From an uncultured Clostridia bacterium (lineage in GTDB: Bacteria; Bacillota; Clostridia; TANB77; CAG-508), in contig CANPVM010000008.1 in NCBI GenBank assembly GCA_947581805.1, positions 1-64,000 of the forward strand: a stretch of 64,000 nt of DNA, given 5' to 3'. Position numbers and translations under genes: made by a program. Below, piece by piece: positions 1-64,000 of the stretch; position 1 is the stretch's first letter, and each line of letters opens with the position of its first letter. Under the pieces are notes generated by a model. The model ran no database searches, was not told the origin of the DNA, and was given only the letters and a program-made list of their open reading frames with translations.

Positions 1-823
1 CTTTTGGTATGTCGCTACTTTCTTTTCCATTTAAGGCATATGTTACTGTTGCATCAGATGGTGTTACTGTTACATTGTTAAATGCTGGATGTTCTTTTCC
101 ATCATAGGCTCCTGTATATGGTTCTGCTGTTATTGTAATCTCTCCATTTAATACAGTTGCGGTATGTGTTACTCTATTTTCTGCATAGTCGCCATTAGCT
201 GCTGATGTTACTACTATTCCAATCGTTCCAGCTTTTGTTCCTGGTGTTACAGTTACTGTTGTTCCATTTATTTCTGCTTTTGCTATATTTTCATTTTTCG
301 AAGTTACAGATAATGCACCATTCGTTTTATTACTTGTTACTTGAAATTCTCCTGGAATTGGATATGTATATGTTCCACTAGTTGCTGATATTTCTAAATC
401 ACCTAGGTTCGCTATTCCTTCATAAATAATTTCTACATTTCCATCTTGTTTGTCTTTTGCTAAGAACTTGTATTTGTCATTTACTACAATTTCAGCATTA
501 TTATCATCTAGTCTTTCTACGGAATTTAATGTGTAGTTTTTCTTACTTTTTTGTATTTGTTCTAGATAATCATCTAAATCTATGTTTCCTGCATTATCTA
601 CCTGTATTGGTGCCTTTTCAAGTTCTAGTGCTTCTTTTAATGAAGCTACATCTTGTATCTTTTGTGTGCTTTTTGCTTTATTAAATAAGCCTTCATCACT
701 TAATAATACACTAATGCTTATTCCTGCTAATATTATTAAAATAATAATTGATATTACCAATGCAATTAAAGTAATACCTCTATTTTTTGCTCTATTATAT
801 TTGTGTATATCTGTATGTTTCAT
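1..823 (-). CDS. prepilin-like, Ig-repeat surface protein (3' end off the window)
   Basis: The frame starts at ATG 823 and runs open off the left edge, giving 274 residues of an incomplete protein. Residues 14-40 hold a type IV prepilin-like signal: a short basic leader, then Arg-Gly-Ile-Thr-Leu-Ile and a long hydrophobic helix (GITLIALVISI). A coiled region follows, then beta-rich Thr/Val repeats like bacterial Ig-like surface domains (TVTVTPGTKAG and later VTVTPSDATV). A ribosome site (AAAGGAGAAA) lies upstream. Proteins of this design are common in Clostridia and are presumably processed by a prepilin peptidase and exposed on the surface. The exact function is unknown, and the C terminus is not visible. 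Confidence 0.75.
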   Translation of the reverse strand, partial: MKHTDIHKYNRAKNRGITLIALVISIIILIILAGISISVLLSDEGLFNKAKSTQKIQDVASLKEALELEKAPIQVDNAGNIDLDDYLEQIQKSKKNYTLNSVERLDDNNAEIVVNDKYKFLAKDKQDGNVEIIYEGIANLGDLEISATSGTYTYPIPGEFQVTSNKTNGALSVTSKNENIAKAEINGTTVTVTPGTKAGTIGIVVTSAANGDYAENRVTHTATVLNGEITITAEPYTGAYDGKEHPAFNNVTVTPSDATVTYALNGKESSDIPK

Positions 824-936
824 TACACGTTTCTCCTTTTATTATTAGGTGTTTATTATGAAAAAATGAAAATTCTACATCAGAAGTTATTTTTTAAACA
901 ACTAATATATCATTTTCATTTTATTACTCTATGCTA

Positions 937-1419
937 TTATTTCTCTAGTTTAAAGTCATATGCATTTGCATAGCTTTCTGTAATAGATGCTTTTACTTCT
1001 ATTGTCTCTCCTTGTTGTGTTTTTGGTATACTTACTGGTATTCTTCCTATTTCATTTCCTGCTTTATCAAATAATACAATGTTTCCAAAGAAAGAATCTT
1101 GTGCTTTTTCGGTTGCATTGGTTACTCTTGCTTTTAATACTGTTCTTCCATTTGATTCTTCAAAACTAATATTTGTAACTGAAAATCCGATGTCTTCTGT
1201 TCTATCTTCATTTAATTTTTCACTTGTGTTTACAATTGTTCCATCTTCTTCTACTTTTGTAAATTCTCCTTGGCTTGCACTACTTTCTGAAGATGCTGGA
1301 TTTTGTGTTGTTCCTTTATTGTCATTATTTTTTGGTCTTGTAAATAGCCAAATCACTAATACGATTAATATTGCTACCCCTACTAAAATTAATAAACCTT
1401 TCTTTTCATTATTTTTCAT
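937..1419 (-). CDS. membrane-anchored FxLYD-like protein
   Basis: A 160-residue protein with an N-terminal basic stretch, one membrane helix (about residues 8-26), a Ser/Asn/Thr-rich linker and a C-terminal beta domain of about 90 residues. That domain resembles FxLYD-type modules (ARVTNATEKAQDS, then GNIVLFDKAGNEIG). I prefer ATG 1419 to the upstream in-frame ATG 1428, because the AAAGGA sequence sits 8 bases before 1419 but directly abuts 1428. It probably faces the cell exterior. It follows the prepilin-like gene on the same strand with a gap of about 110 bases. No enzymatic residues were recognised. Confidence 0.65.
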   Translation of the reverse strand: MKNNEKKGLLILVGVAILIVLVIWLFTRPKNNDNKGTTQNPASSESSASQGEFTKVEEDGTIVNTSEKLNEDRTEDIGFSVTNISFEESNGRTVLKARVTNATEKAQDSFFGNIVLFDKAGNEIGRIPVSIPKTQQGETIEVKASITESYANAYDFKLEK

Positions 1420-1548
1420 TTGTTTCATCCTTTCTTATTTTATGTTTATTTGTTGTTATATATAAATTATATTATTTTAGAACTTATTCGTCAATATTGT
1501 TATATGAATTGTAATTAAAACGTAATGTTTTTGTAATATTACTGAAAT

Positions 1549-1601
1549 AAAAAAAGAATTAAAATTTTCTTATCAATAAATTAATAAGAAAATTTTAATT
1601 C
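1549..1601 (-). terminator. rho-independent terminator of the GGGtGRT operon
   Basis: An 18-bp perfect inverted repeat (1556-1573 with 1584-1601) is followed on the minus strand by a run of seven T residues. It lies just past the stop of the 1620-2621 gene. Confidence 0.85.
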
Positions 1602-1619
1602 CGTATTTTTTCTCTATTT

Positions 1620-2621
1620 TTATGCTTTCATAGCTTCTTCTACCGCTACTGCTATAGCTACTGTTGCTCCTACCATTGGGTTATTTCCCATTCCAATTAG
1701 TCCCATCATTTCAACGTGTGCTGGTACAGAAGAACTTCCTGCAAATTGAGCATCTGAGTGCATTCTTCCCATGGTATCTGTCATACCGTAAGAAGCTGGT
1801 CCTGCTGCCATATTATCTGGGTGAAGAGTTCTTCCTGTTCCTCCACCAGAAGCAACAGAAAAGTATTTTTTACCTGCTTCAAGTCTTTCTTTTTTATAAG
1901 TACCTGCTACTGGGTGTTGGAATCTTGTTGGGTTGGTTGAGTTACCAGTAATAGAAACATCAACATCTTCTAACCACATGATTGCTACGCCTTCTCTAAC
2001 ATCGTTTGCACCATAGCATTTTACTTTACTTCTTTCTCCATCAGAATAAGCAATTTCTTCTACTACGTTTACTTTTCCAGTAAAGAAATCAAAATCGGTT
2101 TTTACATAAGTAAATCCATTAATTCTGGAAATAACTTGTGCAGCATCTTTTCCTAAACCATTTAAAATAACTCGTAAAGGTTCTTTTCTTACTTTGTTAG
2201 CAGATTTTGCAATACCAATAGCTCCTTCTGCTGCTGCAAAGCTTTCGTGTCCTGCTAAGAAAGCAAAACATTTCGTATCTTCTGATAATAACATTGATGC
2301 TAGATTTCCATGTCCTAAACCTACTTTTCTGTCATCTGCAACAGAACCTGGTATACAAAATGCTTGTAAACCTTCTCCTATTGCTTTTGCTGCATCTGCA
2401 GCCTTTGTGCAACCTTTTTTAATTGCTATTGCTGCACCTAATGTATAAGCCCAACATGCGTTTTCAAAGCAAATGGTTTGCACTCCTCTTGTAATTTCAT
2501 AAGGATTAAATCCTTTTTCTTTGCATATATTTAATGCGTCATCGAAATCTTTAATTCCGTATTTTTCCATAACTGGTTTTATTTGTTCTATTCTTCTTTC
2601 ATAACTTTCAAATAGTGCCAT
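1620..2621 (-). CDS. GGGtGRT family protein
   Basis: A 333-residue protein of the GGGtGRT family, named for a glycine-rich motif that is present here as SGGGTGRTLHPDN near residue 260. A second glycine-rich stretch near the C terminus (MGLIGMGNNPMVGATVAIA) also matches the family. The biochemical role is not established. The family is usually found beside a NifU-like iron-sulfur scaffold, exactly as here (gene at 2684-3376), so a role in metal-cluster or redox metabolism is an inference from context. The start at 2621 follows AGAAAGGATGAAA. The length is as expected and there is no damage. Confidence 0.9.
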   Translation of the reverse strand: MALFESYERRIEQIKPVMEKYGIKDFDDALNICKEKGFNPYEITRGVQTICFENACWAYTLGAAIAIKKGCTKAADAAKAIGEGLQAFCIPGSVADDRKVGLGHGNLASMLLSEDTKCFAFLAGHESFAAAEGAIGIAKSANKVRKEPLRVILNGLGKDAAQVISRINGFTYVKTDFDFFTGKVNVVEEIAYSDGERSKVKCYGANDVREGVAIMWLEDVDVSITGNSTNPTRFQHPVAGTYKKERLEAGKKYFSVASGGGTGRTLHPDNMAAGPASYGMTDTMGRMHSDAQFAGSSSVPAHVEMMGLIGMGNNPMVGATVAIAVAVEEAMKA

Positions 2622-2683
2622 TTTATTTTCATCCTTTCTCTTATTTATTTTTCATGAATTAAAAGTTTATATTGTTAGAAATT

Positions 2684-3376
2684 CTATTCTTTTCTTGGGT
2701 CTATTTTCTTTACGGCTTCATCAAATCTACCATAAGTTCCAGAAGCTTTTTCGATTGCTTCTTGTGGTTCTAATCCTGCTTTAATGTTATCCATCATTTT
2801 TCCTAAATTAACATATTTATAACCAATAATTTGGTCGTCTTTATCTAGTCCAATTTCTACAATATAACCTTCTGCTAGTTCTAAGTATCTTGGTCCTTTT
2901 TCTAAGGTAGAATAAATGGTACCTGTTTGACTTCTATGTCCTTTTCCTAAGTCTTCCATTCCTGCTCCTATTGGAAGTCCGTTTTCTGAAAAGGCTGATT
3001 GTGTTCTACCATATACAATTTGTAAGAATAATTCTCTCATTGCAGTATTAATCGCATCACATACTAAATCTGTGTTTAATGCCTCTAGAATAGTTTTTCC
3101 TACTAATATTTCTCCTGCCATAGCAGCTGAATGTGTCATACCAGAGCATCCTATAGTTTCTACTAAAGCTTCTTGAATAACTCCTTCTTTTACATTTAAT
3201 GTTAATTTACATGCGCCTTGTTGTGGTGCACACCATCCAATACCATGAGTTAATCCTGAAATATCTTTAATTTCTTTTGCTTTTACCCATTTTCCTTCTT
3301 CTGGAATTGGTGCTGGTCCATGGTCTACTCCTTTTGCTACTTTGCACATTTCTTCTACTTCTTTTGAATAAATCAT
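2684..3376 (-). CDS. NifU-like iron-sulfur cluster assembly scaffold
   Basis: A 230-residue protein related to the IscU/NifU N-terminal scaffold, which holds nascent Fe-S clusters on conserved cysteines before transfer. Visible features are cysteines in GWCAPQQGACKL and the signature ETIGCSGMTHSAAMAGEILVG around residues 75-95. The ATG at 3376 is chosen because AAAGGAGA lies 8 bases before it. A longer frame beginning at a TTG (3394) has no such site. It is upstream of the GGGtGRT gene with a gap of about 60 bases, so the two are probably co-transcribed. The substrate proteins are unknown. Confidence 0.82.
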   Translation of the reverse strand: MIYSKEVEEMCKVAKGVDHGPAPIPEEGKWVKAKEIKDISGLTHGIGWCAPQQGACKLTLNVKEGVIQEALVETIGCSGMTHSAAMAGEILVGKTILEALNTDLVCDAINTAMRELFLQIVYGRTQSAFSENGLPIGAGMEDLGKGHRSQTGTIYSTLEKGPRYLELAEGYIVEIGLDKDDQIIGYKYVNLGKMMDNIKAGLEPQEAIEKASGTYGRFDEAVKKIDPRKE

Positions 3377-3461
3377 TTCTATTTCTCCTTTCAAAGTTTG
3401 CTTTCTTTCTATATGTATGTCTTTCGTTTAGACTTTATTATTATATAACGTTAAAATAAAA

Positions 3462-3504
3462 CATGCAAGAAAAAACGACAATTTTTGTCGTTTTTTCTTG
3501 CATG
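3462..3504. terminator. perfect 19-bp palindromic hairpin, likely terminator
   Basis: Bases 3462-3480 and 3486-3504 are perfect inverted repeats with a 5-base loop and T-rich tracts on both sides. The hairpin lies between the NifU-like gene and the YezG-like gene upstream of it on the minus strand. It could act in either direction. Confidence 0.7.
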
Positions 3505-3565
3505 CTCTCTTTTTATTTTTTTATCATATTTTTATTTACCTGTTTTTTTCCGTCCCAAAATGCAT

Positions 3566-3595
3566 AAAAGGAAAGATTTAGAAATCTTTCCTTTT
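3566..3595 (-). terminator. hairpin with GGAAAGATTT arms
   Basis: A 14-bp inverted repeat (3566-3579 with 3582-3595) overlaps the stop codon of the YezG-like gene. Its arms share GGAAAGATTT/AAATCTTTCC with hairpins at 10111-10141 and 46693-46724. The T-tract after it is weak. Confidence 0.6.
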
Positions 3596-4436
3596 AAGGA
3601 TTGAAGTTTAAAATTTGATTTTTCTTTTCGTCTTTTTGCTCTATACTATGTATTAGTTTTTCTTTTTGCTCTATTTCTTTTTGTTTTTCTTCTTCTCTTT
3701 TTAGTTTATATAGTTCATATTTATCTAATTGCTTTTCTTCTTTTCTTATTTTATATCGCTCATATTTATCAAAAGTCATTTTATTTTCTTTTTGTTCTTC
3801 TACTTCTTCTACCGTTTGTTCTACTTTATACTCTTCTTCCTGATTTACGTTTTCAACTTTATCATATTCAACTATATTATGTACGTTTTTTTGATACATA
3901 TTTTCTACATGTTTTTTTGTTTCTCTATTTTGAAATTGTTCTTCTACTATGTAATTTTCTAGCATTTTTCTATCTTTTTTTGATAATCTTTCTAAGCTTA
4001 AATCTAAATATTTATATTGCCATATAATATGTCTATCATAGCTGGAATAATAAGATTTTTCTAAATCTTCATAAGCATATTCAATTGAAAATTTTAGATT
4101 TTCAATTGAAATGGTTAGATTTGTCCATAATTTTTCACCTGCTTTTTCAAATTCTTTTCTTAATAGCTGAATTGTATCATATAACTGATTTACAAGTTTC
4201 ATATACGCTTCTTCATCAATATTAAATTTAGACGGAATTTCGTATACATTGACTGGATTTTTCTTTAATAGACCCTTTGGATAATAGTAGAAAAACATTT
4301 CTCCTGTTTGCAGACGATTTATTTTTTCTAATACAGCTGCATATAGATAAATTTTATCCCATTTTTCTGGTATCATATAGAATAACTGCCTTTGCAAAGT
4401 AGCATAAATGCTCCTAACTTTTACTCCATTTAACAT
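3594..4436 (-). CDS. YezG-like (DUF600) protein with charged coiled-coil tail
   Basis: A 280-residue protein. Residues 1-150 match the YezG/DUF600 family: MIPEKWDKIYLYAAV near the start, an aromatic FFYYYP strand, LWTNLTISIE, and IIWQYKYL at the end of the domain. Known members are immunity proteins that pair with LXG-type polymorphic toxins. The last 120 residues or so are a Glu/Lys-rich helical extension, with two related segments (KYERYKIRKEE and KYELYKLKREE), that typical YezG proteins lack. No toxin gene is adjacent; the neighbours are gpmI and the NifU-like gene. ATG 4436 is chosen for its GAGGGG ribosome site. An immunity role is family knowledge and is not shown by this context. Confidence 0.7.
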   Translation of the reverse strand: MLNGVKVRSIYATLQRQLFYMIPEKWDKIYLYAAVLEKINRLQTGEMFFYYYPKGLLKKNPVNVYEIPSKFNIDEEAYMKLVNQLYDTIQLLRKEFEKAGEKLWTNLTISIENLKFSIEYAYEDLEKSYYSSYDRHIIWQYKYLDLSLERLSKKDRKMLENYIVEEQFQNRETKKHVENMYQKNVHNIVEYDKVENVNQEEEYKVEQTVEEVEEQKENKMTFDKYERYKIRKEEKQLDKYELYKLKREEEKQKEIEQKEKLIHSIEQKDEKKNQILNFNP

Positions 4437-4462
4437 GATTTTCCCCTCATTTTCTATTATGC

Positions 4463-4497
4463 AAAAAAGCAAAGATTTTTTTATTAGACCTTTGCTT
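4463..4497 (-). terminator. terminator of the glycolytic operon
   Basis: The stem 4467-4474 with 4490-4497 is followed on the minus strand by a run of T residues. It is the first terminator past the gpmI stop at 4510. Confidence 0.75.
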
Positions 4498-4509
4498 CTT
4501 GCTATTTTT

Positions 4510-6042
4510 TTATTCTATGATTAAACTTTCCCCTGTCATTTCTTGTGGTTTTTCAAGTTCCATAATAGCAAGCATAGTTGGTGCTAAATCAGCAAGTCTC
4601 CCTTGTTTTAGTTTTGCATTTTCCATTCCTACTAATATAAGTGGTACAGGATTTGTTGTATGAGCGGTGTGTGGTTCTCCTGTTTTATAATCTATCATTT
4701 GCTCTGCATTACCATGGTCTGCTGTAATGATTAATACTCCATTTTGTTTTTCTACTGCTTCTACTACTTTTCCTACACATTCATCTACTGTTTCAATAGC
4801 TTTGATAGCAGCTTCTAAACTTCCCGTATGTCCTACCATATCTGGATTTGCATAGTTTAATATAATACAATCATAGTTTTGCGAGTTTATGGCATCTACT
4901 ACTTTTTCTGTTACTTCATATGCACTCATTTCTGGCTTCATATCGTAAGTTTCTACTTTTGGAGATGGTACTAGAATTCTTTCTTCTCCCTCATATTGCT
5001 TTTCTTCTCCTCCATTAAAGAAGAAAGTAACATGCGCATATTTTTCTGTTTCTGCAATTCTTAATTGTTTTAGTCCTTGTTTTGAAATATATTCTCCAAA
5101 TGTATTGACTAATTCTTCTTTTTTGAATGCAATGTGAACATTTGGCATTGTTTCATCATAACTTGTCATGCAAACATAGTATAAATCTAAATCTTTCTTT
5201 ACTTCAAATTCTTTAAATTCTTTATCGACTAAAGTTCTGGTAATTTCTCTTGCTCTATCTGGTCTGTAGTTAAAGAAGATAACAGAATCATGTTTTCCAA
5301 TTGTTGCTACTGGTGCATCATTATTCATAATAACCGTTGGTTCTATAAATTCATCAAATACTTCCTTTTGATATGAACTTTCAAGAGCAGAAATACTAGA
5401 TGTTGCTTTTTCGCCTTCTCCATTTACAAGAGCGTTATATGCTTTTTCTATTCTTTGCCATCTTTTGTCTCTATCCATTGCGTAAAATCTTCCTGAAATA
5501 GTAGCTATTTTTCCTACTCCTTTTTCTTTCATTTTTTCTTCTAATTCTGCAATATAAGTTTCTCCGGAAGCAGGAGGTGTGTCCCTTCCATCCATAAAGC
5601 AATGTACATAAACATCTTCAAAATCTTTTCTTTTTGCAAGTTCTAAAAGAGCAAATAAATGACGAATATGGCTATGCACTCCACCATCAGATAATAAGCC
5701 CATAATGTGTAATTTAGAATGATATTTTTGACAATTTTCAATAGCTTTATTAAATTCTACATTACTAAAGAAATCTCCCTCTTCTATTGATTTAGTAATT
5801 CTTGTTAATTCTTGGTATACAATTCTTCCTGCCCCAATATTGGTATGACCTACTTCTGAATTTCCCATTTGTCCTTCTGGAAGTCCTACATCTAAACCAC
5901 TTGTATAAATATCTGTGGTTGGGCATGTTTTCATTAGTTTATCAATATTTGGTGTATTTGCTAATTTTACGGCATTTGCCTTTTCATTTTCATTTTCTCC
6001 AAATCCGTCTAATATCATTAGCATAGTTAATTTGTTTTTCAT
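4510..6042 (-). CDS. gpmI: 2,3-bisphosphoglycerate-independent phosphoglycerate mutase
   Basis: A 510-residue cytosolic metalloenzyme that interconverts 3- and 2-phosphoglycerate using two Mn ions. The N terminus carries the metal-binding motif LMILDGFG (Asp12), and the catalytic serine lies in GQMGNSEVGH (Ser62). The sugar-phosphate region has HCFMDGRDTPP, and the C-terminal metal site is ITADHGNAEQM. The length is normal for the family. It is the last gene of a gap-pgk-tpiA-gpmI set, with 43 bases after tpiA, so it is probably co-transcribed with lower glycolysis. A GAGGT ribosome site lies 9 bases before the ATG. No abnormality was seen. Confidence 0.97.
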   Translation of the reverse strand: MKNKLTMLMILDGFGENENEKANAVKLANTPNIDKLMKTCPTTDIYTSGLDVGLPEGQMGNSEVGHTNIGAGRIVYQELTRITKSIEEGDFFSNVEFNKAIENCQKYHSKLHIMGLLSDGGVHSHIRHLFALLELAKRKDFEDVYVHCFMDGRDTPPASGETYIAELEEKMKEKGVGKIATISGRFYAMDRDKRWQRIEKAYNALVNGEGEKATSSISALESSYQKEVFDEFIEPTVIMNNDAPVATIGKHDSVIFFNYRPDRAREITRTLVDKEFKEFEVKKDLDLYYVCMTSYDETMPNVHIAFKKEELVNTFGEYISKQGLKQLRIAETEKYAHVTFFFNGGEEKQYEGEERILVPSPKVETYDMKPEMSAYEVTEKVVDAINSQNYDCIILNYANPDMVGHTGSLEAAIKAIETVDECVGKVVEAVEKQNGVLIITADHGNAEQMIDYKTGEPHTAHTTNPVPLILVGMENAKLKQGRLADLAPTMLAIMELEKPQEMTGESLIIE

Positions 6043-6085
6043 TTTATTTTACCTCTTTCTTTTTCTTTCAACGACCTTTTGTATT

Positions 6086-6835
6086 TTATATACTATTTAT
6101 GATTTTTTCAAATTCGTCTACTTTTAAACTTGCTCCACCTACTAATCCACCATCTATGTCGGAAGTAGAAAATAGTTCTTTTGCATTTTGTGAATTTACA
6201 CTTCCTCCATATAAAATGGTAATGTTCTGACTTGTTTTTTCTCCGTATAAGGAAGCAATTTTGTCTCGTATTTGCTTTATTGCATTATTTGCATCTTCTT
6301 TAGTAGCAACTTTTCCTGTTCCAATAGCCCAAATTGGCTCATACGCAATAATGACGTTTTCTATTTGTTCTTTGCTTAAACCTTCTAAAGCCAGCTCTGT
6401 TTGTTGTGTAATTACTTCTTCTGCTAGCCCTAATTCTCTTTGTTTTAATGTTTCTCCTACACATAGAATAGGAATTAGCTTATGTGTCATTGCTGCTTTT
6501 ATTTTTTTATTGACTGTTTCATCTGTTTCTGCAAAATACTGTCTTCTTTCAGAATGCCCTATAATAACATATTCTACATTAATGCATTCCAACATTTGTG
6601 GAGCAATTTCACCAGTATAGGCACCTTTTTCTTCCCAATGCATATTTTGTGCACCTATTTTAATGTTGGTATTTTGCGCTGTTAATAAACTATAAAATAA
6701 ATCTGTATAAGGGACGCATAGAATAACATCACATTTTGCATTTTTTGCTGTTGGTTCTAAGTTGTTAATAAAATTCATTGCTTCATTTGGAAGCATATTC
6801 ATTTTCCAATTTCCTGCGATTACTTTTTTTCGCAT
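6086..6835 (-). CDS. tpiA: triosephosphate isomerase
   Basis: A 249-residue enzyme that interconverts dihydroxyacetone phosphate and glyceraldehyde 3-phosphate. Family residues are all present: the phosphate and dimer motif GNWKMN at residues 8-13, the electrophilic His in IGHSERR near 95, the catalytic Glu in AYEPIWAIGTGK near 166, and the phosphate-binding GGSV near 212. The start follows AAGGAGAATTAAT. It sits 22 bases after pgk and 43 bases before gpmI on the same strand, a typical Clostridial glycolytic operon order. Confidence 0.97.
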   Translation of the reverse strand: MRKKVIAGNWKMNMLPNEAMNFINNLEPTAKNAKCDVILCVPYTDLFYSLLTAQNTNIKIGAQNMHWEEKGAYTGEIAPQMLECINVEYVIIGHSERRQYFAETDETVNKKIKAAMTHKLIPILCVGETLKQRELGLAEEVITQQTELALEGLSKEQIENVIIAYEPIWAIGTGKVATKEDANNAIKQIRDKIASLYGEKTSQNITILYGGSVNSQNAKELFSTSDIDGGLVGGASLKVDEFEKIINSI

Positions 6836-6857
6836 ATTAATTCTCCTTATTTTAGTT

Positions 6858-8048
6858 TTAGTCTTTATCCATTAAGCATTCAATTCCTGGTAATTTCTTT
6901 CCTTCTAAAAATTCTAATGAAGCTCCACCACCGGTAGAAATGTGAGTCATTTTATCAGAAAGTCCCATTTTTTCAATAGCTGCTGCAGAATCTCCACCAC
7001 CAATAATGGTAATAGCATCTTCTAAGCCTGCTAATGCTTTTGCAAGTTCTCTTGTTCCATTTGCAAATTTTTCATATTCTGATAACCCCACTGGACCATT
7101 CCAAATAATGGTTTTTGCATTTTGTAATTCTTTTTTAAATAATTCTACTGTTTTTGGACCAATATCTAAACCTTCCCAACCATCTGGAATTTCGTCAGAA
7201 TCAATTACTTTGCTGTTTGCATCTGGACTAAATTCATCGGCAATAACATTATCTACAGGAAGAACTAATTTGACATTTTTTTCTTTTGCTTTTTTTATTA
7301 AGCTTTGTGCTAAGTCTAATTTATCTTCTTCGCAAATAGAATCTCCTATATTATAACCCATAGATTTAAAGAAGGTATATGCCATTCCTCCACCAATCAT
7401 TAAGGTATCTACTTTTTCTAATAGGCTATCAATAACACCAATTTTATCAGATACTTTCTTTCCACCTAAAATGGCTACAAATGGTCTTTTAGGATTTTCT
7501 AAAGCGCTTCCTAAGAAGTTTAGTTCTTTTTCAATTAGAAAACCAGATACGGCTGGCAAATAATTTGCTACTCCTGCAGTAGAACTATGTGCTCTATGAG
7601 CTGTTCCAAAGGCATCATTTACAAATACTTCTGCCATATCAGCAAATTCTTTGGATAGACTTTCATCATTTTTTTCTTCTCTTGCATCAAAACGTACATT
7701 TTCTAATAGAACAATTTCTTGTTCTTTCATATTTTGTGTAAGTTCTTTAGCAGATTCTCCTGTTACGTCTTTTGCCAATTTTACTTCTTTTCCTAATAAT
7801 TTAGATAATTCTTTTGCAACAGGTTCTAAAGAAAATTCTTTTTTGAATTCTCCCTTTGGTCTTCCTAAGTGAGAAGATAAAATAATTTTACAATTTTGCT
7901 CTAATAGATATTTTATTGTAGGTAATGCTCCTACAATTCTTCTATTATCTGTAATATTTCCTTGTTCATCTAGTGGTACATTAAAGTCACAACGAACAAA
8001 TACTTTCTTTCCTTTTAGATTAATATCTTTAACGGTTTTTTTATTCAT
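6858..8048 (-). CDS. pgk: phosphoglycerate kinase
   Basis: A 396-residue two-domain kinase that transfers phosphate from 1,3-bisphosphoglycerate to ADP. Visible motifs are the signature [12 protein letters not shown] at about residues 15-26, SSHLGRPKG near 60, IIWNGPVG near 315, and the nucleotide-binding GGGDSAAA followed by [13 protein letters not shown] near 350-375. The full family length is present. The start follows a TAGGAGG site. The gene is separated from gap by a 264-base spacer that contains a large palindromic element (8124-8295), so expression of pgk relative to gap may be modulated there. Confidence 0.97.
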
Positions 8049-8123
8049 AGTTACCTCCTAATTTTTTAAAAGTTACATATAAAAAACTTTTTTATAGTTT
8101 CTTATATCTAATTTTTATAATGT

Positions 8124-8295
8124 TTCGTGCTTTATCAGAAGTATTTATATTATATTTTTTTCGTTCGTCCCAACATCGAATAGTCTATAAATCAATTTTT
8201 GCTATCGCTAAAAATTGATTAACAGACTATAATCTTGTCGGTCCCCACACAAGCTCACTTCAAAAATATAATATAAATACTTCTGATAGCACGAA
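8124..8295. repeat. 172-bp MITE-like palindromic element between gap and pgk
   Basis: The ends are inverted repeats: TTCGTGC (8124-8130) with GCACGAA (8289-8295), then a perfect 27-bp repeat (8133-8159 with 8262-8288). One end has two extra T residues between these parts. Inside is a second long hairpin (about 8175-8233) whose apex contains GCTATCGC. The element encodes no protein. Its form fits a miniature inverted-repeat element or a structured RNA processed from the gap-pgk transcript. Confidence 0.75.
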
Positions 8296-8312
8296 TTTAT
8301 TAAAAAATATTT

Positions 8313-9332
<1,020 letters not shown>

Positions 9333-9474
9333 TTAAAAACATAGAAAACCTTATTTTCTAAATTTCCCTATGCTTATTATTGTTTTGATATGGTTATTTT
9401 ATACCAAAGTATATTTGTTTTCAAGTATTTATTTCTATTCTTTTCATTTTTTTGAAAATTTTTCTAAATATCTC

Positions 9475-9503
9475 TTGACTTATGTAAATTATTCTGTTAT
9501 ACT
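9475..9503 (+). promoter_or_regulatory. sigma-A promoter of the structured RNA
   Basis: TTGACT (9475-9480) and TATACT (9498-9503) are separated by exactly 17 bases on the plus strand. They predict a start near 9510, although both flanking genes (gap and addA) are on the minus strand. Confidence 0.85.
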
Positions 9504-9509
9504 AAATAC

Positions 9510-19009: not shown

Positions 19010-21667
19010 TTATTTTAATAATGCATTTAAACTTTCTTTTGCTTTTTGTAATAAGTCTTGATATTTCATTAATTTTTGTCTCTCTTCTTCTACTTTTTCT
19101 GCTGGTGCTTTGCTGATAAATCCTTGGTTTGAAAGCATTTTTTCTGCTCTTTGTACTTCTGCTTCTAATTTTTTAATTTCTTCTTCTAGTCTTGCCTTTT
19201 CTGCTTCTTTATCAATTAAATCACCAAGTGGAAGAATCACTTCCATTTGTGAAGTATGAATAGAGGTTGCATTTTCTGGTATTTTTTCTTTTTCTTGCTT
19301 TACCTCGATGTTATTTGCAAATCCTAGTTTTTCTATCATGGCTTTTGATTCCTCTATCATTGGTGCTAATTCTTTGGTAATGAAGATTAAACTTGATTTT
19401 TTAGAAGGATGGATGTTTTGTGTGGTTCTTAAATTTCGAATGGCCACGATTACTTCTTTTAGTTGCTCGATTTCATTTTCTTCTTTTTCAAAATTCCATT
19501 CTTTCTTATATTCTGGCCATTTTGCTATCATAATACTTTCTTCTGTATGATATAGTTTTTGGAAGATTTCTTCGCTCATAAATGGCATAACTGGATGCAA
19601 TAATTTTAAAGAGTTGATTAACACTTTATTTAATGTCCATAAGCAAGCATCTTTATTGTTAGAGTTTTCGTCATATAAACGTGGTTTTACCATTTCAATA
19701 TACCAGTCACAGAATTCATTCCAAATAAAGTCATAAACTTTTTGAAGGGCAACACCTATATCGTATTTATCTAGGTTGTTGGTAATTTCTTTGGTAATAC
19801 GATTTAATTTCGCTAAAATCCATTTATCTTCATAGGCTAAATTTGTTGGTAATTCTTCTTTTTCTAAATAGCTATCCTCTATTTTTCCCTGAATATTACC
19901 TAAAACAAATTTGGAAGCATTCCATAATTTATTAGCAAAATTTGATGCAAGTTCTAGTTTTTCTGGCATATAACGAATGTCGTTTCCTGCAGAAATTCCA
20001 TAAATTAAAGAAAAACGCAAAGCATCGGTTCCATATTGGTTAATGATTTCTAATGGGTCAATTCCGTTTCCTAGACTTTTAGACATTTTTCTTCCTTGGC
20101 TATCGCGTACAATACCATGAATTAGAACATCATGAAATGGAACTTCTCCTGTATGTTTTATTGCAGAGAAAATCATTCTTGCTACCCAGAAGAAAATAAT
20201 ATCATAACCTGTAACTAATGTTGATGTTGGATAGAAGTATTCTAAATCTTCTGTTTTTTCTGGCCAACCTAAGGTTGAAAATGGCCATAGTGCAGAGCTA
20301 AACCATGTGTCTAGTGTATCTTCATCTTGGTGAAGATGCGTACTTCCACATTTATTACATTTTTCTGGCATAGTTTCTTCTACCATCATTTCATGGCAAT
20401 CTTCGCAGTAGTATGCTGGAATTCTGTGTCCCCACCATAATTGTCTTGAAATACACCAATCTTTTACATTATCCATCCACGCGAAGTAGGTTTTATCATA
20501 TTTTGCAGGTATAAAGCGAACTTTTCCTTCTCTTACCGCTTCATTTGCAGGTTTTGCTAAAGGTTCCATTTTTACAAACCATTGCTCTGAAATTTTAGGT
20601 TCAATGGTGCTATGGCATCTGTAGCACTTTCCTACATTATGAGTATAGTCTTCTATTTTTACTAGGGCTCCTATTTCTTCTAGTTTTTCTACAATTTTTT
20701 GTCTTGCTTCGTATAGGTCCATTCCTTTATATTCTTCTACTAGGTCACCCATTTTAAAGTTCTCATCAAATACTTCAATAATTTCTAAGTTATGTTTTTG
20801 GGCTGCTTGATAGTCATTTGGGTCATGAGCTGGTGTTAGTTTAACCGCACCTGTACCAAATTCTCTTTCTACAAATTCGTCGGCAATAATTGGAATTTCT
20901 TTATTCATTATTGGAAGAATAACTGTCTTTCCAACTAAATCGGTATATCGTTCATCTTCTGGGTGAACGGCGACACCAGTATCTCCAAGCATTGTTTCTG
21001 GTCTTGTAGTAGCTACAATGATGTATCTATCTTCGTCTTTTACTTTATAACGAATGTGCCATAAATGAGTTGGCTCTTCTTCGTATTCTACTTCTGCATC
21101 AGAAATAGAAGTATTACAACAAGGGCACCAGTTAATCATACGTTTTCCTCTATAAATTAAGCCTTCTTTGTATAGATTAATGAAAACTTGTTGTACCGCT
21201 TTAGATAAGCCTTCATCCATAGTAAATCTTTCTCTTGTCCAGTCGCAAGAACAACCTAATTTTTTGATTTGATTAACAATAGCTCCACCATATTCTTTTT
21301 TCCAATCCCATGCTCTTTCTAAAAAGCCTTCTCTTCCTATATCTTCTTTAGTAATGCCTGCCTCTTTCATTTTTGCTACAATCTTGGCTTCTGTTGCAAT
21401 AGCGGCATGGTCCGTTCCTGGAACCCATAAAGTATTATAGCCTTGCATTCTTTTATAACGAATTAAGATATCTTGAATGGTATCATCTAAAGCATGACCC
21501 ATGTGCAATTTTCCTGTAATGTTTGGTGGTGGAATCACAATAGTATATGGCTTTTTAGTTTTATCTTCTGATGGTTTGAAATATCCTTTTTGTTCCCACT
21601 CCTCATACCACTTTTCTTCAAAGTTTTTTGGATTATACTTTCCTTCTAATTCATGTTTGTTTTGCAT
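19010..21667 (-). CDS. valS: valyl-tRNA synthetase
   Basis: An 885-residue class I synthetase that charges tRNA-Val. The HIGH signature appears as PPNITGKLHMGHAL near residue 45 and KMSKS as GRKMSKSLGNGIDP near 525. Between them is the editing domain, with TTRPETMLGDT. Two CxxC pairs (WCPCC and CHEMM...CNKC) suggest zinc sites. The C terminus is a coiled coil (KLEAEVQRAEKM). ATG 21667 follows AAAGGAGGAAATTGT. It is controlled by the T-box leader just upstream (21750-22026). Confidence 0.97.
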   Translation of the reverse strand: MQNKHELEGKYNPKNFEEKWYEEWEQKGYFKPSEDKTKKPYTIVIPPPNITGKLHMGHALDDTIQDILIRYKRMQGYNTLWVPGTDHAAIATEAKIVAKMKEAGITKEDIGREGFLERAWDWKKEYGGAIVNQIKKLGCSCDWTRERFTMDEGLSKAVQQVFINLYKEGLIYRGKRMINWCPCCNTSISDAEVEYEEEPTHLWHIRYKVKDEDRYIIVATTRPETMLGDTGVAVHPEDERYTDLVGKTVILPIMNKEIPIIADEFVEREFGTGAVKLTPAHDPNDYQAAQKHNLEIIEVFDENFKMGDLVEEYKGMDLYEARQKIVEKLEEIGALVKIEDYTHNVGKCYRCHSTIEPKISEQWFVKMEPLAKPANEAVREGKVRFIPAKYDKTYFAWMDNVKDWCISRQLWWGHRIPAYYCEDCHEMMVEETMPEKCNKCGSTHLHQDEDTLDTWFSSALWPFSTLGWPEKTEDLEYFYPTSTLVTGYDIIFFWVARMIFSAIKHTGEVPFHDVLIHGIVRDSQGRKMSKSLGNGIDPLEIINQYGTDALRFSLIYGISAGNDIRYMPEKLELASNFANKLWNASKFVLGNIQGKIEDSYLEKEELPTNLAYEDKWILAKLNRITKEITNNLDKYDIGVALQKVYDFIWNEFCDWYIEMVKPRLYDENSNNKDACLWTLNKVLINSLKLLHPVMPFMSEEIFQKLYHTEESIMIAKWPEYKKEWNFEKEENEIEQLKEVIVAIRNLRTTQNIHPSKKSSLIFITKELAPMIEESKAMIEKLGFANNIEVKQEKEKIPENATSIHTSQMEVILPLGDLIDKEAEKARLEEEIKKLEAEVQRAEKMLSNQGFISKAPAEKVEEERQKLMKYQDLLQKAKESLNALLK

Positions 21668-21749
21668 ACAATTTCCTCCTTTTTGTAATTCGTTGTAACA
21701 TTGCGACATTGAGGACTTTTCCATTTGGAGCATTTGTCCCTAATGTCGC

Positions 21750-22026
21750 AAAAAAACTCGCCCTTCTATTTAAGGGCGAGCATATTTCTCACGGTACCAC
21801 CTTAAGTTAAATAAATAGAAATTCCATGTAAGGTTCTATTTATTTTTCTTATTTTGCTTTTTAACGCTAGCAACGCGAATATAGTTACTTTTTATTTCTC
21901 TATATTAACTCCAAAGCTACCTTCTGTTTGCTATTCTATAAGAAGCTCTCAGCCTGTCACTTCTTTTCTCTTTCTAGCTAGTTCAAACATACTCCTCTTT
22001 TTCTTTGTTTTTTATTTTTTACTATG
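21750..22026 (-). promoter_or_regulatory. T-box riboswitch leader of valS
   Basis: On the minus strand the leader contains the conserved T-box sequence GGTGGTACCGTGAG (21801-21788), which pairs with uncharged tRNA acceptor ends. It is followed by a terminator whose 9-bp stem (21772-21780 with 21757-21765) precedes a T-tract. Upstream lies a long stem I region with the GA-rich GCTGAGAG. A valine specifier (GTA) is plausible in GAAGGTAGC, but I could not fix it. Low tRNA-Val charging is expected to favour valS expression. Confidence 0.9.
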
Positions 22027-22032
22027 TGCTTT

Positions 22033-22061
22033 ATTATACCCTATTTTTTTATTTTATGCAA
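22033..22061 (-). promoter_or_regulatory. promoter of the valS T-box leader
   Basis: On the minus strand TTGCAT (22061-22056) and TATAAT (22038-22033) are spaced by 17 bases, which puts the transcript start near 22026, at the beginning of the T-box. Confidence 0.75.
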
Positions 22062-22111
22062 CTAGTTTTGATGTATTATTTTATATTTTTAAGTCATTCA
22101 TTTTATTATTT

Positions 22112-22324
22112 TTATACAATAGTGAAATATAAACTTATTATTCCTATCATAGATACAAAAAATCCACCTAATTTAAACCATTTTGAACCTTCGTTTTGGT
22201 CGTGAAAACTAAAATATTTTTTTGCTAGTTTTCTTGCATCATAAATGCAAATAACTCCTAACATTGCTAATAATAAAGCAATAAGTATTCCAATTAAATT
22301 GATTATTTCCATATTTTTTAACAT
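22112..22324 (-). CDS. small two-helix membrane protein
   Basis: A protein of up to 70 residues with two hydrophobic helices (about residues 8-27 and 50-69) that flank a basic, aromatic segment (YDARKLAKKYFSF). I recognise the layout from small conserved Clostridial membrane proteins of unknown role. The start is uncertain: ATG 22324 has its AGG directly adjacent, while the in-frame ATG at 22312 has a spacing of 12. It follows the aldose epimerase gene on the same strand by 21 bases and may be co-transcribed with it. Confidence 0.6.
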   Translation of the reverse strand: MLKNMEIINLIGILIALLLAMLGVICIYDARKLAKKYFSFHDQNEGSKWFKLGGFFVSMIGIISLYFTIV

Positions 22325-22345
22325 CCTATCTTTTTATTTTTTTCT

Positions 22346-23215
22346 TTAAAAAAATTCTACAGTAAATTTACACTCAAATTCTTGCTTTGGTGGTAATAGT
22401 AAAATATCTGTTTTTTGCCTAAAGACACCAGAACCATTAATGCTATCTGCTGTTGTCATGTATGGTGCAATGCTAATAAATGGTGCTTTTGGTTTTGACC
22501 AAAGGGCAAGGTAAGGAAAACCTTCATAATAGAAATTTAAAATAGGTGTTTCTTGTCCTTTTTTCTTTAAGCTAATTTTTTTTGATGTTAACCCTTTCAT
22601 AATAAGTGCATCATGGTCGAAAGTATGCGAATCAAGTGGAATTGTTTTTTTGTCTAGCATAATATTTTTGGCATATTCAATTCCAACTAGACCATCTACT
22701 AAATATAAAAAGTGAATTTTTTCTTCCTCTTCTTCAAATTCTAAATAGTAGTTTCCTTTTTCTAAATCTTCGAAAGAAATTTTAAAGGCGGGCTTTGCTC
22801 CTATGCCAAATGGCATATCGACATCACCTTCATTGGTTACTTTATAAATAGTAGTTAGTTTATTGCCATCTGTTCTGTAGGTAACAAGCAAAGAAAATTC
22901 ATAAGGATATTTATCAATTAATTTATTCTCACTTTTTATAAGATAAGAATGAAAATTATCTAATTTACTAATTGGCTCAAATGTCATATCTTTTACAAAG
23001 CCGTCTGCTTGCATTTCATACGTTTTTCCGTTGATAATGGTTTTGTTTTGTTTACATTTTCCAACCATAGGGAATAAGACTGGATAACGCCTTTTCCAGT
23101 ATACTTTGCCATTTTCACTTACACATTCTTCTCCTTGGTGAATTTTTTCTTCTCCATTCACTTTAAAACTAAGAAGCTGGGCTCCCTCTTTCGAGGTTAA
23201 TATTTGTGTATGCAT
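22346..23215 (-). CDS. aldose 1-epimerase family protein (LacX-like)
   Basis: A 289-residue galactose-mutarotase-fold protein. It has the opening KEGAQLLSFKVNGEE, the RYPVLFPMVGK segment, and the C-terminal LALWSKPKAPFISIAPY followed by GSGVFRQK. At the position where classical mutarotases have HGF, this protein has ADGFVKD, as LacX-type homologues often do, so the catalytic residues and the sugar substrate are uncertain. It is on the minus strand and precedes the small membrane protein. The start follows AGGAGAAAGG. Confidence 0.75.
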   Translation of the reverse strand: MHTQILTSKEGAQLLSFKVNGEEKIHQGEECVSENGKVYWKRRYPVLFPMVGKCKQNKTIINGKTYEMQADGFVKDMTFEPISKLDNFHSYLIKSENKLIDKYPYEFSLLVTYRTDGNKLTTIYKVTNEGDVDMPFGIGAKPAFKISFEDLEKGNYYLEFEEEEEKIHFLYLVDGLVGIEYAKNIMLDKKTIPLDSHTFDHDALIMKGLTSKKISLKKKGQETPILNFYYEGFPYLALWSKPKAPFISIAPYMTTADSINGSGVFRQKTDILLLPPKQEFECKFTVEFF

Positions 23216-23302
23216 AAAAGCCTTTCTCCTTTTTTCTACTTTTTCTGCTATTATCTTATTCTTTTTTTATGTAAATGTCAAGGTTTTGGAGAAGTTTTAT
23301 AT

Positions 23303-24172
23303 TTATTTTTCTTCTTTTATTTTGTAGCAAATATCTTCTATTTTAAAACCTTGTTCTTTTATTTTCCCTTTTTCTCCATGTTTTGTATTTCTTTCATAAA
23401 TAATTTTATACTCTATATCTTCCTTATTTTGCTTAAACCATTTGATAATTTCTTCTACTGCTTGTGGTTTATAATAAACTTGATAATATTGATTTCCTTT
23501 TGAGATATCTGGTACAATAGCTATTTTTCCATCTTCGTAATAATGTTTATAAGATATTTTCCTTCCTAATGTTCTTGCAATTGCACCAATAAAGTTACTA
23601 TGTGGCAAATCATTTTCTGAATAAATATGTAATTGCTCTGCTATATCAGAGGCTAAACAATAATCTTTTTGAATAATAACGTCTATTTTCTTTTTAATTT
23701 CTTCAATTTCTTGTGTATTTTGCTTTGATTCTTTTTCTACTATTTTTAATTTTTTCTCATTTTCTTCAATTTGATTTAAAGCCAAATGCATTATATCAAA
23801 AATAGTTTGAGGAGATTCTATAATAGTTCTATATCTCTTTTCAATTTCTATAAAATATTTACGTATTTTTCTTCCTATTTCATTATTTTCTATCATACAT
23901 AATTCTTTTGCCATGTCAATTGTAATATAATATTCTTTGCTCTTGTTTCCTAAATTGTCATTTTGGTCACGTTTAACAAATTTGTTAAACGTGAAAAAAT
24001 CTTGGTTTTCTTTAAATTTATAATGCTCTATTCGTTGTTTTATCCAATTTGCAAATTGTCTTTTACTTTGTAAAGCACCATGCAATTCTCTTGCATCAAT
24101 CAATCTCTCTCCTTGCTTATTTTCATAAATAGGCACAATATCTCCCTCTACTAACTTTAAGTCTTTTTCCAA
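23303..24172 (-). CDS. phage antirepressor, AntA family
   Basis: A 289-residue protein. Residues 18-110 carry the AntA/AntB antirepressor domain (LIDARELHGALQSKRQFANWI, then EYYITIDMAKELCMIENNE). A coiled coil and a second DNA-associated region (ASDIAEQLHIYS) follow. Such proteins relieve prophage repression. No other phage genes are nearby, so it is a stand-alone remnant or a domesticated regulator. The start is a TTG at 24172, eight bases after GGAGG; the ATG between them is out of frame. Confidence 0.85.
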   Translation of the reverse strand: MEKDLKLVEGDIVPIYENKQGERLIDARELHGALQSKRQFANWIKQRIEHYKFKENQDFFTFNKFVKRDQNDNLGNKSKEYYITIDMAKELCMIENNEIGRKIRKYFIEIEKRYRTIIESPQTIFDIMHLALNQIEENEKKLKIVEKESKQNTQEIEEIKKKIDVIIQKDYCLASDIAEQLHIYSENDLPHSNFIGAIARTLGRKISYKHYYEDGKIAIVPDISKGNQYYQVYYKPQAVEEIIKWFKQNKEDIEYKIIYERNTKHGEKGKIKEQGFKIEDICYKIKEEK

Positions 24173-24192
24173 ATTTCATTCCTCCTTTTCAT

Positions 24193-24230
24193 GCAAAAAG
24201 GGGACTAATTTTATAATTAGCCCCTTTATC
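24193..24230 (-). terminator. terminator downstream of recG
   Basis: AAAGGGGCTAAT pairs with ATTAGTCCCCTTT on the minus strand and is followed by TT. It lies between recG and the antirepressor gene. Confidence 0.7.
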
Positions 24231-24368
24231 AATATTTGTTCATTAGACTTTATTTTATTTGCTCTCTAATTAGCAAAACTTATTTGTTATTCATAATATT
24301 AACATATCAAAATAAGATTGTCAATATTATTTACTTATATTTTATGTAAATTTTTGTTTTTTATTACT

Positions 24369-26424
24369 TCATATTTCAATTCGATTGCTAAATTTTTTCT
24401 CCACTAATTTCTTTAACAATTCATTTTTCTCTAATTCCAATTTTGAATCTTCTTGTTCTATTTTTATTGCTAATTCTTGTACCACTTTTAAAATTGGCAT
24501 ATCTTGAAATAAATTAGCAATTTTAAACTCTGGAATACCGTGTTGTTTTGTTCCAAAGAATTCTCCGCTTCCCCTTAATTCTAAGTCTTTTTCTGCAATA
24601 ACAAAGCCATCATTCGTTTCCTGCATGGTTTTCATTCTTTGTCTAATAACGTCTGAATTTCCTTGGTATTTTAAAATACAATAAGATTGATATTCTCCTC
24701 TTCCTACTCTTCCTCTTAATTGGTGAAGTTGAGCAAGTCCAAAGCGTTCGGCATTTTCTACTACCATAATACTAGCATTTGGAACATTAACTCCTACTTC
24801 AATTACTGTAGTTGAAATTAAAATATCAATATTTCCTTCTTTAAATTCTTGCATAATGGCATCTTTTTCTTTTGGTTTCATTTTGCCATGTAAATATTCT
24901 ACTCTTAATTCTGGAAATACTTCTATTTTGTACCTTTCTGCAAGTTCTAAAACTGCCTTTGCATCAATTTCTTCGTTTTCTTCTACTAATGGGCACACAA
25001 TATAGGCTTGTCTGCCTTCTCCAATTTGCTTTTTGATGAAGTTATTTACTCTTTGCTCCATTGTTTTGGTTACTGCAAATGTATCGATTTTTTTTCTATT
25101 TGGTGGCAATTCATCAATAATAGAAATGTCTAGGTCACCATATAAAATTAGAGCCAAAGTTCTTGGAATTGGTGTTGCACTCATAACCAAAACATCTGGA
25201 TTTTCACCTTTTTTAGCAATTATGCTTCTTTGTCTTACCCCAAAACGATGCTGTTCATCTGTAACGACTAGTCCTAAATTTTTAAATACAACATTTTCTT
25301 CTAATAAAGCATGTGTTCCAATTAGAATATCAATTTGCCCATTTTTTAATCGTTCTAGTAATTCTTCTTTTTTCTTTTTGCTAACGCTTCCTATTAAAAG
25401 TTCTGTTCTAATACCATACTTTCCTAAAATTTCTTCAAAGGAAGATAAATGTTGTGTAGCAAGAATTGCTGTTGGTGCCATTACTGCTACTTGGTAGCCG
25501 CATTTTACTGCTTTGTAGGCTGCAATCATAGCCACCACTGTTTTTCCGTGAGCCTACATCTCCTTGAAGTAATCGATTCATTGGCTTTTCGTCTTCCATA
25601 TTGTTATCTATTTCTTCTAATACTTTTAATTGCGCTTTTGTTAGCTTGAAAGGAAGTTCATTTATAACATCTGACATTTTGACGTCTTTGGAAAAAGCAA
25701 TTCCTTTTTCTTCTTTGGTATATTGATTTTTTAGACTGATTAGTGCTAATTGCATGGCAAGTAATTCTTCAAATACTAGCCTTTTTCTTGCGATTTCAAA
25801 GCTTTGGAAGTCTTTTGGAAAATGAATTTGCATATTTGCTTCTTCTCTACTTTGCAAATTATATTGTTTTAAAATATATTCTGGCAAGGTTTCTTCTAAT
25901 AAATTTTCTTCTTTTGCTGTTTTTAAACCATTTTCCATTACTTGCCTAATGGTTGTTTGTGCAAGTCCAAAAGTTGCAGGATAAATAGGAATAATTTTCC
26001 CTGTATTTTTGCTGGTCTGCTCGCTATCATACACAGGTGAATTCATTTCTATTTTTCCATATTGCATGGATACTTTTCCATAGAATTTATATTTTTGTCC
26101 TAATACAAATTTATTTTTTAAATAACTTTGGTTAAACCATGTAAGCATACAAGTTCCTGTTTCATCTCGCACAATTAGTTTGTAAATTGTCATATTTTTT
26201 CTTATTCTTTGCTCGCTCATACGAGATACTACCATTGCTTCAATTAAAGCTTCTTCTCCATGCTCTAAATAGGCAATTTTCTTTGGCTTACTTCTATCTT
26301 CATAGTCTCTTGGATAGTAAGTGATTAAATCTTCTAAGGTGTCAATACCAAGTTTGTGCATAAGTGCTGCTCTTTGTGGGCCAACTCCTTTTATAAATTG
26401 TATTTCTTTTTCTAAACCTTGCAT
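24369..26424 (-). CDS. recG: RecG helicase, requires a +1 shift at CGGA (25548)
   Basis: ATP-dependent DNA helicase RecG, which remodels stalled forks and branched junctions. From ATG 26424 (GAAGGAGA site) the frame encodes 292 residues: the wedge domain (FIKGVGPQRAALMHKLG) up to MNRLLQGDVGS. It then meets CGG (25548-25546), and without a shift it would end at 25435. Skipping the C gives GKTVVAMIAAYKA, completing Walker A. It then runs through TDEQHRFGVRQR (DEAH-like box) and VVENAERFGLAQLHQLRGRVGRG to 24369, for 684 residues, the family norm. Both halves are well conserved, which argues for recoding rather than decay. Confidence 0.92.
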
Positions 26425-26471
26425 AGTTTCTCCTTCATTTTTTCTATTCAAACTATATCATAAAATAGAAA

Positions 26472-26500
26472 AATGAACAAGCTTTGACTTGTTCATTTAC
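26472..26500 (-). terminator. terminator of the 26564-28652 gene pair
   Basis: On the minus strand AATGAACAAG pairs with CTTGTTCATT and is followed by TTTCTATTTT. It lies past the stop at 26564 and ahead of recG. Confidence 0.75.
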
Positions 26501-26563
26501 TATTTTCATTATGAAAAATTTATATTTTTTATTTTTCGAGCTTACTATGTTTCTACTATATTT

Positions 26564-27475
26564 CTAGCGTATTTCTATCTCTCCAAACTCTACTTTTCCA
26601 TTGGCATCTATGTTAAAATTAATATCTATCATGACACCATCATAAGGATATTCTTGTACCTTTGGGTTTGCAATACTTTGTCTTAAACTATTTACTGTCG
26701 AAAGGTTGAAACGATATTTTCCTTCTTTTAATTCTTCATAAATTTGAGAGTAGTCAATAGTAACATTTATCTTACCATTGCTATCTAAAGTATAATTTGC
26801 CTCGGTAGAAACTTCTGCTATTTTTGAAACTTCGGGCCATGGATTATATCCAGTTGTAGATGCTCCATTTTCAGTATATATTACTTCTTGTTTTTCTGGT
26901 GGTGCATTGTACTTATACAAATTATATTTCATAGTAGAATAATCATATTTTAATTCATTTTTATCTGCTATTGTAAATACGATTTGTTCGTTATTACTTT
27001 TTTCTTTATCTATTGTAACTGTAATATTTTCTTTTATACTATAAGCTTTTATTAATACATCTCTTGGAATTTGAATATTACTTTTTTCTGTTAGAATTTC
27101 TACTTTGTCTACTATCGGCTCATAAATAAAGTTTTCCTTATAAGATTTACGGTAGTGAAAAGTGACTATTACTTCTTGCCCTTGTTTTAAATTTTGTACT
27201 TGACTATTTTCAATATAAAAGTTTTCTTCATTTCTATATTCTTCATTTGTGACAGTTGGCATAAGAGTGAATATATTGCTTTCTGCTCGAACCACAACTC
27301 CTTTTGATTGAAATGTTCCTTCATAACTAATCATTTCAATATCTTGCATGCTACCTTCTACATTTTGTTTTTTATCTTCTGATATATTGTGTTTTGGTGT
27401 TGCAAGAATAATTATGATGCAAATTGCTACTATGCAAATAATTACTTTTCCATTTATTTTGATGTGTTTTTCCAT
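26564..27475 (-). CDS. membrane-anchored protein of unknown function
   Basis: A 303-residue protein with one N-terminal membrane helix (about residues 9-27, VIICIVAICIIIILA) and a long beta-rich exterior part. I do not recognise a family. Two segments look like Ig-type strands (QGQEVIVTFHYRK and KINVTIDYSQIYEEL). ATG 27475 is preferred over a GTG three codons upstream because AAAGGA is better spaced. It follows the 27504 gene on the same strand with a gap of about 30 bases, so the two likely form an operon for an envelope function. Confidence 0.6.
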   Translation of the reverse strand: MEKHIKINGKVIICIVAICIIIILATPKHNISEDKKQNVEGSMQDIEMISYEGTFQSKGVVVRAESNIFTLMPTVTNEEYRNEENFYIENSQVQNLKQGQEVIVTFHYRKSYKENFIYEPIVDKVEILTEKSNIQIPRDVLIKAYSIKENITVTIDKEKSNNEQIVFTIADKNELKYDYSTMKYNLYKYNAPPEKQEVIYTENGASTTGYNPWPEVSKIAEVSTEANYTLDSNGKINVTIDYSQIYEELKEGKYRFNLSTVNSLRQSIANPKVQEYPYDGVMIDINFNIDANGKVEFGEIEIR

Positions 27476-27503
27476 ATTTACCACATTCCTTTCCTACTAA
27501 TAT

Positions 27504-28652
27504 TTATATAGCAATGCTAACAGGCCCTGTTGTTTTTTCTTGTTTGTTTCCTAATAGTTCATTGACATACTTTTCTATGTCTTGTAATGGAAAGCATAAT
27601 TTTATTTTTTTATCTTCTGCTATAATATATCTGTTACCTATTGTAACATATCCTATCTTCCCAGGAATTAAAAATTCGCAAGTATTGATTTTTACTTTTA
27701 TGCCATTTTCGTATTCTTCTGTAATATCATAATTTTCAAGCCAGTCTCGCGCTTGTATGGTGCCATATATAAGAGGAGTTGTTATTTTTTCTATGATGTT
27801 TTTATCTGTTATTTCAATAATTTTTTCTTTGCTTGTAATAGTAATTTTATCTGCTGTAAACATTTTTTCCTTTTCTTCTAAATTTTCAAAAGCATTTTCT
27901 AAAAAAGTATTAAAACCTTCTAATCCATAAACTCTATTTAAGTTTCCATTTTTTAATAGAAATCCCTGGTCACTTTGGTTATATTTAAAAATCTCTACTT
28001 CATCATTAAATTTGATTGTATAGTCTGGTGCTACTATGTTTAATTCATCTACTATTTCTTCCGATGTAATATCTTTACATTGTTCTAATAGATAATCTAT
28101 TGCTGTTTTTCTATTTATTTCTATCTGTTTTCCTTCTTTATTGGTAATTGTAATTTTTTCTGTTTTAAACATTTGAATATTTTCTGTTAGTTTTTCATCT
28201 ACAATTGCTACTATTTTACTTAATATTTTTGGTTCGATTTTTGTAAGAAATTGTTTTTCATTATGTTCCATCATTACATAGCCATCCTCATCTTCATAAT
28301 CAAATGCAAAGCTTGTGCTTTCATCTAATTCTACTTTGTAGGTTCCCATTACGGCCAACCCGATTACCCCTGAATAATTTTCTAATTTTTTATTGTTGAT
28401 ATTATCTTTGATTATTTTTATTAATTCTTCATCTGTTACGTCTATGTCAAATTTTTCATTTTGCAATGGATATGTATATGTTATTGTAATATGCTCTTTT
28501 TCTTCAAAAGAAACTATTTCTTTTGGCACCATTATTTTATATTTTAAATAACTTCCAATTTCTGCTCCTATTCCTGTAAATGCAATAATGCTAAATGCAA
28601 TTGCTAGTACAAGTATTATTACAGAAATGATTATTATTTTCTTTTTATTCAT
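27504..28652 (-). CDS. membrane-anchored protein of unknown function
   Basis: A 382-residue protein with an N-terminal membrane helix (residues 5-27) and an exterior region with two related halves. Each half has a KITIT strand (TEKITITNKEGKQIEIN and ADKITITSKEKIIEIT), which suggests an internal duplication. No catalytic motif was recognised. A GAGGAAAG site precedes the ATG. It is first of a two-gene unit with 26564-27475. An envelope sensor or structural role is only a guess. Confidence 0.6.
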   Translation of the reverse strand: MNKKKIIIISVIILVLAIAFSIIAFTGIGAEIGSYLKYKIMVPKEIVSFEEKEHITITYTYPLQNEKFDIDVTDEELIKIIKDNINNKKLENYSGVIGLAVMGTYKVELDESTSFAFDYEDEDGYVMMEHNEKQFLTKIEPKILSKIVAIVDEKLTENIQMFKTEKITITNKEGKQIEINRKTAIDYLLEQCKDITSEEIVDELNIVAPDYTIKFNDEVEIFKYNQSDQGFLLKNGNLNRVYGLEGFNTFLENAFENLEEKEKMFTADKITITSKEKIIEITDKNIIEKITTPLIYGTIQARDWLENYDITEEYENGIKVKINTCEFLIPGKIGYVTIGNRYIIAEDKKIKLCFPLQDIEKYVNELLGNKQEKTTGPVSIAI

Positions 28653-28959
28653 TTTACATCACTTTCCTCTCTTATATTTGCTTTAAAGGTAACACATAGT
28701 GAAATTTTTCTTGCGTTACCTTTTCTATGCAAAGTCTGATTTTCGGTTTTTCGCCTTTCTATTTTTTAGACGATATTCAACGATAATTTTGTTGGTAAAT
28801 TTATTATAGCATTAACTATTTTGTTTGTGTTAATATTTTTTCGTTATTTGATTTTCATTTTAATCACATATTTTAACATTCTCTCGTATAATATTTTACG
28901 AAAAGAAGCATAGATTAAGAAATTTACATTTATTAATGATTGAAAGGATGATAATAAAT
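28653..28959. other. intergenic region between divergent genes
   Basis: About 300 A+T-rich bases. I see one hairpin (AAAGGTAAC with GTTACCTTT, about 28682-28721) and, on the minus strand, a TATAAT-like box near 28808-28803 without a convincing -35. No gene and no known riboswitch were recognised, even though asd lies to the right. Confidence 0.4.
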
Positions 28960-29976
28960 ATGAAATCATATAAGTTAGCAATTGTTGGCGCTACTGGCGT
29001 AGTTGGAAGAACTGTTTTAAAAGTATTGGAAGAAAAAAAGTTACCAATTTCCGAATATGTACTTTTTGCTTCAAAACGCTCTTGTGGCACAAAACTACAT
29101 TTTATGGGAAAGGATTATGAAGTACGAGAATTAACTGAAACTTCTTTTGATGAAGGTTTTGATTTTGCTATTTTTTCAGCAGGTGGTGATACTGCTAAAA
29201 AATTTGCTCCTATTGCCGCTTCCAAAGGTTGTATTGTAGTAGACAACAGTAGTGCTTTTCGTATGGAGAAAGATGTTCCTTTAATAGTACCAGAAGTAAA
29301 TTCAGAAGAAATTAAGAATCATAGAGGCATTATTGCCAACCCTAATTGTTCTACTATTCAAGCAGTGGTTGCCTTAAAACCACTCGATACAAAATATCAT
29401 ATTAAAAGAATTGTATATTCTACTTATCAAGCAGTTTCAGGAGCTGGCTCAAAAGGAATTTTTGATTTAGAAAATGGAATTCATGATTTTGAAAATAAGC
29501 AAGATTATGCACTTCAAAAATTTCCTTACCCTATTTTCAACAACTGTTTACCACATATTGATGTATTTTTAGAAAATGGCTATACCAAAGAAGAAGAAAA
29601 AATGATAAACGAAACTAGGAAAATTCTAAAAAGACCAGATTTAAAAATTACTGCTACAACCATACGCGTTCCTGTTTTTAACTCACATAGTGAATCTATT
29701 AACGTAGAATTTGAAAAAGATTTTGACTTAAAAGAATTAGTGTTAACATTAAAAAATGCTCCTAATGTAATTGTTCAAGATGATGTCAAAAATAATATTT
29801 ACCCTCTTGCTACCAATGCTACTGGACATGACGAAGTATTTGTTGGAAGAATTAGACGAGATGAAAGCATAAAATCTGGCATTAATCTTTGGGTAGTTGC
29901 TGATAACATTCGAAAAGGAGCTGCAAGTAATGCGATTCAAATTGTAGAAAAATTAATTGATTTTGATAACAATTAA
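28960..29976 (+). CDS. asd: aspartate-semialdehyde dehydrogenase
   Basis: A 338-residue NADPH-dependent enzyme that reduces aspartyl phosphate to the semialdehyde, the branch point to lysine, diaminopimelate, threonine and methionine. The Rossmann motif LAIVGATGVVGRT is at residues 5-17, the catalytic cysteine lies in ANPNCSTIQ near 128, and the active-site region TYQAVSGAG follows. ATG 28960 is used because GAAAGGATG precedes it. It leads a plus-strand set asd, dapA, HD gene and dapB, which together point to diaminopimelate synthesis for cell wall and spores. Confidence 0.95.
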   Translation: MKSYKLAIVGATGVVGRTVLKVLEEKKLPISEYVLFASKRSCGTKLHFMGKDYEVRELTETSFDEGFDFAIFSAGGDTAKKFAPIAASKGCIVVDNSSAFRMEKDVPLIVPEVNSEEIKNHRGIIANPNCSTIQAVVALKPLDTKYHIKRIVYSTYQAVSGAGSKGIFDLENGIHDFENKQDYALQKFPYPIFNNCLPHIDVFLENGYTKEEEKMINETRKILKRPDLKITATTIRVPVFNSHSESINVEFEKDFDLKELVLTLKNAPNVIVQDDVKNNIYPLATNATGHDEVFVGRIRRDESIKSGINLWVVADNIRKGAASNAIQIVEKLIDFDNN

Positions 29977-30109
29977 TATTACCCTATTTATTTTTATAAC
30001 TTTTTTGCAAAACTATTTATTTTTTAAAGGCTTTATCATATAATAACAATAGTTTGAAATATAATTATATTTCTTGCTCTATATTGCCTTTACGAAAGGA
30101 CGAAAAAAT

Positions 30110-30997
30110 ATGAAAAAAATTTTATTTAAAGGATGTGGAACTGCTATCGCCACTCCATTTACCGAAGATGGTATTAATTTTGAAGAATTTGGAAAACTAA
30201 TCGAAGAGCAAATTCAAAATGGTGTTGATGCCATTATCGTTTGTGGTACGACAGGTGAAAGCTCTACCATGACAGAAGAAGAAAAAAAGCAAACAATTAA
30301 GTTTGCTATTGACAAAGCAAATAAGCGTGTTCCTATTATTGCAGGTACAGGTGGAAATAACACAAAAGCCGTTATTTCTATGTCAAAATATGCAGAAAGT
30401 GTTGGTGCAGACGGACTTTTAATTGTTACTCCATACTATAACAAAACCACACAAGCGGGGCTTGTAGCACATTATACAGCTATTGCAAAAGAAGTAAGCC
30501 TTCCTATTATTCTATATAGTGTTCCTAGTAGAACTGGTGTTAATATTAATCCAGAAACTTGCTTGGAATTATCGAAAATAGAAAATATTGTTGCTATAAA
30601 AGAAGCCTCTGGTAACATTTCACAAATTGCAAAAATTGCATCTTTATGCCAAGATAACTTACATATTTATTCTGGCAATGATGACCAAATTGTTCCTATT
30701 CTTTCTTTAGGAGGTCTTGGCGTTATTTCTGTATTATCGAATATTGAGCCAAAGTTTACTCACGACATGGTAATGGATTATTTAGAAGGAAAACACAAAG
30801 AAGCAATGGAAGCACAACTAAAATGTTTACCATTAGTAGAAGCGTTGTTTTGCGAAGTAAACCCAATTCCAGTAAAAGAAGCTTTAAATTTAGTAGGTTA
30901 TAACTACGGTGTACCTCGACTTCCTTTAATTCCAATTAGTGTAGTTGGAAAACAGAAATTAGAAAAAGCAATGAAGGAATTTGGTACAATATCTTAA
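30110..30997 (+). CDS. dapA: 4-hydroxy-tetrahydrodipicolinate synthase
   Basis: A 295-residue TIM-barrel aldolase that condenses pyruvate with aspartate semialdehyde. Signatures are GTAIATPF near the start, VCGTTGESSTMT, the tyrosine motif LLIVTPYYNKTT, LYSVPSRTGVN and the Schiff-base lysine in VAIKEASGN near residue 162. ATG 30110 follows GAAAGGACG. It lies about 130 bases after asd, with no terminator seen between them. Confidence 0.96.
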   Translation: MKKILFKGCGTAIATPFTEDGINFEEFGKLIEEQIQNGVDAIIVCGTTGESSTMTEEEKKQTIKFAIDKANKRVPIIAGTGGNNTKAVISMSKYAESVGADGLLIVTPYYNKTTQAGLVAHYTAIAKEVSLPIILYSVPSRTGVNINPETCLELSKIENIVAIKEASGNISQIAKIASLCQDNLHIYSGNDDQIVPILSLGGLGVISVLSNIEPKFTHDMVMDYLEGKHKEAMEAQLKCLPLVEALFCEVNPIPVKEALNLVGYNYGVPRLPLIPISVVGKQKLEKAMKEFGTIS

Positions 30998-31112
30998 TAT
31001 TTTTTAAATTTATTTGCTTTTTTATTTGGTTATGCTATAATAAAAGTTAGAATGATTAAAATATAAAATTAGAACATATACAAAAGAGAGATAAAGGGGA
31101 ATTTGAAAGACA

Positions 31113-31670
31113 ATGAGTAATTTACTTATCAAAAAGGAGATTAATAAAGCAAATCTCAATCAATATGCCGAGTTTTATTCACTTGTGCAAGATGTTATTT
31201 CAAATAAAACAGTACAGCACATGAAAGATTTCAGACAACACTATGATACCAACACTTTTGAACATTGTTTTCATGTTGCTTATATTAGTTATAAAATATG
31301 CAAAAAATTAGGGTTAGATTATAAAGCTGTAGCACGTGCTGGTATGCTTCACGACTTATTTCTATATGATTGGAGAAAAAGTGGTAAGCTTTTAAATTTA
31401 GAGCGTAAACATGCTTTTATACATCCACAAATTGCTTTAGAAAATGCATCAAAATTATTTGACTTAAGTAAAAAAGAACAAGATATTATTATAAAACACA
31501 TGTGGCCAGTTACACTTCGCCTTCCAAAATATCCAGAGTCTTTTATAGTTACTTTTGTTGATAAATATAGTGCTTTGCAAGAATCGTTTGTGTTCTATCA
31601 CTCTTTCTTGCAAAAGAAAAAAATATATAAATATGCTTATATATTTCTTTGCTTGTTAATTTTAGTTTAG
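31113..31670 (+). CDS. HD-domain phosphohydrolase family protein
   Basis: A 185-residue protein with the HD metal site: His in FEHCFHVAYISY near residue 50, AGMLHDLFLYDW near 74-85, and further His residues in KHAFIHPQIA and IIIKHMWPV. The family hydrolyses phosphate esters, often of nucleotides, and the substrate here is not predictable. A C-terminal hydrophobic helix (AYIFLCLLILV) ends the protein. It lies between dapA and dapB on the same strand, followed by a long nested hairpin. Confidence 0.8.
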   Translation: MSNLLIKKEINKANLNQYAEFYSLVQDVISNKTVQHMKDFRQHYDTNTFEHCFHVAYISYKICKKLGLDYKAVARAGMLHDLFLYDWRKSGKLLNLERKHAFIHPQIALENASKLFDLSKKEQDIIIKHMWPVTLRLPKYPESFIVTFVDKYSALQESFVFYHSFLQKKKIYKYAYIFLCLLILV

Positions 31671-31687
31671 TAAATTGATAAATTAAG

Positions 31688-31771
31688 AACGGGGGTTAAA
31701 TTTTTAAAGGTGTGAATAAATTGTGAAAAATAAAAAAAGTTATTCACATTTTGGAAAATTTAATCCCCGTT
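31688..31771 (+). repeat. 84-base nested hairpin before dapB
   Basis: The outer stem pairs 31688-31704 with 31755-31771 over 17 bp, including one G-U. Inside it is a second 9-bp stem (31711-31719 with 31740-31748). The outer arms read AACGGGG and CCCCGTT, and T residues follow, so it may terminate or attenuate transcription before dapB. Confidence 0.7.
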
Positions 31772-31798
31772 TTTCATACTTTCAAGGAGGTCTTTTAT

Positions 31799-32542
31799 AT
31801 GAAAGTTTTAATTCATGGTGTTAATGGAAAAATGGGACAAGAAGTGCAAAAGCAATTAGATGCTTATGAAGATTGTGTTTTACTTGGAGGCTTTGATAAA
31901 GAAAATACAGGAAAATTTGCCTTCCCTGTTTATACTAATTATGAAGATATTGCAGAAAAACCAGATGTTATTATTGACTTTTCAATTCCAAAGGCTACTC
32001 TTACAATGCTTGCTTATGCAAAAAAAGAACATATTCCTGTTGTTATTGCAACCACTGGTTTTAGTAAAGAGGAAAATGAGCAGATTATGGAATGTTCTAA
32101 AGATTTACCTATTTTTAAATCTGCCAATATGTCTTTTGATATTAACTTAATGACTAGAATATTACAAGAAGTTGCAAAAGCACTTCCTAATACAGATATC
32201 GAAATTATTGAAGCACATCACAATAGAAAAATTGATAGTCCTAGTGGTACTGCTCTTTTACTTGCTGATAGTATTAACAAAGCCTTAGATAATAGCATGT
32301 ATTATGAATTTGATAGACACAATAAACATGAAAAACGCTCAAAAAATGAAATTGGTTTTTCTTCAATTCGTGGCGGTAATATTGTAGGTGAGCATACCGT
32401 AGAATTTATTGGTGAAAATGAAACGTTTGAAATTACTCATAAAGCTTATTCTCGTTCTATTTTTGCAGATGGTGCTATTAAAGCTGCTCGCTTTTTAGTA
32501 AATAAGCCAAATGGATTTTATACAATGGATGATTTATTTTAA
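31799..32542 (+). CDS. dapB: 4-hydroxy-tetrahydrodipicolinate reductase
   Basis: A 247-residue NAD(P)H-dependent reductase of the diaminopimelate pathway, the step after DapA. The nucleotide-binding motif VLIHGVNGKMGQEV opens the protein, the VIATTGFSKEE segment follows, and the substrate motif EAHHNRKIDSPSGTA lies near residue 140 with GGNIVGEHTV after it. ATG 31799 follows a perfect AAGGAGGT site, so longer frames are rejected. It ends next to a large palindrome at 32546-32606. Confidence 0.95.
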   Translation: MKVLIHGVNGKMGQEVQKQLDAYEDCVLLGGFDKENTGKFAFPVYTNYEDIAEKPDVIIDFSIPKATLTMLAYAKKEHIPVVIATTGFSKEENEQIMECSKDLPIFKSANMSFDINLMTRILQEVAKALPNTDIEIIEAHHNRKIDSPSGTALLLADSINKALDNSMYYEFDRHNKHEKRSKNEIGFSSIRGGNIVGEHTVEFIGENETFEITHKAYSRSIFADGAIKAARFLVNKPNGFYTMDDLF

Positions 32543-32545
32543 AAA

Positions 32546-32606
32546 TTAGGGACGGGTCTAAAAATTTAATTTCATTTTTATATTAAATTTTTAGACCCGT
32601 CCCTAA
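32546..32606. terminator. 25-bp perfect palindrome between convergent genes
   Basis: Bases 32546-32570 and 32582-32606 are perfect inverted repeats with an 11-base loop. A further partial copy of the right arm (CCGTCCCTAATTTTT) follows at about 32608-32622. It separates dapB from the convergent DUF4363 gene and probably terminates both. The GGGACGGGTC arm recurs as GACCCGTCCC at 49369. Confidence 0.8.
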
Positions 32607-32620
32607 TCCGTCCCTAATTT

Positions 32621-33010
32621 TTAAAAAATATTCTTAATATCTAATTTAAACTTGTCATCGATGTGGTGAAGAATAAAAACGCCTTTTTCTAGTTCTGGAA
32701 TTGCTTCTTGATATTCTTCTATCTCAATATGAGCATTTAAAGAGGTAAGTTCTGTTTCCACCTTTTCTAATTCGTCATGTTCAATGAAAAAGGCAAGTTT
32801 TTCATATTTTTCTTTCCATGTATTTTGAATTTCTTCCATTCTTTCTTCTACTTCTTCTTTTGCTATTTCCTCTTGCTCTAGTTTTCCTTTTAATTCTTCT
32901 AATTTTTGGTTAATTGTTTCTACCGATTTGGTAGTGTAATTTTGTGTGATTATATTAAAACCTACTACTAAAGCAATAACAATAGCACAAATAATAAAGT
33001 CTTTACGCAT
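32621..33010 (-). CDS. DUF4363-like membrane protein
   Basis: A 129-residue protein with an N-terminal helix (residues 6-22, IICAIVIALVVGFNII) and a long acidic coiled coil, ending in beta/helical sequence (KGVFILHHIDDKF). It matches the small DUF4363 proteins that accompany DUF421 genes. The start at 33010 (GAAGGGAGAAA site) overlaps the end of the DUF421 gene by 8 bases, so the two are translationally coupled. The function is unknown. Confidence 0.75.
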   Translation of the reverse strand: MRKDFIICAIVIALVVGFNIITQNYTTKSVETINQKLEELKGKLEQEEIAKEEVEERMEEIQNTWKEKYEKLAFFIEHDELEKVETELTSLNAHIEIEEYQEAIPELEKGVFILHHIDDKFKLDIKNIF

Positions 33011-33690
33011 TTTTATTTCTCCCTTCTTTTGCTTGGCAAAAGAAATTTCCTTTTCCATCAATGGTTGCAATTAACGCTTCTTCTGGTTTGATTCCAAATT
33101 GATTTACCTGTTTTAAAAGCCAATTATAATCTTTTCCTAATTTTTCTAAATTGTCTTTCATAATTTTTCCGTCTACTACTAAATCGTAAGAAATTCCCTC
33201 ATATTCTGGCATAATATTGAAATCTTCTGGTGTTGTGTTTCTTTTATTTGGCTTTGGAATGACGGTTACTTGTCCACTGGTTTCTAAAATAGCATACTCG
33301 ACATCTCCCATGTCAAATATATTGTTTCCTCTTAACCTTTCTTGTAATTCGTTAATGGTAAATCTTTCTTTTTTCATATTTTTTTCTACAATTTTACCTC
33401 GATATATTAAAATAGATGGTTTTCCACATAGAATTTCCCTCATACGAACACTTTTTAAGTTAATAAGGGAAATAGTTAAATGCATGACAAGTAATCCTAA
33501 AATTGGAACAATGCCATTACTAATTGGAATTCCGAGGTTCTGACATAGGAATAGTTGCCAAATCTGCAATCATAATGGAAATAGCAAGTTCAAATGGTTG
33601 CAATTGCCCTATTTCACGTTTTCCCATAAAACGCATAACCACCAAAACGAGTATGTATAAAATTATAGTTCTTACAAATATTAATAACAT
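33003..33690 (-). CDS. DUF421 (YetF-like) membrane protein, requires a +1 shift at CGGA (33534)
   Basis: From ATG 33690 (GGAGA site) the frame encodes 52 residues with a first membrane helix (MLLIFVRTIILYILVLVVM), GKREIGQLQPFELAI and the conserved phrase ending in MSEP. It then meets CGG (33534-33532) and, unshifted, stops four codons later. Skipping the C gives GIPISNGIVPILGL and an open frame to 33003, for 228 residues, the normal family length. The rest has KPSILIYRGKI and the cytoplasmic domain (DVEYAILETSGQVTV). The molecular function of DUF421 proteins is not established. The intact sequence on both sides suggests recoding rather than loss. Confidence 0.85.
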
Positions 33691-33895
33691 AGATTTCTCC
33701 TTTTGTATTTTTTATTTCAAAATGCATTGTTTGTTTTTTTCTTTAATTTCTAAATGCAAGTTTATTTTATTTTTCACATTTTTTTGCTCATTTATTCACT
33801 TTTTGTATATTTTTAAAAAAGATGTGAATACTAACATTATAAAACCATGTAAATTGCAATATATTTGTAAATTTTCAAATAAGGAGGTTTTAGTT

Positions 33896-34273
33896 ATGTC
33901 AGAGAATCAAACTCAAAGTCAATCTCAAAGTGGTGCTAGCACCGTATGGCAAATTGTTGGTAGATTAATTACTGCTGCTATCGTTCTTGCCATTACTGCA
34001 TTTTTTACACCAGGATTTCAAATTAGTAATATCTGGGCATTAGCAGCTGCTGCTATTGTTCTTACTGTTATAGATTACTTAATTGTAAAATTTACTGGTC
34101 TTCATGCTAGTCCTTTTGGTAAAGGTTTTGTAGGATTTGTACTTTCTGCTGTTATTTTATACGTAACACAATATTTCGTAGCAGGATATACAATTTCTTG
34201 GATGGCTGCTATTATAGGTGCTATCATTTATGGTGTTGTTGACTACTTTTTACCTGGCGAACAACAAATGTAA
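33896..34273 (+). CDS. phage holin family 4-TM membrane protein
   Basis: A 125-residue protein with a short Ser/Gln-rich N terminus and four hydrophobic helices (from VGRLITAAIVLAITAFFTPG to SWMAAIIGAIIYGVVDYFLP). This is the layout of the PF04020-type holin-like family, which is also found as chromosomal genes. It starts at ATG 33896 with AAGGAGG upstream. A longer open frame from 33524 is discarded because it runs antisense to the DUF421 gene. No lysin is nearby, so a phage lysis role is unlikely. Confidence 0.78.
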   Translation: MSENQTQSQSQSGASTVWQIVGRLITAAIVLAITAFFTPGFQISNIWALAAAAIVLTVIDYLIVKFTGLHASPFGKGFVGFVLSAVILYVTQYFVAGYTISWMAAIIGAIIYGVVDYFLPGEQQM

Positions 34274-34299
34274 TGTTTTTTAAATAATTTTATAAAACA

Positions 34300-34336
34300 A
34301 AAAGAAAAGAAGAATGTTAATTTCTTCTTTTCTTTT
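34300..34336. terminator. bidirectional terminator
   Basis: A 15-bp perfect inverted repeat (34300-34314 with 34322-34336) of A/G against T/C lies between the convergent holin-like gene and the pyrophosphorylase gene. Confidence 0.8.
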
Positions 34337-35569
34337 ATGAATTTTTCCAATACTCCTCATACAACCTTCTTGCCGTTTCTGGGCTATCGTTTCCTTCTTT
34401 ATTTTTTACTGGTGCAAAGTCTTCTTCTCTTTTGCCACGAAGTAAAGTGATGTTTTCAAAAAAAGGAAAACTGTCAAAAATAAATTGTTCAAATTTATAA
34501 CAATTTGGCTCTTTTGCTTCTATGAAGCTTCCTTCTTTATAATAGTTAATTTTCTTTACTGCAATATGGTATGGCAAAGTTTTTTCTGCTATCTTTTCTA
34601 AGGCAGAAAGAGAAAATAAATTGCACATAATATGGGATTCTCCATAAACAAGTTCACCATTTTCATCTCGTAATTCTGCAAGCTCTTTTGGAAGTTCTGT
34701 ATATTCTATAACAGATGGCTTACCATTTTTCTTACAAAATACCCCTACCCTTTCTTCTGGACTTGCCTTTACAATAGCTTTAGAAGCTATTTGATTATTT
34801 TGTTTGATTGTTAGTCCAAGTAAAACAGGCTCTACCATTTTTAGTAAAACATTATCTACAGAACCAATAAAAATCCATTCAATATTTTTTTGTCTCATAT
34901 CTTCTAAAATGCCATTTTCTTTCATAGAACGATAAATACTTCCATTGCCATCAGAAGCTAGCATAATATTTCCTTCTTTATTAAATAGAAACTGTTTATT
35001 TTTCCCAAGTAAAGGCATTTCCCCTTGCTCAAAGAAAACAATTTGCTGTTTTGGATATTCAAAATAGTTATTTTCTTCAAAAAATACAATGGTTTGAGTT
35101 CTATTTTCTTTACTTACCATTATGTACCAAGGAATAGTGGTTTGATATTTTTCATTTGCTCTTTTTAATGTATCTGCTAAAATTTCAAATAAAGATTTTG
35201 CTTTTGGCTTTACTTCCATCATGAATGTTCCTTTTGGTCCGATTATGTCCAAGCCTGGTTCCGTTGCCCACCTGCCATAGTAACTATAGCATACTTTCCT
35301 TGTTTTATGATGTGAACTCCTATTTGCTTATATTCTTCTTTTTCTTCCTGGCTTAGATGCTCTAAATCCACATAAGGAATGCTTTCTATTTTTTCTTCTT
35401 TAAAATTTTCTTTTTCTTCTATTTTCATTTTTGCTTTTTCTATTTTTTCAAAATCAAGTTCTAATACTTGCTCTATTAATTCTTGTTTTTTATTTTTTTC
35501 TAATTCTTTTAGCACTTCTTCTTGTTCATATCTTCTTAATAACTTTGTTGCTTCTTCGTATTTGTTCAT
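34335..35569 (-). CDS. UDP-sugar pyrophosphorylase (UDPGP type 1), requires two +1 shifts at CGGA (35263 and 35241)
   Basis: The family forms UDP-sugars (UDP-GlcNAc or UDP-Glc) from UTP and sugar 1-phosphate. From ATG 35569 (GAAGGAGA site) 102 residues lead to IVTMAGGQ. CGG at 35263 then ends the frame six codons later unless the C is skipped. The shifted frame gives GTRLGHN and meets a second CGG at 35241. Skipping that C too gives GPKGTFMMEV and an open frame to 34335. The joined loop GGQGTRLGHNGPKGTF is the family nucleotide-binding signature. Later motifs (LASDGNGSIY and GKREEDFAPVKN) are intact. The total is 410 residues, as expected. Which sugar is used is uncertain. Confidence 0.88.
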
Positions 35570-35813
35570 TTTATTTTTCTCCTTCCTGCCTCTTTCTGTA
35601 AAACACTTAAGTAATTTTAATAGCATTGTCTAAAAATAAATATTACTCGTATATTCTTAGTCTAATTTCATTATAACCGTTACTATATCATATTATCATA
35701 TTCCTTAAAATTGTTCAAATATTTTTATTTTTTTAGTCATAACTTTGGATTTGCTCAAATATACATTAATTAAAGTTTATTAGTACAAACATTTTAAGGA
35801 GGTATTTATTTTC

Positions 35814-37295
35814 ATGGAAGAAAATTTATCAGTATATCAAGATATAGCAAAACGTACCGATGGCGATATTTATGTTGGAGTAGTAGGACCTGTTAGAACC
35901 GGTAAATCTACCTTTATTAAACGCTTCATGGATTTACTTGTCATTCCAAACATAGATAATGAATACAAAAGAGAAAGAGCTTTGGATGAACTGCCACAAA
36001 GTGCTTCTGGCAGAACCATTATGACGACAGAGCCAAAATTTATTCCCAATGAAGCAGTAGAAATTACCTTAGGTGAAAACATTAAATTAAAAACTCGTAT
36101 GGTAGATTGTGTAGGTTATTTGGTTGACAATGCCATCGGTTATTTAGAAGATGATGTTCCTCGTATGGTAAAAACTCCATGGAATGAAGATGAAATTCCT
36201 TTTGAACAAGCAGCAGAAATGGGAACTAAAAAGGTTATTGAAGAACATTCTACAATTGGTATTTTAGTAACCACCGATGGTTCTATTACCGATATTCCAA
36301 GAGAAGATTATATTGAAGCAGAAGCACGAGTAGTAAGTGAATTAAAAGCGCTTCATAAACCATTTGTAATTGTTTTAAATTCTGCTAATAGCACATCAGA
36401 CTATACTAGGTCTTTAGCAAAAAAATTAGAAGAAAAATATTCTGTTCCAGTTATTCCAACAGATTGTTCAACTTTGGATTTAGAAGATATCAATACTATT
36501 TTTAGCAAAATTTTATACGAATTCCCTGTAGAAACTATTGAACTAAACTTTCCTCGTTGGGTGGATGGTTTATCTTCTGAACACTGGCTAAAAAAAGAGT
36601 TACATTCTGAAATTAAAGAAGCATTTAGTAATGTTCGTTTATTAAAGCAAGTAGATATGAGTGTGCAAAAAATTCAAAAAACAGAAATTATTCAAAAGAC
36701 GATGGTAGATGAAATTTTACTTGGAACTGGCTCAGTACACATTTCTATTCAACTAATGGATGAGTTATTTTATAAGGTACTAACAGAAATTTCTGGTGTT
36801 GATATTTCCAATGAAGGTGATTTATTTTCAACTATTACTTCCTTTGCACAAACTAAAAAAGAATATGACAAAATTGCCTATGCTTTAGAAGAAGTAAAGA
36901 CAAAAGGTTATGGAATTGTTACTCCTTCTATGGAAGAATTAATTTTAGATGAACCAGAAATGGTAAAACAAGGTTCTCGCTTTGGAGTTAAGTTAAAAGC
37001 AAAAGCACCTTCAATACACATGATAAGAGCTGACATTGAAACTGAAGTTTCCCCTATTGTTGGCAGTGAAAAACAATCGGAAGAATTAGTGAATTACTTA
37101 CTTTCTGAATTTGAATCAGACCCAATTAAAATTTGGGAATCCAATATTTTTGGAAAAAGTTTGCATGAACTTGTAAATGAAGGATTACAAAATAAACTTT
37201 GCAGAATGCCAGAAGATGCTCAAGCAAAATTACAAGAAACGTTAGAAAGAATTGTCAACGAAGGCAGTGGCGGATTAATTTGTATTATTCTTTAA
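35814..37295 (+). CDS. spoIVA: SpoIVA, spore coat morphogenetic ATPase
   Basis: A 493-residue protein that polymerises on the forespore surface to form the base of the coat, driven by ATP hydrolysis. The Walker A loop GVVGPVRTGKSTFIKRF is at residues 22-38, with DCVGYLVDNA and the NSANSTSD segment after it. The C terminus ends in the short hydrophobic GGLICIIL typical of the family. The ATG has AAGGAGG upstream. Transcription in the mother cell is expected, but I could not locate a certain sigma-E promoter. Note that the Walker A loop here is in normal frame. Confidence 0.96.
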   Translation: MEENLSVYQDIAKRTDGDIYVGVVGPVRTGKSTFIKRFMDLLVIPNIDNEYKRERALDELPQSASGRTIMTTEPKFIPNEAVEITLGENIKLKTRMVDCVGYLVDNAIGYLEDDVPRMVKTPWNEDEIPFEQAAEMGTKKVIEEHSTIGILVTTDGSITDIPREDYIEAEARVVSELKALHKPFVIVLNSANSTSDYTRSLAKKLEEKYSVPVIPTDCSTLDLEDINTIFSKILYEFPVETIELNFPRWVDGLSSEHWLKKELHSEIKEAFSNVRLLKQVDMSVQKIQKTEIIQKTMVDEILLGTGSVHISIQLMDELFYKVLTEISGVDISNEGDLFSTITSFAQTKKEYDKIAYALEEVKTKGYGIVTPSMEELILDEPEMVKQGSRFGVKLKAKAPSIHMIRADIETEVSPIVGSEKQSEELVNYLLSEFESDPIKIWESNIFGKSLHELVNEGLQNKLCRMPEDAQAKLQETLERIVNEGSGGLICIIL

Positions 37296-37343
37296 ATAAA
37301 TAATGTTCATTGCTCTTTCTATCATTAAATTATTTTAGCAGCT

Positions 37344-37374
37344 CCCCACTAGTTAATTCTAGTTGGGTTTTTAT
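37344..37374 (+). terminator. terminator of spoIVA
   Basis: CCCACTAG pairs with CTAGTTGGG (one bulge) and is followed by TTTTTAT. It lies about 50 bases past the spoIVA stop. Confidence 0.75.
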
Positions 37375-37477
37375 TTATAATAAAAAAGCCTCTTCTTAAT
37401 TATTTTTTAAGAAAAAATATTTTGCTTTTTAAGAAATCTATAGTATAATATTTTTAGAAAATAAAAGGAGGTCACCA

Positions 37478-38170
37478 ATGAAAATAGTAAAAAGATTGCT
37501 TTTAATTGTATTATTAATTGTCGTTATCATTGGCTCTGTTATTTATCTTAACGGTTATAAATTATATAAAACTACTTTAGAGCAAACCAGTCTTTCTAGT
37601 AAAATTGCAGAAATTAAAAGTAGTGATACTTACGTTGCATTAAATGAAGTTTCAACTGACTATGTAAATGCTATAATTGCTGTTGAAGACCATCGCTTTA
37701 GAGACCATGGTGCTATTGATGTAATTGCCATTGCTAGAGCCATTTTTTCCAATATTCGAGCAAAAGATTTTAATGAAGGCGGAAGTACTATTACTCAGCA
37801 GGTTGCAGAAAATTTATATTTTATGACAAAAGATGATGTTGTTTCTTCTAAAGTTGCAGAAACTTTGGTAGCTTTTGATTTAGAGAAAAATTATTCTAAG
37901 GATGAAATTTTAGAATTTTATATGAATATTATTTATTTTGGAGAAGGCTATTATGGCATTCGTGAGGCTTCTAATGGCTATTATAAAAAAGAACCAAAAG
38001 ATTTAAGTTTATACGAAGCAACTCTTCTTGCTGGAGTTCCTAATGCCCCTTCTGTTTATGCTCCAACCATCAACCCAGATTTAGCTAAAAAAAGACAGAC
38101 AAAAGTAATTTCTTCTATGGTAGAGTATGGATATTTATCGGAAGAAGAAGCAAAAAACATTCAAAAATAA
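37478..38170 (+). CDS. monofunctional peptidoglycan glycosyltransferase (GT51)
   Basis: A 230-residue enzyme that polymerises lipid II into glycan strands. It has an N-terminal membrane helix (residues 6-25). Catalytic motif 1 is AVEDHRFRDHGAID near residue 70, and motif 2 is EGGSTITQQVAENLYF near 108. Further on come KDEILEFYMNIIYFGEGYYGI and the PNAPSVYAP end motif. There is no transpeptidase domain, so it is of the MtgA type rather than a full class A PBP. The ribosome site is AAAGGAGG. It ends in a terminator at 38157-38191. Confidence 0.9.
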   Translation: MKIVKRLLLIVLLIVVIIGSVIYLNGYKLYKTTLEQTSLSSKIAEIKSSDTYVALNEVSTDYVNAIIAVEDHRFRDHGAIDVIAIARAIFSNIRAKDFNEGGSTITQQVAENLYFMTKDDVVSSKVAETLVAFDLEKNYSKDEILEFYMNIIYFGEGYYGIREASNGYYKKEPKDLSLYEATLLAGVPNAPSVYAPTINPDLAKKRQTKVISSMVEYGYLSEEEAKNIQK

Positions 38171-38191
38171 TTTTATTTTTGAATGTTTTTC
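38157..38191 (+). terminator. terminator of the GT51 gene
   Basis: AACATTCAAAAATA pairs with TATTTTTGAATGTT across the stop codon and is followed by TTTCTTTT. Confidence 0.75.
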
Positions 38192-38273
38192 TTTTATTTG
38201 TAGAAAAATTCATACTTTTTTCCTTTTAAATAAAAATTTTTTGATATTTATAATCAATTTATATATTATTTAT

Positions 38274-38299
38274 GGAATGTGCCAAAATTGACACATTCC
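38274..38299. repeat. small hairpin next to dinD
   Basis: GGAATGTG (38274-38281) pairs with CACATTCC (38292-38299). It lies just beyond the dinD stop. There is no clear T-tract, so its terminator role is uncertain. Confidence 0.5.
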
Positions 38300-38303
38300 A
38301 ATA

Positions 38304-39128
38304 TTACTCTTTCTTCAAACTTTTCTTATTTTCTTTTTCTAATTGTTTTAAACTCTTTTTTGGTGTAGGTAAATCTTCTGGCATTGTTCCACCATTCTTT
38401 GCAATTACTTCTCTAATATTTTTCCCAATATTATAATGAGTCTTATTAGCTTCTTTCTCACTTTGTATGTTATCTTTCTTTAATTTTTGTTCTGTTTGAG
38501 AAATTCTAAATAAATTTGCTATAAGTTCATCACTTCCCATATTATCTAAAATATCTTCTCTATACCTTAATCCTTTCCTTTTTGCAATATCATCAGCTGT
38601 TTCGCCATTATATAAACCTTTATATCCGCTATTGTGAAATTTATCAAAATTTTTTACACCTGCTTTTTTAGCTGTTTGGTTAAGTGAATAATTGCCTTTC
38701 TTTGTTAAGTTTCTTTGGTAGAATCTCTTTTCATCTTCTGTTAATAACGTATACTCTTTTTCGCTAATTTCTTGTTTTCTAGTTTGAACTGCAAAATATG
38801 TTTGTGCAAGTGCAATAACTTTCTTTCTACTATCTCCATTTTGTGCTATTAAATAACAAGCATAACGTGTTAATTTATAATCTTTTTGTTTTCTCTCTGC
38901 TCCTGAACCTATTTGTACCATTTTGTCGATGTCGACAAAATGGTCAAATGCACTAATATCACTATTTGTGCAAGACTCTTTTGCTTTGTTTATAACGTTT
39001 TCAAATTTTCGCCATTCTTTATAATTTAAAACTAATTGTAATTCTCTAGCATACCAAAATTCAATACCATTTTCATCAACATGTTTGATATCTTCAAATG
39101 ATTTATTATTTTTATCTATTTCTTTCAT
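38304..39128 (-). CDS. dinD: DNA-damage-inducible protein D homologue
   Basis: A 274-residue DinD-family protein. It opens with an antirepressor-like Bro domain (GIEFWYARELQLVLNYKEWRKFENVI) and continues with DYKLTRYACYLIAQNGDSRK and the DinD-specific KFHNSGYKGLYNGETADDIAKRKG. In E. coli DinD is SOS-induced and inhibits RecA filament activities; the homologue may act likewise. Upstream is a perfect promoter whose spacer carries an ACAA-N4-TTGT operator shared with lexA and recN. The C terminus is Lys-rich. It is at the left border of an accessory segment. Confidence 0.9.
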   Translation of the reverse strand: MKEIDKNNKSFEDIKHVDENGIEFWYARELQLVLNYKEWRKFENVINKAKESCTNSDISAFDHFVDIDKMVQIGSGAERKQKDYKLTRYACYLIAQNGDSRKKVIALAQTYFAVQTRKQEISEKEYTLLTEDEKRFYQRNLTKKGNYSLNQTAKKAGVKNFDKFHNSGYKGLYNGETADDIAKRKGLRYREDILDNMGSDELIANLFRISQTEQKLKKDNIQSEKEANKTHYNIGKNIREVIAKNGGTMPEDLPTPKKSLKQLEKENKKSLKKE

Positions 39129-39166
39129 TTACATCATCTCCATTTTTACATATTTTTATGTTTATA

Positions 39167-39195
39167 ATTATAAAACAATTGTTTGTAATTGTCAA
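39167..39195 (-). promoter_or_regulatory. dinD promoter with candidate LexA operator
   Basis: On the minus strand TTGACA (39195-39190) and TATAAT (39172-39167) are spaced by 17 bases. The plus-strand sequence ACAATTGTTTGT (39175-39186) fits ACAA-N4-TTGT and fills the spacer. Confidence 0.75.
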
Positions 39196-39367
39196 TGATA
39201 TTTTAAACTTTTCTATCTTCACGAACTTGTTTCTCATTATATTCAATTTTTGTCTTGATAGAAATCCTAACCCAGTAAGAGTTAATTAAGTACACTTTAT
39301 AAAATTTATGTTATAGACAAAAAGACAGATATAAAATTATGGGTTTAAAAGTAGTAGATATATTACA

Positions 39368-39979
39368 TTACTTATCAATATTACTTAATTTTTTTATAAA
39401 TAAAAAATTAAATGAATCTTTTCTACCTAGCATATTTTTAATAATAGTATCATAATCAAAAGGAATACCCAGCTGATTATCACCTATTTTATTAGAATTA
39501 ATTACATAAAAATTATTATCCTCATCGATATCACTAATCACTAAATAATGTCCATTTTTAGAAAATGTCAAAGGACTTTCTGCAGATGGTCCTACATGAA
39601 TTATAGCCATATTACCTTGCTTTACTAAATCAATTATTTTCTCTTTTTGACTATTAATATTTAAAAAGTCTATTTTTACAATCTCATAAGAAATATTGAA
39701 TTTATCTTCTTTTATTAATCTTTCTATACAGTATATTAATCCTTTATCGTTTATTCCTCTATTTCTTAAATATGTTTTATCAAAATTACCATTTTTATCA
39801 AACAATATTTTTTTTGCTATATCTATTGGATCAACTTCAAAGCCATAGTTTCTTAATATATTAGCTATAGATGTTGGTCCACATCCATACTTTTCTAAAC
39901 TCCAATCTAAATCAGTAAATTTATCTATTTCTTGTAAATGAAAATCTCTTTGTTTATATCTTATTTTGTTATTATTCAT
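39368..39979 (-). CDS. C39-like cysteine peptidase family protein
   Basis: A 203-residue protein of the papain-like C39_2 type. The putative catalytic cysteine lies in KYGCGPTSIANILRNYG at about residue 33, and the histidine and aspartate in NGHYLVISDIDEDN at about residue 143. No signal peptide or transporter domain is present, so it acts in the cytoplasm or is exported by another route. It follows the methyltransferase gene by 18 bases on the same strand, which implies co-expression. The pair may modify or cleave a shared substrate, but no precursor peptide gene was recognised. Confidence 0.75.
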   Translation of the reverse strand: MNNNKIRYKQRDFHLQEIDKFTDLDWSLEKYGCGPTSIANILRNYGFEVDPIDIAKKILFDKNGNFDKTYLRNRGINDKGLIYCIERLIKEDKFNISYEIVKIDFLNINSQKEKIIDLVKQGNMAIIHVGPSAESPLTFSKNGHYLVISDIDEDNNFYVINSNKIGDNQLGIPFDYDTIIKNMLGRKDSFNFLFIKKLSNIDK

Positions 39980-39997
39980 ATAAAATCACCTTACATA

Positions 39998-40801
39998 TTA
40001 TTTATTTGCAATATAATAAAGAACTGTCATTGTATAATAAAAATCTTCTTTTTGAAAATTTTGTTTTAATTTATATAACAACTCTTCCATTTCATTTTTT
40101 ACTTTTTCTGATACATTACTTTTATTCATTGCACTTCTAAAACCAATGGAACCATCAAAAAATTTTAATCTTTGTTCAAGTGTTTTTCCAATAGTATCAC
40201 TAACTGAATAATATAATTTAATATTATTATAATTGTTTTGAACTAAGTAATTATAAACTTTTTTACCTATATATCTATCAGTATATTTTGTTATATTTTG
40301 CTTTTTCATAATTTCATTTTCATATAAATAAAATATTTTATGCAATAAGTCTTCATTATCTGGATAACAAAATTTAAAACTATCATCTGGCACTTTAATT
40401 ATTATTATTCCCCTATCGGTAAGAATACTTTTTAACTTTTTTAAAATTTTTTGTGGATGTTCTAAGTGCTGTAAAACATATGACAAATTTATAACATCAT
40501 AGTTTGAACATTTATTTAAATTATCAATACTTTTTAATTCAAAACTATATTTTTTATCCTCTTTAAAGTTTACTTTTGCTTCATTTATTGCATTTTCATC
40601 AATATCTATTCCTGTTATACTTGTAATATTATCATATTTATCAAATAGCATTTTAGTTTTAAAACCATTTGAGCACCCAATATCTAAAACTTTTAAATTA
40701 CTATATTTCAATATTCCAGATTCATTTAAAACATAGTCATCAAACTTTTGATTACCAATAGCTTGTTTTTTTAGTTTATCTAAATTCCAATTATTACTCA
40801 T
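39998..40801 (-). CDS. class I SAM-dependent methyltransferase
   Basis: A 267-residue Rossmann-fold methyltransferase. Motif I is KVLDIGCSNGFKTKMLF near residue 33, the acidic motif II is ITGIDIDENAI, and motif IV is YDVINLSYVLQHLEHP, a common layout for small-molecule methylases. ATG 40801 is chosen for its GAGGAG site. The composition is very A+T-rich. It is the first gene of a two-gene unit with the C39-like peptidase inside a possible cassette. The substrate is unknown. Confidence 0.8.
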   Translation of the reverse strand: MSNNWNLDKLKKQAIGNQKFDDYVLNESGILKYSNLKVLDIGCSNGFKTKMLFDKYDNITSITGIDIDENAINEAKVNFKEDKKYSFELKSIDNLNKCSNYDVINLSYVLQHLEHPQKILKKLKSILTDRGIIIIKVPDDSFKFCYPDNEDLLHKIFYLYENEIMKKQNITKYTDRYIGKKVYNYLVQNNYNNIKLYYSVSDTIGKTLEQRLKFFDGSIGFRSAMNKSNVSEKVKNEMEELLYKLKQNFQKEDFYYTMTVLYYIANK

Positions 40802-41150
40802 ATTATTCTCCTCATTTTTATTTATAATAGCACGAAAATCTCTATTTATCAAGCAAATATTATATTTTGAACAATTGATATTTTTATATTATTTTCTTAA
40901 AAGTTATGAGTTCTTGCTAGAACATATGACATCTTTGCAAACGAAGTTTGAAAGTGTCATAGTGGGTTACATACTTTCGTAAGAAAGTTATGTAACAGTT
41001 ACTAATTGATTTTTTACTTATCTACCTACTGAAAGTAATAATATTGAACAAGAATAATAAATTTTTTAGTGTACTTAACTAAATCGTTCTCCCCTATAAG
41101 TTTTGACCATTGGTACAAAACTCATGGATTACATAGTACATACTGAAAAT
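40802..41150. other. gene-free spacer rich in hairpins
   Basis: About 350 bases without a credible gene. It contains a strong hairpin (GTTACAT-ACTTTC with GAAAGT-TATGTAAC, about 40964-40998), a weaker ATGACA/TGTCAT hairpin (about 40926-40960), and the right inverted repeat of the candidate cassette at 41068-41082. It may be a decayed end of a mobile element. Confidence 0.45.
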
Positions 41151-41156
41151 AAAATT

Positions 41157-41188
41157 AAAAAAATACCATCCTTTTTCAGAATGGTATT
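41157..41188 (-). terminator. terminator of the tRNA operon
   Basis: On the minus strand AATACCAT pairs with ATGGTATT across a 14-base loop and is followed by TTTTT. It lies directly after the CCA end of the tRNA-Tyr gene. Confidence 0.8.
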
Positions 41189-41189
41189 T

Positions 41190-41496
41190 TGGTGGGCAGG
41201 GATGGATTCGAACCATCGTACTCGTATGAGAACAGATTTCTTACTACTATAGTTTTCACTACCATTTAAAATGTTTGTAGTCTGGACTTTCTCTTTATCT
41301 CTTTCAAGATACTAGGTATAAAGTCTCTACACTCGGAAATTGCTTTCCTAGCTCGGGATTGTCATCAGCCTAACTGCTAAGAGTTCCCCGAATTAGCCTA
41401 GTTTTCATCTTATTATTACTAATAAGAGCTGCAAATTTAGGTTTTGAAAAACCAAAGACCACAGTCTGCCGCCTTTAGCCACTCGGCCACCTACCC
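41190..41496 (-). tRNA. tRNA-Tyr (GUA) interrupted by a group I intron
   Basis: Exons are 41496-41461 (36 nt) and 41239-41190 (50 nt, CCA encoded). The acceptor GGGTAGG pairs with CCTGCCC, the D arm is typical, and the T arm is GATGG-TTCGAAT-CCATC. Joining the exons makes the anticodon stem CAGA/TCTG with the loop CTGTAAA, so the anticodon is GTA, and there is a long variable arm as in Tyr tRNAs. The interruption lies between anticodon positions 35 and 36. It is in tandem with tRNA-Met. Confidence 0.88.
41240..41460 (-). other. group I self-splicing intron (221 nt, no ORF)
   Basis: On the minus strand the intron has the conserved core elements in order: P-like AATTCGGGGAACTC, Q-like AATCCCGAGC, R-like GTGTAGAGACTTT and S-like AAGAGAAAGTCCAGAC. 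It ends in G (41240), the omega-G. The 5' exon end CTGT can pair with GCAG within the intron, leaving a U-G pair at the splice site, as group I introns require. The overall look resembles the small tRNA introns of the cyanobacterial type. No homing endonuclease is encoded. Confidence 0.88.
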
Positions 41497-41513
41497 ATAT
41501 ATATGAAATTTTA

Positions 41514-41591
41514 TGGTGCTCCATCAAGGATTCGAACCTTGGACCCACCGGTTATGAGCCGGTTGCTCTGACCAACTGAGCTAATGGAGCA
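41514..41591 (-). tRNA. tRNA-Met (CAU)
   Basis: The full cloverleaf is visible on the minus strand. The 7-bp acceptor TGCTCCA pairs with TGGAGCA, followed by CCA. The D arm is GCTCAGTTGGTCAGAGC, the anticodon arm ACCGG-CTCATAA-CCGGT has the anticodon CAT, and the T arm is CAAGG-TTCGAAT-CCTTG. The lack of initiator features points to elongator Met. A CAU anticodon could instead be tRNA-Ile2 after lysidine modification. Confidence 0.88.
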
Positions 41592-41735
41592 AATGCTTAA
41601 CGCAAGTTTGATTATACAAAATTTTTACTCGGTTGTCAATAGGTTATGCTAACTTTTTTATTAATTCATTGTACTATTTTATAATAGAATAAGTTGGAAA
41701 TAAAACTATTTCCAACTTATTTTTTTAAGCCTATT

Positions 41736-42587
41736 TTAGTTTTTTTCTTCTCTTCCTTCTGGTAATGCTGGTACATCTAATACAATTCTAATCTTAAATG
41801 CATAACGAAGTGCTCTTCCTATTTTACTTTCTTTAATTCTTTGCCATAGAGATGGTTTTACTTCAAATCTAGTTTCTTCCATGTAAGTATTATTTTCTTC
41901 TACTGCTTCTTTAGTAATTGGTTGTGCAACTTCTTCTATTTCTTGTACTGGTGCTATTTCTTCTTGTGGTGTTGGAATTAGTTTTAATGCATCTGCTATT
42001 TCTATACCAATGTAACTTAATGCTTTTGATCTATCTTCTATTCTTTCCATATCAATTTCAATATGTAAGTTTGACTCTAAGTTTACGATTCTTGCATTTA
42101 CTAATTTTACTGCATCTTGATAATTTTGTGAATTAGTACTTCTTGATTTTCCAATTACTTCTAATGTTTCTATAATATCTTCTGGTAGATTGTTAGAAGC
42201 TTCTTTTAATTCTTGTTTCCATCCTTCTTCTTTGTTGCTTACTACTTCTAAAATTTGTTTTAAATCTCCTGCTAAAGAAATATTGGCTTCTCTTTGGCGA
42301 ATTAATTCTTCGATTTGTTTTGTATTTTCTTCAAATAAGTTTGTTGCGAATTCTACTAATCCGTATGCAGCTTTATATACACTTGCTGGGAAATTTTTCT
42401 TTTTAGGATATTCTACCAAGTAAGTTTTAATTGATTCTATTAAATCTTTAAAGTAAGTATCATCATCTAATTGAATGATTTGTTTCTTACTTTTTGGATT
42501 AATTAATTTTTGTACTTTATCAATATTTGATAACATTTTTTCTTCTGTGATTACCATTCTCACATTTACTATGCCAGATTTAGACAT
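41736..42587 (-). CDS. hypothetical protein, mostly helical
   Basis: A 283-residue soluble protein that I do not recognise. It begins MSKSGIVNVRMVITEEKMLSN, has long predicted helices (residues 60-170), an acidic Pro/Glu linker near 205-240 and a basic C-terminal segment (WQRIKESKIGRALRYAFKIRI) that could bind membrane or nucleic acid. The ribosome site AAGGAG is clear. It stands alone on the minus strand, with a hairpin of AAGTTGGAAATA/TATTTCCAACTT just past its stop. Confidence 0.55.
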   Translation of the reverse strand: MSKSGIVNVRMVITEEKMLSNIDKVQKLINPKSKKQIIQLDDDTYFKDLIESIKTYLVEYPKKKNFPASVYKAAYGLVEFATNLFEENTKQIEELIRQREANISLAGDLKQILEVVSNKEEGWKQELKEASNNLPEDIIETLEVIGKSRSTNSQNYQDAVKLVNARIVNLESNLHIEIDMERIEDRSKALSYIGIEIADALKLIPTPQEEIAPVQEIEEVAQPITKEAVEENNTYMEETRFEVKPSLWQRIKESKIGRALRYAFKIRIVLDVPALPEGREEKN

Positions 42588-42761
42588 TGTAAACTCCTTC
42601 CTTTTCCTACGTATTACTGTTCTATGTCACTTTTCTACAAAAAATTACAATAGGATTTATAATATTTTATAATTTGACTTCTATTTCATTTTAATAAAAA
42701 GTTTTCATTTTGTCAATACTAAAATCCTTATTTCCGTAAATATTTTTTAAATATTTTTTCT

Positions 42762-44630
42762 TTATTTATCTTTATTAATTTCTACATATCTTTTAATTTT
42801 CATAGTCGTGGTTTTTACAAATTCATCTTTTTTAATTTCTAGTTTTTTGATGGCTTTATAAGAAGTTAATTTATGATTTACTTCTTTAATTTTGTTCCAA
42901 ATGATATCATAAATTTCTTCTTCACTTAAATCTTTGCCATATTTTGCTTCGATTTCTTCCATATTTGGTATTACTTTTACAGTAATAATTAATTCTTTTT
43001 CTCCTTCTACTTCTTTTCCATATACCATACATTCTTTAATTTCTGATATTTCGCCAAGCATTAGTTCAATTTCTTCTGGATAAATATTTTTTCCATTTTG
43101 TGTTACAATAACGTTTTTTATTCTTCCTGTAATATATAAAAATCCGTCTTTATCTAAGTAACCTACATCTCCTGAATGAAACCAACGCTCTCCGTGCTTA
43201 TCTATTTCAATTACTTCCTTCGTTGCTTCTTCATCTTCATAATAGCCAAGCATTAAAGTAGAACTTTTAATTAAGACTTCTCCTTCTCCTTTTTCATTTG
43301 GATTGTCTATTTTCAATTCAGCACATACTACTGCTTTTCCAGCTGAACCTACTCTTGGGTCATATTCTGGTGTTAATGCTGCAATTGGTGCTGTTTCGGT
43401 TAAGCCATAACCTTGTAAAAAGCCAATTCCTAAATCTTGTAGCCAATTTCCTACTTTTGGGTCAATTGGCGCTGCGGCAGAAACAACAAATCTTAGTTTT
43501 CCACCTAAATTTTCATAGATTTCTGCAAAGACTTTCTTTTTGATATCAATTCCTACATTTTTTAGTGCATTTGTTACATGCATCATTGAATTAACTAATG
43601 CTGTTTTTCCACTTTTTTCAATAGTTTGATTGATTTTTTTGTATAAGCTTTCAATTAGTAAAGGTACGGCAAGTAATGCTGTTGGATTAGTTTCTTTTAA
43701 GTCTGGTACAATATGTTTTAATCCTTGGCATACAGCAATTGAAGAACCTCTGGACATTGGAAGTAAAAATCCAATAGAAGATTCGTAAGTATGGTGAAGT
43801 GGTAATACTGAGAAGAAACGGTCAGTTTCATATAATCTTACATAAGGATTTACTGCATTAATATTTTCCGCTAAGTTTCTATTACATAGCATAACTCCTT
43901 TTGAGTTTGAAGTCGTTCCAGATGTGAAAATAAGTACTTTAAATTCTTCTGGGTCTATTTCAATTTTGGAGAAAGAATCATCTCCATTTTGCACCATTTC
44001 TTTTCCTTCTTTTAAGATAGTGTTAAATCCAACTTCTCTTCCTTCTAAACTATCGTCTGAATACATTGGAATAAAATATTTTACGGTTGGCAATTTATCT
44101 TGTACTTTTTTTATAGCGTCTTTTTTCTTAGGGGAATAGATAACTGCTGTGGCTCTAGAACGATTAATTACATTTTCTAATTCATTTGGTGGTAATTCTT
44201 TATCTACTGGAACTGCAATTCCTACGCCGCAAAGCATTGCCATATAAGATACATACCAATGGTAAGTATTTTCTCCAATAATGACAATTCTTTCTTCTGC
44301 TAAATTATATTTATTTCTTAGGGCAGTACCTAATGCAATAACATCTTCACTAAACTCTTTGTATGTAATTTTTGTAAATTCATCTTTTGGATTAAATTTT
44401 TCAAGCATAAATATATTATCAGCATATTTTTCTCTTGCTCTATCAAATACTTCTTTTATAGTTTTGTAATTAGTTGTTTCATATCCTCTTTGTTTTCTTT
44501 TTTCTTTTATAATTTGCTTTTTTTGCAATCTTTCATAGTCTACTTTTACTTCTTCAATGTTTTCAATGTCTTTCATTTTTATTTTGTCAAATTTAAAATT
44601 AGGTATTTTAAAATCTTTTAGTATTCTCAT
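42762..44630 (-). CDS. AMP-binding long-chain acyl-CoA synthetase
   Basis: A 622-residue adenylate-forming enzyme. The P-loop is LIFTSGTTSNSKGVMLCNRN near residue 230, the A5 motif is GYGLTETAPIAALTPEYDP, the ATP motif is WFHSGDVGYLDKDGFLYITGRIKNVIV, and the catalytic lysine lies near the C terminus in TTTMKIKRYV. It most resembles long-chain fatty acid CoA ligases. ATG 44630 follows GAAGGGAAAG; longer frames lack a site. It lies about 130 bases downstream of a TetR regulator on the same strand, which suggests lipid-responsive control. Confidence 0.88.
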   Translation of the reverse strand: MRILKDFKIPNFKFDKIKMKDIENIEEVKVDYERLQKKQIIKEKRKQRGYETTNYKTIKEVFDRAREKYADNIFMLEKFNPKDEFTKITYKEFSEDVIALGTALRNKYNLAEERIVIIGENTYHWYVSYMAMLCGVGIAVPVDKELPPNELENVINRSRATAVIYSPKKKDAIKKVQDKLPTVKYFIPMYSDDSLEGREVGFNTILKEGKEMVQNGDDSFSKIEIDPEEFKVLIFTSGTTSNSKGVMLCNRNLAENINAVNPYVRLYETDRFFSVLPLHHTYESSIGFLLPMSRGSSIAVCQGLKHIVPDLKETNPTALLAVPLLIESLYKKINQTIEKSGKTALVNSMMHVTNALKNVGIDIKKKVFAEIYENLGGKLRFVVSAAAPIDPKVGNWLQDLGIGFLQGYGLTETAPIAALTPEYDPRVGSAGKAVVCAELKIDNPNEKGEGEVLIKSSTLMLGYYEDEEATKEVIEIDKHGERWFHSGDVGYLDKDGFLYITGRIKNVIVTQNGKNIYPEEIELMLGEISEIKECMVYGKEVEGEKELIITVKVIPNMEEIEAKYGKDLSEEEIYDIIWNKIKEVNHKLTSYKAIKKLEIKKDEFVKTTTMKIKRYVEINKDK

Positions 44631-44762
44631 TTTTACTCTTTCCCTTCTGATTTTATGGTTCTCTTTTAGTTTTAATTTTTTTATTACGCGTTTTTTTGTA
44701 CATATATACATTTAGTTAATAATGTGAATTTTATTTCACTTTTTATTTTATATATTTCTTTT

Positions 44763-45329
44763 CTATTTTTTTAATTTTAAGATAAATGATTTTTCAATTT
44801 CTTTATATAATTCTAATAGTTCTATGTTTTTCTCTCTTCTCAATTTATAAATTAAGCTAGAACAAACAAAACCAAAAATACCAGAAGCAATAACGTTTGG
44901 GTCTGCTTCTATAATTTCACCTTTTTTCATGCCTTCTTCTACAATTTCTTGTATCATTTGAATATATTCAAACACATAATCTCGACACATTTTAGAACGT
45001 GAACCTGTTCCCCATATTTCACTTAATATAATGGTCATAAAACTTTCGTATTTAACTAATACTTTTAATTCAATTAGAACAATTGCTTTTATTTTATCTA
45101 AGGAATTAGTCAATTTAGCTGTTTTTATTGCAATGCTATTGGTTAATAATTTAACTCCTTCTTCTACTAGGAATTGGAAAATTTCCTCTTTACTGGAGAA
45201 GTGATAATACAATGTTCCTTTGGCTACTCCTACGGTTGCTGTAATTTCTTCAATACTAGTGGCATCATAGCCTTTTTCTGCAAATAGTTTCATGGAAGTT
45301 TCAAATATTTTTCTTTTTGTTTTATTCAT
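44763..45329 (-). CDS. TetR/AcrR family transcriptional regulator
   Basis: A 188-residue regulator. The N-terminal helix-turn-helix is typical: ETSMKLFAEKGYDATSIEEITATVGVAKGTLYYHFSSKEEIF at residues 10-50. The C-terminal domain is all-helical and would bind a small ligand. It precedes the acyl-CoA synthetase on the same strand, so it may control lipid metabolism; this is inferred from position. ATG 45329 is preferred to a GTG three codons upstream because AAAGGTGA is well spaced. Confidence 0.88.
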   Translation of the reverse strand: MNKTKRKIFETSMKLFAEKGYDATSIEEITATVGVAKGTLYYHFSSKEEIFQFLVEEGVKLLTNSIAIKTAKLTNSLDKIKAIVLIELKVLVKYESFMTIILSEIWGTGSRSKMCRDYVFEYIQMIQEIVEEGMKKGEIIEADPNVIASGIFGFVCSSLIYKLRREKNIELLELYKEIEKSFILKLKK

Positions 45330-45438
45330 TAACTTCACCTTTTACACCTAATAATCTATGTGTATTATATAATGTTATGCTCAATTTTGCAAGATAATCT
45401 TAAGAATTTGACCACCTATTACAATAGTTTTAAAAAAT

Positions 45439-45468
45439 AAAACAACCAGATAATAATCTGGTTGTTTT
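45439..45468 (-). terminator. terminator of mreB
   Basis: A 13-bp perfect stem (45439-45451 with 45456-45468) with loop AATA is followed on the minus strand by TTTATTTTTT-like sequence. Confidence 0.85.
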
Positions 45469-45533
45469 ATTGACTCTTTGAAGTTCATTGTTTTAGTTTA
45501 GCATATAGTTTTTCTCATTCTATATTCTATATT

Positions 45534-46538
45534 TTATTTTTTAGCTTTTCCATCTAAGGAATCTAAATTATCTAGTGCTTTTCCTGTTCCTAATGCTACA
45601 CAAGATACTGCATCTTGTGCTATCATGACGTTGATTCCTGTTTTTTCTTGTAATAGCTTATCTAATCCATCTAGCAAACATCCTCCACCTGTCATATAAA
45701 TTCCTTTATCACTAATATCAGCAGCTAATTCTGGTGGTGTTTTTTCTAATACAGAATGAACACTATCCACAATCATCATAGCTGGTTCCATAAGAGCTTC
45801 TATCATTTCACTAGAACGAATAGTAATGGTTTTTGGAAGGCCTGTAATTAAGTCTCTTCCTCTAATATCCATTTCGCTATCTTGAATTTTAGGAGATACA
45901 CAACCAATATTGATTTTTAAGTCTTCTGCTGTTCTTTCTCCTATCATCATATTATGCTTTTTCTTAATATATTTTACAATGTATTCATCAAATTTATCGC
46001 CTGCTACTTTTAATGAGGTACTAACCACGCTTCCTCCTAAAGAGATAACTGCAATATCGGTAGTTCCACCACCAATGTCGACTACCATATTTCCACATGG
46101 TTTTGAAATATCAATACCTGCACCAATAGCTGCTGCAATTGGCTCTTCAATTAAATAGACTTTTCTTGCTCCTGCTTGAGAAGCAGCATCGATAACGGCT
46201 TTTTTCTCTACTTCTGTTACTTGTGATGGGATACAAATCATAATTCTTGGAGCAAAAATAAATTTTCCACATACTTTGTTAATAAAGTATTTTAACATTT
46301 TTTCTGTTACAGTATAGTTTGAAATAACTCCTTCTCTTAGTGGTCTTGTAGCTACAATATTTCCTGGTGTTCTTCCAAGCATTCTTCTTGCTTCTTTTCC
46401 TACCGCAAGTACATTTCCAGTATTATTATCTACTGCTACAACAGATGGTTCACGAAGTACAATTCCTTTTCCTTTTACATATGCAATTACTGTTGCAGTT
46501 CCTAAATCAATTCCTATATCTTGCCCAAAGCCAAACAT
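45534..46538 (-). CDS. MreB/Mbl rod-shape actin homologue
   Basis: A 334-residue actin-fold ATPase that organises lateral wall synthesis in rods. Phosphate 1 motif is DIGIDLGTATV at residues 5-16, phosphate 2 is MVVDIGGGTTDIAVISLGG near 158, and the adenosine motif is MTGGGCLLDGLDKLL near 285. MreC and MreD are not next to it, so it could be Mbl or MreBH rather than MreB itself. ATG 46538 follows AAAGGAAGATG. No abnormality was seen. Confidence 0.93.
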   Translation of the reverse strand: MFGFGQDIGIDLGTATVIAYVKGKGIVLREPSVVAVDNNTGNVLAVGKEARRMLGRTPGNIVATRPLREGVISNYTVTEKMLKYFINKVCGKFIFAPRIMICIPSQVTEVEKKAVIDAASQAGARKVYLIEEPIAAAIGAGIDISKPCGNMVVDIGGGTTDIAVISLGGSVVSTSLKVAGDKFDEYIVKYIKKKHNMMIGERTAEDLKINIGCVSPKIQDSEMDIRGRDLITGLPKTITIRSSEMIEALMEPAMMIVDSVHSVLEKTPPELAADISDKGIYMTGGGCLLDGLDKLLQEKTGINVMIAQDAVSCVALGTGKALDNLDSLDGKAKK

Positions 46539-46692
46539 TTGCATCTTCCTTTCAGTATTTTATTCTTCTCATTTATTTCGTTTTTATTACAATTCTGTTA
46601 CGATTATATTACATTTTGTATAAATTGGCAATGGTTTTTTATAATTTTAATAAAGAAATAAAAAATGATAATTGGCAAGGTATAATAAAATT

Positions 46693-46724
46693 GGAAAGAT
46701 TTGGAATGTGTTCCAAATCTTTCC
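46693..46724 (-). terminator. 14-bp GGAAAGATTTGGAA hairpin
   Basis: A perfect 14-bp stem (46693-46706 with 46711-46724) with loop TGTG lies just past the stop of the 46729 gene. It has the same arm motif as 3566 and 10111. Confidence 0.75.
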
Positions 46725-46728
46725 TTGT

Positions 46729-47208
46729 CTAAATAAACCATAATAAAATTACTGCAGTAAGCATTGCTGCTAAGCCTCTTTCTGGGTCAGATACTTTTTG
46801 TTCTTCGCTAATATGTTGTTCTTCTACTACATTTTCATCTACAATGTCGATTACTGCTCTATCGACTCTATTAAAATTAAAACGAACTTCAAATTCTTTT
46901 TCTTCTTTTGCTCCTATTTTATCTATTTGTATATACTTGGTTCCCATTAGAATATCATGTTTTGAATAACATTCTATTTTTATATATTTATTTTCTATTT
47001 CATTTTCTGTTTCATTTATTACTTTTCCTTTTGCAAATCCATTAACAGAGGTTGCTTGTACTTCTACCTGCATAGGAATAGTAGTTTTAATTTCTACACT
47101 TTTATATTGATAAGTAGTATTGATTGCAATATAAATCATAAGGTGTGAAAATAATAGGAAACCAACAATAACTAAAAAATAGATAAAAAATGTTTTTACT
47201 CTTGCCAT
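46729..47208 (-). CDS. membrane protein of unknown function
   Basis: A 159-residue protein with an N-terminal membrane helix (residues 8-28), a beta-rich exterior domain (KTTIPMQVEVQATS and EKEFEVRFNFNRVDRAVIDIV) and a second hydrophobic segment at the very C terminus (GLAAMLTAVILLWF). This gives two membrane anchors with an outside loop. I do not recognise a family. It follows lexA on the same strand by 23 bases, so it may be expressed with the SOS repressor. Confidence 0.6.
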   Translation of the reverse strand: MARVKTFFIYFLVIVGFLLFSHLMIYIAINTTYQYKSVEIKTTIPMQVEVQATSVNGFAKGKVINETENEIENKYIKIECYSKHDILMGTKYIQIDKIGAKEEKEFEVRFNFNRVDRAVIDIVDENVVEEQHISEEQKVSDPERGLAAMLTAVILLWFI

Positions 47209-47231
47209 AGTTAATTCTCCATTCTATTTTT

Positions 47232-47888
47232 TTACATTTTTCTAAATACGCCTGCTACTTTTCCTAAGATTTCACAGTTTGGTACAATAATTGGGTCCAT
47301 TGTGCTATTTTCTGGTTGAAGACGAATGTGGTCTTTTTCTTTATAAAAGGTTTTTACTGTTGCTTCATCTCCAATTAAAGCTACTACTATTTCTCCATTA
47401 TTGGCTACATTTTGTTTTTTAACTAAAATATAGTCTCCATTTAAAATTCCTGCTTCTATCATGCTTTCGCCACGAACAGTAAGCATAAAGCTTTCACTAT
47501 TTCCAACAAAGTCGATTGGAATTGGAAAAGTATCAGTAATATTTTCTACTGCTAAAATTGGTTCTCCTGCTGTAATTTTACCAATGACTGGTACTTCTAC
47601 CATTTCTCTACCAGAATAGAAAGATTTATCTTCTTTTTTCTTTTCTGTATTATCGGCACCTTTTAATAGGCGTAAGGTTCTACCTTTTTGGTCTTCTTTT
47701 TTAATATAACCTTTTTCTACTAATTTTGCTAAATAACCATGTACTGTTGCGGTAGAATTTAGCCCTACTGCTTTTCCTATTTCTCGAACAGATGGTGGGT
47801 AACCTTTTGCATCAACTTGTTTTTCAATAAATTTTAAAATTGCTTTTTCTCTCTTGTTTAATTCCATAGGATTTTTCTTTGTTCTCAT
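47232..47888 (-). CDS. lexA: LexA, SOS transcriptional repressor
   Basis: A 218-residue repressor. The N-terminal winged helix contains [27 protein letters not shown]. The self-cleavage site is the Ala-Gly bond in GKITAGEP, the catalytic Ser lies in [12 protein letters not shown], and the Lys in [14 protein letters not shown]. RecA filaments stimulate cleavage and release SOS genes. ATG 47888 follows AGGAGTG. The promoter overlaps an ACAA-N4-TTGT element, consistent with self-regulation. Confidence 0.95.
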
Positions 47889-47915
47889 TTACACATCACT
47901 CCTAATTTTTTGTTC

Positions 47916-47944
47916 ATCATATCATAAAAACAAACGATTGTCAA
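47916..47944 (-). promoter_or_regulatory. lexA promoter with candidate SOS operator
   Basis: On the minus strand TTGACA (47944-47939) and TATGAT (47921-47916) are spaced by 17 bases. The plus-strand sequence ACAAACGATTGT (47930-47941) fits ACAA-N4-TTGT and overlaps the -35. Confidence 0.75.
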
Positions 47945-48062
47945 ACAAAAGTTTTAATTTTTTAAAATTTTTTATTTTCTCTATTTTAAGAATTTGTAAA
48001 ACCCATTCCAGTCGCATTCGTCATTTCATAAATTTAAGATTTTACAAGTGCTCTATAATAAA

Positions 48063-49349
<1,287 letters not shown>

Positions 49350-49377
49350 CTAATCTTTTAAATTTTGAGACCCGTCC

Positions 49378-50394
49378 CTAAAATTTAAAGTAATCTAGTT
49401 TCATTGCTGCTTTTACCTTTTTCATTGTTTCTTTTGCTGTTTTTTGTGCTTTTAATGTTCCTTCTAATAAGATTTTATCTACTATTTCTGGATGTGCTTC
49501 ATAATATGCTCTTTTTTCTCTGATTGGTTTTAATGTATCTGCTATGTTTTTTGCAAGTTGCTTTTTACAAGCGACACATCCTCTTGCACCTGCTTTACAT
49601 TCTTCACATGCTGTTTTTATTTCTTCTTCACTACTAAATAAATTATGGTAGTAAGATACCATACATATATCAGGATTTCCTTTATCGTCTTTTTTTATTC
49701 TTCCTGGGTCTGTTACAGCACTCATTACTTTTTTGGTAATTTCTTCTTCACTGTCTGCCAAATAAATAGCATTTCCTAAAGATTTTCCCATTTTTTCATT
49801 ACCATCTAAACCTTTTATTCTTTTTGCACTTGATAAAACTGGCTGAGGTTCTACTAATACTTCTCCATAAATAGAGTTAAATTTTCTCACAATTTCTCTA
49901 CATTGTTCTATTAAAGGAAGTTGGTCTTCTCCTACTGGAACAACTTCTCCTTCAAAACAAGTAATATCTGCTGCTTGACTTACTGGGTAACCTAAAAATC
50001 CATACGTTACGCTTTCTCCAAATAAATCTTTCTTTTGAGCAATTTCAGTTTTTACTGTTGGATTTCTTTGCAATCTTGCAATGGTAACTAAGTTAGAATA
50101 AAATACGGTAAGTTCTGCTACTTCTGGTATCATCGATTGAATGTATATGGTTGTTTTTTCAGGGTCTATTCCACATGCTAAGTAATCCATTGCAACTTCT
50201 CTTACATTTTTTCTAACTTTTTCTGGATTATTGAAATTGTCTGTTAATGCTTGCACATCTGCAATTAAAATATAAGGGTCATATAAGCCTGAATCTTGCA
50301 TTTTTACTCTTGTTTTTAAAGAACCAAAGTAATGACCTATATGTAGTCTTCCTGTTGGTCTATCTCCTGTTAACATACGTTTTTTTTCTGACAT
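49378..50394 (-). CDS. trpS: tryptophanyl-tRNA synthetase
   Basis: A 338-residue class I synthetase. The HIGH-type motif is RPTGRLHIGHYFGSL near residue 10, and the KMSKS-type motif is GNEKMGKSLGNAIYL near 200. A CxxC cluster (TACEECKAGARGCVACK) near 270 is typical of one Firmicutes subgroup. ATG 50394 follows AGGAGGAAT; longer frames lack a site. No T-box was seen in the 170 bases upstream. Its stop lies beside the GACCCGTCCC motif at 49369. Confidence 0.95.
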   Translation of the reverse strand: MSEKKRMLTGDRPTGRLHIGHYFGSLKTRVKMQDSGLYDPYILIADVQALTDNFNNPEKVRKNVREVAMDYLACGIDPEKTTIYIQSMIPEVAELTVFYSNLVTIARLQRNPTVKTEIAQKKDLFGESVTYGFLGYPVSQAADITCFEGEVVPVGEDQLPLIEQCREIVRKFNSIYGEVLVEPQPVLSSAKRIKGLDGNEKMGKSLGNAIYLADSEEEITKKVMSAVTDPGRIKKDDKGNPDICMVSYYHNLFSSEEEIKTACEECKAGARGCVACKKQLAKNIADTLKPIREKRAYYEAHPEIVDKILLEGTLKAQKTAKETMKKVKAAMKLDYFKF

Positions 50395-50527
50395 TTTTAT
50401 TCCTCCTGTTTTATAAATTTCCCACCTTTTTCCTTTTTTCATTATAACTAATTTTTCATATTTTTACAAGTGTATATTAAAAAGAATGATGTAAAATTGC
50501 TCTTTCTTTACTTGATGTATAAAAACG

Positions 50528-50563
50528 AAAAAAGGAACTCTTTTATTTAGAGTTCCTTTTTTA
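50528..50563 (-). terminator. terminator of rplU-rpmA
   Basis: On the minus strand AAGGAACTC pairs with GAGTTCC and is followed by TTTTTT. It lies just past the rpmA stop. Confidence 0.85.
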
Positions 50564-50564
50564 T

Positions 50565-50834
50565 TTATGCTTGTGCTTCCTCTACGGGATAAACACTAAC
50601 TTTTTTCTTATCTTTGCCAAGTCTTTCGAATTTTACGTTTCCATTTACTAGAGCAAATAAGGTATCATCGCTTCCGATTCCTACGTTTGTTCCTGGATGG
50701 AATTTGGTTCCTCTTTGTCTAACTAGAATGTTTCCAGCAAGTACAAATTGACCATCTGCTCTTTTTAGTCCAAGACGTTTTGATTCACTATCTCTACCGT
50801 TCTTAACACTACCTTGACCTTTTTTATGAGCCAT
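50565..50834 (-). CDS. rpmA: 50S ribosomal protein L27
   Basis: An 89-residue large-subunit protein that reaches the peptidyl transferase centre. It has [20 protein letters not shown] at the N terminus, then [21 protein letters not shown]. Most Firmicutes L27 proteins carry a short N-terminal extension that is removed by the Prp protease. Here the gene starts directly at the mature Met-Ala-His, with a ribosome site in place. No prp gene lies in the 45 bases between rplU and rpmA. Confidence 0.95.
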
Positions 50835-50879
50835 GTTTTTTCACTCCCTTCTTATAGGTTACTTGTTCTCTTTTATTTC

Positions 50880-51344
50880 TTAAGCTTCTACTTTTTCTGT
50901 TTTTGTTGTAGTTGCTTTTTTAGTTGTTGTTGTTTTTTTAGTTGTAGTTGCTTTTGCACTTGCAGTTTTTGTAGTAGCTTTCTTTTCTACTTTTTCTTCA
51001 GAAGCTACTTCTGCTTTTGCAGTAGTTTCTTTTCCTGCTGCTATTTTAGTAATTTCTACTTTGGTAAATGGTTGTCTATGTCCTTGTGTTCTTCTGTAGT
51101 TTTTCTTTGCTTTGTATTTGTAAACGATAATTTTCTTTCCTTTACCATGTTCTAGAACTTTACCTTCTACTTTAACACCTTTTACATAAGGAGCACCAAC
51201 TTCTACTTTTTTGTCATCAGATACTAGAACAACGTTATCAAATGTAACTTTTTTACCTTCTTCTACATCTAATTTTTCAAAAAATACTACGTCTCCTTCT
51301 GCTACTTTGTATTGTCTTCCACAGCTTTCAATGATTGCGTACAT
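50880..51344 (-). CDS. rplU: 50S ribosomal protein L21 with Lys/Thr/Ala tail
   Basis: A 154-residue protein. Residues 1-103 are ordinary L21 ([19 protein letters not shown], then [18 protein letters not shown]). A tail of about 50 residues of Ala/Lys/Thr repeats (such as [14 protein letters not shown]) extends it. The tail is probably disordered and could bind rRNA. ATG 51344 follows AGAGGAGGTG. Upstream lies a possible L21 leader. It is first in the rplU-rpmA unit. Confidence 0.94.
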
Positions 51345-51356
51345 ATAGTACACCTC

Positions 51357-51450
51357 CTCTTATTTGCAATACTCGCTAAGCATAAAATACTAGGCAGCTA
51401 ACGACTTTGTTAGCATTTCAGGCCCGACTCAGGCGGCTTACAAGTTAATA
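51357..51450 (-). promoter_or_regulatory. possible ribosomal L21 leader RNA
   Basis: The 90 bases before rplU are richer in G+C than the surroundings. They contain hairpin-forming segments (GTAAGCCGCCTGA and GCTAACAAAGTCGTTAGC). Their position matches known L21 autoregulatory leaders of Firmicutes, but I cannot confirm the consensus. Confidence 0.45.
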
Positions 51451-51474
51451 TTTTAACATATTTGTTTTATTTTG

Positions 51475-52188
51475 TCAACAAATTTTGCATAATTTAAAGT
51501 CTAAATAATCACTACTAATTAATTTAAGATTAATGCCTTCTATATTTCCTTCTATGGCTTCTTTGTGGGAATTTCCATGTAAATGTCCATAGTAACAAGT
51601 TTTAATTTGATATTGTTTTAATAAATCTAAAAATTTAGAATCATAAGTATATTCATTCTTTTTGTAAGAATTCGATAATGGTGGATAATGCATAATGGCT
51701 ATTATTTCTTTGTCTTCTCCGTATTGTTCTATGGCACTTTTTATTGATAATTCTAAACGAGCAACTTCTCTTGCAATCATTTTTTTACTATTTTCTGAAT
51801 CTGTAAATGTCCATCCTCTAGTTCCTACAAAGATTTTATCTTCTATTTCAAAACTATTGTTAAATAAAAAGTCGACATTTTCGATTTTGTTTTCTTCTAA
51901 AAAACGTTTCATAGCGGTAACTGTTGTCCACCAATAGTCGTGATTTCCTTTTAATAAGATTTTTCTTCCTGGCAAAGTATTTAAAAATTCAAAATCTTTT
52001 TTTGCTTCTTCTAAGTAGGTAGCCCACGAAAAATCACCAGCAAGAATAACCGTATCTTCGTTTCTTACTTTTTTTAACCAATCTTCCTTTATTTTGTTTG
52101 TATGTCCTTCCCAGTTTGGTCCAAAGATATCCATGGGCTTATCTTCTGAAAACGACAAATGTAAATCTCCTATAATATAGATTGCCAT
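51475..52188 (-). CDS. metallophosphoesterase
   Basis: A 237-residue calcineurin-like phosphoesterase. Metal ligands are visible in order: IGDLHLSF near residue 6, VILAGDFSWAT near 47, LLKGNHDYWW near 78, IMHYPPLSN near 164 and YYGHLHGNSH near 200. No membrane helix is present. The substrate cannot be predicted. It stands between rplU and tsaD on the minus strand. Confidence 0.88.
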   Translation of the reverse strand: MAIYIIGDLHLSFSEDKPMDIFGPNWEGHTNKIKEDWLKKVRNEDTVILAGDFSWATYLEEAKKDFEFLNTLPGRKILLKGNHDYWWTTVTAMKRFLEENKIENVDFLFNNSFEIEDKIFVGTRGWTFTDSENSKKMIAREVARLELSIKSAIEQYGEDKEIIAIMHYPPLSNSYKKNEYTYDSKFLDLLKQYQIKTCYYGHLHGNSHKEAIEGNIEGINLKLISSDYLDFKLCKIC

Positions 52189-52260
52189 GTTTTTTCTCCG
52201 TTTTTTATAAAATTTTATTTTTTCATAAGAAATATATTTTTATAATAATTATGCTATTTT

Positions 52261-53259
52261 TTATTTTTCACTTATTTTTAAATTTGGAATTGCATTTAAT
52301 TCTAGATTAGAAGTAATTCCATTGATAAAGTTATAGTAACCTGCTGAAGCTATCATAGCAGCATTATCTGTACATAATATTGGTTCTGGATAGTAGATTT
52401 TCATTTTGTGTGTTTGTTCTAATTCTAAAAATCTACTTCTAATATAACTATTTGCAGATACCCCTCCTGCTAGTGCAATAGTATTTATTTTAAGGCTTTC
52501 TGCTGCTTTTAGTGCATTATTTATGATGACATCTGTTACTGCTTTTTCAAAGCTTGCTGCTAAGTCTGCTTTGTTTATGTCTGGTGTTTTATGATGTAAA
52601 TTGATTACTGCTGTTTTTATTCCACTAAAGCTAAAGTCTAAATTTTCAAAATAGGTTTGTGGAAGTTTTATGTTTGGCGTTCCTTCTTTTGCAAGTTTAT
52701 CTATTTTTGGTCCACCTGGGTAGCCTAAATCTATTACTCGTGCTACTTTGTCGAATGCCTCTCCAATAGCATCGTCTCTTGTTTTCCCTAATATTTCAAA
52801 TTCTTTATAGTCTTTTATATGTACTAGATGTGTATGTCCACCTGAAATAATTAAGCATAAAAATGGTGGTTTTAAGTCTTTATGTGTAATATAGTTTGCT
52901 GCAATATGTCCTTCAATGTGGTTTGTTGCAACAAGTGGAATATTGCTTGCATAACTTAAGGCTTTTGCATACGATACGCCAACTAAAAGTGCTCCTACTA
53001 ATCCTGGTCCATATGTACAACTAATAGCGTCCATTTGCTCTAATTTCATGTTTGCTTCTTCTAACGCTTTTTTCGTTACATTAGAAATAGCTTCTACATG
53101 ATTACGAGAAGCTATTTCTGGTACTACCCCTCCAAATTTTTCATGAATTGGGATTTGTGAACTAATGACATTGGATAATACTTCTCTTCCATTCTTTACT
53201 ACAGCTACAGATGTTTCGTCACAACTTGATTCAATTCCTAATATATATATATCTTTCAT
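52261..53259 (-). CDS. tsaD: tRNA N6-threonylcarbamoyladenosine transferase TsaD
   Basis: A 332-residue ASKHA-fold enzyme that transfers the threonylcarbamoyl group to A37 of ANN-reading tRNAs, with TsaB and TsaE. The start motif is [16 protein letters not shown], the iron site is [10 protein letters not shown] near residue 107, and the nucleotide-binding loops [11 protein letters not shown] and [12 protein letters not shown] are intact. The length is as expected. A GGAAGG ribosome site precedes the ATG. No fusion or loss was seen. Confidence 0.96.
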
Positions 53260-53356
53260 TATTTCCTTCCTTTTGTGAAAATTTAATAATAGAGGTTAGC
53301 CTTATAGAAAGCTAATTTTATTATTTTTCTTTCTATTATCTCTTCCCTCTACGTTT

Positions 53357-54097
53357 TTAAAACATTCCAAATAACATAGCCACAAGACGGGTAATTCCTT
53401 GATATACTATATTAATAATAGGTGAAATGATACTTCCTGCAATTCCGCTAATCCATAATACGACAAAAACAATGTAGAATATTTGTGAATTTCTAATAAA
53501 CCATTCTTTTGCATTATATGGTAAGAAATGTTGTAATACTTTAGAACCATCTAATGGTGGAAGTGGAATTAAATTGAACACTCCTAGTCCTACATTGATG
53601 ATAATAGTGATTTGGATTAAGCTAATAATAATTAAGCCTAATTGTGTCATTCCAAATAATGGTGCAAATTTTGCGATAGCACAAAGTAAAATAGAAAATA
53701 TAATTGCTAAAAGAAAGTTCATAGCTGGTCCTGCAATAGAAACAATGGCTTCTGCTGCTGACATACTAATATTACGTTTAAAGTTTCTAGGCTCTATTTC
53801 TACTGGTTTTCCCCAACCAAACCCTGCAAATACTAGCATAATAGAACCAATTGGGTCCAAGTGAGAAAGTGGATTCAAACTTAACCTTCCTTGTCTTCTT
53901 GGAGTATCATCTCCTAGCCTATCTGCTGCAAAAGCATGGGCATATTCATGAAAGGTTATGGCAATTAAAACAGCAGGTAATGTTAATACCAAATTAAGTA
54001 ATGCATTAGTATCATTTAAATATCTTCCTAATGACATGATTACTAAAATTGCCATAATTATATATAGTGTTCTTCTATCCATTCCAAATTGAAACAT
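53357..54097 (-). CDS. site-2 protease family (M50) membrane metalloprotease
   Basis: A 246-residue protein with several membrane helices. The zinc site is ITFHEYAHAFAADRLGDDTPRRQG near residue 50 (HEYAH), and the third ligand lies in NLIPLPPLDGSKVL near 175. It belongs to the small YwhC-like group that lacks a PDZ domain. ATG 54097 is chosen for its GAGGAG site. The preceding gene ends at 54117, so the two may be coupled. Substrates are unknown. Confidence 0.88.
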   Translation of the reverse strand: MFQFGMDRRTLYIIMAILVIMSLGRYLNDTNALLNLVLTLPAVLIAITFHEYAHAFAADRLGDDTPRRQGRLSLNPLSHLDPIGSIMLVFAGFGWGKPVEIEPRNFKRNISMSAAEAIVSIAGPAMNFLLAIIFSILLCAIAKFAPLFGMTQLGLIIISLIQITIIINVGLGVFNLIPLPPLDGSKVLQHFLPYNAKEWFIRNSQIFYIVFVVLWISGIAGSIISPIINIVYQGITRLVAMLFGMF

Positions 54098-54116
54098 GTT
54101 CTCATTCTCCTCAATT

Positions 54117-55226
54117 TTATTTTTCTTTATTTCTATCATATAATTTTATTGGTTGTGAATATACATAAGGAAGTAATAGTCTTGTTCCTAAGTTTTTAGG
54201 CAAATAGCTTAATATATCTTCAATACCAGTATCAAATTCTAGGTCATATATTTGTGGTCCTAACATATCAATTGTTTTGTTTCTTTCATTTACCTTTTCT
54301 TTTAATTCTGGATTTCTATCTAAAGTTCTCGCCATATATATTAATGCAGAGTACAATAGTAAATGTTGTTGCAAAAAACCTAATTTATCTGTTGATGGTG
54401 TTAATCTAAGTTCCATTGTAGGCGTCAATGTTTTTTCGATATCATATTTTGTAGAGTCCTTATATTTTGTAGTATCTAAAACAAATCTTCCACTTTGCAT
54501 TTGTTGATTTATAGTACCTCTTTTTTCAAATATTACTCCCGGTTTTGCATCCTTATTTGGTCTTTCATAATAAGCTCCTATATTAAATAAATTTATAGGT
54601 AATCTTCTATATTGAATTAGATTGTGTATATTATATTCTCCTCCATTAAAAACTTTTAAAAGATTACCAATTTTTTCTTCTTTCAATGCTTTAGAAATTA
54701 TATTAGCTATCCCGCTTTTTCTTATTTTTCCGGTTTCTGAGGTTGCAATTCTAAAAATAATATTTTCATATGCTCTAAAAATTTGTAAAAATGGTCTTAC
54801 ATATTCTAGAGAATCTCCTAATAATTTCATATCAAAATGGAAATGTGTATTTCTTGCTCCTGCTTTTAATGTAGGATGTTGAAAGGCTCCTACTAATTGT
54901 ACAATTACATTTAATTGATCTAGAGTTTCAATATTATCACCTAAAATTGGTGATACAAATTCTCCAATTGTTATATTGGATGGATATTCTGTATTATATT
55001 CTTTGTCAAGACTCCATTTTCCTTCTAATTCTGTTTTATTATAGTATTTGAAGTTTCCTTGTAAATCTATTTCTTCTTTTTTATCATATGGAAATTCAAT
55101 TTCTATTCCAAACCTAAAATCTTTTGGTAAATAAAGGGACTTTGTAGCTTTTGGTAAATATTTTTCTTTGTTCAAAACTCCTTTTTCTGGTATTGAATAT
55201 GCTTTCATTATTTCTTCTTTATTCAT
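54117..55226 (-). CDS. putative amidoligase-like protein
   Basis: A 369-residue protein. Its motif order resembles the putative amidoligase (COOH-NH2 ligase) superfamily: FRFGIEIEFP near residue 39 (acidic metal ligands), GEFVSPIL near 90, NTHFHFDMK near 124, then TPTMELRLTPS near 270. Such enzymes form amide bonds between amines and carboxylates. The match is from motifs only. It directly precedes the M50 protease gene on the same strand with a gap of 19 bases, so the two may act together on a peptide, which is an inference. Confidence 0.5.
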   Translation of the reverse strand: MNKEEIMKAYSIPEKGVLNKEKYLPKATKSLYLPKDFRFGIEIEFPYDKKEEIDLQGNFKYYNKTELEGKWSLDKEYNTEYPSNITIGEFVSPILGDNIETLDQLNVIVQLVGAFQHPTLKAGARNTHFHFDMKLLGDSLEYVRPFLQIFRAYENIIFRIATSETGKIRKSGIANIISKALKEEKIGNLLKVFNGGEYNIHNLIQYRRLPINLFNIGAYYERPNKDAKPGVIFEKRGTINQQMQSGRFVLDTTKYKDSTKYDIEKTLTPTMELRLTPSTDKLGFLQQHLLLYSALIYMARTLDRNPELKEKVNERNKTIDMLGPQIYDLEFDTGIEDILSYLPKNLGTRLLLPYVYSQPIKLYDRNKEK

Positions 55227-55277
55227 TTTACATACCCCATAATTTTTAATGCTATGCTAATAAATTTATAAACCTAA

Positions 55278-56786
55278 TTAAACGTTATTAAGTGGTTTCA
55301 TTGTTGGGAATAATAAAACATCTCTGATTGATGCAGAGTCTGTTAGAAGCATTACTAAACGGTCTACTCCTATTCCTAATCCTCCTGTTGGTGGCATTCC
55401 ATATTCTAGTGCATTAACAAAGTCTTCGTCCATCATGTTTGCTTCTTCGTCTCCTGCATTTCTTGCTTCTACTTGCTTTTTGAACCTTTCATATTGGTCG
55501 ATTGGGTCATTTAATTCTGAATAAGCATTGCCATATTCTCTGGTTCCAATAAACACCTCAAAACGTTCTGTTAAACGAGGGTCAGATGGTTTTCTCTTGG
55601 TTAATGGAGAAACTTCTACTGGGTAATCATAAATAAAGGTTGGCTGAATTAAAGTTTCTTCTACTTTTGCTTCAAATACTTGATTTATGATTTCTCCTCT
55701 TGTTAATTTTAATTCATCTAGTTCTACATGTAGACTTTCTGCTGCTTTTTTTGCTTCTTCGTCTGTTTTAATGTTGTTAAAGTCTACACCTGTTACTTCT
55801 TTAATACTGTCTATCATAGAAATTCTTTTCCATGATGGTGTTAAATCAATTTCAGTTCCTTGGTAAGTTATTTTTGTAGTTCCTAATACTTTTAGAGCTA
55901 CTTTTGAAATAATTTCTTCGGTAATATCCATCATATCGTTGTAATCTTCGTAAGCAGAATATAACTCAATGTTGGTAAATTCAGGATTGTGCTTAATATC
56001 CATTCCTTCATTACGAAACATTCTACCCATTTCGTATACTTTATCAAATCCGCCGACAATTAATCTTTTTAAATACAATTCATTAGCAATTCTTAAGTAC
56101 ATATCCATATCTAAAGTATTGTGGTGTGTAATAAATGGTCTTGCTGCTGCTCCACCAGCAATTGTATTTAAGATTGGTGTTTCTACTTCTAAATAACCTT
56201 TCTCATTTAAGATATCTTTAATTTCTTGTAAGATTTGCACTCTTTTTAAGAAAGTATCTTTTACTTCTGGATTCATTATTAAATCTACATATCTTTGACG
56301 ATAACGTAAGTCTGTATCTTTTAAACCATGGTATTTTTCTGGAAGTGGTCTTAAAGATTTTGAAAGTAAAGTGACTTCTTTGGCATGAATAGAAATCTCA
56401 CCTGTTTTGGTTTTAAATACAAAACCAGTAATTCCAATAATATCTCCTATATCATCTTCTTTAAATTGTTTGTAACTTTCTTCTCCTAGTTCATTAATGC
56501 TAACGTAACTTTGTATTCTTCCATCTCCATCTTGAATATGACAAAAAGAAGCTTTTCCCATAATTCTTTTTCCCATAATTCTTCCTGCTACTGTTACATC
56601 TTTTCCTTCTAACTCATCGTAATTTTCTACAACTTGCTTACTGGTATGGGTGCGATTGAACTTTGTAATTTCAAATGGATTTTTTCCTTCTTGTTTTAGT
56701 TTTTCTAATTTATCTCTCCTAATTTGCATTAATTGATTTACATCTACTTCTTGTTCTTGGTTTTGGTTTGTGTTTTGATTTTCCAT
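55278..56786 (-). CDS. lysS: lysyl-tRNA synthetase, class II
   Basis: A 502-residue class II synthetase. The anticodon-binding OB fold is at about residues 60-165 ([18 protein letters not shown]). Motif 1 appears in [11 protein letters not shown], motif 2 in [21 protein letters not shown], and motif 3 in [16 protein letters not shown] near the C terminus. A Gln/Asn-rich leader of about 15 residues precedes the core. ATG 56786 follows GGAAAGAG. No T-box was found upstream. Confidence 0.95.
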
Positions 56787-57074
56787 ATTTCTCTTTCCTT
56801 GCATGATATATTTAGGTTTTTAAGAAAGGTTGTACCTATAAACCTTTTAAAGATTAGCTTACCGATTGATTTTTTATTTCAACATTCAGTTAAAGTATTT
56901 TTTATATTTTTACTTTTCTATTATATAGTATTTTTTCATAAAAGTAAACGATATTTCTTTATTTTTGTAATAAATCACTTACTACGTTTTATTTTTTTAC
57001 TAACAATTATAACTATATGTATTTTTAACTTAAATTTTAACTTTATCTATTTTTAATTTTATTTATAAAAGGAG
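56787..57074. other. A+T-rich spacer upstream of lysS
   Basis: About 290 bases with no credible gene. I see a weak hairpin near 56826-56850 (AGGTT/AACCT) and nothing like a T-box motif. It may hold the lysS promoter, but no box pair is convincing. Confidence 0.4.
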
Positions 57075-57109
57075 AAAACAAGGAAATTGCATTTGCTTTC
57101 TCCTTGTTT
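57075..57109 (-). terminator. terminator of the 3D-domain gene
   Basis: On the minus strand AAAACAAGGA pairs with TCCTTGTTTT around a 14-base loop. It lies immediately past the stop at 57111. Confidence 0.75.
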
Positions 57110-57110
57110 T

Positions 57111-64000: not shown

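Follow-up and report, generated by a model that had tools for sequence, protein, structure and literature searches.

A tyrosine tRNA gene broken within its anticodon raises two questions: how it can still serve its cell, and what brought the interruption there. Such a gene lies in an uncultured Clostridia bacterium (GTDB lineage TANB77; CAG-508; assembly GCA_947581805.1), in the stretch that we call the window, positions 1 to 64,000 of contig CANPVM010000008.1. On the minus strand of the window, a 221-nt group I intron (41460–41240), inserted between U35 and A36 and ending in G, interrupts a tRNA-Tyr(GUA) gene (41496–41190). We regard it as probable that this intron is a functional ribozyme belonging to a mobile tRNA-intron family that is spread, mostly collaboratively, by tRNA-specific homing endonucleases.

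The borders were set by empty sites. In a BLAST search of the window gene against 56 relatives, intronless tRNA-Tyr genes of the same genus matched query positions 1–40 and 262–312 as abutting segments, with 100% match to the window exons in examples such as G015, G011 and G024; these contiguous exon matches place the intron at 41460–41240, with a length of 221 nt. Intron-bearing full-length copies were 85–99% identical within the genus and 74–90% in other families. The 5′ exon (41461–41496, minus strand; G1–U35, 36 nt) ends in CUGU, and the 3′ exon (41190–41239, minus strand; 50 nt) runs from A36 to the encoded CCA and includes a long variable arm; both are defined by the empty sites and by ARAGORN on the joined exons. 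Joining the two halves (41496–41461 and 41239–41190) in silico gives the junction CTGTAAATCTG and a normal class II tRNA-Tyr(gta) with the stem-loop CAGACTGTAAATCTG, and ARAGORN detects the unspliced gene solely with its intron option, as i(37,221). The original prediction, which had read a 221-nt intron with a terminal G between GU and A of the anticodon, thus proved exact to the base. A tRNA-Met(CAU) gene lies 17 nt upstream (41514–41590, minus strand; ARAGORN and Rfam), and a terminator-like inverted repeat with a T run follows on the 3′ side (41150–41188, minus strand; by sequence). Elsewhere in the window, Rfam finds a T-box leader at 22014–21769 on the minus strand (101 bits) with a 907-codon ORF downstream, presumably encoding valyl-tRNA synthetase from the look of its sequence. 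In the same genome, two tRNA-like genes (L030:1501–1700; G000:C2:13966–14154) score low, have unusual anticodon loops and go unrecognised by ARAGORN.

Standard annotation passes over this intron. The default ARAGORN search of the window did not detect the interrupted tRNA-Tyr, and a whole-window Rfam scan at gathering thresholds reported nothing at the intron. In a 501-base search the group I model RF00028 matched 41456–41265 with 41.1 bits and an E-value of 3.8e-9, below the family gathering score of 50, which is why the thresholded scan is silent there; the Rfam check suggested earlier therefore yields a significant match that falls short of the family cut-off. Since both default tools miss the interrupted gene, genomes of the order will often appear to lack tRNA-Tyr. 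A threshold of this kind does not describe structure, and the group I assignment derives instead from the borders, from covariation and from homology to a 237-nt intron of the same genome, inserted after U36 of tRNA-Thr(UGU) (G000:C1:181066–181302, minus strand), which scores 54.2 bits with RF00028.

The conserved elements can be followed along the minus strand: the internal guide UUUGCAG (41429–41435), the P element as 5′ strand of P4 (41384–41394), the Q element as its 3′ strand (41351–41360), the R element (41322–41332) with the P7 5′ strand GACU at 41325–41322, and the S element (41284–41296) with the P7 3′ strand AGUC at 41288–41285. P and Q were assigned from sequence and covariation, R and S from sequence and alignment, and the guide from sequence and the comparison of exons and guides given below. 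For the fold, 60 diverse relatives (52 Tyr, 4 Thr and 4 Asn introns), selected by script so that no pair exceeded an alignment score of 93%, were aligned by sequence alone, and the structure (P2, P3, P4, P5, P6, P7, P8 and P9) was drawn from the window sequence. Across 52 pairs including P3 and P7, 94.0% of 3043 cells were paired, compared with 34–41% when the partners were slid; both sides varied in 37 of the 52 pairs, and compensatory double changes filled 375 cells against a shuffled mean of 102. P3 covaried in all five of its pairs, P7 was 100% paired and invariant and so gave no covariation signal, and core positions were invariant in all 60 sequences. The alignment supports the full group I fold, with P4–P6 and P3–P8 domains and the P3/P7 pseudoknot, and bears out the class and the P, Q, R and S elements proposed from the sequence. 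We take the intron to resemble the Anabaena tRNA-Leu intron of subgroup IC3.

As had also been predicted, the 5′ exon CUGU pairs with the intron GCAG (41432–41429) to form P1, with a U-G pair at the splice site; in addition, the UUU of the guide can pair with the 3′ exon AAA (P10). Across the introns compared, the Tyr junction is CTGT^AAATC with mostly GCAG as guide, the Thr junction TTGT^AATCA with GCAC, and the Asn junction CTGT^TAACC with UUAGCAG in four of five cases. Counting against a functional ribozyme, thermodynamic folding of the P1 region by itself preferred the exon GCAGA paired with UUUGC over the canonical P1.

The genomic record indicates that the gene has to be spliced. An RF00028 search of the window's own genome matched the tRNA-Thr intron alone, and gene-specific patterns were used for the Tyr intron instead. 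By these patterns 39 of 191 genomes of the order carry the Tyr intron, and the intact GACTGTAAATCYG stem-loop occurs in none of the 39. A GRCTGTAAATCYG match is absent from 35 of them, the other four (G127, G128, G161 and G199) matching solely as GGCTG, and is present in 136 of the 152 intron-less genomes; a reversed-pattern control gave 0 matches across the 191. That intron and intact site never meet in one genome implies that the interrupted gene must be spliced to work. The genome that holds the window, 99.67% complete in 11 contigs, was searched for a second, intact tRNA-Tyr and yielded none; the interrupted copy is the sole tRNA-Tyr gene seen. From the ARAGORN list for this draft, tRNA-Ala, -Cys, -Ile(GAU) and -Asn are likewise missing, which points to assembly gaps, and an unassembled second tRNA-Tyr could exist in this one genome considered alone. 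Together with the sub-threshold RF00028 score, these missing tRNAs are what would speak for a degenerate intron in a tRNA-Tyr pseudogene, its intact counterpart hidden elsewhere; we give that explanation almost no credence, given an invariant core, stems that covary over 60 sequences, and the opposite distributions of the intact stem-loops in intron-bearing and other genomes.

A pattern combining the R and S elements with the tRNA-Tyr 3′ exon matched at least 118 stretches of public genome contigs. Three CPR matches (L163, L165 and L179) lack a tRNA-Tyr 5′ exon; they represent different group I introns and were removed ahead of the counts, leaving at least 115 named genome contigs with a Tyr intron; some of the 115 listed loci end at a contig edge before the 5′ exon. 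Locus counts refer to named genome contigs only and genome counts to the separate sample of the order, some loci standing in both sets. Among the titles seen, nearly all of these contigs are labelled as gut Clostridia or Bacilli, with single outlier labels among the matches listed (Anaerolineales, L111; Armatimonadetes, L170). The pattern was found in 0 of 397 other genomes sampled across the phylum, of which 14 of those listed share the class. A tRNA-Tyr host, originally expected to be unusual for a clostridial genome, is thus common within this order and absent from the remaining phylum sample. A search of plasmids gave no match; seven phage records gave short matches at the 3′ end alone, covering 21–28% of the query. 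A bacteriophage contig (L196:3000–3650) carries a related group I intron in a tRNA-Tyr within a tRNA gene array; a passage of a 2014 review (PMC3984707) places all phage introns then known in protein genes. As regards the flank, an isolated 40-nt sequence at G002:C11:5223–5262 (L075) duplicates the tRNA-Tyr 3′ end exactly, and integrase-bearing islands adjoin tRNA-Tyr in G063 and G091 (L213, L214); from the lone copy and the islands, the 3′ end of the intron-bearing tRNA-Tyr looks like an attachment site.

Six-frame hmmsearch with --max found no endonuclease gene or remnant in the window, so we infer the mobility of its Tyr copy from relatives. Among the 115 Tyr loci listed, 41 have a free-standing PD-(D/E)XK gene just 3′ of the tRNA, always on the same strand; measured from 45 nt inside the 3′ exon, 35 of these 41 matches begin 60–99 nt further on, and 35 have at least 105 aligned residues without a stop. 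In relatives the gene begins shortly past the point matching the terminator-like repeat of the window, where it is absent. Downstream of the window tRNA, Bro-N, C39-like peptidase and methyltransferase genes occupy 38304–40852 on the minus strand; an insertion here may have pushed aside an endonuclease gene or taken its place. In 8 of the 115 listed loci the PD-(D/E)XK gene is embedded in the intron, which is then 567–636 nt long with an ORF of about 130 codons ahead of the guide sequence, in the P1 loop. The protein passes the Pfam PDDEXK_5 cut-off (6.6e-17 to 5e-23), its profile matches PDB 2OST (E 3e-7), and its AlphaFold model (pLDDT 83.6) has I-Ssp6803I as best PDB match (TM 0.81); the D...QxK motif residues D39, Q52 and K54 are invariant in 14 rows, and dN/dS between copies is 0.17–0.39. 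By profile, fold and motif the product is a predicted homing endonuclease of the I-Ssp6803I type.

In the order, 19 of the 39 genomes with the intron have a full-length PD-(D/E)XK gene, against 0 of the 152 without it (Fisher 1e-15, a test that ignores relatedness among carriers spanning three families), full-length meaning E<1e-50, a cut chosen once the list had been seen. With a cut of E≤1e-5, matches number 25 of 39 and 10 of 152; the latter ten are remnants or distant homologues, including an intact homologue that lies apart from tRNA-Tyr in G025. Next to intronless tRNA-Tyr genes the remnants are broken or partial (one stop in G024, two in G025, fragments in G189), the pattern expected after intron loss. 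Fourteen of the 19 full-length genes, one of which has an in-frame stop (G017), lie within about 600 nt of tRNA-Tyr; the other five lie about 1.1 kb away (G171), about 9 kb away (G063 and G091, where an island with an integrase recognised by eye intervenes) or on other contigs (G105 and G153). Restriction of the full-length gene to intron-bearing genomes is what collaborative homing predicts. Counting against such homing, no enzyme is recognisable within 1.6 kb of 66 of the 115 listed Tyr introns; for 11 of these 66 the flank is less than 600 nt long. Along with the enzyme-free window copy and the islands inserted beside tRNA-Tyr in G063 and G091, this would suit a resident, vertically inherited self-splicing intron at a tRNA hotspot of integration, its neighbouring endonucleases being passengers unrelated to it. 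We consider that account quite unlikely, as passengers should not be matched to tRNA identity, embedded in the intron of the same tRNA in Bacilli, confined to intron-bearing genomes at full length, or so tightly clustered in offset and strand among the listed loci; moreover, the intron-bearing gene of G045, from another family, is closer to that of the window (90% identity) than that of the same-genus G013 (85%).

The preferred reading, a mobile family served by tRNA-specific endonucleases, gains a second case in the tRNA-Thr intron, which the original prediction had missed together with the endonucleases. Downstream of intron-bearing tRNA-Thr(UGU) genes lies an HNH gene, intact in the window's genome (G000:C1:180558–180944), whose product passes the Pfam HNH cut-off (5.7e-5) and is unrelated to the PD-(D/E)XK family; its dN/dS is 0.08–0.12. 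The full-length gene occurs in 15 of 56 relatives, 14 of the 18 with the Thr intron and 1 of the 38 without (Fisher 7e-9); two further copies of the tRNA-Thr locus (L008, L016) were excluded from the region census. Relatives, and the tRNA-Thr of this genome, thus show an ORF-less intron beside a free-standing endonuclease gene, an arrangement that the window's tRNA-Tyr lacks. In Bacilli the HNH family is embedded in the tRNA-Thr intron, where it occupies the P5/P6 part between P and Q (L119, L120, L131, L173 and L183), as opposed to the P1 loop used in Tyr introns, and in L183 a tRNA-Thr with embedded HNH neighbours a tRNA-Tyr with embedded PD-(D/E)XK. No PD-(D/E)XK gene was found in or just after Thr introns and no HNH gene in or after Tyr introns, save two Thr records that precede a neighbouring Tyr intron; five tRNA-Asn introns had neither gene in or after them.

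The exception among the relatives, G025 (L209, G025:C44), has an intact HNH gene about 200 nt from an intronless tRNA-Thr and counts against the preferred reading. Its tRNA-Thr flank matches that of the intron-bearing relatives L044 and L045, and the locus looks like a precise intron loss or an unfilled site. G025 would fit a different division of labour, in which free enzymes home independently into the 3′ flank of a tRNA that they happen to share with the intron, and reverse splicing at UGU accounts for most intron spread. Tyr and Thr introns share UGU^AA and so lie one anticodon position apart in the two tRNAs, and insertion after UGU, at position 35 or 36, is common to Tyr, Thr and Asn introns. 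A core tree of 136 rows, built by a quick method with SH-aLRT support only, needs at least seven host changes; for the Tyr label, starred branches force four of them. The window intron falls in a clade of 83 Tyr introns and the Bacilli Tyr introns cluster with Thr introns (97 and starred in both cases), the Tyr and Thr introns of L131 and of L184 being sisters in each genome. For those Bacilli Tyr introns included in the alignment, the guide is GCAC, as in Thr introns; together with the host changes, this implies that introns moved, or were converted, between tRNA genes; these jumps could reflect reverse splicing or conversion between introns. As an account of the whole, this division of labour nevertheless seems to us unlikely, though not negligible: full-length PD-(D/E)XK genes are found only with the intron, an intronless carrier would be endangered by self-cleavage, and the remnants at intronless tRNA-Tyr genes are broken or partial. 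As a source of jumps between tRNAs, reverse splicing may operate alongside endonuclease-driven spread.

Other hosts fit the same family. tRNA-Asn(GUU) introns occur in relatives L062–L066; With a core pattern independent of the host gene, 64 of the order's 191 genomes give a match; 20 extra loci that were read comprise 11 tRNA-Thr(UGU) by ARAGORN, six with a tRNA-Asn 3′ exon, one tRNA-Leu(UAA) (L252), one tRNA-Lys(CUU) (L265) and one unsettled (L253). Among these loci, ARAGORN calls of Phe, Leu or Asp for tRNA-Asn introns were rejected, the 3′ exon being that of tRNA-Asn. The enzyme trees trace the step between free and embedded genes. On the PD-(D/E)XK tree (34 free, 8 embedded), where the bootstrap had yet to converge completely and L111 sits on a very long branch, the free or embedded label needs three changes, all forced by starred branches; sister position of a free (L167) and an embedded (L145) copy, with support 100/99, means that the gene moved into or out of the intron within Bacilli, in either direction. 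For HNH (10 free, 5 embedded genes), a single change suffices on the tree. We lean towards two parallel tRNA-specific collaborative-homing units in cellular bacteria, with the enzymes embedded in Bacilli and the introns jumping via the shared UGU.

In the mechanism that we propose, the window intron would leave pre-tRNA-Tyr through two guanosine-started transesterifications guided by UUUGCAG, repairing at the RNA level the sole tRNA-Tyr gene found in this genome. Spread to intronless alleles would most likely be driven by site-specific endonucleases, PD-(D/E)XK for tRNA-Tyr and HNH for tRNA-Thr(UGU), whose target sites and cleavage are presumptive. In this order the enzyme would usually stand free 3′ of the tRNA, the intron would destroy the target, and intron and enzyme gene would move in one conversion tract by double-strand-break repair, as in phage psbA collaborative homing; in Bacilli, the same enzyme families would act from within the intron. 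The window Tyr copy may represent a late stage of this cycle, with intron retained and enzyme gene gone; the tRNA-Thr intron of the same genome retains its intact HNH neighbour.

Group I introns in the anticodon loops of bacterial and plastid tRNAs are known from tRNA-Leu(UAA), tRNA-fMet, tRNA-Ile2 and tRNA-Arg and belong to subgroup IC3. The window intron shares with them its small size, anticodon-loop position, P3–P9 core, U-G splice pair and terminal G, and the tRNA-Leu(UAA) intron at L252 is a member of that kind within the order. It differs in hosts, which here are tRNA-Tyr, tRNA-Thr(UGU), tRNA-Asn and the one tRNA-Lys(CUU), and in the Tyr, Thr and Asn insertion after UGU. In a search of the open-licence PMC literature, bacterial tRNA-Tyr, -Thr and -Asn did not appear among the reported hosts of group I introns. 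Cyanobacterial tRNA-Arg, -Gly and -Lys group I introns of 22–49 nt, as given in part of one source (PMC5733544), were set aside as too short. The comparison suggests that the intron itself belongs to a known kind in unusual hosts, and that the pairing of tRNA-matched free and embedded enzymes in cells is new.

For the enzyme, the closest relative is I-Ssp6803I, which the pertinent sections of its description assign to the Synechocystis tRNA-fMet intron (PMC1995217; PDB 2OST). Both have the PD-(D/E)XK fold and a link to a tRNA anticodon-loop intron; the enzyme described here, about 22% identical, is unlike it in being tied to tRNA-Tyr and in standing mostly free 3′ of the tRNA. For the arrangement, the model is collaborative homing of the cyanophage S-PM2 psbA intron with F-CphI, as outlined in excerpts of two papers (PMC6083498, PMC3984707), the latter describing such homing from two phages and as a route to composite mobile introns. 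In both systems an ORF-less group I intron adjoins a free endonuclease gene and intron-bearing alleles carry the enzyme, so far as those excerpts go; in contrast to the phage case, ours concerns cellular genomes, tRNA hosts, two parallel enzyme types (PD-(D/E)XK and HNH) and presumed cleavage. Two independent cellular series, each with one fixed target and with the enzyme free-standing, embedded, decayed or absent, make the composite-intron route testable. If the reading holds, the two tRNA-specific units would provide a natural before-and-after series of how a composite mobile intron forms.
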